Below, piece after piece: positions 1 through 64,000 of a stretch of DNA of 64,000 nucleotides. The position numbers and the translations under genes are program-made. Source of the stretch: Allomyces arbusculus (Eukaryota; Blastocladiomycota; Blastocladiomycetes; Blastocladiales; Blastocladiaceae); contig JADHYV010000004.1 of the NCBI GenBank assembly GCA_027604705.1, positions 372,001 through 436,000 of the forward strand, in the 5' to 3' direction. The notes beneath the pieces are model-generated. The model was not told the origin of the DNA, did not search any database, and saw nothing but the letters and a program-made list of their open reading frames with translations. Position 1 is the first letter of the stretch; the number at the start of each line of letters is the position of its first letter.

Positions 1-48
1 GAACGCGACATTGGTGAGCTGCCGGCCCACCGGCTTGGCAATGTTCAT
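1..48 (-). CDS. SBDS/SDO1-like ribosome maturation factor, first 16 codons only (runs off left edge)
   Basis: Reading the minus strand from an ATG at 48 gives MNIAKPVGRQLTNVAF before the window ends. This resembles the start of SBDS/Sdo1 proteins, where a short variable opening is followed by a conserved 'R/KLTNV' stretch leading into the FYSH domain. Family members help release eIF6 from new 60S subunits with the GTPase Efl1. Only 48 bases are visible, so the call rests on one short motif. The gene would be divergent from the uS13m gene at 544, with about 500 bp between the two starts. It could be a chance match. Confidence 0.45.
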   Translation of the reverse strand, partial: MNIAKPVGRQLTNVAF

Positions 49-543
49 TGGCGGCAGGTGGAGGGCCGGTAACGGCCGCTTCGTTGGTTGGTTGGGACGG
101 GTGGGAGGTTGGTCTAGCGTGCGCGAGGCATGTGCGGTCGAGCGCTGCGATCCGCCGCTGGTACTTGGTGGTGCTCACGGGCGCGGTGTCCTTGGACCAC
201 GTCGAGTGTGATCACGGTAATGCAGCAGCGCGTGGCAGTGACCAGCACCGAGTGCGCGTGGTCGGTCATGCTTCCCCACATGACAGGTCGCTGGGACATG
301 AAAGCGTTGTTCACGAGCCCAGCTGATGGGTGTGGCATGCCAGTGATCAACCTCTGCTGATCATTTGGCAGCGTGATATGCTTGCTGCCATCAACCAGGA
401 ATCCGTCGAGGAGCTCGCCCATTCCACGCCAACACCGGCCGCACACTTGCAGCAACCGCCCGCACGACGTTATTCAACGTCCCCACGCCCCGGCACCCCG
501 CTCGTTCCGCCGCCAGCCTTCCAACCCACCAACCGCAACCACC
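49..543. other. Spacer between divergent SBDS-like and uS13m genes
   Basis: About 495 bp with no coding stretch I can support. If both neighbours are real it must hold both promoters. I see no clear TATA element. The stretch just before 544 is pyrimidine- and C-rich, which is usual for short 5' leaders here. Confidence 0.4.
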
Positions 544-936
544 ATGCTGCACCTGCTCGGCGTGAACCTGCCGGACCGCAAGAAAGTGCCCGTCTCGCTC
601 TCCTACTTTTTCGGCGTGGGCCGGAAACTCGGCGAGCAAATTTGCCACCAGCTGTCGATCCACCCGGCGTGCAAGCTGCAGGACCTGACCGACGCGCAAA
701 TCAACCAATTGGGTGAGCTGCTCAACAAGATGACGCTCGAGGGCGATCTCAAGCGTGAAATCAAGAACCGCGTCTTGCATCACCGCCAGATTGGCACCGT
801 TACGGGCAAGAAATTTGAGCTGGGGCTGCCGGTTCGTGGGCAGCGCACGCGCACGAATGCCCGCACGGCGAATAAGCTGAACCGCCGCTGGTTGGCCAAG
901 GATTACTCGACGTATGTTGACGGGGATGGTGGATGA
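544..936 (+). CDS. Mitochondrial small-subunit ribosomal protein uS13m
   Basis: This 130-residue protein is a bacterial-type S13. It sits in the head of the mitochondrial small ribosomal subunit and contacts the tRNA and the large-subunit bridge. The family pattern runs the full length: the N-terminal helix region (LLGVNLPDRKKV, then SYFFGVGRKLG), the helical middle, and the diagnostic C-terminal GLPVRGQRTRTNART stretch that binds rRNA. The ATG at 544 was chosen because residues 1-5 match where S13 proteins begin and because 'accATG' gives A at -3. Upstream in-frame codons look non-coding. No intron is needed. No obvious cleavable targeting sequence is visible; several mitochondrial S13 proteins lack one. 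Confidence 0.92.
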   Translation: MLHLLGVNLPDRKKVPVSLSYFFGVGRKLGEQICHQLSIHPACKLQDLTDAQINQLGELLNKMTLEGDLKREIKNRVLHHRQIGTVTGKKFELGLPVRGQRTRTNARTANKLNRRWLAKDYSTYVDGDGG

Positions 937-1559
937 TGCGCGTGACAGCACGCGGCCGGAGAGCTGGTTTGAGAAGTGCGGGGAATGGGAGACGGACACC
1001 GACACGGCCTGGCTTCACGAAGGTCAACGGACCTGCACGGCTGCGTGGTCATGGGTGGCCATCGCGGGACTGGGCGCTGCCGTGTTCGGGTGGAGAACGC
1101 TGCCCTGCCCATCTTCTTCCTCGCGCGCTAATCCGCTTCGGCATGTGTTCAACGACCACTGTGATTGCGTCGCTGACCTTCGGCCCCATGCAATCACTCG
1201 TAGGATGACCACGCCCCGCTCGTTGCCAATGTCCCTCGCGACGATCCCGGCGCCGCACCACATGCCGTTGTCCGCGCGGGCCTTGCCCGCCATGACGCGC
1301 ATGCTCAACTTCCTCAAGCGCGTCTAAAATTTTCGTTGATCGTTTGTCTCGTTCGGTTTTTTGGCGTTTCTTCGATACATAAAGTCTAGTGGTCCACCCT
1401 TCATGGTTCCGTTCAGAGTCGCTCGCAGCGTTGCAGTCTGCACAGACACGCTAATTATTGCAGCGCGCAAGACGGGTACAAATTGGGTAACAAAGTCCGA
1501 ATCCCAACAATGTACAAAGCCGACCAACCAACCAACCATCCCAACCCCATCCTCCAACC
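937..1559. other. Convergent 3' spacer (uS13m / DDHD phospholipase)
   Basis: About 620 bp between two convergent stop codons. It is AT-richer around 1330-1500 and contains only short overlapping open frames with no family resemblance. I see no RNA gene in it. Confidence 0.4.
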
Positions 1560-4544
1560 TCAATCACGCTTCTTGTCGGACGACACCGCGTCCGCACCCC
1601 CCTCCCCCGAGACCGCATCCATCGACGCCGACCGGCTCACACTCGTCGACGCACCGCCACAACTGCGCAAAATCTCATTGGCCACAAAACACGACACGTC
1701 CAAATCGGCCCAGTAGGCCGTATGCGTTGACAGCGCCGCCAAGTACGGATTCTCGAGCACCCCCTGCTGCAGCGCGAAATCGACGCGGCCATACCGCGGA
1801 TTCAGGGCCTTGATCCCGTCATCTAACGACTTTGTACGGCGTCTCCGTCCCCTGCGCCCGGTCGGCTCCTCTTCCACATTCGCCGCCTCGGCGTGAACTG
1901 CGTTGGCTGTCGACTCGACCAACGCGCGCGCCGCGTTCTGCGTGCTCGGCTTGAACAAGCTCGCGACCGCGTCCCAGGCTCGGGTCGTCATTTGCTCGAC
2001 TCCTTGCTGCAATCCCTTCAAACCACCCTTGTGGTACGGGATCTTGTAGGGCGCTTTCCCGACTAGCGACCGAGACACGAGCGGCTCGAGCCGGACCGCG
2101 ACGGGGTCGTAGATCGAGAAGACATTGTACATGTGGTTGCACTTCGGCCGCTTGACGGACTTGCCGATCCGGTTCGTGCCGCTGATCCGCGCACGGAGTC
2201 GCGCGCCTTGCAGGAGGAGGAAGTACCCCGACGGCGACCCGACGCAGAAGAAGTGGTCGACGTTGAACGCGAGTGCGTGCGGCTGCGGCGGTTCCAGCGA
2301 CCGGTGCCGGTGCCGCCGCGGCGGGACGGGGGGCGGTGGCGTGACTCCGACGGCGGGACTCGCGGCCGGGGACGAGGTCGGTGCCGCGGCCTTGGAGACG
2401 ACGGCGGACAGGTACGCATCGACGTGTGGCACGTGCCGCCATTCGGGCGTCTCGACACTGGCGTCTGCGGTCGCGTCGGGCAGCCCAGAAAGCAGTTCGA
2501 GCGCGATGATCGACCCAAGCGAGTGTCCGAGCACCGAGACGTTCCCGCTGAAATCCGGGTACCGCGACCGGAACAGCTTGTAGACGCGGTTCAGTTCCGC
2601 CGCGACGGCGGCCATGATCTGTGCGCGGAACCGCGGGGTCAAATACAACAGCACATCGAGGACCACGTCCGAGACGAGCGTGCGGATCGCCGGGACACCA
2701 TCAATGGTCAATTCCTCGAGCGACGGCATCATGCGCGGATCCGCATCGGGTTCGGCCGACGCCGACGCCGACCCGGTCGCGACCATATCCATGGCCGTGG
2801 GCTCGCGCACGTTCGTGCTCGACCGCCCCAATGCCTTGTTCGCCACGTCCTTCCACGACGCTGGCCCGTTGCGCCGGTGAATTGCCGCCGCCATATCCAT
2901 TTGCGCGGCCTCGACGCCACCCGCGGCCACGGCCGCCGCCGCCGGGTTCATTTCCGCCGTGCTCCAGTCATCGTCCTCGTCCGAGCACTCGGACGACGAG
3001 TCGGTCTCAATCGCCTGCGGCTCCGTCGCGAACCGGATCGCCTGCCGCCACTGGACCGGCAAGACGTAAATGTTCTTGGCCCGGTACCGTTCCTTGGCGT
3101 TGCCCGTGATCGCCGCGGTCATGCCCTTGCGCAGGTCGCCGCAGTCGTTGACGAAACTGACCCACTCGATGTGCTCCGACAGTTTCGCGCCGATCCCGTG
3201 AATCGCGAGCAGGAGATGGTCGGGCGCAGCGTCGGGCGCTAGCAAAGGCAAGGGTTCGTCTGAATCGGACGCGGTGCCGACGATTGACGGTGCCTTGGAC
3301 GCTGGGGCCGAGGTCTCGCTTGCAGTGGGCGCGGTCGGGTCGGCAGTGTCGCTCGTGGCCGCAGCGGCAATTGCAGCTTCGCGCGACGCCGCAGCGGCAG
3401 CGGCAGCCGCCACGACCACGCTCCCACCCGCCTTCGCCGCAGCCGCAGCCGCGGCCTTCAACTCGGCGTCGCGTTTCGCGACCATATGTGGCAGATTTTC
3501 ATAACCGCGGATCAGCTTGAGCCCGCCCCCAGCCGTGATCGGCGGCGCGCCCATCGCGGCCAGCACCGTGCGCTGCAATTTCGATACGGCCGAATCGTCG
3601 CGGACAAACGCCGTGCACGGGTCCGTGAACACGGCATACTTTCCCAATTCTGCGCCAAACAGCGGGACGCGATGGTCTGGCACGTTATACCTCACGGGTT
3701 TTGGCGGAATCAGTGCGTCCTGCGGGGCGTTCGGGTCAAAGACGGGCGTGAACGTCCAGGGCTTGGTTTTCAGATACCCCGCCTCGATTTGCCGTGCGAG
3801 GTGCGGGTCGCATGGGATGAATTTGGTCAATGCCGTCGGGGACGCGGCGGCGGCCGAGGACGAGACCGGCGTCGAGGGTGCGGGAACGAACCAGACGGCG
3901 CGGCGCACTTCGACGATCGCGCCCGGCCAGTAGATCGGGTACCGCAGCATCGTGTGCACGTTCACTTCATGCAACAGGTGCTCCTCGACCATGACGCGCG
4001 GGTTGAAGGGCGGCGCGAGGTGCAGGCCGTTCTGGTCGCCGGAACTGGCCGATTCGTCGGCGGTAGCCGCGCCGTCGCGCCGCGACCGCATCCAGTGCGC
4101 GACTTTTGCGTACATGGCCTCGAGCCGCGCCGCGTCCTTGTCGTCGAACAGGTCCCAGACGGCGGGGAAGTACGGCGCTGCGGGGATCGGAAGTTGAGCA
4201 CTCGATGAGTTGCTGCTGCTGGTAGTGGTGGCCGTCGGCGATCCGGAGGAGCTGCTGGCGATTGCAATGGCGTGCAGGTGCGGCGGGCAGTGCACGGTCG
4301 TGGGCTTGGCTGGATCGTAGCACGGCACGTCCACGGCACGGCACCAGACGGGTTGCACGGTAGGCGCGCCGGCAGCGCGTGCGGCGAGCACGTCGGGCGA
4401 ACGGCGCGGCGGCAGCTGCGGGCCCACGCTCGCGCGGCGCGGCGGGATCGCGGGCGGGTCCATGCTCGTGATTGTTGAAGTGGGCTTGGAGGTGGTGGAG
4501 GTGGGTACTGGAGCGATCGCGAGTGGCAACGTTGGGACGGGCAC
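1560..4544 (-). CDS. DDHD-domain phospholipase (PA-preferring phospholipase A1 family)
   Basis: Intronless 994-residue protein of the intracellular phospholipase A1 family (mammalian DDHD1/DDHD2, yeast Ddl1). These enzymes hydrolyse phosphatidic acid and related glycerophospholipids at ER, Golgi or mitochondrial membranes. In order: a low-complexity Pro/Ser/Ala N-terminus; a WWE-like N-terminal part with 'PIYWPGAIVEVRRAVWF' (about residues 200-220); a lipase nucleophile motif GHSLGS (serine near 673); and the C-terminal DDHD domain. The DDHD domain shows FFCVGSPSGYF, YNVFSIYDPVAVRLEPL (the Asp pair, near 810) and the late Asp/His block GRVDFALQQG ... HTAYWADLD (near 905-945). Long Ala-rich and acidic insertions (about 350-550) are likely disordered. 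It is divergent from the oxysterol-binding gene at 5038. Confidence 0.93.
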   Translation of the reverse strand: MPVPTLPLAIAPVPTSTTSKPTSTITSMDPPAIPPRRASVGPQLPPRRSPDVLAARAAGAPTVQPVWCRAVDVPCYDPAKPTTVHCPPHLHAIAIASSSSGSPTATTTSSSNSSSAQLPIPAAPYFPAVWDLFDDKDAARLEAMYAKVAHWMRSRRDGAATADESASSGDQNGLHLAPPFNPRVMVEEHLLHEVNVHTMLRYPIYWPGAIVEVRRAVWFVPAPSTPVSSSAAAASPTALTKFIPCDPHLARQIEAGYLKTKPWTFTPVFDPNAPQDALIPPKPVRYNVPDHRVPLFGAELGKYAVFTDPCTAFVRDDSAVSKLQRTVLAAMGAPPITAGGGLKLIRGYENLPHMVAKRDAELKAAAAAAAKAGGSVVVAAAAAAAASREAAIAAAATSDTADPTAPTASETSAPASKAPSIVGTASDSDEPLPLLAPDAAPDHLLLAIHGIGAKLSEHIEWVSFVNDCGDLRKGMTAAITGNAKERYRAKNIYVLPVQWRQAIRFATEPQAIETDSSSECSDEDDDWSTAEMNPAAAAVAAGGVEAAQMDMAAAIHRRNGPASWKDVANKALGRSSTNVREPTAMDMVATGSASASAEPDADPRMMPSLEELTIDGVPAIRTLVSDVVLDVLLYLTPRFRAQIMAAVAAELNRVYKLFRSRYPDFSGNVSVLGHSLGSIIALELLSGLPDATADASVETPEWRHVPHVDAYLSAVVSKAAAPTSSPAASPAVGVTPPPPVPPRRHRHRSLEPPQPHALAFNVDHFFCVGSPSGYFLLLQGARLRARISGTNRIGKSVKRPKCNHMYNVFSIYDPVAVRLEPLVSRSLVGKAPYKIPYHKGGLKGLQQGVEQMTTRAWDAVASLFKPSTQNAARALVESTANAVHAEAANVEEEPTGRRGRRRRTKSLDDGIKALNPRYGRVDFALQQGVLENPYLAALSTHTAYWADLDVSCFVANEILRSCGGASTSVSRSASMDAVSGEGGADAVSSDKKRD

Positions 4545-5037
4545 GAGCGAGCTGATATAGGCGCGGTGCTGCGCCTAGTCGCGGTGCTGCAAGTCTCGCG
4601 GCACGCTGACAAGATGCTGCGGCGCGGCGGTTGCTGCTCGTGTCCGTCGGGTTGTGAGCGCCGCGGCGCGATGGATGGACACTGTGCACGACCAGCTGCA
4701 GTGACGACGCGGCATGGGTCGCCTTTGGGCCGTCGTTGGGCCGCGGTGGGACGACGCGCCGCTGACGTGGCGCGCAAAAGCGGCGAAAGTCGACGAAAGA
4801 CGATGAAAAAGGGCGAAAGTACGGTGGAAAACGCGCGGAAGTGGGCAGCGCGTGGCTGAACATGCGGTGGAGCTCTGGTGACGCCATGCCACGTGGGGCG
4901 CGTCCAGACCGATCGACGGGCACAGGCGTCGCGACGCGACCACGTGGGATGTTGCTGGATCGTGGGGTTCAGAGTGACACTTCAGGCTCAGGTTAGGTTT
5001 CACGGCGCAACCTCGGCGCACTGCCAAGCTTCCGCCC
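4545..5037. promoter_or_regulatory. Shared divergent promoter region (DDHD / OSBP)
   Basis: About 490 bp between two divergent start codons, so both promoters must lie here. It contains no frame with family resemblance. A purine-rich run (4780-4850) is the most obvious compositional feature. No TATA box was identified. Confidence 0.35.
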
Positions 5038-8000
5038 GTGTCGAAACTTCATGGCAGTTCACGCCAGCGCGACCGACCGACCGGCCGACCGACACGCGCT
5101 TGCGCTCCTGCTCCTCTGCAGACTGTCGCCACCAACTCAACCACCGTTGCCAACGCCGCGCTCGTCGATCCTGCGCGCCCGCACGCCGCTGCAACGTCGT
5201 CGCCAACTACACTTTCCGCCGCGACCGCGCCGCCCCGCCGCGCGCGGCCACTCGCCACCGTGTCGTCGCCACCGCCCTCCCCGTCAGCCAAGCCGTCGCG
5301 CCTGAGACGGCTCGCGACGCGCGTCTTGCACCCGCGCTCCAAGCACACAAAGCAGCAGAAGCAGCGTAAGCGCACCGTCTCGTTTAACAACGTGCGCCCG
5401 GCCGCCGCGAGAGATCATCGCGTCGCCGACTCGGAATCGGTGCTGGTGCCGGTGCCACATCTTGCCGCTGCCGCCGAGCCCGAAAACCGTGTCGATCACG
5501 ATCAAGAGATCATGCCCGCGACCCCCAGCACCATCAGCACGTCGGCCAGCATGACCACGGCACTGACCACGGTGCCGCCACCTGCGCCGGGGAGCGCCGC
5601 CGCGCTCGACGACACGGTCCAGTCATTCCGTTTACTCGAGGCGCTGCGCACCGGGGATCTCGCCACGCTCAAGTCCCTGCCGGCGCCGCTCACGTTGCAC
5701 GCTGACCTGCGCGCCAAGTTTGGGTCCCCACTACATCTGGCCGTGGCCATGGCGCCGTTGCGCGTCGTCGATTGGATGCTCGCCACGGCGACACCCGCGC
5801 AAATCAATGCCGCCCACCCGTTTTCGGGGGAGACGCCGTTGCATGTGGCTGCGCGCGCTGCGCGACTTGACGTGGTCGAGCGACTGTTGGCGGTGCCATG
5901 CATCAATGACGGAGTGCGCGACGCAAATGGGAGCCGTGCGCTCGATGTGGCTCGTGTGGATACTGTCCGGCAAGTGCTCGCTGACGCGCAGGCTGCGTTT
6001 GTCGCGACGGCAACGGCCAGGATGCACGCTCTTGCTCGCGGCGACGCGGACTCGATTGCCGGGACCAACAGCGACGACGCGCCTGTCCGCGCAGCCAGCT
6101 CGGCCGAGGTCCTGCCCGACGTGATTGGGAGCGATCGCGACAGCGTACACTCGCGTGCTGACCCAACGTCGGTCGCGGCACTCGCGTCGGCCTCATCCGC
6201 TACGCTTCTTCCAGCCGCCAACAACGAGTCGATCAACAAGCCAGCGCTGCTAGCGGCGCTGCAGCAACTGTTCCGTGACCCGCGTGCCGCGGCACTGCTC
6301 GATATCAACCACCGCGATCCGAGTTCGGGTGCGACCGTCTTGCACGAGGCTGCGCGCCGTGGCGACGCGGCCATGGTCAAGTGGCTGCTGACGGACCGCC
6401 GCGCTGATCCGCTCGTGCGCGACCGCAAGGTACTTTCCTAGATCGCCCTGATCCGTTTCGACACATTTTGATCCCGGGACTGATCGACCATCCGGATAGG
6501 GCAAGTTCTTTTACGAAATCTCCAAGGACGATCACATCAAGGCGCTCTTCAAGGAATTTGTGCGCTCGACCCCGCTTACCACGGCCGCACCCGACCAGCT
6601 CCCGCAGCACCAAGGGTCGCTGCTCAAATGGACCAACTACGCGTCCGGGTACAAGGCGCGGTGGTTTGTGCTCGAGGACGGGATCCTATCCTACTACAAG
6701 CACCAGGACGACGTGCCCAACGCGTGCCGCGGGTCGATTCACTTGAAAATCGCGTCGCTCTGGCTCGACACGTCCGACCACCACCGGTTCGATATTATTG
6801 GCAAGGGGTCCGTCCGGTACCATTTGCGCGCCGACCACGTCGTTGAGGCCAAACGATGGGTGCACGTCATTTCGCAGTCGAAGCGGCTCCTGCAGGACCA
6901 GGACAAGGACGCGCGCCGCCGCCGGCAGCAGTCCGGGGCCGCTGTGCCGGCGTCGGCGGTCGCGCCGGAGGCGGCTGTCGCGCTCGAGGCCACGCCCAGC
7001 ACCGAGGCCCTGCCTGTCCCCGACGCGGCCGACGCCGTGTCGCTCCCCTCGTCGGGGTTGCCGCACGCCGTCTCAGCATCCGACTCGCTCGCGCCTCCCA
7101 CGACCGGCGCGCCGCTCCCGCGCAACCGCAGCGGGTCTGTGGCGTCGCTCGGGATCCTCGACGACGACGCGCCGATGCCCGCGCGCGAAACGCTAACCAT
7201 GACCGTGCACGCGCTACACGCGCAGCTCGACTTGCAGGCGGCGGTCATTGCCGGGCTCGTCTCCGCTGCGACTTCGGGTGCGAACGACGCCGACGCGCTC
7301 GCTAAGACGGTCACCTCGACGGCGCCTGTGCTGAACATGGCCGCCGCGACGCTACACAACTTGGTCGACGACTTGGCGCGGCTCGCAGACGACCGCGACC
7401 GGCACTGGCAACGGCGGTTTGATGCGGAATCGGAACGCAAGACTGTGTATGAGGAGGCGCTAGCCAATTTGGCGCGCGAGTACCAGACGGTCGAGGCCGA
7501 GGCGCGCGATATGGCCGATACGTTGCGCCGCACGCAGCGGCATATGATGCGGCAGCGGACCGTCACGGGGATGACGATCACGCCCGCGCGGGTTGCCGAG
7601 CAAAGTGCGGCTGCCGAGAGTAGCGCCGCGGCGAGTGTCGTCGCGCCCGAGTCGCCCGACGAGGAGGAGCAGGAACGTGCGGCGGCCGCGGAGCAGGTGG
7701 TCGCGACGGTCTTGCCCGAGGCCGTGTCCGCCGTCGCGGCCCCACAGGACGTGGGCACGCCGCTCGACATGGATGCCGGATGGTTGAGTCCCGACGAGGA
7801 CGAGGATACGACCGAGGACGATGATGACGAGTTCTTTGATGCTGTCGACGAAGAGGACGAGGCGCACGTGGCCGCACTCACGGCATCGATCACGAGCCCG
7901 GCACCGGCGCCCGCCGAACCCGCGGTCCTCGAACCCGCGACGGCGGCCGAGGAGACGGCGCTGGTCCCGTCGCGCCCGCGGTCGCCGTCCCCCGCACGCG

Positions 8001-9470
8001 CACCGTTGCCGCTGATTTCCGAGTCGTTGCCGGGGTACGAGGACGAGACCTACTCGTTTGTCGCGTCGTTGCGCGACAACCTGCCCGTCGACCACGCTTT
8101 GCTCAAGAACGAAGTGTCGCTGTGGTCGGTGCTCAAGAACGCGATCGGCAAGGACTTGTCGCGCATCACGTTGCCCGTCTACTTCAACGAGCCGATCTCT
8201 ATGCTGCAGCGGCTGTGCGAGGAAATCGAGTACTCGCAATTGCTCGACTTGGCGTGGAAGCGCGACCGGTCGGACGAGCGGCTGCTGCTCGTCACGGCGT
8301 TTGCCATGAGCAGTTATGCGTCGACGGTCGGGCGTGCGGGCAAGCCGTTTAACCCGCTGCTCGGCGAGACGTACGAGTATGTGCGTAAAGACCGCGGGTT
8401 CCGGTACGTGTCCGAACAAGTCTCGCACCATCCGCCGATCTCGGCGTGTTTCTGCGAGTCCGACCGGTACCAATTTTACGGCGAGGTGAATGTCAAGAAC
8501 CGGTTCTGGGGGAAATCGCTCGAAGTGATGCCGCAGGGCGTGTGCCATGTGGTCTTGAAGCGCGGGCACGTCGGCGAGCAGGACGAGCATTTCACGTGGC
8601 GTAAAGTGACGACCTCGGTCAACAACTTGATTGTCGGCACGCTCTGGCTCGATAATTACGGCGACTTGGAAATGGTCAACCACGCGACCAAGGAAAAGGT
8701 CGTGCTCACGTTCAAGCCGACCGGATGGCGCAACAAGGACCGGTGCGTCGTCGAGGGCAAGCTGTTTGATGCCAAGGGCAAGGCGACGTGGTCGTTGTGG
8801 GGGACCTGGGACGAGAAGCTGTGCTGCAAGTCGCTCACAGGCGACGGGCGCACGTTCTCGCTGAGTAACCCGAATGCCGGTGCGGCCGCGGCAGCAGCAA
8901 TGCAGCAGCGTGCCATGTCGCCGTCGATGACCATGGCGGTGCCGACGTCGCCGACGACCGAGGAGGACAAGTCGGTCTCGGCCGCGGCACCGGCGGGCGC
9001 AAAGAAGTCGGGCAACATTACGCTGTGGCGGCGGTACGTGTTCATTGCTTTCTCTGTATGTTTTTCGACGTTGTCCACCCACTGATCTTAATGATGCTCT
9101 TCGCTCTTCTAGCTTCAACTCGCCCATTTCCGCGTCCAACTTCCACCTCACCCCCTTCGCCATGTCGCTCAACCAAATGACGCCAACCCTCGCGCAACAC
9201 CTGTGCCCGACCGACTCCCGTTTGCGACCAGACCAGCGTGCAATGGAGGAGGGCCGGTACGACGACGCGGCGTTTGAAAAGAACCGGCTCGAGGAAAAGC
9301 AGCGCGCCGCGCGCAAGGTGCGCGAGCAGTCGGGCGCGGGCCACGCGCAACCGCGGTGGTTTGTGCGCGACTATGACCCGGACTCACGCGACGAGTATTG
9401 GCGGTTCACGCACGAGTACTGGGCGTGCCGCGCCAAGGGCGAGTGGCCGGGTGTGCCGGATATCTTTTGA
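5038..9470 (+). CDS. Oxysterol-binding protein with ankyrin repeats, PH domain, FFAT-like motif and ORD (Osh1/OSBP type)
   Basis: Sterol/PI4P exchange protein acting at ER-Golgi or ER-vacuole contact sites. Exons are 5038-6429, 6500-9033 and 9113-9470 (introns GTACTT..TAG and GTACGT..TAG); the spliced product is 1,427 residues. Order: basic Ser/Pro-rich N-terminus; ankyrin repeats (about 195-464, e.g. SGETPLHVAARAARLDVVER); a PH domain (about 504-600, starting GSLLKWTNYASGYKARWFV); a disordered acidic linker with EFFDAVDEEDE near residue 908, close to the VAP-binding FFAT consensus EFFDAxE; and the OSBP-related domain from about 1,000 to the end, with the fingerprint EQVSHHPP near 1,102. Ankyrin+PH+ORD matches yeast Osh1/Osh2. 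The start is uncertain: an ATG at 5512 would remove a poorly conserved 158-residue leader. A decayed partial copy lies just downstream. Confidence 0.93.
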
Positions 9471-10169
9471 GTGTGTGCCGGTCGTCGAGTTGCGTCGAGC
9501 GAAGGCGCGGCGGCGCAGTGGGGGATCGTGGATGGGTGGGTCCCGACGTTGGCGGCTTGTTGGATTCAGACAAGTAGAGATTTGTTTTTTTCCCCCGCGG
9601 TTTCTCGTGAGTGATCTTTGCGACTCATCGTCGTCGAGACATGGCGCAGGCTTGTTGTCGCACCTGCATTCTAATGGCCGTTCGGTCGTTTGGTCCAGGC
9701 ATGGATGGCTTCCTGCCCGACGACGACACGTAAAGAACCAACCTCGGCCACCATCGACTCACACTAGTCGCCCTCACGGTTGCCCCCACTAGCGCGTGGC
9801 CGGCCGACCGCCGCTCCTCGTCTTCTGGCCCCGCACGCCGTACCCAAGCGATCAGCTCAACCCGCTCGTCCCGCTCGTCCGAACGTCCGAACGTCCGAAC
9901 TTCCTGCGTGCCTCCTTGATTTTCTGGAGATACGTGACATGTGCTCGTGTGTGCGAGCGATAATTTGTTGTCTCACCAGTGTACCTGTTGCCGTTTACGT
10001 AGCCAGCAAACAGGACCAAGAGAAGCGACTCGATGCCGACCTCGAGAGCGTGACGCAAGAGCGAAGGCTCGTCCTCGCGGTCGACCGTCTCGAGATCGTG
10101 CGAGTACGTGAGCTGCGCGACCGTCACGCACGTCTTTGAGGCCGGTTCTGCTGCACGACGCGCTTGTGA
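9471..10169. other. Spacer between OSBP gene and its decayed copy
   Basis: About 700 bp. The first ~105 bp are the 3' flank of the intact gene and match the 3' flank of the decayed copy, both ending in the shared stretch CGGCTTGTTGGATTCAGACA. A GAACGTCC-type short tandem repeat sits near 9880-9900. A minus-strand open frame at 9852-10127 is listed separately. Nothing else was recognised. Confidence 0.4.
9852..10127 (-). CDS. Unrecognised 91-residue open frame, possible exon or gene fragment
   Basis: Minus-strand frame beginning MTVAQLTYSHDLETVDRED, followed by a plausible hydrophobic helix ESLLLVLFAGYV (about residues 29-41). Unlike most spurious frames in this GC-rich sequence, its first 50 residues have a natural-looking composition. 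No family was recognised. It has internal GT donors (for example the GTACAC or GTGAGA just after the helix), so it could be one exon of a gene or a leftover fragment. It lies between the OSBP gene and its pseudogene. Kept only as a weak candidate. Confidence 0.15.
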   Translation of the reverse strand: MTVAQLTYSHDLETVDREDEPSLLRHALEVGIESLLLVLFAGYVNGNRYTGETTNYRSHTRAHVTYLQKIKEARRKFGRSDVRTSGTSGLS

Positions 10170-10905
10170 ATTCCGTCTCGTTCAACAACGCGCTCCCCGT
10201 CGGCGCGAGAGACCATCACGACTTGGTGCTGCCAGTGCCACACCTGGCTACTGCCGTCGTCGAGCCCGACTTCGGAAACCGTGTCGATCACGATCAAGGA
10301 ATTGTGCCTGTGACACAGCACCATCAGCACACCGGCCAGCATGGCCACGGCACTGAACACGGTCTCATCACCCGCTCCACCAGGCAGCGCTGCCGCGCTC
10401 GACGACACGGCCGGCTGCTCGAGGCGCAGCACAGCGGGGATCTCGCCACGCTCAAGTCCCTGCTGGCGCCACTCACGCTGCACGCCGATCTATACGCCAA
10501 GTTTGGGTCCCATTGCACCTGGCCGCGGCCATGGCGCCGTTTGTCATTGAGTGGATGCTGCCGACGACGATGCCCGCACAAATTATTACCGCGCCCCCAT
10601 TCTCGGGCGAGACGTCGCTGCACGTGGCTGCGCGCGCCGGACGACTGGACGCGGGCGAGCGACTGCTCGCGGTGCATGCATCCATGGCAGCGCGCGTGAT
10701 TACAACCTGGATTCGCACGACGAGTATTGGCAGTTCAAGCAAGAGGATTGGGCGTACTGCGCCAAGGGCGTGTGGCCGGGCGTGCTGGATGTTGTTTGAA
10801 GTGAGTGCCAGCCAGTCGGGAAGGGTCAGCCCAGAGGCACAGTGTGGGATCACGGTTGGTTCGACCCCCTTGGCGGCTTGTTGGATTCAGACAAGTAAAT
10901 GCTGG
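10170..10905 (+). pseudogene. Truncated tandem copy of the oxysterol-binding gene
   Basis: DNA from about 10170 matches the intact gene from about 5378: CCGTCTCGTT, then the ankyrin-region sequence around LATLKSLLAPLTLHADL. Near 10700 it jumps to sequence matching 9363 onward (the last 36 codons, RDYNLDSHDEYWQF versus RDYDPDSRDEYWRF) and continues into the matching 3' flank. The copy therefore lacks the equivalent of roughly 5923-9362: the remaining ankyrins, the PH domain and almost all of the ORD. Small insertions and deletions break the frame of what is left. In the intact gene the two join points carry the same 9-mer GTGCGCGAC (5914-5922 and 9363-9371), which suggests deletion between short direct repeats. 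No function is expected. Confidence 0.88.
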
Positions 10906-11689
10906 TTGATGTTACCTACAGGCGAGTGGAGCCGTTCCTGGGCGCCGCTACAAGCCGGCCTGGTCAATCGTGTGGTGGTAATCTGAAGGCCAGCTGCTCC
11001 CATCCATTTGATGAACTGGACGTTCAAGCTGTGGTCATCCGTGGCAGCTCTCACTCCTCACCCATTTGTGCGCTAATATTCTTCCCACCCACAATGAGTT
11101 TGCATTGATTTTTCCTACTGCAAAAAATATAAGCGATCCATTTTGACGCGGTAGTGGTTGAGAACGGGCGACGAACCAGTCACATATGTGGTGCGGCTCC
11201 ATTCGCGTGCAGGTAAGCATCAACCTGCATGATGTCTTGACGTGCACAACGACAGAGCACCAGCAAAGGCAGCAACAAATGCATCACCGCCGTCCTTTCC
11301 TGTCTCGTCCTCTGTCGTTTGCTGCCAGCTCATCATTCAAGTTGCAAATGCTCTCGCTTCCAGTTCCATCACACTTTCGTGATCCAGATTCATTGGCCGG
11401 CCGCGCTCCCGTCAAAACAAACGTGAGCAAGTGCTGACGTGGTCACATCGAGCACACACTCGCAGCTTAATCGCTCACTCACACTTACGCTCACGCGCGA
11501 CCTCAATATCGCGACACGTTGAGCAACAAAGGCATCCAAAAAGGAGATTCGAATTCAGGTTTCGTTATTTACATTTCACCATTTCTGCAAACGTTCCGAG
11601 CTTCAAAATATGTAACATGGTTGGAAAGGGCAAAATAAGGAAGGGGAAAGCGATGGCAAACCTCTGCAATTCAACTACGCGTCTCGAGC
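10906..11689. other. Spacer between OSBP pseudogene and repeat-protein gene
   Basis: About 780 bp, noticeably AT-richer than the surroundings. It holds the 3' flank of the pseudogene and the 3' flank of the minus-strand repeat gene that stops at 11690. No gene or RNA was recognised. Confidence 0.35.
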
Positions 11690-14600
11690 TTAGAAGCCGA
11701 GGTGCTGCTGCTGAGCCTGCGACTGGAACGCCGAGACGTCAACGTGATGGCCCGACACGTCCACACCCTGGAACTGCGACTGAGCCTGCGAGATGAACGC
11801 GTCGGCGTTGTGGCCGCCCGACACATCAGCCGACTGCCACTGGCTCTGAGCCTGGGAAACAAAGGCATCAGCGTTGTGCCCGCCCGAAACGTCGGCCCAC
11901 TGCGACTGCGACTGCGCCTGCTGCACAAACGCGTCTGCGCCGTGACCACCCGAGACGCCGGCCGATTGCCACTGCGATTGCGCCTGCTGGACAAACGCGT
12001 CCGTGTTGTGCGCGCCCGACACGTCGACCGACTGCCACTGGCTCTGGGCCTGGTTGGCGTGAGCCGATGCGCCATGGTCGCCGAGGTTCAGCTGCTGGAA
12101 TTGCGACTGGAACTGCGACAGATCAGCGCCGCCGTGGCCCGACGCGTCGACATGCTGGCCTTGCCATTGACTCTGCGAAGCCGAACTGTGACCGGCATCC
12201 ACCTGCTGCGACTGGTACTGGCTCTGCTGGGCCGTCGTCGAGCCGTGACCGGCATCCACCTGCTGCCACTGGCTCTGGCTCTGCGATGCCGAGCCATGAC
12301 CAGCATCGACCTGTTGCGACTGGTACTGGCTCTGTTGAGCGGTCGTTGAGCCGTGACCCGAGGTCGAAACCGACTGCGCCTGCGATTGCGCCTGCGTTGC
12401 CGTCGCCGAGCCATGGCCGGCCGCGTCAACGTGCTGCGCTTGCCACTGGCTCTGCGAAGCATTGGCCGAGCCGTGCGCGTCAATGTTCTGCGACTGGTAC
12501 TGCGACTGCGACTGCGAAGCCGTGGTGGTGGCGTGGCCCGAAGTCGTGGCCGACTGCGTCTGCGCCTGCGTTTGCGTCACGGTCGAGCCGCCAAAGTCGA
12601 TCGGGTGGCAGTCGGGCGCGTGCGTCGCCGAGGTGGTGCCGGTGGCCGTCGAGTGGCCCGACGACGTGTTGGCGTGCGTCGTCGTGGTGGCACCGTGCCA
12701 CTGGCCGTCGTCGTACTTCGTGTTGCCGCCCTCTATCAAAACACCAGAACGTCAGTTGACAGGTGCCACGATCACAAACAGGCTGAACTGGGCGTACGAA
12801 CCATATTTGCCTGGTGCCCACTGGCCGTTGTCGTAACCAGTGTTACCGCCCTCTATCAAGACACCAGAACGTTAGTTGACAGGTGCCACGATCACAAACA
12901 AGCTGAATTGAGCGTACGAACCATATTTGCCAGGGGCCCACTGGCCGTTGTCGTACGTCGTGTGCGTCGTGGTCGAGCCGCTCTGCGCGCCCGACGACGT
13001 GGTCGCGCCGCCCGTCGAGGTGGTCGCGCCCGAGGAGGTGTTGGCGTGCGAGGTCGTGGTCGAGCCGTGGTACTGGCCGTTGTCGTAGCCGGTGTTGCCG
13101 CCCTCTATTAAATCACCAGAACGTCAGTTGACACACGATCACAAACAAACTGAACTGGGCGTACGAACCATATTTGCCAGGGGCCCACTGGCCGTTGTCG
13201 TAACCAGTCTTGCCACCCTCTATCAAATCACCAGAACGTCAGTTGACAGGTGCCACGATCACAAACAGGCTGAACTGGGCGTACGAACCGTATTGACCCG
13301 GATGCCACGAGCCGTCATTGTAGGTCGTAGTCGTCGGCGCGTGCGTGGCCGAGGTGGTGCCCGTCGCGGTCGAATGGCCCGCATCGTGCGACGAGGTGGT
13401 GGTGGTCGTCTGCGACTGCGTCTGGCCCTGCGTAGCCGTCGTGTTCGAGCCCGAGGTGGTGGTGGTAGACTGGTACTGCCCTTGGCTCTGGCTGGCGTGA
13501 GCGTCGCCGCCCGAAACATGCGTCGACTGGCTCTGGCCCTGCGATTGCGTCACGTTGCCGCCGGTGCTCGACTGGTACTGCCCTTGGCTCTGGCTGGCGT
13601 GAGCGTCGCCGCCCGAAACATGCGTCGACTGGCTCTGGCCCTGCGATTGCGTCACGTTGCCGCCGGTGCTCGACTGGTACTGCCCTTGGCTCTGGCTGGC
13701 ATGCGCGTCGCCGCCCGAAACGTGCGTCGACTGGCTCTGGCCCTGCGATTGCGTCACGTTGCCACCAGTGCTCGACTGGTACTGCCCTTGGCTCTGGCTA
13801 GCATGCGCGTCGCCGCCCGAAACGTGCGTCGACTGGCTCTGCGACTGCGACTGGCTGGCGTTGCTGCCCGACTGGGCCTGCGACTGGTACTGCGACTGCG
13901 AGGCCGAGTGCGCGTCACCCGACTGGTACTGCCCCTGCGACTGCGACTGCGAGGCGTTGCCGCCCGACTGGGACTGCGACTGGTACTGGCTCTGCGAAGC
14001 CGAGTGCGCGTCGCCCGACTGGTACTGCCCCTGCGACTGCGACTGCGAGGCGTTGCCGCCCGACTGGGCCTGCGACTGGTACTGCGACTGCGAGGCCGAG
14101 TGCGCGTCACCCGACTGGTACTGCCCCTGCGACTGNNNNNNNNNNNNNNNNNNNNNNNNNNNNNNNNNNNNNNNNNNNNNNNNNNNNNNNNNNNNNNNNN
14201 NNNNNNNNNNNNNNNNNNNNNNNNNNNNNNNNNTGCGACTGGCTGGCGTTGCCGCCCGACTGGGCCTGCGACTGGTACTGCGACTGCGAGGCCGAGTGCG
14301 CGTCACCGGACTGGTACTGGCTCTGCGACTGCGCCTGCGACGAGTTGCTGCCCGACTGGTACTGCGACTGGTACTGGCTCTGCGAAGCCGAGTGCGCGTC
14401 GCTCGACGACTGCTGGTACTGCGACTGCGACTGCGACTGCGAGCCGGAGGTGCTGGATTGGTACTGCGACTGCGATTGCGCCTGCGTCGAGTGCGAGCCC
14501 GAACTCGATTGGCTCTGGTACTGGGACTGGCTCTGGCTCGCGTTCGAGCCTGTCTGCCACTGCGACTGCGATTGGTACTGCTAAAAAAAAGCCGAATGGT

Positions 14601-14758
14601 GGAGTGCGGTGGACGCGTTAGAGATGCGGTTGATGAACGGTGATGGTGGGGGCGCGACGCGACGCGACGCGACGCGGCGCGCTGGCGGTGGAGAAGGTTG
14701 AGCGGAGCGCGCCACGCTGCTGAACGCAAGGGAGTAGGACGCGTACCGAAGCGTTCAT
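11690..14758 (-). CDS. Gln/Ser-rich tandem-repeat protein of unknown function
   Basis: Proposed minus-strand exons: 14758-14747 (MNAS), 14580-13289 (contains the assembly gap), 13219-13169, 13104-12922, 12852-12802 and 12732-11690. The frame is consistent across all five introns if the gap is really 100 bp, giving 877 residues. The product is almost entirely repeats: SQSQYQSQ-type tracts with GDAHSAS or GGNAS spacers; 34-residue units containing THVSGGDAHASQSQGQYQSS; QVDAGHGS units; and C-terminal ~22-residue units like DVSGGHNADAFVSQAQSQWQ. There is no signal peptide, membrane segment or known domain. The composition is prion-like or low-complexity. A TATAAAAT lies about 75 bp upstream of the ATG. 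The opposite strand is also open for long stretches, but only the minus strand has spliceable introns with matching phases. The start exon (only 12 coding bases) is the weakest part of the model. Confidence 0.7.
12733..13288 (-). repeat. Amplified mini-exon plus intron module (four near-identical introns)
   Basis: Four introns at 13288-13220, 13168-13105, 12921-12853 and 12801-12733 are nearly identical. Each has donor GTTCGTACGCC, a GTCAACTGAC branch-site-like stretch and acceptor ending ATAG. Three are 69 nt; the second is 64 nt through a 5-nt deletion. All are phase 1 and are followed by an exon starting with EGGNTGYDNG or EGGKTGYDNG; two of these exons are exactly 51 nt, giving a 120-bp exon+intron unit. 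All four introns contain in-frame stops, so retention would truncate the protein. Confidence 0.85.
13471..13840 (-). repeat. 102-bp coding tandem repeat, about 3.6 copies
   Basis: The landmark TGGTACTGCCCTTGGCTCTG recurs at 13471, 13573, 13675 and 13777, exactly 102 bp apart. Each unit encodes 34 residues with VSGGDAHASQSQGQYQSS and TGGNVTQSQGQS parts. Units differ at only a few bases, so the array is recent or kept uniform by conversion. Confidence 0.9.
13856..14330 (-). repeat. 96-bp coding tandem repeat interrupted by the assembly gap
   Basis: A second unit type (about 32 residues: SQSQGQYQSGDAHSASQSQY with QSGGNA spacers) has landmarks at 13924, 14020 and 14116, 96 bp apart. It enters the run of Ns at 14136 and resumes in the same unit type after 14233. 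Copy number cannot be counted. Confidence 0.85.
14136..14233. other. Assembly gap (98 Ns) inside tandem repeat
   Basis: A run of 98 undetermined bases. The Gln/Ser reading frame before and after it is out of register by two bases. The true length should be 1 mod 3 (for example 100), or the number of Ns is arbitrary. Such a gap is expected where short reads cannot span identical repeats, so the true array may be much longer. Confidence 0.95.
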
Positions 14759-14830
14759 GATGTGTGCGATAAGAGGTGGTGAGATGTGCAAGACTGCAAC
14801 GAAGTCTCAGCAACGACGCGGGGAGCGGCC

Positions 14831-14838
14831 ATTTTATA
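14831..14838 (-). promoter_or_regulatory. TATA box of the repeat-protein gene
   Basis: TATAAAAT on the minus strand, about 73 bp before the proposed ATG at 14758. This leaves room for a short leader if transcription starts about 30 bp downstream. It is one of the clearest TATA elements in the window and supports the minus-strand gene model. Confidence 0.55.
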
Positions 14839-17800
14839 GCATCCGGTCGGTGTGCGCGCGGGGGCGCGAGTCAGCGCACGCGAGAATCGCGCGACGTGGA
14901 TCATCGAGTGCGCTTGGATGGCGTGTTGGTGGTCGCGCGCGACGCTGGTGCGTGCGACGTGTCGCGCCGGACCGGCTGCGGAGCGAAGCGCGCGACTGGA
15001 AACGCGCCGGGCGTCGGAGGGCGTCGCCTGGGTCCCGGTTTGGAAGGGTTTTTGCGAGAGTTGGAAGGGGAAAATGAAGGATGGCATCGAAATGAGTTGG
15101 CGGGCAGAGTGCGAGGCAACTCCGTGCGCAAGGCCGCAAGCTCACTCCCGGTCTCCTCGCTGCGGAAACGCTGCGGACCGGTGGAGTGACACCAGGGGCA
15201 GGGAGGCGAAACGCGTGCGACCACGCTGGCGGCGGTTGCGGTTGAACGGGTGCGCACACGCGCACTGCGATGTCAGCTCGTCGTGCCAACAGAGTGGATG
15301 GACGGGTGTGGTGGACGGCAGAGTGTGCGGGACAGTGTGCGGGATGGCAGGGCCGTCGCCCGTTGTGGGAAGTGGCCAGCCGGGCGCAGCGGAGAGATGC
15401 TGCGGCGCTTCACTGCGGAGGCGTGCTGAGCAGCAGGCACACCACCAGCGAACTCTCACGGAGGCCCGCGGCTTGACCTTGTTCCTGCCGGCAGCGCACA
15501 CCATGTCATTCAGACCCATCGCAAGGGTTGCCCACAACAGCGACCTCCATCCGAGCCAGCCCGCCGCTCAACACGCGACGCGTCGCGACGCAACTCGAGT
15601 CGAGCGGGCCGGTCCGGCACGAGCACCTGCCACGCAACGATGAATGTTGCTCCCGGCGCGCGTCGATTCGCCTCTCCTCCTCTACAAGGAGAGGACCGCG
15701 TGCAGTGCCGTTCCGACGTTCCATTGCTTTCGGTCGGGCAGCGAGGCGGTGCGAGACGCGTCCGCTGTACTCAGCGCGAGTGGGGCTGTCACAATGCATG
15801 CGCTGCACGTCAGACCACACCCGTCGTTGTCAATTACAACGCGTCGGAAGCGACGCGCTGAGCGGGTGATGATTTGGCTCGCCCCCTCTGCTCGTTCCCA
15901 GCCTCCGACTCCTGCTCCTCGCCACCAGCTTCCGTCGTCTGAAGCAGGCCTGCTGCGCGCCTGGGCTGGACCATGACGCGATCGTCACATCACATCGGTG
16001 CGGCGACGGTGCGAAAGTCGTAGGCGAATGGTGCATTCTGGTCATTTTAGCGATGTCGGTGCTCAAATTGTCATTCTCGTTTGCAGACGGGCGCGCGTCT
16101 TTGCGCGCTGTGGGTGCCAAACACGCTGGGAAAAATCTGATCACTCTCTTCTTGCCGCTCCGCCCCGGACCGCACCTGGAACCGCTTGCAGTTGAAAAGA
16201 GTGGATGTGAATCATCACCTTCAAACTGCTTCGCAGTCTGATTCAGTGCAGGTCGTGGCTCGGTTGCTACGATCTCGGCGACCCTGAGAACTCCCAATGC
16301 CCAAATTCGAGGAAAAATTGTGCGCGCTGTCGACGGGAGGCGAATGCACTTTGTTGCGACATGTCCAGCGTTGATTTGAGCAGTACGTTGGCTGTCAATT
16401 GGAGCGAGTTGGCCTGGATTCGAACCGTCAGTCGGCCGTTGCGGCGCAGTCGACAAGAGTGAGTCGAGTGATGAGCCGTCCGAGTCCGAAACCTCATGCG
16501 ACTTGTCGCAGGCTTCGTCCGCTGAAGGCCCGACAACAGCACGGTTTTTTTGTGTGTTTGGCGCCAGATGGCTCCCGCGAATTCTGTGCAGCGAGTTGCG
16601 CGTCGACCGTTGGTTTTTATTGAGCGCGACGACGACTCGGCGGCTCCGACTTGGTGCGGCCGCGGGTTCATGGCTGCACAGGCGCGGCCGCGTTACTGGG
16701 ATGCCGAACCAGCGCAGGCTCTCCCCACCACATGGCTGCTGTGATCAACGCGCTGTGCGGCAGCTGCAGGTCGTGCGGAGTGCATCGCGCTAGAGGTGCG
16801 GGAGTGCCTATCCTCGATAGAACACACTTTGATTAACGTAGAGCGCGGGAGCCGGAGCGGCTTGATCAGGATTTTGGCTGGCGGCCCAGCCTGGACCGTG
16901 CGCGATTGAGCGTCGGTTCATGTTCGGTCCTGTTCACCCCATTTCACCAGCTTGCCAACAATTCGATAGAGCGATCCCTCCCTCACCGCCAAGCTGGGTG
17001 GGCTGCGACCATTGCGGCGAGGACGATCCACCATCACCACCGCGACACAATGCATGGCAATCGACGCGCGTACGCGGCAAACCTACGGCACTACGGCCTT
17101 GAGTAGATCGGCGCCAACCTGTTGACGACACACGACGACCGTGGCCGACGCCGAATTCCCACCATCAAACTAATCACGCAAAAGTGCTCTTGAAGACCGC
17201 ACGACACGTCTTGGATGCTTACTCGTGCCACACCATGAAGGGGCGGTCATCTAACCCCTTTGCGTCGTGTGGAGCTTGGATCACGATGCCGATGACCACT
17301 GGAGCGTCGCCAACGCAACGGCGCGACCAAAAGCAGTCCCAGTTGATTTTTCACATTGCTTCGTACTCGGCGGTGCCGGATATATCCCGGAGCGCGATTG
17401 GGCTGTGATCCTGAGCCAGCGCGCGCGACAGGTACCTGCCGCTTGTCACAGCCACCGACCTGGGCCAACTCCCTGACCATCACGATGCCAACACCGCACA
17501 AAGCTGTGCATTAATTTTTCCGATACCTGATCCCGCCCGCACCTGACCGTTCAGGACTGCCTCGACCGTTCATGACAATGTCCCAACCGCATGTCAGATT
17601 GCCGTGGCGCGGCGCCCGTGCTCACGCACCGTCGGGTGGAGAATGTCGAGGGCAAGACCGAGGACGAGATGCCGAGATCCAGTGGCGGGAAGAACATGAC
17701 TTCGACGCGCCCATGATCTTGGCCGACATGGCTGTGTACATCAACCTTGCGCGAGCAACACTTGCTACTTGCCTGCCGCCCGCACATAAGCCCCGATACT

Positions 17801-18172
17801 GATCTACAATAGATAAAATGCTCGCCACAGCTCGCGCGACCACGCTCGCGCCAACGACAGCTGTTCGCCCCGACTCATCGCTGTGAAATGGGCGTGTACA
17901 TGAGGTCGCCAGTTTGTCGACCTTCTTTTTATCACATTTCTGCAGTCCATTTGTGGCGTTAATTTCCAGATTACTCCTATTGAGTTCTCGTACTGCCGTT
18001 TGTCATCATACCCCGCCCGCCTACGACCTCGATCTCGTCGTGACTTGGCACCCGACCGTGTGCGGCGTCGTGCACGTGGCCCTCCTACTTCCACCTATTA
18101 CCTCGCCTCGCGGCTCCACCCCCAACCGACCGCGACGACACCGACCAACCCCACTTTTCGAGAAGCTCGGGC

Positions 18173-18736
18173 ATGACCGGCAATGTTGTCGACGTCGTCG
18201 ACGCAGCCGCTCACGTTGTCATGCCCTCGCCAGGATGGCCGGTGCTGCTCGCACGTGTGTCACCATTGTACAGCTACACCATCTCGCAGTGGCGATGCCA
18301 TCGACCCCACATTTCGACCAAACCGATCGCGACCACCAACGACGAACTTGCTGCCGACGCCGCTGCTCGCTTCCGCTCGCTCCTCCTCTCGAATAGCGCT
18401 GCAGGTTGTTGCTGGCGCACGCACAGTATTGTTGCGCACGCGTCTGGAGTCGCGCCAAAACAAATCGCGACTGCCACCATCGCCGGCACGCGCGACGCAT
18501 ACGGCGACACCACCGGTCTTCTATGCTCTTTGCTGTGTTTCCTGGGCGACCCCAAACACCTCGCGAAGGAGTTCATCAGGCCGGTGGGCCTGCTGGTTGG
18601 TGCGTGTTGTGTTGCCTCCTTCTCACCAGGAAAAAAACCGCCCGCTGACGCGCTTTGCGCATATCTCTCAGATCCGGTCTGTGCCTTTCTTTGTTCTCCA
18701 CCCGTTGGTTTGCGTGTTGGTTGTCCATATTGTTGA
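18173..18736 (+). CDS. Weak candidate: unrecognised 187-residue open frame
   Basis: The frame opens MTGNVVDVVDAAAHVVMPSP and includes an ordinary-looking stretch TTNDELAADAAARFRSLLLS (about residues 59-78). Its second half is Cys-rich and less convincing. A GT donor follows the RFRSLLLS stretch, so only the first ~80 residues might be coding. No family was recognised and there is no supporting neighbour. Listed so the interval is not treated as proven empty. Confidence 0.12.
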   Translation: MTGNVVDVVDAAAHVVMPSPGWPVLLARVSPLYSYTISQWRCHRPHISTKPIATTNDELAADAAARFRSLLLSNSAAGCCWRTHSIVAHASGVAPKQIATATIAGTRDAYGDTTGLLCSLLCFLGDPKHLAKEFIRPVGLLVGACCVASFSPGKKPPADALCAYLSDPVCAFLCSPPVGLRVGCPYC

Positions 18737-19502
18737 AGTCGAATACACAACGCCCCCTGCCCTGCTCACTGATGCGGTTCGTGCCTGTCACTCCGAGCAT
18801 CGCCACTGCCAGCATCTGAATGCGCGTTTCGTCCGAGTTTCCAAGTCAAAATCACATCCATCCGCCCTGGTCCCGCGTGTGCAACTGCTATCTGCTCTTC
18901 GCAGGCAGGTGCGTGCAGGCGCCGTTTCTTTCAAACTGAGAGCGACGCTTGCAGCACGACAGTTTTCGACGCGTGTGATTCCGTTGAACCTGAGATTGAG
19001 ACGCTGTTTGGCAAGGGATGTGGCCATTCGCGAAAGTGCTCGATCGAGTGTCGTGCATCTCTATGTTGTGCCAACCTGATGCCGGGAGATGGTGTGGCAG
19101 CGACGCTGCTGTGGAAGTGAGCGCGGAGGAGCAATTTCGGCCTGTAGACTAGCATGTCAGGGCCAGTGGCAGGACAGTCGCAGATCTATAAGAGCTCTGG
19201 GAAGCAATGGGCACCCCTGACACGCCGGCTCTCCCCATACCTATTATCTTTTGCGGACGTGGGCAGCGCTGACATCGAAGCAGATCGTGGAAAATTGTTG
19301 GACTTGCTGGTGGTCAGCCAGTCTTGTGGACGCTTACACAAGCATCGACCTAGTCTGGTTGTGCAACATGGCCGAGGGTACGACATAGAAGCTGGCCCCG
19401 GATACAGTAAAGAGAAGAATTTTGAGCCTGGACGCACAGAATGTGGCAAAGTGAACGTAAGGAAATATGACAAAACGGACTCCCACAACGGTGTAGTGAC
19501 GC

Positions 19503-19548
19503 GCCCCAGAAACATCACGCCCCAGAAACATCACGCCCCAGATATCAC
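19503..19548 (+). repeat. 16-bp tandem repeat, about 2.9 copies
   Basis: GCCCCAGAAACATCAC occurs twice in direct succession, followed by a shortened variant GCCCCAGATATCAC. It lies in non-coding sequence with no visible role. Confidence 0.8.
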
Positions 19549-21577
19549 GCCAGCCAGTACCATGGCCATGGCGGACTCTTCCTCCTTAACCGTTGGCGGA
19601 GTAGTTATGGCCATGGGTGCGTTACGGCCGGCGAAATGGTGCGCGCCGCTCCTCTGTCTTGGAGCAAAGCCGGCGTTGGTTCACGAAGCCACGCCACGCC
19701 AACCTCAGCTGATCGCGATGTGGCATTTCTTATCCTCGTGCAAAAACGGGTGCGAACAGGCAGCGGATGCCTGCAAAGCGTTGCAACGCTTCCAGCACGT
19801 GCCAACGCGGAAACGATAGGAGTAGAACCGGCATTTCCCGAACGGCCGATTTCATTTTGGTTTGGGCGCAGGCAACTCGGCTCTTTCCAAAGTTTCAACG
19901 GCCTGGAAATACCAGGAAACTCGACCGCCGACCGCAGGTTTCTCCTCGGCCTCCGATTTTCAGCCCGGAAAAAATTACGAGGCTCAAAAACATGAAAGAT
20001 TAGAACACAAAGACTTCGACTCAGGAGTCAGGCCCCACTCCTCCGCTCCGTTTCACCACCGGTTCCAACCTGGCCAGGCTCGATCCACCGTGATGGACTG
20101 ATCGCACTTGGACGACACTCCATCGTCCTCCACTTTCAAAACTCGTCGCGGTCCCCGCACCCCATTCTTGCCCCGCTCCTGTCGCTGCTGGCGTGCCCTC
20201 TGCTGGCACCTATCTACTCTTTCTTTCGCCAACGATCCGAGGTTGGTCTCGTTCCTCTCGATTACGATTTGGCCCACAGCAACGGCCGTCCCGCCCTTCG
20301 CCCCGTGCCGAGCACCCGTGCAAATCACCAACGGATATCATGTCTCACGAAGCGCGGTGGATGCTTGCTCGTTTGCTCGCCTGACGTCGGCGAACATCCG
20401 TGATCACGAACGGCGTGATCAGTTTGCCGTCGCGGACACGGCAACAGCGAGCCAGGTGCCCCTGCCTCCACCATCGCCGCTCCCGGCCGGGAGCAGATTG
20501 CACGCCTCAACGAGCGCGCGTGTCCACGTGTGCAACCGTTGGTGCGCAGCGAAATGTCCAGTCTGGGTTTGCACGACATCACCGGCATCGCACGGGTGCT
20601 GCTGGTCGGGCGGTCGGGCGGTCGGTCGGTGGAGGCGGAGTCGATGCATTGTATCCTCGGCGGCACGCGGTCGTCGTCGGCATGTGGGGCAAATGGATGA
20701 CACGCGGGGGCTGGCCGGAATGGAGATGGGCAAAGAGAGGATGGCATGGTTCGGTCGCTCACGGTCATCGTCGTCGTTGTCGCCGTAGGGGACTGAGCTT
20801 ATTTCAGGCGGCCAACTGTCGTCTTGTTGCTTGCCCACGTCGCGTTGCGAGCATCGGTCGAACCTGTCCATCGGCCTGCAGCAGATTCTTTTTGCCGGCT
20901 CGTTCTGTTGGTCGGTTGGGAGGAGCGCAGGCGTGCACTCTCACCACGACCGCCTGCTCGACTTCTTGGTCGCGGCCTGCTCGCCAACTGCGTGCGCTGC
21001 GGCTCGTTCCCCACCGTTACAATCGCGCCGACGACTGTCGCGCACTGCTCGTCGTTTTTTGTCGCGTCTCGCGGGTGACTTTGCTCGGTCCTTGAGACGC
21101 TCTGTCGCGGTTCCCACCCCGTCTCTGCCTGCCGCGTTGCATCGCTCTGTCCTCGTGAGTGGCGCCGATAGCATTCGTGCCGGGCGATAGGCAACAGCCA
21201 GGTGCGCGTGCCTTTGGTTGGGCTGATTTGACGCAGTGCTTCCTGTGTTGCTTCCATCCGTCCGACCTGGCTGACCCTCAATTTGCCTCTGTCCGCTTCC
21301 ATCACCATCATCATTATCATTTTTCGTTCGACACCAGAAACCAAACCAAACCAAACCGCACCCGAACCCGAACGCGTGCGCCGACACGCGGCCTGACCGT
21401 CCGCCTCTTCCACGCTCTCTCGCCGCCCGTTGCGGCTGCCTCCGCCCGCCGCCACGCCAAACGCGTGCCGCGCCGCCCCTTCGTCTCCGTCGTCGATTGG
21501 TACAGTTGAAAACCGCCGCCGGGCACCACTCATCCTCCTCGCTCCACCCGTGTCCTCACCCGACAAGTCAAATCGTT

Positions 21578-21583
21578 TATATA
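21578..21583 (+). promoter_or_regulatory. TATA element upstream of the atypical kinase gene
   Basis: TATATA within TCGTTTATATACCACC, about 140 bp before the kinase ATG at 21722. It marks the likely right end of the gene-poor interval. Confidence 0.45.
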
Positions 21584-21721
21584 CCACCAGCCCGGCCTGT
21601 CCCCCGAGCTCCGCCAAGGACCCGTCCGCCGTCGTAACCGAGCATCGCCGAGTCGTTGGCCAATTCGTGCCCGCCGTCTCGTCCCAATCCGTCCATTCCC
21701 CGCCGCTCTTCTTCGCCCACG

Positions 21722-24171
21722 ATGGTCCCGCCGCCGCCACCCCCGCCCTCGCACCTCGACTACCTCGTCCGGACCCCGTCGCCCCTCATGGTCATGAACC
21801 CGCTCGGCGGCCCATCGGCGTACCGGGCCCCGACCATGGCGTCAGGCATGATGCCGTTGCCCTCACCCTCGTCCCGCCGCCCGTCGGCGCTCATGATACC
21901 GCGCACGCCATCGCGCGGCAGTGCACGGTCGCCGACGCGCCGGTCGAGTATCTGCACGTCGCCGACACGCACCACGTCCCCGGCCCCGCTGGCCGCAAAA
22001 GATGCCGGCGCGGCATCGTCACCGACAACGTCCAACGGGTACCTCGGCCGTTCCGCGTCGGTGCTGCTGCGCGCATGCGAGGTGGTCGTGACGGGCGACT
22101 CGGGCTGCGAGTACCGCGTCGACATGAAGACGCGGTGTGAGGTGCGTTTTGTTCTCCTTGGTTGTTTTTGCTGTTAGTTTTTGTTTTTACCGCTTTGGGG
22201 TGGTGGGCTGGGTCCTGGTCCTGGCTCTGGCGCGCGTGATGTTTATCGCTGTGCGTGGGCCCCGACGGCGGCCGATGCGGCGCGCAGGTCCGTGGGTCGC
22301 GTGTTCGTGCCACGAGGGACGGTGGGACGCGGTTGACATGGATGGGTCCACCAGCGTCACTATCGGTGCCGCCAGCTGCGCACGCACAGACCCGTTCGGC
22401 CTGAAAATGTGGATGGGGGTTGGGTGTGGGAACAGGAGACCAGGCCCAGCAGCGCACACCACGAATGGACCGCGCTTGATCGAAACGCCGATGTGCATGG
22501 GATAGGAGATTGACGTGGAGCGCCAATTCGCGATTGTAGACGGCGTCGTCGATTCTGTTCCGTGCCACGCCGCTCGATGCCTCGGTGTCAACGGGCAAGG
22601 TCCTGCTCAAGACGCCGCGCGCTGCGGCCGCCACCTTGCTCGACACGCTGCCGGAAGCCGCGCCACTGCGTCGTTTGCTGACGTGCGAGTCCAAGGCCGC
22701 ACTCGCGCCGGCCTGGCAGCAGTGCGGGTCGTCGGTCGCGTCGTCGGCCTACGGCGACGAAGAGGACGACATTGCCGCGGCCACAGCCTCGTCGCTTGCC
22801 GAACACATTGTGCACGCCGGTCTGCGTGAGTACCACCGCGACCACGAGTCGCTCGACTTGCTCGATACAGTCGTGTTGTCTTGTGATACGCTGGCCAACG
22901 GTGCCACGCTCGTCTTGCCCCTCGCTCGCCCGCTCCAACCGGATACGCGCGTCCCGCGGTTGCCGCTGTGGTCGCTCTCGGCGTTTGCACTCGATGTCGC
23001 GCAGGGACTCATGGCAGTTCACTCGGCAGGCTACGTGCACGGCGACGTGTCGGTTGCCAATATGGTCGTGCGCGACCCCATGGCATCGACCACGTCGTCG
23101 GCCGCGTCGCTCACCTCGGTCGAAATGGCGTCTTCCCCACCTGCGTCGCACGACTCACTCTCCGCACGACCACCCTCGCACGACTCGGACGTGGCGCGAT
23201 TACGATCGTCGCGCCCGCGATATTGCCTGATCGATTTTGGCCTGTGCCGGTCCGTCACGGACGCCGTGGAATCACCCAGCGCCGGCGGCACGCCCGGCTA
23301 CGTCGCGCCCGAAGTCATGAACCAGCTGAGACAGCAGCGGCGCGCGCGCACGCACTCGGGCGGCCATTCCGACGACCATGTGTCGCCCTCGAGCGGGATG
23401 CCCTCGCCGGACCTGCGCCCATGGGACGCGATCGGTTTCCGCCCGCACCACCGGTACCCGACGCGGCTCGGTAGTTCCCCGCCCGCGGCGGTCGCGGGCG
23501 ACTCGCTCGCGTCGTCCCCGGCCTCGGACCACTCATACATGTCGAGCGTCTCGGCAGCATCGGGCGCGTCGACGACGACGCGGCACGCGGCGCGCGCGGC
23601 ACACCGTGCCCGGCGGCACGCGTGTGCGCGCGACGTCTACTCGTACGGCGTCTCGCTCGGCCTGTTGCTGTCGCCGTACCTGCCCTTGACCGACGCCGAC
23701 CACTTGGGCGCGCCGCGGACCACGCCCGAGTACGTGCGCACGCACATTGTCCCGCGGCTGCGTGTCATGCGCCAGATTCTGGGCGAGGCCATCTACGTCT
23801 TTGCCGTGCAGGACCACCGTGCAGCTGCAGCGGCAGATATGCTTGCGCAGTCTGTCGATTTGGTGCTCAAGTGTCTGGCCCACTCGGTGCGCGGACGTAT
23901 CTCGGCACGTCGTGCCACGATGCACCGGTTCTGTACGGGCGCGAACGTGGACCAGAGCGCGGCGGTCTGGGATATCAACCCAGATATCTGGCCGTCCTCG
24001 CCGCTCTACACACACGTGCGTTCGCGCATGGAGGCCCGTCGCGACGAGTGGACGGCTGTGAGTAGTTGGGACCTGGATGCGGCGGATGCGGCCGACGAGG
24101 CGTCCGAGGCCGACGCGGCTGCGGGGTCCGACGACGAGGCTGCGGCCGCAGCTGTGGGCGAGGACTGCTAA
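21722..24171 (+). CDS. Atypical Ser/Thr protein kinase with large activation-segment insert
   Basis: Proposed exons 21722-22141 and 22540-24171 (intron GTGCGT..GTAG, 398 nt, phase 0) give 683 residues. The N-terminus is Pro/Ser-rich. Kinase landmarks: a candidate ATP-site lysine in GKVLLK; the catalytic loop VHGDVSVANMVV (about residue 305), with Asp and Asn kept but Arg of the usual HRD replaced by Gly; LIDFGLC in place of xDFGxx (about 370); and GTPGYVAPEVM (about 390). A ~100-residue Ser/Arg/His-rich insert then precedes DVYSYGVSLGLLL (about 504). A non-RD loop plus an insert after the APE motif is seen in divergent kinases such as the Cdc7 group, but I cannot assign a subfamily. The glycine loop is poorly preserved, and the long first intron may hide another exon. 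Confidence 0.7.
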
Positions 24172-24299
24172 GCAACGGTCCCGCATATGGTTTTCTTTCT
24201 GTCGTTGGTGTTTTCATTTCTCTTTTAAGTACCCCTCCTCTTCTTGCCCTGGTCGTGTTTCGCTGGTCGCTGGCAACGGCCCCCTCTCGCGTGTAACTT

Positions 24300-24321
24300 C
24301 CCCCCCCCCCCCCCCCCCCCC
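24300..24321 (+). repeat. Poly-C tract
   Basis: About 22 consecutive C residues in the 3' flank of the kinase gene, between convergent genes. Possibly length-variable. Confidence 0.85.
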
Positions 24322-24611
24322 TTTCCTTCCGCGTTCATCGTACGGGAAACAAAAACATGAAATCATGGTGCCTACGATTTGTATCTAGTCCCCCCCTCTC
24401 CTCTCCACCTTCTGTTTGTTAGTTATTCTGGCTTTCGTTCCCAACGGGCAGAAAGTGGGAAATGGCCCGCCTGTGCCCTTGAGCGCAAGGCGTTTTTTCC
24501 TGTGCGATAACGCCGAAGACATAACAGAAAATAATGAAAATTGCATTCCAAAAATGCTTTCTGGCTTTTTCCTCTTTCTTCCTCGAGCAAAACTGTCCAA
24601 ACTGGAAGCGA

Positions 24612-26462
24612 TCAAGCACTCGCGGCTCCCCGCGCCTTGTCCAGGCACCGCACCACCTCGTGCATGGCCGCGACGACGCGCTCCTCGTCGAGCCGGCGGC
24701 CCACAACCTGAATGCCCACGGGCAGCCCGGCCATAGCTGCCGGGTCGTAAATCTCGTAAATTGCGCGATGAAGGCGTTCGTTTTCGGCGGGCCGCGGTTG
24801 CTCGAATGTGTCGGTCACGGCGACACGCGTCACGGGCACGATCCCAGTTGCGTAGTCGAGCAAATTGTAGAGCAGCGTGTGCGACGCGGTGCCGGCCAAG
24901 TCGGAGAAGGTGTTGTGCGGGTTGGCGACCATCGCCGAGACAGGGCTGTTCATGAGGTAGGAGGTGAGCCAAACTGTCGACCCATTCGGTGCGCGCGACC
25001 GGGTGGAGAAGACGCATACCAAATCATAAAATCCAAGTCGAGGTCCGTCCACTGCTGGTGGAACGCGGCGCGGTACCGATCGCGTGCTGCGACCGTCGCA
25101 TGCACGTCGTGCACCGATTTAGCGCGCATCGCATGGATGAATATGGCCGTGCGCGTCTCGCCCAGCCACGACATGATTTTGACCAGCACGCTCCGCACCC
25201 ACTGCGGCAGCCGCAAGAGCCGCACCAGCTTGATCGCGCTTGGCTCAATCGGGTCCTTGGCGTCCAAGACCGGCTTCATGATCGCGCGCGCGTTGTCCTG
25301 CAAAAGCAAATCGTACGTGATCCGCATCATGTTAAGCGGATCCGGGACGGTGAACGGGATGAGCGTGTGGCTCGCGACTTCAAGCGCGGCCGCAGTTTCA
25401 CGGACTGCGCGGATCACGGCGGGGACCGGCGCGCTGAACCCGTCGTGCGTGTAGAAGCCGATGCGCAGTGGGCGGTGTGTTGGGAGCGTGCACCGTGCCG
25501 GGTTCCAGGGCATCGGGAGTGCAGCCGAGTCGCGGCGGAGGTGCGTGTCGGTTAGGACGGATTCGCAGAAGAGCTGCAGGTCATCGACCGAGTTGGCCAT
25601 CGGACCCGCGACACTGATGAGATTCTCGGCGCCGGCCTTGACGGAAAAGTTGCCAGCCATCGGTACGCGGCCGGCCGAGGGTTTAAGCGAGTAAATGCCG
25701 CAAAAGTGCGCGGGCAACTGAGCAGAGTCGCTGTTGAGATCAGTCGCGGTTCAACGACGCGTCATGGATGAGCAGGACAACACGAACCCGCAAACTGCCG
25801 CCAATATCCGTCCCCACGCCGATCGCAGCACCACGCAACGCGAGCAGCGCGCCCTCGCCACCCGACGACCCGCCCGACGTGAATTTCGGGTTGTGCGGGT
25901 TCACGGTGCGCCCGATCACGGGGTTGCTGCACTCAAATGAGAGCATCATTTGCGGGACGTTCGTCTTGGCAATGATAATCGCGCCTTCGCGGAGAAGAAT
26001 GTCCACCATGAGAGCATTCGATGCGCTCGGCTGATCGATGAATGCCGAGTAGCCTAGCGTCGCGTCGGATCCGGCCACACAAAACATGTCCTTGACGGAA
26101 ATCGGCAGACCGTGCAGCTTGCCGACGGGCTTGCCCGTCGCTTGGTACTCGGCATCCAAGTGCCGCGCACGCGCCAGCGCTTCTTCGAGGAACACATCGG
26201 TCAGGCAGTTGGTTTGCGCGTGAGCAGCGAGCAGACGACGGCCGTACGCGAGCACGGCGCGCTCGGCTGTCACGCGGCCAGATGCCAGCGCTTCGGCCAG
26301 TTCTGACGCGGTGCCAAGCGTCACGCATTGCGATTTTTCGGCATCTTGAGCGAGAAACTCGGGCGGCGGGTGCGCGAGCTTGGTCGCGAGACGCGTGCGC
26401 ACACGTGCGATGCGCTGGTTGCGGCGGGTCGCGGCAGACGTGCAAAATGGCCACACGGGCAT
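24612..26462 (-). CDS. Fatty-acid amide hydrolase-like amidase (amidase-signature family)
   Basis: Serine hydrolase that cleaves amide bonds, most like FAAH, which degrades N-acylethanolamines and fatty-acid amides at internal membranes. Exons 26462-25788, 25717-25020 and 24945-24612 give 568 residues. Catalytic residues are visible: Lys124 in ISVKDMF, cis-Ser199 in GGSSGGEG and nucleophile Ser223 in GTDIGGSLR. Their spacing (75 and 24) equals that of the mammalian FAAH triad. The second intron acceptor was set by the family pattern FMIC followed by PVSAMV. Further support comes from PAHFCGIYSLKPS and LLYNLLDYATGIVPVTRV. The start at 26462 is preferred over an upstream in-frame ATG (26654) because the longer leader lacks resemblance. 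Substrate choice (lipid amide versus other amide) is inference. Confidence 0.9.
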
Positions 26463-26671
26463 GTCGAGACTTGCAACTTTGCAAAGGTTCTTGTCGCGAG
26501 TATTTCTTAGTCGGCGAGTGGTAATAAGGACGCTGGGGATGGGCGATGGTGCCAGTTGACGTGGAGCAAAACAACACAGTCTGCCAGGCTGTTGCCCTAC
26601 TGCACGTGCGACTGACTCCAACCTCCCCGCTGCTGGCACTTGGCCAGTGAGCATTCCGCGGCAAACATAAA

Positions 26672-27615
26672 ATGATGCCGTTGCCGAGACTACTCACTGC
26701 CGTTGCCGCCCTCCTCCTCGCCGTATCTGCCGGTATCTATCTGCAATCCGCGCCCGCGCACGACCAGTCCACGATGAGCTCTGTTGCCAAGCCCTTGCTC
26801 GACGCGGTCATCCAGAACGCCAAGGCCAAGCACACTGCGTCGGTCATTTTCCTGCACGGGCTCGGCGATTCGGGTGCAGGATGGGCCGGGATCGCGCCGA
26901 TGCTCGCCAATGCCTTGCCACACGTCAAGTGGATCTTCCCGAACGCGCCCGTCCAGCCCGTGACGCTCAACATGGGCATGCGCATGCCGTCGTGGTATGA
27001 CATTTATTCGCTCGACCGCGAGCAGGCCAAGCAGGACGAAAAGGGCATGCTCGAGTCGGCCAGCAAGAGTACCTACGCTTTGCCAATATTTGCGGATTGC
27101 GTGAAAGTGTGAGCATGACCTGATCCAACGTGGTTGACTTGTTCCATTTAGTCCAAGACTTGATCAACAACGAGGTTGAAAAGCACGGTATCCCGACCGA
27201 CCGTATCGTTGTCGGCGGGTTCTCGCAAGGGTCGGCTATTTCGCTCCTCACGCTCGTCACGAGCCCCGTCAAGCTTGCGGCCATCGTAGCGCTCTCGGGC
27301 TACGTGCCGCTGACCACCAAGTTTGACGAGTTGCACAAGACCGTCAACGACCAGACGCTCGTCTGGATGGGCCACGGCGACTCAGACGAAGGTAAAGCGC
27401 TCCTCCTTTCCCCCGAGATTGCCATGCGATCGCAACTGACCCGACGGATCCCTTCCACTGTAGTGGTCGCGTACAAGTGGGGTTTACAGAGTGCCGAGTT
27501 CCTTAAGGAAAAGGGCTACAACGTCGACTTCAACACGTATCGGTGGATGGGCCACAGCGCCAACGACCAAGAGCTCATGGACTTGACCATGTTCTTGAAA
27601 AATGTCATTCCGTAA
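26672..27615 (+). CDS. Acyl-protein thioesterase (APT1 family) with N-terminal hydrophobic segment
   Basis: Alpha/beta hydrolase that removes S-palmitoyl groups from proteins. Exons 26672-27068, 27152-27391 and 27464-27615 give 262 residues. Family landmarks: VIFLHGLGDSGAGW; the nucleophile GGFSQGS (Ser157); the catalytic Asp in MGHGDSDEVV (rebuilt across intron 2); and the catalytic His in WMGHSAND. Unusually, the longest frame begins with MPLPRLLTAVAALLLAVSAG, a likely signal peptide or signal anchor. Starting at the internal Met35 (26774) would give the normal cytosolic form, so two products are possible. The gene is head-to-head with the FAAH-like gene, 209 bp apart. Confidence 0.9.
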
Positions 27616-27733
27616 TGGCGCGCTTGCTCCTTCTTTGCTCTCCCCACCGCGATTCCATTTTGTGTTGTGCCGCTAGAACATAAAGCTATTCCACAAATTG
27701 ATGCAATCAACACAAAGCCTCCCATCCTCTCGC

Positions 27734-29859
27734 TCACAGCTTCGGGAACAAGACTCCACCACGCACCGTACTCGCGCCATGCTTCCCCACCACACACGTG
27801 TCCCACCCGCGCGCCGACTCCGGCACGCCCAACCCCTCAAGCAACTCGGCGGCCTTGGTCGGGGTCACACACTGCAGCAGCAACCCGGCCAGCCGCAGCG
27901 TCTCAAACGCATGGTACAGCACACTCTGTAGCCGTGGCGAATCGTGGTCGAGCGTCCACGGCGCATTCTCGGCAAAGTACCGGTTCGCGTCCGCGACTGC
28001 GTGTACGACCGACGTCAACGCCTTGTTGAAGTGGCGCGCTTCCATGTGTGTCGCAAAGTCGTCAGGGAGCGCCGCAAGCCGCGTGCGCAGGGCGTGGTCG
28101 GAAGCATCGGCGTGCGCGAGGTCGGGCGCGGGGTAGATGGACGACGGATTGATGGCGGCCGACGAGGCGCGCGCAAAGAGGTTGCCGATTTGACCGGCGA
28201 GTTCCTTCTTGTAGACTTTCTTCATCAGGTCATTCGACCAATCTAGATTCCAGCGTGGTCAGCGCGCGACGGGAACGGCGGCGGGCATCAAAATCGAAAG
28301 CAAGAACGCACCACCGTCATTCTCGATCCCGCCATTGAGCATCAAAAAGAAGCGCACGGGATCGACACCAAACTCGTCCAGGATCGCGTTCGGGTCCACA
28401 ACATTTCCGCGCGACTTGGACATTTTCACGTGGTCAACAGTCCAGTGCGCGTGCGCCAGAATCTCTTGTGGTAGCGGCAATCCTGCAGCCATCAAGAACG
28501 CGGGCCAGTAGACGGCGTGGAACTTGACAATGTCCTTGCCAATCACATGAATCGCGGCCGGCCACCCGTTCTGCGCAATGTCGGCGTCCGGGTACCCGCA
28601 GACCGTCAGGTAGTTGGTCAGCGCATCGAGCCAGACGTAGACGAGCTGGTCCGGGTGCGACGGGACAGGAATGCCCCACTGCACGCGCGACGTGGGGCGA
28701 GATACGGAGAGGTCGGCGAGGTCGGCGCTTTGGGTCATTTGCAGGACTTCGCGGGCGCGCGACGCGGGGGTGATCACTATATGAAGCTGCGGTCAGGAGA
28801 GAGCCGTGGAAGTGCGAGGGAGGTGGCAAATCACACCATCGCTCGTGGTGACCCAGTCGGCAACCTTGCCCTTGAACTCGCCGAGCTTGAACTTGATCGT
28901 CTCCTCCTTGGTCCACTCGACGGGCTGGCCCGACTCCTTGGCGATCTTGCCTGTGCGCGAATCGACAACATCGCTGTCGACCAAAAAGGCCTCGTCCGAC
29001 ACTGAGTACCAGCCCTCGTACGTGTCCTTGTACAGGTACTTTTGGCTCTCGATGCGTTGCTGTACCAGGTGGAGAAATTTGCGTGAGTCAAGTCCAAGAC
29101 TTTCGTGCTTTCCGATCGAGCCGTGGCCACGCACCCAAATCGCTTGGACTGCCGCCCTGTGCCGCGGCTCGGTCGTGCGAATGAAGTCCGTGTACGAGAT
29201 GTTGGCGCGATCAAACAACGTCTGCAGGAGAGCATGGAACATGAGCACCGAGCCGAGATCATTGAGAATGCTCGTTTGCGTGTACCCGGAACGTGCTCGA
29301 AACTTGATCGCAAAACGCTTGGTTTTCCGTCTTGTTTTTGGCGGCCGCTTGGTGAATCTGGCGCGTCCGTCACGGGAAAATTGCCGGTCAGTATCGCTCT
29401 TGGGTTGCCGTGCCCGCTCACCAATCAAGCACCTTCAGACCATGTTCGTCGGTGCCGGTCGCGAGCTTGACCTGGTGACCGCGGAATCGGTACCACCGGG
29501 CCAGCGTATCCGCGAGGACAGCCGTGTACAGGTGGCCAATGTGCGGCGCTACGTTGTATTCATCGTCGACCGCGCGCAATGGTCATGATCACATTCCGTT
29601 GCTGCATAATTCGCGTGACAAGTCGGAAACTCGATCGCGAGGTTGGCTCGCGCAACCTGTCACAATTCATACACGAGTTGACGTAGAAAATGGGCGTGGT
29701 AATATACTTGATTGCAGGCGGTCCCATTCTTGCAAAGTGTAGTTGAAGCCGCTGATCGTTGATGGCGCCCGTTGGGGCAACACAAACTGGTGCCAACAGC
29801 AGCAGCTCGCGCCGGTTGTTGGCAAAAGTTTGACGGGTTGTTGACCAAGTGGGCCGCAA
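27734..29859 (-). CDS. Methionyl-tRNA synthetase, bacterial/mitochondrial type
   Basis: Charges tRNA-Met, here most likely in mitochondria. Seven exons: 29859-29673, 29548-29433, 29357-29286, 29221-29135, 29059-28837, 28776-28312 and 28242-27734; 552 residues. Class I signatures are the HIGH-type PHIGHLY after [10 protein letters not shown], and [12 protein letters not shown]. Other family blocks are [34 protein letters not shown] and [15 protein letters not shown], plus the helical anticodon-binding C-terminus. No C-terminal tRNA-binding extension is present, fitting the MSM1 type. The first ~45 residues are Arg-rich with few acidic residues and could be a mitochondrial targeting sequence. 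The start is only 122 bp from the divergent methyltransferase gene. All introns keep phase. Confidence 0.93.
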
Positions 29860-29981
29860 AGCTTGGCGCCCAGTCCAGTGACGGCGGCTGACAAGGTCAA
29901 CAATCGCAATCCTGCACTATTCTCTCGTTGCTGTTCTCGCCAGCAACCACGCGTCGCAACTCGCTGCAAATACCCGCGAAT

Positions 29982-31169
29982 ATGCCGCCAAGGAAGCCGA
30001 AACTCAAGGAGCAACTCGGAAAGCTGCGCGCTCGCCGCGGCGTCAAACCCGCTGCACCCACGGCCGCCAATGCCCCAGCAAGAAAGAATGGACCGTCTCA
30101 AGCAGTGACGAAGGGAGCCGACACTGCAGCGACCGAAAAGAAGCCCAAGAGGATTACTATTCCCTTCACGGCAGAGGACACCATTTTGCTCGTTGGCGAG
30201 GGTAATTTGACGGTTTCGGTGGGCAAATCGCTAAACCGCGTGCGCAATTGCACCTTTGGACAGCGACTCTGACAACGTCAAATGAACCGATCCTTGTCGT
30301 CAATTCTTCAGGCAATTTTTCCTTCTCATTGGGCCTCGCCTCGGTGCTCGGCACGGGCGAAAACCTTGTCGCAACAGCCTACGACTCGGAGGAGGTCGTG
30401 AAGCAAAAGTACCCAGACGCCGAGGGCATCATCCACGATCTCGTCGAGTCCTTCAATGCCACCGTCATGTACGACGTCGACGCGACCGCGCTCGACAAGG
30501 CCGCCGCGCTGAAAGGCCGCACCTTTACCAAGATTGTCTTCAACTTCCCTCATGTCGGTCTGTGCCATTAGTTCCGCGCTTGGTGGGACCCCGTTCTGTT
30601 TGGATGACTGATTCCAACCTTCTCCACCCGCTCAATGCAGGTCTCGGTATTAAGGACCAGGACCGCAATATTCGCGCCAACCAGGCGCTGATTCTCAAGT
30701 TTTTGCAGTCCTCGATGGCGCTGTCAACGCTCAAGACGGAAATCGTCTTGACGACGAAGACGGGTGGGCCCTACGATTTGTGGGACGTCAAGCGGCTCGC
30801 CAAGTCGGCGGGCCTCGTCTCGAAAATGTCGTTCCGTACGTTTCGATCCTCTCATCGCTCTCTCTTTTGATTGTTATGGCGCCGTGTGTTCACCTCGCCC
30901 TCCACGCGGTAGCCTTCCACCCCGATCCGTACCCTGGCTACGAGCACCGGCGCACGCTCGGGCACGAAGAAGGCGTCTCGGCCGACGCGAACGTCGAAAT
31001 CAAGAACGCAAAAACGTTTGTCTTGACGACCGCGTCGGATGAGCTCATGGAAAAGATCACGGGCATTAAGGCATCCAAACGCAAGAACAAGGGCGGCGGT
31101 GCTGCAGGAGCACTCCCAGCACCAGCGAGCAAAAAGCCGCGCAAGTCCGAGGAAAAAGACGATGATTGA
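29982..31169 (+). CDS. BMT5-like 25S rRNA (uridine-N3)-methyltransferase
   Basis: Rossmann-fold methyltransferase of the DUF2431/BMT5 family, which in yeast methylates a uridine of 25S rRNA in the nucleolus. Exons 29982-30201, 30312-30557, 30641-30835 and 30913-31169 give 305 residues. The SAM-binding opening is ILLVGEGNFSFSLGLA, rebuilt across intron 1. The family signature NFPHVG is rebuilt across intron 2, followed by IKDQDRNIRANQALI. The conserved end FHPDPYPGYEHRRTLG follows intron 3. Lys/Arg-rich ends (PPRKPKLKEQLGKL; KASKRKNKGGG and KKPRKSEEKDDD) fit nucleolar localisation. The ATG at 29982 was chosen because the protein becomes basic and conserved there. Tail-to-tail with the TXNL1-like gene (89 bp). 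Confidence 0.92.
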
Positions 31170-31258
31170 TTGTATTGTTTTGCGAGCGAGATGAGAGAAA
31201 TAAACAGATCTTCACTCTTCATGTCACAAGACACGGTCCCCCAAAACTTGACTCGACT

Positions 31259-32455
31259 TTAGTGCTCGTGGCCCATCTTCTTGAGGTCGGCCATGTTGGT
31301 CGTGTCGCCCGACACGCCAATGAACTTGATGCCCTTGAGGACGGTCAGCTCGTCGCCGCCAAAGTTGTCCTCTACGAAAATCTGGTCAAGGGAGAGTGTG
31401 AAGAGGATCGACGCGTTGCGTTAGTTTCTATTGCGCGTCAGTAATGGCGCGGGAGGGTCAGCAGCACGAACCGAAAGATTATTGACGCTTTGGAACTTGA
31501 CAAATCGCAGCGCCGTGGCCTTGTCGGCCGCGTAATCCTCCTCCGTGAGTTCCAGGACCTGCGTCGGCTCGACGCCGTCGACCGAGTCGAAGCTCATGCC
31601 GACGCGGTTCACGAACAGCTTGATGGTCTTGGGCGCCGTGTCTGTTGAGTCCAAAGTCGCGCGTCAGCCAGGTCGACTCAAATGCAAAACCACGACCGAA
31701 ATCATTCAACCACGCTCTAACAAGCGTACCATGATCCGCGGCAATAAACTTAATACTGTGCAGCTTGACCGTCTGCTGGAACGCGACGTTGATCATCAAC
31801 TGCTCGTCCACGTCCGACTCGAGCGTCGACGTGCCCTTGAGCAGGCCCTTGATCGAGTGGTCCCCCTTTTGGTTCAGGCAATCGACCTGCGACTGGTCGA
31901 CGAGATCGGTAATGTCCTTGTGGCCCGCCGGAATGAAGGGCGCGCTCGGTGCGGCCGCACCAGCGTTGGCGCCCTCGGCGTGCTGCCGCACCAGCATCTC
32001 AAGCTGTTGCGGGTTCGCGCCGCGCATCTCGCCCAGCTTCTTGCCAGCGCGGTAGACTTGGAACGTGGGCATGGCCGAAATGCCGCACTGCTGCGCGACG
32101 TCGCGCACTTCGTCAACGTCGACCTTGATGAACTGCGCGTCCTTGAACTTGGGCTCGAGCGCGGCAAAGAAGGGGGCTGGGTTCGCGGCGGATAAGACGG
32201 TCAGCGCGCCCGCTACACTGTGGTGCGGAGAGATCGCGGAGCCGGCGTACAAATCATCTTGCAGGGCCCGCACCACGTCGCGAAGAAGTCGATGACGGTC
32301 TGGAATCGACAGAGCAACAACATTGGTCGCGGTTACTCATTCGGTTCGCCATCTTCGTGCCATTCTGGGACCGAGAAGAGATGATCTGCACGCACGACTT
32401 GGGACGAGTTGATGGCTTGGGCAAACTCCTGGCCCGACTTGATTTGCTTGACCAT
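31259..32455 (-). CDS. Thioredoxin-like protein with C-terminal PITH domain (TXNL1 type)
   Basis: Exons 32455-32396, 32299-32251, 32176-31730, 31641-31472 and 31381-31259 give 282 residues. An N-terminal thioredoxin fold carries the active site TWCGPCK (Cys30/Cys33) and the cis-Pro block ISAMPTFQVYRAGKK. The PITH domain follows, with CLNQKGDHSIKGLL, LESDVDEQLMI, PKTIKLFVNR and TNMADLKKMGHEH at the C-terminus. In animals TXNL1 is a redox protein that docks on the proteasome lid through PITH. Length and layout match (human 289). Donors GTGCGT, GTACGC, GTACGC and GTTCGT show the splice-site bias seen across the window. Confidence 0.93.
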
Positions 32456-32894
32456 GGTTGATGATGCTGCAGCGACGGCAATCCGTGTCGAAATTGATTC
32501 CAATGGCGCACGTCCGAGTGCAGGTGCTGGAGCAGGAGTTTCTGGTCGCTCAAGGGCGATGCCGGCTAATTCTGGTTTGCAGGAAGGTCGACGACTTGGA
32601 GAAATCGACGGTTGAGCAAGCGCTTGCAAGAGCTCGCAAGAGCTCCAGCACGACGCGCTTTACGAAGCGCACGTGAGGCCGCCCAGACCGCGTCTGGCAA
32701 ATACCCTGTCTCAATACCAACGGCGCGCTCATCGTCGACTTCACCACCACGCCCTCCACGGACCTCTGTACTTGCTGCAAATACCCGCACTGCAACCGCC
32801 GATACGATCGGCTTCCACCTTGCGAAGCCGTTGGACGCACTGGGCACTCGCCGCTGCCACCACCACGTTACCACGACCACCTGCTCGATCGACC

Positions 32895-35260
32895 ATGCTT
32901 CGACCCGAATACCCGGACGCCGGCCCCAGCACGGCGCTCCGACTCCCGCCTATTGCCGCCGCGTCGACTGCCAATAGCAGCGCTGCCTGGGCCACCCCCT
33001 CCACCCCCAGCGGCGGCGGCACCGGCACCCGCAAGCCACCCGCGTCCGAAGCCCTCCTCGCACGCACACGCGCCATGGCAACTCCCACATCCCGCGCCTC
33101 AGGTCGGGACACCGCCACAGCTGCCGCAGCTGCCGCCATTGCCGCCGCGGCAGCGCGACTTGACACGGCCGACACGGGACTTGCTGCGCAGACGGTCCAC
33201 GAGAACCAGCTGGCTGCGCGCACGCTCGTACAGCAGCTCAACACGTACCTGCAAAGCGGCGGCGCTGGTGGAATTCGTGCAAGTGGCGCTGCGGGGCCGC
33301 GGCACGTACTCGCCGTGCTCGATCTCGATGCGCGCGATATGGTCGCGCGCGACTTGGTGGATTTGCAGGTGCTCGTCGAGGCAGCGCGCGCGGGGGATAT
33401 TTATAATGTCGGACGGTTCCCGCAGCGCGACGGGACGGCGGCGGCGGCTGGGTCGTCCAAGGATGCGTCGTCGGGTGCAGGAGCCAAGGCGACGGGAGCC
33501 AACGACCGGGATCGTGACCGACGGGCTCAAGATCGGAAGCTGTTAGCGGCGGCGGGACCCGTCGTACCTGCTGCGACGATGCGCGCGCCCGGGTTCACGA
33601 ACGCTGACCGGAAGGGGAACCATGGGCGCAAGTCGATTCGCCGGATTGCCGAGGAATTGGAGGAAAAAATTCAGCTCTTGAAAAACAACCCGAGCCAGTG
33701 GGAGATCTTTTGTGCGCGGGTCGGTGCGTGGAACCTGCCGTTTTCTGATTGCATCGTGCGGGCTTCACTCACCTTGGTCTATTTCTTGCTCGTTTTCTAG
33801 CCGCGTATAAGGAGGCCAAGCGCATGAACCGCCAGCTCAATGTAATCCAAAAGAACGCGAGCGACCTGCCGCGGTTCGCGCCCGAAGTGCGCAAGGAGAT
33901 GCGAGACGTCGAGGTGCGCCCTTGGCACATACCCACACCTAGCCGACCCCCGCTAACCCACGCTTGGCCACGGTTTGTAGCGGCAACAACATGACGACCA
34001 CCGAAGGCAGGTCAGCGCGACCTCTCAGCGGCTCTTCGACGAGCGGCAACGATTCCTGCAAAAATTGGCCGAGCGATCCATGAAAGAGGTGTTCTACCAT
34101 TTCCTCGCAGTTCTGTTCGACTAAACCGACTGACCAACGCATTGCTCTCTCCTCGCCAGGCCAAAGTCAAGCCCGTCAACCCAAAGCTGCACGCGCTACA
34201 GTACAAGTGGCTCATTCTCGGCGCCATCGCCTCGCGCTTCTTTGTCATGCAAGACCTGCTGCGCACCAACCACGCGGCGTTTCTCGTCTTCAAGCGGCAA
34301 TCGTGGGCGGCACGGCGCATTCAAAGAGCCTGGCGGCGGTACCGGCAATTGCAGCACCAGCGGCGCGAACGGTGGGCGATGCGCGTGCTCTCGCGCGCAT
34401 TTGGCAAGTTTGTCGTCAAGATTCGCGAGCGGCGGCGCGAACAGGCGGCCAATACGATTCGCGACTTCCTCAAGGAAGTGCACGACGTCGGCAAGTTGCT
34501 CAAGATCATCAAGAAATTCCGGTTTGCCGTGATTCAGGCGCAGCGCATCTCGCGTGGGTACCTGGCCGTGCGCACCGCGCAGCTGCAGTTGCTCGTCTTG
34601 CAGTGGGAACGGTTCGAGGCCGACCAGATGAACCAGTCGCGTGCGTCGGCGGTCGAGGCGAGTGCAGATTTGGGGGCTCAAGCGGCGAGCGCCAAGGGAA
34701 AGAAGTACGTTCGATGTTTTCGGTTGGGACCGACGTCTCGCCGGCAAGTCTCACGGTTTGTTTTTCTTTTGCGGAACAGACCCATCACGAAGAAGAAGAA
34801 AGAGGAGCCGCGCAAGGACGACAAGCCCGATACGGCTGTCCCGAGTGTGCCCAGGTACGTATTGCTGTTTGTGGCGTTCCGGGCCGCGCGTTGTGACACG
34901 TCGAAGCTGACCGACACGAGCTGATCCAGCAAAATTCGCGAAAAACTGCTGCTCGAAACGCTGCTGGCGATGCGCAAGGACTTTCAGAAAAAGAAGCTCG
35001 CCTACGCGTACGCCATGCAGCAGTACAATGCCGAGGCCGTGCGGCATTCTGCATCGCCATCGGGAGATCCGCGTTCGTATTCACAGACACCATGTTGGTG
35101 TGGGGTTCGTCTGTGCTCACTTTCACCCGTCTTTAGCGAAGCCCCCGGTCCGGCCGTGGATGAAACTTCTCTTGACCAGCACGGCGCTCGCGGCTTTGAT
35201 CAAGCGAGCCCAGTCCACGTAGCAGCTGCAGCGCCAGCGCGTGTGAGGGCTCTCGGTTGA
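32895..35260 (+). CDS. IQ-motif coiled-coil protein of unknown function
   Basis: Exons 32895-33723, 33801-33913, 34011-34109, 34160-34704, 34780-34854 and 34930-35260 give about 663 residues. The N-terminal ~250 residues are low-complexity, with an Ala run and a phosphosite-rich stretch. A conserved-looking core starts at IRRIAEELEEKIQLLKNNPS, continues through YKEAKRMNRQLNVIQKNASD, and carries at least one IQ calmodulin-binding motif (AARRIQRAWRRYRQLQ) followed by long basic helices. A short Lys-rich segment (PITKKKKEEPRKDDK) follows. This pattern suits cytoskeletal or ciliary proteins, but I do not recognise a named family. Intron 3 (50 nt) and the end are the least certain parts: after 35030 another frame, with an intron GTTCGT..TTTAG near 35106-35138, would end at 35222. 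Confidence 0.72.
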
Positions 35261-35654
35261 GTGCAGTGTTCGACTGTGCACTTGCGCGGCCTGGAGTACG
35301 CGTGCGAACTACATCGCGGCGGGGAGGCCCGAGTGGACTAACCGGAACTGTTGCACGGGACTCTTTTTATTCAATCCACCAGTTTTGTTTCCTCATTCCT
35401 GGCTCGATCGCAACGAGTCCTGTTCTATTGTGGCACGACAGCTCATTAGTGATTTGATTGCGCAAATGATCAGCCACATTGGGTTGATGGAAGGTCATTT
35501 CGCACCACATTACGCCTGTCATGCTGTCACGCGCCGATCACCCCCTTCAACTTGTTTTCGTTGAGCCGACCCCACCGCCGCTCCTGATCAGCGCAAGTCC
35601 TTTCTGTTCTCGGGCGCGCGATCTTGCTCTCTCGACCCCGCTCGACTGTTCGAG
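35261..35654. promoter_or_regulatory. Spacer and promoter region of CLU1
   Basis: About 390 bp between the IQ gene and CLU1, transcribed in the same direction. It is AT-richer than the genes, with 'ctctttttattc' around 35360. No gene was seen. Confidence 0.35.
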
Positions 35655-38600
35655 ATGACCAGCAAAAAATCCAAGGCTGCAGCACGCTCCAAGCAGGCAG
35701 CTGCGCCGGCCGCTGCTGCCGACCCGGCACCCGCCGCTGTGCCCGCGCTCGAGGCCACGCCGACGACCGACGCTGTCCCTGCCTCGGAACCCACCACGAA
35801 CGGCACTACCGGGGCTGAACAGCCTGCCGAGAATGGCACCGAGAACGCTGCTGCCGCCGATTCCTCTGCCGACCAGGGCGAGGGTATGTGCGCGAGATTT
35901 TGCTCGAAGCAAGGGCCACGGAGGTGAAAGTTGGGCGAGGACCCAATCTGTTGACCCTGCCTGCAAGTCGCCTTGGCCAACTATTGCACAGTTCGCTCGC
36001 TGACACGATTATGGCGTGCGTCCCCGTAGCCGAGCCGCAGCAGCAGCTGCTCCAGGTGACCATTCGCCTGCCGACGCAGCGCACCATCGACATGATGGTA
36101 CGTGAGGGGCCCCGCCTTTACCGACTTGCACTCTATCGCTCCGACGACGGAGACGCTCATTTGCCTTGTTCCTGTGTCCAGGTTGTCCCGACCGAGTCGG
36201 TCGGTTTCCTGCAGCAGTCGCTCCTCGACCAGCCGCGCATGGTGCACTACTCATGCGCGCACCTGACCTACCGCGGGCAGCGTCTCGCCGAGACGGCCGA
36301 CTTTGCGTCGCTCGAAGGGATTGACCAGGAGGGTGCCGAGCTCGAGCTCGTCGAAAGCCCTTACGGCGAGCGCGACGTGCGCGTGCACGTGATGCGGATT
36401 CGCGACATTATGTTTGCCCACTCGACGCGCGCGCACATTACGGGCGAGGCCGTGGATGCGGGCGTGTCGGCGTTCAAGGCCGTCACGGGCGACCGGTACC
36501 TCGACCCGACGTTTGACCGCGATATCCTGACGCAGGTCGACAAGAACGGCAAGAAGGCCGAGACCGTGTTTGATGACGAGGGCGCGCTGACGCCCGGCGA
36601 GTTTGGCGCGTTCTTGGCGTCGACCATGGCCAAGCAGCGCAAAAGCATCAAGGCCGTGCAGTCGCTCGGCATCAGTGGGTGGAACCCGGTCCCGGCGTGG
36701 CGCCGTCTGCGCGGTACCTAGTTTGCCTCGTTTCCGCTGATTGCAGATCTCCGCGAGCCGCGAGGCTGACGATTTTTTTCTCTTCTTTACTTCTACTTCT
36801 TCGAACAGGCGACATCATGTACTTGAACGCTGTGACGGGTCCGAACGAGTCGCTACACATCACGGCGACGCGCAGCGGCTTCTACATCAACAAGTCGACC
36901 GACACGACGTTTGACCCGACGCGCAAGTCAAACGTGTCGCACTCGCTGGCCAAGCTGCTCTCGCAGCAGTCGCCGCATTTTGCCAAGACGTTTGCCAAGA
37001 TGATCGAGCAGCAGCAGCAGCTCATGACCTCGCCGCTCACGTCGGCCGAGAAGGTGCCGATCCTGACAACCATGCCCGCGGCCAACTGGCTCGTGCACAT
37101 GGACGGCACCACCGACCACCTCTACGACTCGTTGCGCGGGCTCGGTGCCGTGGCCGGTGGCGAAAATGTGCTGGAAACGTCGGCGCTCGACTCAATGCAC
37201 GACTGGAACGAGGAACTGCAAGTCTACCGGATGCAGTCGCAAATGAACGACGAGGAGGCCGGCGACGGGTCGAACTTGCACATGCGCGCGCGCCAGTACG
37301 CCATGGCGTTTACGCAGTTCGTGCATGCGGCCACGCAGGGCGCGCTAGGGATTCTTGACGGGTCCATCTTGCCGCTCGTCATTGGCGACAATGACAAGAA
37401 GGACGATGCGCTCTTTATGTGGAACAACATCTTCTTCTCGTTCCCGGAATCATCGGTTGCGCGGTTCGCCAAGGAGGGCCACCAGGACCCGCGCGCGGCG
37501 TCGCGCGTGCACGCCGGCAAGGATGTGGCGGGTATCCGGCTCGTCGAGTCGGCCAATGTCAAGGGCCTGCACACGATGCCGACGGCCGTGATTGATGTCA
37601 AGGGCCGCCGTATCGTTGCGCAGTGCCTGATCCCGGGCATTCTCGGGAACCCGGAGGGTGCCAAAATCGTCTACGGGAGCCAAGACGACCCGGAGCTGCC
37701 GCTCGACCAGGTCGATCAGCGCACGGTCAAGTCGGACGCGGCGTTCCACGAGCTCGTCGGCAAGATTGCCGCGAAGCTCGGGTGGAAGGAGCACACGGTC
37801 AAGGACGAGAAGACGGGCGAGGAGCACTCTCTGTGGGGCTCGGCCGATATGAAGGGCATTGTCGGGCACGATGGCCGCAAGTACCTCTTTGAGCTGTCGC
37901 GCGCCGTTCCCGTCGACACGGAATTCATCAAGCAGGCGGCCGAGGACAAGCTGCCGCCGTACCCGCACGGTGTCACCCTGGTTCGACCGGAACTGCTGAC
38001 CATGTTCCAGGACCATCTCGCGCAGAAGCACATTTCCGACCTGTTCTCGGCTGAGCGCGACCGCAAGTTGGCTGAGGGCGCCAAGCCCGAGGAGATCAAG
38101 TTTGACCTGAACGAGGCCATGAAGACGGTGCCGCAAGTCTCTGTGAACGTGGACCACGGCACGTCGTGGGCCGCGGGCGCCGACACGGAGACGGAGATGC
38201 GCCCCGTCTTTGACTACCTCTACAAGTCGGTTATCCCCGAGTACGTTGAAGAAACGGCCAAAATGTCGTCGGTGCCCATCAACGGCACGATTCTCACGCA
38301 GATGCTGCACGCACGCGGCATTGCCATGCGCCACATGGGTCTGATCGTCAAGGCTATTAACGCCAAGCTCGCGTCGGAGGGCACCAGCGAGGAGCCAATT
38401 GCCGCGCAGCACCGCGTGCGCCTGTCGGTTTTCAAGACGGTCCTGGAGCGCGAAATGTGGGTGCGCGCCTTCAAGCACGTTGCCCGGCACTACCTCAAGA
38501 CCGAGGAGGACACGGCGACGACCGTTGCCGCACTGTTTACCGCCTTCCTCGCCATTGATGCGCTGGCGCCCGCCACCAACGACCATATCGAGTGGCCCGC

Positions 38601-39732
38601 GACCGTCAAGGAGCTGACCCCGGCAACGCTCGCTGCGATTCTTGGGTACGAGGTGCGCACTCGTTTCCGGCACACGATCTCGGCGCTGCCCACTGCCAAG
38701 GAGGCGTTGCTTCGCGAGGCCGCCCTCAAGACGGGTGTGCAGCTTGTGGCGCGCGCCTACGGTCCATCATTTGCCGTCGACGAGCGTGACATCGTGCAGC
38801 TCGTGCCGCTCGTCAAGGCCGCCTTCTACAAGGACACGCTGTGCCAGCAGCATTACGACTTGGCGCAAACGTTCTTGCAGCAGAGCAAGATCGCCAATGC
38901 GCTGGCGACGCTCGAGCAGTCGCTGTCCATGTTCGAGCAGACCTACACGCAAATGCATCCCGAGACGCTGCTCGTGCAGGGCACGCTCGCCGAGCTCTAC
39001 CACAACATTTTCATGGAGAGCAAGGACGAGACCTACCTGCAGCGCGCGCTCGAGCTGCAGCGCGTGGTCGCGATCGGCTACGAGCGGCTGTCTGGGCTCG
39101 ACTCGCACGACGCGTCGGCCGCGTACGTGACGCTCGCGGCCATGGAGTTTACTGCGGGCCGCGCGCGGCTGGCGCTCAAGTACCTCAAGCACGCGCAGCT
39201 GATCAACAGGTCGCTGTTTGGCACGGCCGTGCACCCGGATGCGATTCAGCAGTGGTCGACGATTGCGCGGATCCAAGCGCGCCTCGGGCGGTTCGATCTC
39301 TCGGTGCGGTTCTGGACGCTCGTCAAAGACTACCACGAGACCGAGTTTGGGCCCAACGAGTCGATCACGGCGTCGGCCTACCACCAGCTCTCGCACTACG
39401 TGTTCAACCTGGACCCGGCCAAGGGGCTCGCCTACGAGGAGACGGCACACCGCATCTGGCAGGCCAAGTTTGGCGACGAGGACCCGCGCACCATTGATGC
39501 TGCCAAGTACGCCGCGGATATGAAGCGTCATATTGCCGAACAGGCGCAGATTGCGCAGATTTTGGCGGTCGCGCGGGCGCAGGGCGACTTGAAGGTCATG
39601 GACGAGATCGACCGCACCGAGGCCGGGACCAAGGGCGACTTCCCGATCGAGGACCTGGTCGCGTACATCAATGGCGAAAAGGCGCTTGGCAAGGGCAAGA
39701 AGCGCGGCAAGAAGGCGGCCGGCAAGCGGTAA
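35655..39732 (+). CDS. CLU1: Clustered mitochondria protein CLU1/CLUH
   Basis: Cytosolic RNA-binding protein that keeps mitochondria evenly distributed and regulates mRNAs for mitochondrial proteins; in yeast also an eIF3-associated factor. Exons 35655-35883, 36030-36097, 36182-36713 and 36809-39732 give 1,250 residues, near the usual 1,250-1,300. Order: Ala-rich N-terminus; CLU N-terminal ubiquitin-like domain (LQVTIRLPTQRTIDMM to YRGQRLAE); the GSKPR-like segment with GWNPVPAWRRLRGD and YLNAVTGPNESLHITAT; the CLU domain (about residues 330-570, MHDWNEELQV and FVHAATQGALGILDG); the eIF3-p135-like region; C-terminal TPRs (about 970-1,150, ALATLEQSLSMFEQTYTQMH); and a Lys/Gly-rich tail. Confidence 0.95.
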
Positions 39733-40010
39733 GGCCGCGTGGAGCCAGTTCGTTGTAGACCCGGATTTCTTTTTGTTGGGATTTGATCATTGGTGTTGGT
39801 TTCGTTTCATTATCCTCTTAGCTCGTTTCTTGGTTAGTTCTGTGTTCTTTTTGCGGCGTTGGGGTCTGTTCAATAAGTGTGCCTTAGCTGAATCGTATTC
39901 GTTCCGCCATTTGCCCGATCTGCTTGCGGCTCCCTTCGCGTTGTGAAAGAGTTCTATCAAGTGCCAGCAACGTTCAGAGAAGAGAACGCATTTTTCGCCT
40001 AAGACTCGCA

Positions 40011-41480
40011 TTAACACGAGCTAAACGACGCCAGGATGGACCGGAAGCGAGCAATCGATTGCAGCCCATACTCTGCCACACGCAGTGGAAGGATCCGCTC
40101 ATCTGTCTTCCGAATCACATCCAGGGTCACCACTGGCTCTTCGGGGTGCGGAATGGTCGCGCCGTGGTCACGAATTCGGCACGTCAGCTCATCCTCGACA
40201 CACCCGAGCCACTGGCCAAGACCAGCAAAATTGATGCCGGCAATCGCCCCAAGCATCAGCTGGCAATGGTCTCTCCACTCGTCGGGCGTCATGGACGCGC
40301 GCTCGTGCTCAATGGCCGCTTCGACCGACGTGAAATCCGCCAAAATCGACTGCACGACAAACGGCATGTTGAACGCGTTGGTCCAGTTGTGGTTGATGCT
40401 GATCGTGTCCTCCTACACACGTCGAGCCAGAAAATTGGATCAGAAAGTGCAAGGAGCGGCTGTCGCTGAAATGAATGACGCCCGCACCAAGTTTTCCACC
40501 TGATGAAACCATCCGCTGGGCACAAAGACGGTTTGGCCAGGCTCCTGAATAAACTCGATGCGGACCGCGTCCTTGAACCGCGGGAAGTCCACGTCGTTGC
40601 TTGCGGCATGCACGTTGTAGACCGTATTACCCGCGCGGTCGCGGAACAGCTCCTCTTGGCCGGGCGGAAACATGATCCAGCGCTTGCGCCCGCCAATGTT
40701 GGTGCTCCACGAGTACGAGCGCATCACGTCGGCGTGGAATGGCGTCCACGTCCCGGCGATCCCCATGTAGACTGAGCGGGCGGAGAGTGTCCGGCAAGTG
40801 AATAAAGGTCGACTTTCAGGTCATCCTTTGCGACAGGGGGTCGGCGTACGAACCAAACCGGTAATCGTCGTTCGTATCGGCACGCCGGTCATACCATAAG
40901 TTGAGCCACTGGACCGTCAAAAAAAAAAAAAAAATACGCAATTCAAGCACCAGTCGGTTAGCCGCGCTTGCACAAACACACACAACCGGCGTCAAGTAAA
41001 GAGGCGCACATCATCTTGGAAGATGTCGAGCAGCTCGAACGCGTCGTAATCCGGGAAATCGCGCATCAGGTGCCAATCCTTTGCGTATCCGCACCAACTC
41101 GGTCCAGTTGAGATGTTTCCTGCCGATTTGGCAGAGCTCCGGTCGCGCTTCACCCACTGGTCCAGGAACTCGGCAAACGTCATGGTCGTTTTGGGCTGGT
41201 CGGAAAACCATCGCTGATGGCAATCGGCCACATCGACTTGCGCTTGGCCAAACAGTGCCCGGAGCTGGTCGAGATTGAGCGAACCGTCGACCGGATTAAC
41301 CCATTCGCGCCGTGATCGCCAAGACGCGGTCGCGCCGGGTCCGAGCAGGAGCGGATAGTTGGGGATTAGGTGCTCGCGAACAAACTCGGCATAGCTGATG
41401 CTTGCCCGTCGCACGGGAAAGTGCGATAAGTTGGGCAAATAGTGGTCGAGTGAGAAGCGCTGGTCGTTGATGGTCGCCAT
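40011..41480 (-). CDS. JmjC oxygenase, JMJD4 family
   Basis: 2-oxoglutarate/Fe(II) oxygenase. JMJD4 hydroxylates a lysine of the translation release factor eRF1 in animals. Exons 41480-41010, 40908-40854, 40771-40488 and 40412-40011 give 403 residues. The iron ligands are visible as PFHADV (His188, Asp190) and ISINHNW (His278, rebuilt at the exon 3/4 junction). The 2-oxoglutarate lysine candidate lies in GGRKRWIMFPPGQEE. Other JMJD4 hallmarks are YAKDWHLMRDFPDYDAF, MGIAGTWTPF, FVPSGWFHQVENL and the C-terminal helices after HNWTNAFN. Intron 1 has a 16-nt T tract before its acceptor. Convergent with CLU1 (278 bp). Confidence 0.93.
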
Positions 41481-41771
41481 GATGAATGATCACGTTGGTG
41501 GCCAGAGGAACATGATGAAGGATTTTGGCACAACAATGGCGGTAAGAGCACGCAGCCGAGCGACGGTAACCAATTTGTCGTTGACAGAAAGAGCGCAAGT
41601 GTGCATCGCCGGACGGGTGAAAACGCGCCGCTAAATGGCATAATATATATTGCACACGGAAAACAAAACCGAGAGAACGACCATGCAACCGCCGCCAAGT
41701 GCTCCGTGACGGCCAGCCCGAGCGGTAGAGGCGAGCACACCGCGCACGAAACAGGGTCGAAACGGGCGTCT

Positions 41772-42738
41772 TTACAGTTGCTCGGCTTGTGCCTTCATTG
41801 TCCTGTGAAGCAAACAAACGTCAGCGTCCTGCAAAAAAGGAACATCACCCAAGTGAGGCACGTACTGCTGACGCAGGATGTAATGCTCGCTGTTCTTGAT
41901 CAAGGTCTCCTCCTCCTCCAACCACGCCGGGTAGTTTTCCGGGTAGAGCGTACGCAGTTCTGGGTCTGAGGCCATCAGTGGAAGCGAGCCGGTCTTTTTG
42001 GCCAGCTTGGCGACCTTGGCCTTCTTGACGGCGTCGGCGAGGACGCGCTCCTCGGCCTCTTCCTGCAACCGAATCGAGCGGAATTCGCGCACGGCCTGGT
42101 CGTAGGCCTCGTTGATGGTGAGGCCCTGCGAGACGAGGTAGAGCTGGTACTGGACCACGCTAGTTGCGGCGAAGAGGTGGTTGCGTGGTCAGAGAGAGAG
42201 GTTCCTCCGGGTTTTGGACCCACGTCGTGTATCGCGGGCACGACACAACTCCGCACACGCCGCGAGCGGCCGGGAGCATGGCACACAAATGTACGAACTC
42301 TTCGCCCGACAGGTTCTGGCGGAGATGCAGCGGCTTCGAATAGTCTGCCGGCTGCGGCACCGTCTCGACGAGCGTTTGCGGGCGCACGAGTTCAAACGGA
42401 TGGTCACGGTAGAACCGCTCACGCAGACGGTCCTCGGGGTAGACAATGGGCTGCGCGCGCAAGCGCTTGGTGCGCAGGTGCTTGGCGGCATTGGAGGAGC
42501 GCTTGGTTGCCGGCGTGAACAGCGAGGCAATCTGCGTCTCGTAGTGCACGAGCTTGTCGCCCTTGAGCTTGGCCTCAAACGGCTGCCTGCCAGCAACGTT
42601 GGTCTGGCACACGGCGCGCGGCAGCGGTGCCGTTGGTGGGACGAGACGCATCGCGCCGTGCCATGCCGGCAGTCGGTCGATCAGCTTGTGCTGGTACGCC
42701 CGCAGGACATTTTGGAAGACGGGCACGGCCTTGGGCAT
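41772..42738 (-). CDS. Mitochondrial small-subunit ribosomal protein mS23 (RSM25 family)
   Basis: Component of the mitoribosomal small subunit. Exons 42738-42299 and 42159-41772 give 275 residues. Family features: an early Lys/Arg-rich helix (PVFQNVLRAYQHKLID); PAWHGAMRLVPPTAPLPRAV; the QPIVYPEDRLRERFYRDHPF core, which is the most conserved part of fungal mS23; and LSGEDVVQYQLYLVSQG, formed by splicing (phase 2). An EAYDQAVREFRSIRLQEE-type helix follows, then an acidic C-terminus. Intron donor GTTCGT, 139 nt. It lies in tandem with JMJD4 (291 bp) and divergent from the GCK kinase. Confidence 0.88.
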
Positions 42739-43023
42739 AGCGGATTAATCGCAGCGCGTCGTCGTTTTCGGGATTGCAGCCTTGGACCAATCGAAACGGG
42801 GCGCGAGCTCGAATTCTGTGCGCAGAGTTACTGGTGCTCGCCGCGAGTAGTTTGTCGGCAGAGGACCGCCGCAACTGGCCGACAGGATTTGGCAGTGATC
42901 AGCGCTGGTGTGCTTCCCACAGCGGGCTCTCATCAGACTCAGTGTGCGGTGATCAACATCATGTGTGCACACATGAGCGCTCTCGACCACGCGCGCTCTC
43001 TGCGAGATGGCGACCCCGCGACC

Positions 43024-46000
43024 ATGAACAATCGACAGCTCGAAAAAACCTACGTCAAGGCCGAGCGCATTGGCTATGGCTCGTTTGGCCAGGTGCAGAT
43101 CACGCTTTGGACCATTGCCGACGTTTTGCGGGGAGTCGCGGGCGGCCGGCGTCGGGTGGATGGCCGACAACCAGCCAATACTGCATTAACTGACCTTGAT
43201 GGACCATGCGCTCGCGGTAACACCCGTAACTGTGTATTCACGGCGTTTCCTCGTACTGCTCGGTGTGAAATGGGCGCTTGCCAGGTGTTCAAAGGGTGGG
43301 TGGCGATGGCGATATGGTTGTCCGCGACGACGATGGGCTCGAACGGCGTGCTCACACGGCGGAAATGCATCCGAATGGCCGGCCTTGTGAATAGGATCAA
43401 CACCCAAACTGGCGAGACGGTCGCGATCAAGGTCCTCGACTTGGACAGCCGTGGCGAGGAAATCGACGTGATCCAGCGCGAGATCTTCTTGCTGCAGCGC
43501 TGCGACTCCGAGTACATTACGCGGTACCATGGCTCGTACCTGCAGGGCACCAAGCTTTGCGTTGTCATGGACTTTGCTCAAGGCGGCAGTCTCCGCGACG
43601 TGGTACCTTTTTTGCGGCTGTGCAAGAGGGCACATCCGTCGTCTTGCACTAGTCTCATAGCGACAGCACACGCGTCTCGGTCACGTAGATGCGCTCTGGC
43701 ACCATCGAGGAGCGGCACATTGTCATTATCGCGCGCGAGGTCGTACTTGCGCTGTGCTACCTGCACAAGACGGGCATCATTCATCGTGACATCAAGGGTG
43801 AGTGCTCATCAACAGATTAAATTGGAGTGAAACGTCGATACTCACTGAGATCCTGTTGTCCACGTAGCGGCAAATATTTTGCTCACCGAAGAGGGCAAGG
43901 TCAAGCTCTGCGATTTTGGTGTGGCCGGCCAATTTTCCATGAACTCGCTCAAGCGCAACTCGTTTGTGGGCACGCCGTACTGGTACGTTTGCTGGATAAC
44001 ACTGTCCACCGGTTTTCACGATCCACAGAGCTCCTGACGCTCCCAGTCCCACTTTTCCCAAATAGGATGGCTCCCGAGGTGCGTCGGTTTTTCGCCATCC
44101 ATCCTGGCCGCCATCGCAATCGGCCTGGCTGACGGGCTCGTCGTAAACCCGCCAGGTAATGAAACGCGCGGGTTACGACTACAAGGCCGATATCTGGAGC
44201 CTCGGCATCACCCTCATTGAGCTTGCGACGGGTGGGCCGCCGCACGCGGGAAAGGACCCGATGAAGGCGGTCATGCTGTCCAACGGCAAGGGCATCGAGC
44301 TCAACGGCAACTTTTCCTGGGCCATGAGGGAGTTTGTCACGTCGTGCCTTGTCGACGACCCAAAGCTGGTGCGATTTGATGCGTTGGTTTTGACTCTTTT
44401 GATGTGGAATTGACGTCGGAACACCGTCGCAATCTGATGCTCTCGTATAGCGCCCCACCGCCGAAGATCTCCTCAAGTCGAAATGGCTCAAGTCGGCGCC
44501 CAAGGGCACAACGCTGCTCAAGGAGCTCGTGACGCGGCACGAGGAGTGGCAGCGCCAACAGACTGTCGACACGATGAGGTTCGCGCATTTTTCTGTTAAT
44601 TTCGGGCGACTGGTAAGTGGGACTGACCATCTTGCTTGGCCCCACAGCTTGAAGAGCTGTCGAAGCGAGGACGACATGGACTCGGACAAGGTTTCAGACA
44701 TGTGGAACTTTGACACGGTGCGGTCGGTCGCGAAACCGGCCTCACCGACGCCGGCACCGGGGCCCGCGCCGACCTTGGCGCTCGCCGTCCCCAGTCCGTC
44801 GGGCCAAAGCCACGCAGCGACGCTGCTTTCGCGCAAGGGCCACCGCCGCAATCAGTCGTCCATGTTTGTGCCGCCGCCGCCCATCGACACAGTGCGCAAA
44901 GCGCCGCAGATCCCGCGCAGCTACTCGGACTCGAACACCGTCTACAACCCGCCGCTGCTTCGCTTGTTTGAGCCGCCGTCGGCGCTCAGCAAGGAGGTCG
45001 AGGTGGAGGCGCCCTCGCCCATCTCGCCCAACTTCACGACCTCGCCGTCGTTACCGTTCATTATCGATACGAGCATTCTGTCACCGAACCAGTCGCCGCC
45101 GGCGACGCCGCTCCACGGCAGCGGCGATGCGAGCCCCGTCGGCGCAACTAAGCAGCGGTCGTCGTCGTTCACATCGCGGCTGCGCTTGTTTTCCAAGTCG
45201 CGCGCAATGGACTCGCGGCTCTACCGCCCGATCCATACCATTTCCGCGGCATTCAAGCGCGATCACCACCACACGCGCAAGGACTCGACGGCATCGTCGG
45301 CTACGGGCGCGACCGAAGACTTCCCGCCGATGCGCCCACGCGCGTCGACAGCGCCTGAGATCCGTGGGCCCGACGAACGCAACTCGGGCATTCGTCGGCT
45401 GTCGTTTTTCCTCAATTTCACGACCAAGGACCGCGAAAGCGAGCGCGACCGTCCGCGCAACCGGTCGCGGCGAATGTCCACGTCGGCGACACTGCCAGTC
45501 ACGGTCGACGAGCCGTCGTTGCTCGCACGCGTGCGAAGCGCATCCATGTCGACCTTTTTCAACCGCAAAAGCAGCGAAAAGGACCTGAGCGGTGGGTCGG
45601 ACAAGGGCGCGGACGTGCGCGCAATCGTCGACTTGCCGCCGCCGCCGCCGCCACCACCCTTGCAGCTTTCACCGATCCGGTCGCGCAACGAGTCCGAGGA
45701 AAAGGCCATAGAGGCTGACGTGGCGGCGCGCAAGGCTGCGCAAATGGCGAGAGACTCGGACGTGGCCATTCATTCCGAGACGAGCTCGTTTGTGCAGGTC
45801 GTCAACTCGTCGGCGTCGCTGCTGACGCCCGTCGCGAGTGCCGTCGCGCCCGCTGATCTCCCGCCATCGCCTAGTTACAACTCGGCCACGGTCCGTGCCC
45901 CGTCTTCGCGCGTGGCGAGCCCGACGGCAGTCCCGCCGCAGCCGCAGGCCGACATCACTGCTGCTGCTCCCGTGGGCAAGTCGACCATGGCGCGTCCGCC

Positions 46001-46202
46001 GCTCGTCCTCGAGTCGCTCGGTGATCTTGCGTGTCCGCCGCTCGTCGCACACCCTGATCGGTACTCGTCAGCGACTGTGACCGCTGGGGCTGTCATGGAC
46101 ATGGAGCAGCAGCTCGCAGCGCTCGTCGACCAGTGTTGCCACTGGCTTGACGCTGCCGAGCAGTCGATCAAACGCTTAGCGAGTTTGGGACAAGTGGAAT
46201 GA
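43024..46202 (+). CDS. STE20/GCK-family Ser/Thr kinase (GCKIII/Sid1-Kic1-like)
   Basis: Nine exons: 43024-43092, 43285-43295 (11 nt), 43395-43602, 43689-43797, 43868-43982, 44066-44078 (13 nt), 44156-44368, 44451-44578 and 44648-46202; 806 residues, in frame throughout. The kinase domain is at the N-terminus: [20 protein letters not shown] (Lys39), [43 protein letters not shown] and [14 protein letters not shown]. The MAPEV activation segment and the downstream [11 protein letters not shown] motif point to the MST3/MST4/Sid1/Kic1 branch, which works in polarity and septation (SIN/RAM) signalling. The C-terminal ~500 residues are Ser/Pro-rich and probably disordered. The start at 43024 places the P-loop at residue 17, normal for this family; in-frame ATGs at 42961 and 42973 are alternatives. 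Confidence 0.92.
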
Positions 46203-46456
46203 AGTTGCAGCGCGGAAACTGGCCCGCGGGGCGGCTGGCCCGCTCGCGCCAGCCTGGTCACTTTGTCGCGACCGTCGCCATCTGTTGATATCTTTTTCTT
46301 GAACACTCGAGAGCTGTCAGGATGTTAAACTGGGCTATGTAGAACCATTGCTCATGGACAGGCCCGTCGCACCGCTTCAAAAACGCGTTGGACCAACAGG
46401 TCCGACAGCCGACCCACTGTTGATCACCTTTTCTTCGTTTGACCGTTTCCAACATC

Positions 46457-47273
46457 ATGACCAACACCCGACTTGCTGCAATGTTCGCCGTCCTGATCGC
46501 CGTAGTCGTTGCGCTCCTCGCCGGCTCTGTTCACGCGGCCGAGGACGCCAAGCCCAAGGCCAAGCGCCAGCCCCCCACGACGCTGCAAATTGGCGTCAAG
46601 CATCGCCCGACCGAGTGCCCACGCAAGTCGCGCAACGGGTGTGCATCCTCTACCCAGCAACACAATTGAGCGCGTTTAAACGCGTCTGGACGACACGAAC
46701 CAATGCCCGACACGGCGTCCTCGGATTTGTAGCGACACGCTGTCCATGCATTACACGGGCCGACTCTTTTCAAACGGCCAGAAGTTTGATTCGAGTCTCG
46801 ACCGCGGCCAGACGTTTGATTTCACGCTCGGCAAGGGCATGGTCATCAAGGGTACGCAGGACGCAACACGACGCGGTATCCCAAATCTTCGTTTTCGCCG
46901 AGCTGACCGCAGCTCGTCCGACGCGTTTCATTAGGGTGGGACCAAGGGCTCCTCGACATGTGCGAGGGCGAGAAGCGCAAGTTGACGATCCCGCCGCATC
47001 TTGGGTACGGCGAGCAGGGAGCGGGCGGTGCCATTCCGGTATGTTGGCCGCCGACCAGGGTTTCGCTCACGTATCGAGCAGCACTCTCATGAATCGATTA
47101 TCTTTTTGTTCTCGCAAATAGGGCGGTGCCACGCTCGTCTTCGACGTGTACGCCGACTCTCTTGCCTTTCCGCCGCGTTGAGCCTCTTTGATTTGTTGAC
47201 CCTGACCTTGTCCACCGTGAATTTGTCGTCTAGCGAGTTGGTCAAGATTGGGTCGGCCCGCACGGAGTTTTGA
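46457..47273 (+). CDS. ER-type FK506-binding peptidyl-prolyl isomerase (FKBP2/FPR2)
   Basis: Five exons (46457-46638, 46733-46851, 46935-47038, 47122-47147, 47234-47273) give 156 residues, the usual size of FKBP2. A clear signal peptide (hydrophobic core [16 protein letters not shown], cleavage likely after VHA) sends it to the secretory pathway. The isomerase domain shows [77 protein letters not shown] and LVFDVELVKI; the last joins across a short 26-nt exon. The tail RTEF resembles the RTEL end of animal FKBP2, but the final Phe makes retrieval to the ER uncertain. Confidence 0.93.
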
Positions 47274-47400
47274 GGCATTTTACCTTGTCAAGTGCGACCA
47301 TTCTTGTTGCTGCATCCGCAAAAACAGGAAACTATTCAATTGCAAACGACAATGCACAATCCACACCCACAAACGGTTAAAAGCGGCAAATCAACCTTGC

Positions 47401-48923
47401 TCACTTCAATGCCCACGCCGGATCCAGCACGGCGAATTCAAGTCCGAGCGTCGGGAATGCGTACTTCACGGCGCGCAAATCAATCGCCATAATCCGGCCG
47501 CGCTCAATGTCGGGCAGCGCCGGCAACTGCATGGTTTCACCGGGCGCCGTGTCGGGAACTGGCCATAGACTCGCGTCGCCAATCGCATCGGCGCGGCTTG
47601 AATACGGCGCGTACTGCATCAGGTCTGGCTGGTAGAGTGTGTCGTTGATGATCGGGTGGCCAATGCTCGCCAGATGCTGCCGAATCTGGTGCATCCGGCC
47701 GTGGCGCGGAGTGCCTTGGATTGAAGCGACAGGGAGGGGGTCAGGATGCGCCGCAGATAAAGAAACAGAGGGTGGAGAACGACGGACACTGGACGACAGT
47801 CATATCGTGGCCGTCAATGGTCGTGCGGAAGCGAACCGCAATCTTGGTCGATGCCTCCTTGGGTTCGGCCATCATGGGCCGGAGAACCGACCCAAGCGCC
47901 TGGTCGACCTCGACTTGGTCACTAACGTGGACGCAAGGTCAGCCATCTTCTACCCTGCCAACAGATCAAACATGACCGTACGCTTGGAGATGGCCCGACA
48001 CGCGTGCCAAGTACGTCTTCTGCACTGCATTTTCGCGAATTGCGCGCGACAGTGCGGCTGCCGCCGTCTTGGTCTTGGCCAGAATCACGAGTCCGCTCGT
48101 CAATGCGTCAAGCCGGTGCACCACTAATTGCACGATGGTAAACGACGCGGTTCATGAAAACTGGTGGAGAAGGGAGATAAACACGCACCAAATACATCGC
48201 TGCGACTGGCAACAATCCTCGACGTCTCCAAGATGGACATGAGCGTGTTATGCACGTAGCGAGCATTCGCATACATCTGCACAGCCAATGTCAGTTCCCC
48301 GTTGAGGCGCTGAAGGTAGATAGGCCGTACGCACCGGAACGCTCCCTGGCTTGTCGATGGCGAGGAAATCCGTGTCCTCGAAGACGACGGCCGGGGTCGT
48401 GGCGACCACGTCGGGTTCATGGCGCAGTACGAGCGTCTGCAGCGTGTCATGGTCGGCCAGACAGGTCGCAGCCGTTGTTGGCTTACCGTTCACGGTGATG
48501 TGCTCGGCGAGAATCATGCGCTTCTGAACGTCCCAACGTTGCATCCATTTTGGTAAGCGGTCGCTCGCACATCTTGGACATTAGAAATGCGACGTACCAC
48601 GACGGTCTCATCCTTGAGCCGCGAGAATTCGGTCGTGATCACGTCCAAGACGGTCCGTCCGAGCCAGCGGCCCTTGACCGTCGTGCTGAATTTAGAGAGA
48701 TACGGAACCTCGATGCGGCGGAGCAGGCCACCATAGCCGTCTAATAATTTCGCCCAAGCAGAGGGGCACGGCGATGAGCGAGCGGTCGCATTTCAATTCG
48801 TTCAATTCATTCCGCCATTCCAATTTTGCTGGCAGCACATGTACCAGCAACCAGCGCGACTTTTGGGGTGAGCAAATGTGCGCAAGACGCCAGCAAAGTC
48901 GACGACGCGCAGGTCCGACTCAT
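47401..48923 (-). CDS. RluA-family tRNA pseudouridine synthase (RPUSD2/PUS9/RIB2 type)
   Basis: Converts a uridine of tRNA to pseudouridine; PUS9 and Rib2 modify position 32 in mitochondria and cytoplasm. Seven exons: 48923-48845, 48740-48598, 48523-48335, 48276-48189, 48123-47982, 47921-47788 and 47714-47401; 362 residues. Landmarks: YLSKFSTTVKGRWLGRTVLD; the S4-like ITVNGKP; FLAIDKPGSVPMYANARYVHNTL; the catalytic block VHRLDALTSGL (Asp172); VQKTYLARVSGH; and QCTPRHGRMHQIRQHLASIGHPI. In the last, the Cys codon is completed across a GTCCGT intron. The first exon (SRTCASSTLLASCAHLL) looks like a mitochondrial targeting sequence but is the least supported exon. Convergent with FKBP2 (127 bp). 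Confidence 0.88.
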
Positions 48924-49735
48924 GGTTTCCGACGAGGGCATGCGAGAAGTAAATCAAATTCGATGGAAATTGGCCTTATCAAAGTCGGCTCTGATGCAGC
49001 AAGTTTCGGTCGAGTTGATTTCTCTCACCTGTTTCCGCTCAATATCAGTGGTGGCCAACCTCATCGATCCTTGGGTCGGGTTCCGACCACTCTCGACCAC
49101 TCTCTCAAACTTGGCAGCGGCGCTTCGACAAACGTCAGGCTGCCAGCATATAGCGACCGGCAGCGCGTCACCGCATTTGCGATATACAACTATTTTACTA
49201 GTATCTGTTTGTGCAACATCCCGGCTGCCGACGCAGCTGCTTCGGGCGGAGTGTGCTACCAACCGGCCAGCCAAGTAAAAGTCTGAACAGAGCAGAGAGG
49301 CGCTGCAGCTTCCACAGGCCGCATCACCTCGGGTCCACACACACCACCATTGCCGCCCCTTTTTCAACTCTTGGATGTCGGATGGCAGTGACTGTAGCGC
49401 GTGTGAAGATTGTGTTGAAATAATTTCATGTTTTGAAGGCTGGCCGGTTCGGACCTCGGCGCTGGCGCGCCTTTTTTCCGAGCGGCCGGCCTTTTGGCGC
49501 GGTCAGGTGTGTGCCCCCAACCCGTTCCATCAACTCGCAGTCTCGCGCGCAAAGTCCTGGGGCCGCTTTCGCTGTCCTCAAAACCACCGCTGGTCCCTTC
49601 CTCCTCTCCTCGAGCACCAAAACCCCACGCTCGCGCGCTATCTGGCCCTGTCAGGCCCTGTTCTCAGCACCCATTTCGCCGCGAAACCGTACCCATCTCG
49701 GACCGCTGCAAGCCTGCAAACAACAGCCTGCAACC
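48924..49735. promoter_or_regulatory. Divergent promoter region (RPUSD2-like / phosphotransferase)
   Basis: About 810 bp between divergent starts. It is AT-rich from 48930 to 49230, then GC-rich (49440-49720). An open frame continues upstream from the phosphotransferase ATG to 49433, but it is Arg/Pro-rich and unlike the protein. No RNA gene was seen. Confidence 0.35.
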
Positions 49736-51634
49736 ATGTCCTCGTCGCCAGCCAAGCCTGCCGCCCCAGCCGGCCAGAAGACCTACGCCGTGAACAAGTA
49801 TGGATCACGACCGCCAGCTGCTCTTTCTTGCCCGCCAAAATGACCGGACTCGGGCCGTTGGCGTGCGACCGGCCGTGGACGGAATGTGGCGTCCGAGTCT
49901 TGCTCCAATGGGCTGGAGAAGCCATGGTTCAAGGATCGCGCACGGCGCCAGCGCTGTGAGTCCCGAGCCAGTCTGAGATGTGCTTGAAATGGCGGTGGCA
50001 CGGTGCTCCACTCGCGGACGCGACGAGACTGACCGGTTGCGTTCGGTGCGGCCCGCTTTAGCACGACACTCGGCTTTGAGCCCGACTCGCTCGTGCTCTA
50101 CCTCTACGACCACGTCCCCAAGTTTGTTGCGCCGCTGCGCATTGAAAAGTTTGCGTTGGGCCAGAGCAACCCGACGTTCTTCCTCGTCGATGGCCGCGAG
50201 CAGAAATACGTGCTGCGCAAGAAGCCCGCAGGCACGCTCTTGTCGCCCACGGCGCACGCTGTCGAGCGCGAGTTCCAGGTCCTCAATGCGCTCGGCAAGG
50301 CCGGCAAAGTGCCGGTGCCGCGCGTATTCACGCTCTGCACCGACACGAACGTGATTGGGACGCCGTTCTACGTAAGTAATCTTGGTGGTGCATGTGAGTC
50401 GTTTGTGCCGATGATACTCGGCACGGAACGAGAGACGCATTTTCCGACCCGGCAACTCACAGACATCACTGCTTGGCGAACCAGATCATGGACTTTGTCA
50501 AGGGCCGCATCTTCCCCAATGCATTGCTCCCGGAACTGCCCAAGGAGCAGCGCAAGGACTAGTATGATTGCTCGACATTTTTTCACTTGGTCTTGCGCGC
50601 AGTGTACTGACCAGCGGCGCGTCGCTTTTCGTTCCGTTCAGCTGGAAGGCCGCCATCAAGACGCTCGCTGCCCTGCACAAGACCGACCTGAAGACCACCG
50701 GTCTGGACAAGTTTGGCCCACCGCGCGGCTACTACGCTCGGCAGCTCAAGACACTCATGAAGGTCAGTGCCGCGCAGGCGCAGGTCAAAAACGCCAAGGG
50801 CGAGGCTGTGGGCCCGATGCCGGGAGGGGCGGCGCTCAAGGAGTGGTTCGAGAAGAACATGCCCGCCGATGAGACGACCTTGGTGCACGGTGACTTCAAG
50901 TTTGACAACCGTTCGTTTCTCCTTCGCCGTGCTTCGCAATTTGCGACCCCAGACTTGACGTCTTTGCGCGTTGATAGTCATCTTCCACCCGACCAAGCCG
51001 GAAGTCATTGGCATCCTCGACTGGGGTACGTAATTCTCCTGTCCCTTTGCGCACACTTGCGTTCCGATTCTGATGTGCAATTGCGCATCCGTGTAGAGCT
51101 CGCGACGCTGGGCCACCCGCTGTCGGACCTCGCCAACCTGCTCATGTGCTACTTTTCGCCCGACATGGCCGTCGGGTCGTTTAATGGCGTCAAGGGCCGC
51201 GAGCGCGAGCAGGGCATGCTGACGCTGCGCGAGTGCCTGGACCTGTATGCGGCCGAAGTTGGCCGCCCGCCACTCAAAGACCTGCAGTTCCCCGCTGCGT
51301 TTGTCTACTTCAAGGTTCGTCCGTTGTGTCGACAGACATGGAAGCGCAAGTAGGGCACCGGCGCTGACCTTTCATGGCGCATCTTGTAGTTCTCCACCAT
51401 CACACAGGGCATCAAGGCGCGGCTCTTCCGCGGCCAGGCCTCCTCCAAGGAGGCCGCGACCATGGCCGGTCTCTTTGAGCCGTGCGCCAAGACGGCGCTG
51501 CAGATCACCATGGGCAACTCAAGCAAGTTGTAAGTCATGGAATACCCCTCCTCAGCGTTGTTGATTGGCCATTTCGTTTCGATTTGTATTTCCGTGACTG
51601 CTGGTTCAGTTGGGACCACCAATACGTAGCATAA
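49736..51634 (+). CDS. ACAD10/11-type aminoglycoside/choline-kinase-like phosphotransferase
   Basis: Corresponds to the APH domain of ACAD10/ACAD11, which phosphorylates 4-hydroxyacyl-CoAs during hydroxy-fatty-acid breakdown. Exons 49736-49797, 50062-50371, 50485-50561, 50642-50910, 50978-51025, 51097-51314 and 51390-51529, with a proposed last exon 51610-51634; 382 residues. Motifs: LGFEPDSLVLYLYDH, KFALGQSNPTFFL, KYVLRKKPAG, VEREFQVLNALG, the catalytic Brenner loop VHGDFKFDN, and ILDWELATLGHPLSDLAN (metal-binding Asp). Neither the HAD nor the acyl-CoA dehydrogenase part of animal ACAD10 is present. The end is uncertain: reading straight on gives a stop at 51531-51533, but that TAA lies inside a perfect GTAAGT donor, and splicing to 51610 gives FWDHQYVA. 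Confidence 0.85.
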
Positions 51635-51679
51635 TCGTCTCTTTATACTTGATACAGTTCTGGTTCGCGTGTTCGCCTG

Positions 51680-54600
51680 TTGTCCTTCGCCGCCGTCGCC
51701 GTTGCTGAGCTCTGGTTTCTTACTCGGTGCTCTCGCAGGCAGCACAGGGAAAACCCGGCCAGCCTGGGCAAGTCACTCGCACGTGCATCTGAGCCTGATC
51801 ATTTCGCCGTCGTCGTCAACGCAGACCTGCAAAAATCATTTCGTGGAGCGCTGCAAATGATCGTTTCCAAGACTCAGCAAGAACAGGACTTCCGGCAAAA
51901 ATGGACCGCGTGGTGTGACGGATCATGCACCGAACCGATTCAAGTGGCCGCGCGCGCGCTCGCGTACCAGCGGTCGAGGGGGATGGCCGCCCTGTGGGGT
52001 ATTTTGACGGCGCGCTCGACTGTAGCACCGGAATCCCGACCCTCACGCGCGGAGCGTTATACCAACATAGCTCTCTCGCAGCCCGAGGACCAGTTCGCTC
52101 GCCTGTTCGCTGACCTGGCACAACTTGCGGTGGCCAAGGATCAGCCATGGGGGAAACGCGGCCAGGCGCTCCAATTCCTTTGCCTGTGCTTCCAGAGCAT
52201 CGAGATTGACATGGTTCGCAGGGAAATTTTTCGGTATGCGCGCACGGTTCTCGCGTGCCACGACGCTGTCGTCGAGCTGATCATTGATCACGATTCCGCC
52301 GATAGATTCGTGTCGATTTCCATTTGGTCGAACCTGTCGTCGGATGCACTGCGCCAAAAGAACCTGGCCAAGTCGCCGAATCTGCAAAAGCTGTGGAAGA
52401 GTGCGCAAAAAAAGCTCAACAAGGCGACCAGTGTCGACCGCGACCGGCTTGTTTTCCAGAAGTCATGGCTGACGACGCTCGTCCTCGAATTGCACTCATT
52501 GCTCGCGTCCTCGCTGGCAACAATCGCGCCGGAACAGTCCTCGTTTCTTGCGCAGCTGCTGCAACTGCTCATCGAGATCGAGAACCAGCTCCCGACCCGA
52601 CGCTTCGCGCACGCTTTGTTCATGGATTATGGCGTTCTGGCGTTGTGCGAGTCGGCGACGGTTGCGGATGATGCTGTGCAAAACTGGCTCGCGATGCTGC
52701 GCGTGTTCTTGCTGTTCCAAGTTGACGAGCACACGGGCCAGGTGCTGACGAAAGAGGAGATGGAGGACCGCGTCGAGGACGAGCTTGTGGCGTTCCAGGA
52801 CCTCGTCTACGCGCAGTTCAAAGACCAGCTCATGGACTTGGCCATGGCGCACCTCGGGCAGCTGCAGGACGCGGCGTTCCTTGAGGAGCATCTCGCCAAC
52901 ATCCCGACCGACGTGCTTGTCCAGCTCATGCAGGCGCTGACGCTGCGCACGACCGATATGGTTACGGGCGCAACGCTGTCGCACGGTGCACTCGTGGTTG
53001 TCCTGGTTGCACACTTGGCCAAGCACGCGAACCCGCTCGCCGACCTCGGCGCCGTCCCGCTTTACCCAGTCACGGCCACTTCGATTGCCGACCGCGTCGT
53101 CCCACCGCTGTCGCTGCAGTACCTGTCGCTCTCGGACTACTTGTTCCGGCACTACGCTCTGTACCGCAAAGAGTCGGCGTACGCAATTACCGCCGACGTC
53201 GACGAGGCCGTGCAACGGCTGCGGCCTGTATTCGATGCCGACCGCGAATTGCTCGAGTTTCGTGGACGCAGCCGCATGGCTCTCGCGCCCGATACGGTCA
53301 TTTTGACGCATGTCGGCCGCATGGCCGCGTTTGACACGGCGCCGACGCGTGTGGAACTCGAAGTCAAGTACACGGTGGGCATGTACCGCCGCGAGATTGC
53401 ACGCGAGTGGGACTCGACGAGTAAGGGCGAGGTGGTATTCCTGGCTGCGGTCGTGCCCCATAAAAACGGCGGGTTCCGAGTGAGCCATATTCGTGCGGGC
53501 GTCGTCGACGCGCTGCTGGCCTCCGACGGTCTGTGCTCCATTTTACTCACTTCACTCTGGCCTTTCTCCTCGTGTTGTGCTGATATGTCCATCCTGTCAC
53601 GATAGGCCTCCCGCTGCACGCCGACCGCTCTGAGCGCCGCGACCGCGACAAGTCTGTGCCGTTTAACCCGGCACAGGCCGACCACCGCACGCTGCGCATT
53701 CTCATGGATCGACACCAGTACCACCTCGACGCCAAGTCGCAAGTGGGCCAATCCGAGGATGCGATTTACGGCACTCTGAACGTGCTCGTGCGCCGTGACC
53801 GCCGCGAAAACAACTTTTGGGCTGTCTTGGACTGCATCCGCGAATGCTACTTGCACGACACGGCGCTGCCCTCGTGGCTCGCCGACGTGTACCTGGGTTA
53901 CGGCGATCCACGCAGCGTGCATTATACGCACTTTGATGCGAACAAATGCGTCTATTTCCACGACACATTCTTGACCAAGGAGCACTTGCTGGCGTCGTTC
54001 CCGGGCAAGGTACCTTTAATCGCTCTTGTGCTGAACTCTCCTCGGCTTTGCTTCTCACGCGCAAAATTCCCAACGTAGACAATCCACTGCGACGGCGATC
54101 GCACCGACCGACTCACGCTGCGATTTGACGGCCCCAACGACATCTACGTGAAACGGCACGAGCAGGCGCCCGCCGGCCCCTTCCAAACCACTCTATCACC
54201 TGAGAACAAGATCCCGTTCACGCCGACGCAGGTCGATGCGATTCGTGCCGGGTCGTCGGACGGGCTGACGCTGCTCGTGGGTCCACCCGGCACGGGTAAG
54301 ACGGACGTGGCCGTGCAGGTTCTGTGCAACCTGTACCACGCGCGGCCGGGTGAGCGCATCTTACTCTTAACGCACAGCAACCAGGCACTCAACCAGCTGT
54401 TTGAGAAGCTCATGAACCTCAACCACATCCCGGAGCGGCACTTATTGCGGCTGGGGCACGCGGATGATGAGCGGATCAGCGAGTACGATCAGTATGGCCG
54501 CGTAACGCATTTCATGGTACGTGGTGACGGGTAACGTGAGTTTTGGACGTAACCGCTGACACCGCATTCCCGTTTGATAGACTCGTCGCGCTGCCCTGCT

Positions 54601-55999
54601 CGAGCAGGTCCAGGCACTGGCCACGTCGCTCCAGATCCCGGGCGACCACGCGTTTTCGTGCGAGACCGCCGCCGCGTTCTTCAAGGTGTACATTGACCCG
54701 CGGTGGGCCGCGTATGAGCGCGCGCCCAAGACGACGACCGCCGACGTGACGGCCGCATTCCCCTTCCTCGCGTTCTTCCAGCACCTACACGAAACCACAA
54801 CGGGCACGACGACGCCGCTGATCGCACCCGATGCAACGGTTGCTGACGCGCAGGGCATCATCGCCGGGTGCTGGGCGCACCTGAAGTCCATCCGCAAGGA
54901 TGTCGAGCAGTCGCGCGCGTTCGAAGTGCTCAAAACCGACCGCGACAAGGCGAACCTGCTTCTCGCGCGCGAGGCGCGGATCGTGGCCATGACCACGACC
55001 TACGCGGCGCTCAAGCGGCGCGACTTGCTCGACCTCGGGTTCACGTTCGAGTCGCTGCTCATGGAAGAGGCCGGGACCGTGCTCGAGATCGAGACCTATA
55101 TCCCGCTCTCGCTCTCGCCGAGCCTCAAGCGCGTCGTCCTGATTGGCGACCACCACCAGTTGCCTCCCGTCGTACAGTGCCCCGATCTCGCGCATGTCGC
55201 CGAGTCGCTGTTCGTGCGTCTCCTGCGGCTTGGGGTGCCGCCCATCGTCCTCGACCGCCAAGGCCGTTCGCGCAAGGTCATTTGCGATCTCTACCGGCAC
55301 GTCTACCCGGGCCTCGACCACCTTCCTGTCGTCGAAGCCATGGACGCGCACGCGAACCCGGGGTTCCAGCACGTGTTCCAGTTCCTGCACTTGGCCGAGA
55401 CCGACGAGGCGCAGCCGGTCGCGCACTACTTCCAGAACTTGGGCGAGGCCGAGGCCGTCGTCGCGCTCTACCAAGTGATGCGGCTGCTGGGCTACCCGAG
55501 CGAGAAGATCACGATCCTGACGACCTACAACGGCCAGCGTGCGCTGATCAAGGAAGTCATGAGCCAGCGGTGCGCGGCAAACCCGGCGCTGTTCGGTACA
55601 TGTCACGTCACGACCGTCGATAAGTACCAGGGGCAGCAGAACGATTACGTGCTCGTCTCGCTCGTGCGGACCAAGAGTGCCGGGCACGTAGCGGACGTGC
55701 GGCGATTGGTCGTGGCCATGTCGCGCGCGCGGCTCGGGCTGTACATTGTCGGCCGACTTGATTTGTTCCGCAAGGTGCCGGAAATGCGCACGACGTTGGA
55801 TTTGTTGGCGGCCAAGCCGACCGACGCGTGGCATTTGGTCCCGAGCGAGCGGTACGTGAGCGAGTCGGTGCGCGCGGCGGATGAGGTGGCGCCCGAAAAC
55901 AAGGTGGTTAAGGTCGCGAACGTCGCGCAGATCACGGAGCTCGTGGCGAATTTGGCGCAGGAGATTGAGCTGGAGCAGATGGACGTGGATATGGAGTAG
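51680..55999 (+). CDS. AQR: Aquarius (AQR) intron-binding spliceosomal RNA helicase
   Basis: SF1 helicase of the intron-binding complex, acting on the branch-site region during splicing. Exons 51680-53528, 53606-54009, 54079-54516 and 54581-55999 give up to 1,369 residues. The N-terminal armadillo-like part matches AQR blocks such as QFLCLCFQSIEIDMVRREI, LLQLLIEIENQLPTRRFAH, LSLQYLSLSDYLFRHYAL and FRGRSRMA. Then come LGYGDPRSVHYTHF and the helicase core: GPPGTGKT (Walker A, about residue 822), LTHSNQALNQLFEK, RHLLRLGHADDE, AMTTTYAALKRRDL, LLMEEAGTVLEIETYIP, IGDHHQLPPVVQ, TTYNGQ, YQGQQNDYVLVSLVRT and AMSRARLGLYIV. Human AQR is longer at both ends, so the true start may lie elsewhere; the first ~60 residues are not convincing. 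Confidence 0.93.
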
Positions 56000-56128
56000 T
56001 GGATGCCAAGGAGTTTTGGATATTTGGATTCAGAATATTTCGTTTTGTATATTTTTCTGCTCAGCCAGGCCGTGTCGGCCACACACACACAAGCTCCCAA
56101 CGAGCTCGCAAAAAACAGCGGGTCGAGC

Positions 56129-57390
56129 TTACAGCTTGCTGAACCGCGGCGTCTGCTTGGTCAGGACCGAGGCCGCAGCCATGATCACGTCCTGCGACTG
56201 CAGTTGCGACGCGTTCCACATGGCGATTTGGCGCAGACCGTCGGCGACCGAGTGGTCGCGCGAGTAGTTGAGGGCGACCCTAGATTGGCGAACAGGTCGT
56301 GAGCAATCGTGACAAAGAACAGCGGAGATAATTGGTGGTGCAAACGTACTTGGTGCCATTGATGGCGATCGGGCTCTTGGAGGCAATGATCTCGGCGATT
56401 TCAAAGGCCTTGTCTGCAAACCGAGTGAAGCGTCAGCTTGCGGGGCTTGCGTCACAAGACTGGTGGAGGAGGGCACGCACCCATGGCCGCCTTCTTGTCG
56501 GCGACAACGTGGCCAACGAGACCAGCGTCCTTGGCCTCGGTGGCGGAGAAGGTGCGGCCGGTCAGCGCCCACTCGCGCACGGTCGACTGGTTCCCGACAA
56601 TCTGTGGGTACCGGTCGCGATACCGTGAGTTTGGTCGGTCGAACCTCGAACTGAGAGAATTGACCAACCTTGGGCAGACGCTGCAGGGTGCCGATGTCGG
56701 CAGCCATGGCCAAGTCGACCTCCTAGGAACAGGCGGACAGAGAGGTTAGGGACGACGAAAAGAAAGAATATCGATGTGAATGGGATCGGAACGCACTTTG
56801 ACGGAGAACGATGCGTCCTGCGTGCAGACGCGCATGTCAGCCGAGCAGATCATGTCGACGCCGCCGCCAATGCACATGCCGTGGACGACGGCAATGACGG
56901 GGGCGCGGCATTCGTCAATGGTCGTGAAGGCGCGCTGCCAGCGCTATTGAGTTTGGGGAAAAGGGCACAAACGTGAGCACCAAAATTTTGAGACGACACC
57001 AGCACAGAAAAACGAACGTCGATCAGGTCCATGAACAACAAACCACAGCGGCCAATGTCCTCGTGCTGCGGGAGCATGCCCGACTGCACGGCCTTGAGGT
57101 CGAGCCCCGCCGTGAAGAGGCGCGGGTGTGCCGACGCGAGAATGACGGCGCGCACGTCCGGGTCGGCGTGGAGCGCCGAGAAGCAGTCTTGGACGTCGAC
57201 AAAGAACCTTTGAGCGGTGAAGATCAGCATCTGAACGATCAATTTTATTGCTCAGCAGCGGCAGGGACCATTGACATACTACATACTGGTCGTTCATGGC
57301 GTTGAGCGCGTCCGGCCGGTGCAGCTCGACGAGCGCAATGTTCGGGCGCGGCGTGGAGACGCGGAGCGTTGCGTAGGTTTTGTTGGTCAT
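56129..57390 (-). CDS. Delta(3,5)-delta(2,4)-dienoyl-CoA isomerase ECH1, peroxisomal
   Basis: Crotonase-family isomerase that reshuffles double bonds of odd-numbered unsaturated fatty acids during beta-oxidation. Seven exons: 57390-57287, 57207-57018, 56943-56797, 56722-56669, 56601-56481, 56413-56350 and 56279-56129; 276 residues. The oxyanion-hole/active-site stretch GMCIGGGVDMICSADMR, the catalytic pair in KEVD and AADIGTLQRLP, and LNYSRDHSVADGL align with mammalian ECH1. The three acidic catalytic residues (Asp, Glu, Asp) are all present. The protein ends RFSKL, a canonical PTS1 signal, and has no mitochondrial leader, so peroxisomal location is likely. Head-to-head with WDR48 (585 bp). 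Confidence 0.94.
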
Positions 57391-57975
57391 GGTGGTGGTC
57401 GTTTTGCACGGGTTGGCGGCTGACGAGTGCGGCGATTGTGGGTGCTGACGGCGCGCGGCGAGCCGATTTTATAGAGGAGAGTGTGCGCGACGGAGCTGGA
57501 ATACTTGGTCCGGAATAGTCGGCCCAGTTGTGGTGATCGTGCAGGCAGTCGGATCGGTCGGGTTGCGCGCGTTCGAGTGCGTTCGGGCTGGTCGGCACGA
57601 TTTCATCATTTCAGAGCGGTTGTCCCGCGGCCAAACGCCGGAGTCCCGCACCAGCAGGCGTGACTTGCACGGGGCTGGCAGAGGTGCCCCCACCGCACAG
57701 TGGCATGGGGCCTGCACGGCGCTGCGCTCCACACGCGCCTCGCTGGTCGCCACGCTCGGCGTGGTGCTGCTGCTCCACCACTGAAGCGACCGTGCACCAC
57801 GGACCAACTGCCGCCTGCCAGCCAAGTACCGCGACGCGGTCTCGCTGCAAGACGAACCGCCGCGCCTGCACGCGCTCTCCTCGCTGCTGCGGCTGCCAAC
57901 TCAGCAAGACGGCTGCGCCACGAACCACGCCGCTGATCGCCGCCGTACCCGCCGTCCTTGGATCTCGCCGCAACC
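57391..57975. promoter_or_regulatory. Divergent promoter region (ECH1 / WDR48)
   Basis: About 585 bp. On the ECH1 side TATAAAA occurs on the minus strand near 57468-57474, roughly 80 bp from the ATG, a good TATA candidate. No gene was seen. Confidence 0.45.
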
Positions 57976-60900
57976 ATGTCGTCAACAGCAGCGAGCACAG
58001 CGGCAGGAGCACCGGGCGCGGCCCCCGCACTGACCCGGCCCATTGTGCGCAAGGTCTACTACAGCCTGCCGCTCGAAACGGGGCCCAAAGATGAAGTCGG
58101 CCATCGGCTCGGCATCAACGCCATCACGCCTGCGCCCATGGGCACAGCCGCACGCACGACGCTACTCTCGGGCGGGCGCGACGGCACAATCATTGGGTGG
58201 GACGTGCGTGCCGCCAGGCTGCTGACGGCACCCGCTGACGATGTGGCGCCACGACCGCGCGCGACCATGGTCCTGCGCGGCCACATGGACTGGATCAACG
58301 CGCTCGTTGCGCCGGCGTTGCCGGGCCATGTCCCGTCTCGTACGCGTCCGGACTGTGATCAGGGAGGGTGTCGTGGTGAAGAGAGAGAGAGTTGCGCCCG
58401 TCGATGTGCCTGATCTGATCGCTCATGTTCTTATGATCATTTCCAGTCGTCTCGGCCTCCAACGACCGCTCGGTGCGTCTGTGGCGGCTCGCATCCGCGC
58501 CCGATTACGGCGACATGAACGACGATGACGATGTGGACGGCGACGCGCTCGCACCACCGCCCGTCATTACCGCTGCAACGAGCACTGTGCTCGGCCACCA
58601 CAACGACTACGTCAAGTGCCTCGCCTATGCGCCCGGACCACAGTGGGTCGCGAGTGGTGGGCTCGACCGAAGGATCGCGCTCTGGGACATGAAGGCCGAC
58701 ATCGGGGCACCCGTATCCTGGTGTACGTTGTGTTACTGCCGCTATTTGGAAAACGCGTCGAACGAAAGGTGGCTCACCAGGGGTGTTCCCGTGTTCTGCA
58801 GTATCCCTCCCCGACGCGACCCCGAAACAGTCCATTTACGCGCTTGCCACGCACCCGGGTGGGTCGCTGATCGCGTCCGGGTCGCCCGACAAGCTGATCC
58901 GGCTCTGGGACGCGCGGTCCGGCAGGAAAGCCGGTCAGCTGCTCGGCCACTCGGACCACGTCCGCTCCTTGCTCATTTCCGACGACGGCCGACTCCTCCT
59001 GTCGGCGTCGAGCGACACGACCGTCAAGTTGTGGTCGCTGCATACTAACCGATGCCTGGCCACGTTTGCGCACCACCAGGACTCGGTCTGGACACTGTGC
59101 GGCGCGCCTGACACGGCGTTCTACTCGGCGGGGAAAGACGGCGTCGTGTTTCGCACGGATACGAGACATCCGGGGACAGCCGACGGGCTCGGGTCGCGCG
59201 CGCTGTTTCGCGAAGACTCGGCGGGCGGCGTGCACTCGGTCCTCGCGCACGACGGGATTGTCTATGCGGCCACGGCAGCGTCGCGGCTGCGTGGGTGGCG
59301 CGACGTGGAACCTGGCGAATTGCGGCCCAAGTCGTACGACATGGACCCGATTGCATCGGACGACGACGAGGCCAACGGCGAAAGTGGGGATCTCGTGCAC
59401 CCAATGAGCCCGAAATCGCCCACGGCCGTCGGGTTCGATCTCGCTCGAAAGCCCGTCATTCACCGAACGGCTACGGCTGGTGGCGCGTCAGCTGCTACGG
59501 TTGCACCGAGTTCGCTGCTCGCGTTCCCGCCCATGGCGCTCACGCAGGACCCGGCCGACTTGGCGACGTGGTCGACGTCAGCGACCCCACCCGTCCTACG
59601 CAAAGATGCGCTCGTCGAGTTCCCGGGCCAGCACGGCCTGATCAAGCACTGCATGTTGACCAACAAGCGGCACGTATTGACGCTCGACTCGGCGGGCAAC
59701 GTTGATCTCTGGGACATTGTCCGGTGCGTGCGCATCATGTCCTATGGCCGCGTCGATTTCCAAACGACGATTGCCGAAATCAACCAGCCGGAATTCGCCA
59801 TCAACTGGTGCACAGTCGATACCAAGATTGGAACACTTTCGGTCCTGCTCTCGGAAACGCGGTGCTTTGACGCCGACATGTACGTGGACGAAGCTGGCGT
59901 CGACGGCGTCACGTACCAGCCCGATCAGCGCACGAATTTGGGACGGTGGGTGCTCGTCTCGCTGTTCCGGCACATGGCCGCCGTCATCGACGCCGAGCGC
60001 ATGCAGCAGACGACGATTCCACCGGTTCCGCCCGTTCCGAACGGTACCGGTGCGCCGCAGGCCGCCGACCCGCCGAGCGGCGAGTATAATGCACCGCCCG
60101 CGGATACCGACCACGACGACGAGACGTGCGATGGGGACGGCGACGGTAAGGATTCGGAATCGACGGCTGGAGGGAGTGTCGCGCGCGGGCGCGGAATGAG
60201 CCGCAGCGCATCGTCGCCTAGTATGGCGGACGGCGAGCCCATGCCGCGACGCCCGCGCAGCAGATCACAGTCACTTGTGAGCCGGCTGCGCCGGTTGTCG
60301 CTCAAGCATTTGGGCCGCGTGCACCTCGACGACCAGCCGCCGCCTGCGGTCCCACCGACGCCGACGGCCACGTCGGCCGCGGCTGCGGCTGCGGGGAGCA
60401 GTGGCGAGTCGGTCAAGAGTGCGATCTCGGGCGTGTCGAATCCGGTGCCAGGAACTGCGGCCAACGACGCGGCCTCAGCAGCTGGTAGCGATTCGCCACC
60501 CACTGCCCCCGCGCCTGCCGCCGCGGTGCCCATCCCCGGTATGCCCATGACCGCGCCGAGCAGCACCGCACCCCCTGGCCCACCGCCACCTCCGGGTCCT
60601 ATCGCGATCCCCGACAACACGGTTCTCGCCATTACCGAGGAAGAATCGGCCGACGCGTGCAGCTCCGCGGCGCGATGGGTCGGCACCGTTGGTTCGACCG
60701 CTCGCGACCGCTCTGCCATCGACGCCGTGTCCCCCACTTGGCTGCGCAACGTCCTCTACGACGACATTATCCCGCTGCGCGAGCCTGTTAAGATCGGGTT
60801 TGTCTTGACGGCGATGCCCGGGTCTGGGCTGCCGGAACTGCGCGCGCCGAACTCGCGCCTGTTGGCGCACCGGCTCGTGCGCGTGCGCCGGATTCTCGCG

Positions 60901-61188
60901 TATATTGTGGAAAACTCGAGCATTGTCGTGCCCGACGGCGTCGCGGTCGAGGATTACTTGCAGCTCCTGTTCCAGGGCCAACCGCTAAATCCGCTCAGTA
61001 CGCTGGCGACCGTGCGGACGTATCTGTGGCGTGCGGGCGCGGATGGGGATATGCTTGCGCAGTACCGGATTCATCCGAATGCGGCCGAGGCGGTCGCGGC
61101 TGCGGATGGCGCGAGGGTAGGGTCCATGAATGGTTCGTCGGCGGAAACGTCGGCGAGCGACGCGACGACGCCGTCGGCAGTTGGGTAA
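57976..61188 (+). CDS. WDR48/UAF1 WD40 protein with C-terminal DUF3337
   Basis: WD40 scaffold that activates ubiquitin-specific proteases (USP1, USP12, USP46 in animals; Duf1 in yeast). Exons 57976-58339, 58447-58722 and 58802-61188 give 1,008 residues. The beta-propeller blades run from [20 protein letters not shown] through [75 protein letters not shown] and [12 protein letters not shown] to [16 protein letters not shown]. The family-specific IVR-type ends and [19 protein letters not shown] follow. The C-terminus has the DUF3337 SUMO-like region ([58 protein letters not shown]). A long Pro/Ala/Ser-rich insert (about residues 680-870) separates the two. Confidence 0.93.
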
Positions 61189-61488
61189 GCAGCGTGATGG
61201 TGGTGTTGGTGGGTGTGGAAGGACGGCGCGTGTTTGTCGCCAGTTTTGATGCGCGGGTCCGCTCTCTTGGATCCCGCCGATGTGGAATACATGTACCGTA
61301 GTTGCTTGATACGACGAACGGAGTTTGTGTGTCGAGGAAAGGGCGGGAATAGGACGCGATGCGGTGATGCTCGGCACCGGCAGTGTCAAACTCATGCTAA
61401 GTGCCGACTGTGATCTGCTGCCACGTCGCCGTTGACCAACACCTGTCGGGACTTTTTCGACCAATGTGTCAGGCCGACACCGCATCCA
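61189..61488. promoter_or_regulatory. Spacer and promoter of CHID1-like gene
   Basis: About 300 bp between two genes transcribed in the same direction. It must hold the WDR48 3' end and the promoter of the next gene. No coding stretch or clear TATA element was recognised. Confidence 0.35.
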
Positions 61489-62837
61489 ATGATTCGATCA
61501 GCAGCTGCATTTGTCGTACTCGTCGCAATCGCCGTCGCGCTATGGCACCAACGTGATCAGCGCACAAGCGTCACCTCGTCCATCAACCGCGACGGCAAGG
61601 ATTCGCCCCCCTTCACGTTCCCAACGCGTTCAAACGTGCTCGCCTACGTGACACCATGGAACACGGACGGTTATTCCCGTACGCTCGAGTACCACGCCAA
61701 GCTTGATTACGTTTCGCCAGCCTGGCACTCAATTCGCCACGACGAGTACGAATCCGTCGTCTTGCGCGTGGTCTTTCTCTCAAATTCGGACTGACGACCA
61801 CATTATTCCTTTTAGGGACAAGTACCACTTTCTCCACTCGGCCGAGCGCAACCAAACGTGGCTCGACGTGCTTGCCCGCATTCCACGCGACAAACGCCCT
61901 CAACTCGTGCCGCGCGTCGTGCTGGACGGACTGGCCATGCAGGAGCTTTCAGCGCTCGTGTATGACCAGGAGGGCACGCGCACGGCCAAGTTCGCGTCGA
62001 TGTTGATCGACGCGTGTCGCGAATTGCAATTCGACGGCGGTCCGGATCGACCCGATTTGTTCCCTCCTCGCTGACGCTGAACTGACCAGCAATCCTTGAC
62101 AGTGGTTTTGGACGTGGCGGCGGTCCTGCCGCACCTGAACCCGGTACTCGAAGTGGTGGGGAAAACTCTCCACGCGGCTAACTTCAAGCTCTTCATTTCG
62201 CTGTCACCAATGGGCGCAGGCGCCGAGCCCGGAGACGTGATCGCGGCGCTCGCGGATTACGTTGACGGGTTCAGTCTCATGACGTACGACTACTCGACCG
62301 CGCGGCGCCAGATTGGGCCTAACGCGCCGCTGCCATGGGTGGAAGAGCACATCGAACGGTACTTTTGAGAGTGTTTCTTTCCTTCCACGCGAACCTAACT
62401 CAAGCTTTCCTCTCCAGGCTCTGCCCGCCTCCCCCCGCGCCCTGCGACCACCTCCTCGTCGGTCTCAACTTCTACGGAATGCAGGCTGACATTGACATGG
62501 TCTCGGGCCAGCCAACCAAGTTTGACCCCGTGCGCGGTGGGGACGTCGCACACACGCTCGCCGCGGCCAAGTCGTGGACGCAGTCCTGGAACGAAGACGC
62601 GGCCGAGGACGTGATCGAGGCGCAAATAGATGACAAGTCAGCCGCGCTGATTTGGTACCCTACGGCACGAAGCATGCGGATGCGACTCGACGCCGCGCGG
62701 CGCGCGGGCGCGTCGATTGCGATTTGGGAGGCCGGGCAGGGTACAGATGAGCTGGTACGGTTTGGTCTGCTCCAGCTCGTTTCGGCGCAAGGACGCGGCT
62801 CACCGTCTTGCTGTTCCAACAGTGGAACGCGTTGTAA
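61489..62837 (+). CDS. Chitinase-domain-containing protein 1 (CHID1-like, GH18 fold)
   Basis: Exons 61489-61745, 61816-62039, 62103-62358, 62418-62754 and 62823-62837 (only 15 nt: Trp-Asn-Ala-Leu-stop) give 362 residues. An N-terminal hydrophobic segment (AAAFVVLVAIAVALW) is a signal peptide or anchor. The GH18-like barrel is recognised by NVLAYVTPWNTDGY, LDYVSPAWHSI, LQFDGVVLDVAAVL, VDGFSLMTYDYSTARR, GPNAPLPWV, LLVGLNFYGM and SIAIWEAGQGTDELW. These match animal CHID1, a lysosomal/secreted lectin-like protein that binds saccharides and LPS. The catalytic GH18 motif DxxDxDxE is not preserved: the position of the catalytic Glu is Ala, so hydrolase activity is unlikely, as in animal CHID1. Confidence 0.9.
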
Positions 62838-62874
62838 AAACATGAATATACATGATCGTCATCATCCCTCAAAC

Positions 62875-64000
62875 TTACTCCACCTTGCGGCGAAACGCCT
62901 TGACCTGCTGGTGCTTGTGCAACAGCACCGCCGCAAGCAACCCGACCACGCACAGTCCCGCGCACATTTGTAGGACTTGGTCGACCGGGTCGGTCCCAAC
63001 CCGCGCCAGGACCGTAACTACAAGCAGGTTCAGCGGTACCTGGAACACGCTCATGGCGGTGCCGCGCACAGCGTCCGGAATAATACGCGAGCGTAACGCC
63101 GAGATGGCGGGGAAGTACAGGCCAACTGCCATTTCGAATACACAGAAACTGAAAAACGTGCGTCCGAGAGACTAAATAGGAGAGAAGAGTGAGCAGGTAG
63201 GACGATGCGATGGGAAAGAGGGGGGAGAGCGGACCTCAGAGGCCGACGACGCGAGCAGGGACGTGAAGGCGAGGATCAGGGCGAGGACAGCGAGCGGCTC
63301 GCGCGGCATGTGGAGCAAAGCGCCGCAGAGCGATGACCCGGCCATGGAAAAGACCATGAACGTGGCGAAAATGATGCCGAATGGGAGCGCGCCGTTCGAC
63401 TCTGGGGAAAACATGAATGAGGCCCAGTTGCGGGAACGACGACCTCGAGAGGCAGAAAATTTGGTAACGGACCATTCAAAGCGTCCAACGCGGGACCATA
63501 CAGGCACACGAAGCCGAACATGGCGCTTTCAAAGCACCCTTGGATCGTACCGACCAGTACTATCGACACATCTATGAAATTGCGGAGCAACGAAAACGTG
63601 TCAGACGGTTCATGAAAGTCTCAACAAGAGGGATTTCACGTCGCATAAGTGCACATACCAGCACGAATCGCACGAGCCAAGCTTTGCCACTGCCCAGATC
63701 CCGCCGTCGTCCGGCCATAGTTCTCGTTCCACGTCGTGGCAATCACCAACGCACTGATCAGAGCCGGAACCATGGCTAGCAAGAAGGGTGCGCGGCTGGT
63801 CTCCGACAGGTCGGTCGCAAAGTTGGCCAACAGGCCGGCCAGAATCGCCATGCCGCTGTTGAGCGTCATAGCCACGGAAAAAAGGCCGCCGAGCTCGTCA
63901 GATGGGTATCCTAGCAGCGATCGGCTGCGTATTAGGTGGAGAAGCGAGCTGGAATAACGGGGAAACAGTTGGGAGGTACCTCGAGCGAAAAACTCGCTCG
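62875..64000 (-). CDS. MFS transporter, MFSD5 (molybdate-anion transporter) family, 5' end beyond window
   Basis: Visible exons 63948-63659, 63571-63473, 63401-63235 and 63171-62875 encode the C-terminal two-thirds of an MFSD5-like membrane protein; MFSD5 and algal MOT2 are linked to molybdate uptake. Landmarks in order: YPSDELGGLFSVAMTLNSG; ATTWNENYG; LVGTIQGCFESAMFGFV (compare LLGTIQALFESV in animals); LPFGIIFATFMVFSMAGSSL; CVFEMAVGLYFPAISALRSR; and VPLNLLVVTVLARVG. About eight hydrophobic helices are visible. Upstream of 63948 an acceptor (TTCCAG) and a possible donor near 63979 indicate another exon running off the right edge. Tail-to-tail with CHID1, the stops only 37 bp apart. Confidence 0.88.

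Follow-up and report, generated by a model that had tools for sequence, protein, structure and literature searches.

Four nearly identical introns interrupt the tandem repeats of one predicted gene, P3, and its sister gene P4 carries just as many repeats with none of these introns. The reading that we favour, with a probability of about 0.58, is that an intron arrived in P3 after P4 had split off and spread among repeats that were already there, by gene conversion and/or unequal exchange. P3 lies in the window analysed here, a stretch of 64,000 nt (contig JADHYV010000004.1:372,001-436,000) with a G+C content of 61.6%, from a genome of 25.9 Mb in 197 contigs. Coordinates below are positions within this window, and the predicted gene is organized as follows.

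11690..14758, minus strand: P3, the whole predicted gene for a Q/S-rich repeat protein, six exons; ATG at 14758, stop at 11692-11690.
14747..14758, minus strand: exon 1 (MNAS, 12 nt); the short first exon and the GTACG donor are common to P1-P4.
14581..14746, minus strand: intron 1, 166 nt, phase 0; common to P1-P4, its sequence unrelated to introns A-D.
13289..14580, minus strand: exon 2, with repeat R1 (YNDGSWHPGQY) at its 3' end; from translation.
13220..13288, minus strand: intron A, 69 nt; GT-AG, from sequence comparison.
13169..13219, minus strand: mini-exon R2, 51 nt, EGGKTGYDNGQWAPGKY; from translation.
13105..13168, minus strand: intron B, 64 nt, with a 5-nt deletion; GT-AG, from sequence comparison.
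12922..13104, minus strand: 183-nt exon with R3, a Thr/Ser linker and R4, separating introns B and C; from translation.
12853..12921, minus strand: intron C, 69 nt, branch-like motif CTAAC; GT-AG, from sequence comparison.
12802..12852, minus strand: mini-exon R5, 51 nt, EGGNTGYDNGQWAPGKY; from translation.
12733..12801, minus strand: intron D, 69 nt, one difference from A; GT-AG, from sequence comparison.
11690..12732, minus strand: last exon, beginning with R6 (EGGNTKYDDGQWHG) and continuing into the C-terminal Q/S repeats of the family; from translation and paralog comparison.

The frame stays open from exon 1 to exon 6, with separate translation on either side of an N gap in exon 2. This gap (98 nt, 14136-14233) sits within another repeat array, as does one in a second gene of the family (stretch L014, 4209-4371), and in both genes the gaps are probably unresolved repeats.

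A first-pass annotation had drawn attention to four near-identical introns at 12733-13288, and its coordinates are exact (minus strand), as are the lengths of 69, 64, 69 and 69 nt. All four copies start with GTTCGT and end with ATAG. They differ pairwise by one to seven substitutions (A-D 1/69, A-B 3/64, B-D 4/64, C-D 5/69, A-C 6/69 and B-C 7/64), in addition to the deletion in B; of the eight columns with substitutions, seven show C/T or G/A. The joined reading frame agrees with the annotated phase 1 for every copy, the Glu codon of GKY^EGG being split after its first base (GQY precedes A), and leaving any one of them unspliced would introduce an in-frame stop. Two details had been drawn too uniformly. 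Upstream of the acceptor, A, B and D have the branch-like motif CTGAC, as described, but C has CTAAC, a substitution that keeps both the branch-like motif and the in-frame stop; and 17-residue mini-exons were placed between all introns, which is true of R2 and R5, but not of the interval between B and C. Tandem Repeats Finder reports a period of 120 nt with 4.9 copies, so that the four-intron pattern is not chance.

A-D are read as introns because the paralogs carry the repeat uninterrupted and because size and signals are like those of host introns. For comparison, introns inferred in chitin synthase genes by alignment of paralogs from this genome (four junctions tried, best-scoring join taken) measure 65, 76, 73 and 98 nt, with the donors GTACGC, GTGCGC, GTACGC and GTACGT, a CTAAC or CTGAC motif and a YAG acceptor each; further introns are likely in these loci. 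The first introns of P1-P4 have GTACGC or GTACGT as donor, and GTTCGT is thus absent from all eight other introns examined. In their ends and branch motif A-D look like canonical spliceosomal (U2-type) introns, with an exact donor hexamer not among the host examples, and splicing of A-D is predicted on these grounds. Without A-D, P3 reads as the same kind of repeat protein as its intronless paralogs. That A-D are not introns at all, or are an assembly artefact, appears extremely improbable: the unlike donor and the presence of the N gap in another array of the same gene would speak for it, however the copies carry substitutions, a deletion and distinct flanks, their removal yields a protein that is uninterrupted in the paralogs, and the remaining splice signals agree with host introns. 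Since the exons between the introns are 51 and 183 nt long, multiples of three, and the introns are in phase 1, skipping of units is predicted to keep the frame and is possible in principle.

The intron sequence appears to be confined to P3. A genome search with the 69-nt intron, proposed in the first-pass annotation, returned only its four P3 copies among the matches listed (25.9 Mb, E <= 10). Two core patterns with up to three mismatches gave 4 and 4 matches genome-wide, all in P3 among the matches listed, compared to 2 and 0 for reversed control patterns. The claim that one intron had recently multiplied within a repeat protein is in line with these data. The claim that introns elsewhere in the window are unrelated to each other was checked solely by window self-BLAST (E <= 1e-3); outside P3 this revealed two further pairs of repeats, and neither pair was intron A-D. 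Intron 1 shares a BLAST match of just 7 nt with intron A, and with the four copies masked, BLAST of intron A gave nothing longer than 7-8 nt within the gene or its intron 1, the best match in the window being 11 nt. Families of introners have copies spread over many genes. We therefore considered an introner-like family and rejected it: near-identical copies in other genes were not found, four copies in one gene being all among the matches listed. Independent insertion at every site, by an introner-like element or by repeated reverse splicing, is very improbable. The near-identity of the copies and the abruptness with which similarity falls at A's 5' splice site would fit such events, but the confinement to P3 disfavours the introner-like version, and all four copies occupy one and the same codon boundary within homologous repeats, an indication that homology guided the copying.

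The family to which P3 belongs is large, with at least 42 stretches on 10 contigs matching the C-terminus of P3. Nine further members were translated and have one to three DDGSW/DDGSY motifs each in unbroken frames. A Pfam search (E <= 0.01) assigned no family to the part of P4 spanning the repeats and the C-terminus, and relatives of the P4 repeat region were not confirmed among 159 pattern stretches in viral_contigs or 596 in genome_contigs, neither of which is a fungal collection. In the same genome, a flagellar radial spoke family has one match (E = 1e-85; 0 of 14 control genomes) and chitin synthase 2 has 39 matching stretches. The two families taken together suggest that the host is probably a flagellated (zoosporic) fungus. 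The chitin synthase family also matches four of the 14 control genomes, all bacteria, and its weaker matches may be other glycosyltransferases; the 13 loci at E <= 1e-100 look like a large set. Elsewhere in the window, 10273-10686 resembles 5481-5908 (80% identity), which lies within the frame just upstream of that of the oxysterol-binding protein, and 10705-10897 resembles 9376-9576 (77%). Stops occur in all three plus-strand frames of 10273-10686 and 10705-10897, and together they look like a decayed partial copy.

Three paralogs lie on the same contig as P3, P1 at ~357-359 kb, P2 at ~361-362 kb and P4 at ~473-477 kb in contig coordinates. A motif search, with a motif composed after the sequences had been seen, located 11 repeat junctions across P1-P4. 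Four are in P3, all with introns, and seven in the paralogs (one in P1, two in P2, four in P4), where all seven are uninterrupted; EGG follows in five and PGD in two. Intron 1, in contrast, is kept in P1, P2 and P4 with 90, 139 and 115 nt (the P2 acceptor was picked by eye). The organization of P4 is like that of P3, with two blocks of three tryptophan-containing repeats and a Thr/Ser-rich linker, the last P4 repeat being shortened. Thus, P3 has extra introns without extra repeat units when six repeats are compared with the six of its sister; P1 has fewer, and the number varies in the family (P1 two, P2 three, P3 and P4 six each), so that the equality of P3 and P4 could be a coincidence. The candidate intron shows the pattern by which intron transfer is recognized, namely one intron recurring at an equivalent position of homologous repeats and its absence from a close homolog.

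A tree places P3 and P4 as sisters, with a support of 0.982 in one run and 96/96 in another. It is built on 190 low-complexity C-terminal residues per protein from 13 family members, with P2 as a long, compositionally odd branch. Raw identities are near equal (P3-P4 99/161, P1-P4 118/193, P1-P3 96/163), and the sisterhood is therefore not obvious without a model. On this tree a single gain along the P3 branch would be the simplest reading, while ancestral introns would need more than one loss, and we infer gain rather than loss. The opposite view seems unlikely to us, namely that the introns are old and that P3 kept and homogenised them while P1, P2 and P4 lost them, for instance through 3'-biased recombination with a reverse transcript that spared intron 1. 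It has points in its favour: homogenisation within the gene would mask age, and in three paralogs just the 5'-most intron is found. The 5'-most intron alone remaining is a classical sign of intron loss via reverse transcripts. Such a history, however, requires more than one independent loss with P4 as the sister of P3. The nine further family members with unbroken frames point in the same direction, but they have no EGG repeat and so say little.

How the introns spread can be addressed by comparing them with their exonic flanks (34 nt upstream plus 35 nt downstream). All stretches compared are short, 33-69 nt, and sites were taken as independent. Introns A and D differ at 1/69 positions and their flanks at 19/69 (Fisher, P = 1.1e-5, six pairs tested), and the discrepancy is seen on both sides (upstream 12/34, P = 3.6e-6; downstream 7/35, P = 0.0019). 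A and B also differ significantly in this respect (intron 3/64, flanks 18/69, P = 7e-4), while the other four pairs have no significant intron/flank difference (P = 0.056 to 0.56). The 34 nt upstream of A are at 12/34 differences from each of the stretches before B, C and D, which differ mutually at 0-2/34 and are as alike as the introns; those of B and C are identical although their introns differ at 7/64 (not significant, P = 0.09). Hence, the initial description of the exons as near-identical as the introns holds upstream of B, C and D, but not upstream of A. Compared over 33 nt, the stretch before A differs from the four repeats of P4 at 9, 10, 7 and 11 positions and from the three other intron-preceding stretches of P3 at 12 each, while B equals C, D differs by 2 and the four P4 repeats differ mutually by 11-16. 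The exon end before A is thus closer to the P4 repeats than to its counterparts before B, C and D, and has the look of an older type of repeat, though its intron nearly equals that of D. The conflict between intron and exon similarity by which conversion tracts are recognized is thus apparent for A/D and A/B. Many of the flank differences between A and the others alter residues (YNDGSWHPGQY versus YDNGQWAPGKY), and selection on exon changes could add to the flank divergence.

The first-pass annotation had explained the introns by tandem duplication of an exon plus intron unit. In this scenario unequal crossing-over or slippage of a unit of about 120 nt, of the kind proposed for Cryptococcus CNN00420, made exons and introns together. 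Part of it stands: upstream of B, C and D the half-repeats match one another as closely as the introns do, and this exon portion was evidently copied together with the intron there. The 120-nt tandem period fits as well, as do the 5/51 differences between mini-exons R2 and R5, a rate about that of introns A versus C, and the A-C pair, with 6/69 differences in the intron and 3/35 in the downstream flank, is likewise in line with co-copying. As a full account, however, unit duplication is rather doubtful. If it alone had acted, P3 should have extra repeats compared to P4, but the sister has six repeats in two blocks without introns there, and the repeats do not appear to have arisen along with the introns. 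Furthermore, introns A and D are far closer than either flank, and the exon end before A stays nearer to the repeats of P4.

According to the reading that we prefer, arrival in P3 and spread among existing repeats, a 69-nt spliceosomal intron would have settled in a single repeat, at its GKY^EGG boundary, once P3 and P4 had split. Recombination between the existing tandem repeats of P3 would then have spread copies of it, so that four equivalent boundaries came to carry it. Some of the copied tracts would have taken the preceding half-repeat too (B, C, D), and at least one exchange would have homogenised the intron but not the flanks (A with D). Conversion is the means of spread that we infer, and near-identical introns could in turn favour more unequal exchange. 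There is room for a mixture of conversion and unit duplication, the comparisons being short and drawn from paralogs only. More tentatively, the intron alone may have spread, a 69-nt insertion being converted into diverged intronless repeats by tracts ending at or near the splice sites. If so, several introns were gained with protein and repeat number unchanged.

The means of intron gain are still disputed, as a review states (PMC3443670), and several known systems can be set beside P3. The nearest is Cryptococcus neoformans CNN00420, where identical or near-identical introns are described inside a coding repeat (Sharpton et al. 2008, PMC2395259). There, a longer repeat of ~107 nt spans the exon ends and the whole intron, its number differs between strains, and extra introns are explained by extra whole units; ESTs and resequencing are reported to have confirmed this (PMC2395259). 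It shares with P3 a tandem coding repeat in a fungal gene that contains near-identical introns. P3, in contrast, is known from sequence alone, has an intronless sister with an equal number of repeats and displays a conflict between intron and exon similarity. In Argiope MaSp2 dragline silk, lineage-specific introns delimit the repeat units and are homogenised within the gene (average 97.6%), some MaSp2 genes are reported without repetitive introns, and the authors propose that introns aid homogenisation (PMC9779670). MaSp2 is a spider silk with numerous exons, while P3, from a fungus-like genome, has four such introns and two mini-exons of 51 nt. Recombination that copies an intron into the same position of an intronless homolog is known as intron transfer between paralogs (PMC3443670). 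It acts between genes, whereas in P3 the exchange would be between repeats of one gene; the table of that review omits simple duplications of existing introns. Fungal introner-like elements are young, multiplied introns in several genes (PMC4457414), and the introns of P3 are likewise young and multiplied, but their sequence was found in one gene only. Repeats can also come to contain introns by yet another route, described for human UBC and related tandem-repeat genes. With the Cryptococcus and spider silk cases already published, the surprise is limited. Our comparison nevertheless suggests that repeat proteins may accumulate introns via the recombination that also keeps their repeats homogeneous, with no repeats added. 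P3 resembles its precedents CNN00420 and Argiope silk, and its useful feature is the intronless sister with equal repeat number: P4 apparently still shows the state before the introns arrived, which makes it possible to reconstruct how one intron became several.
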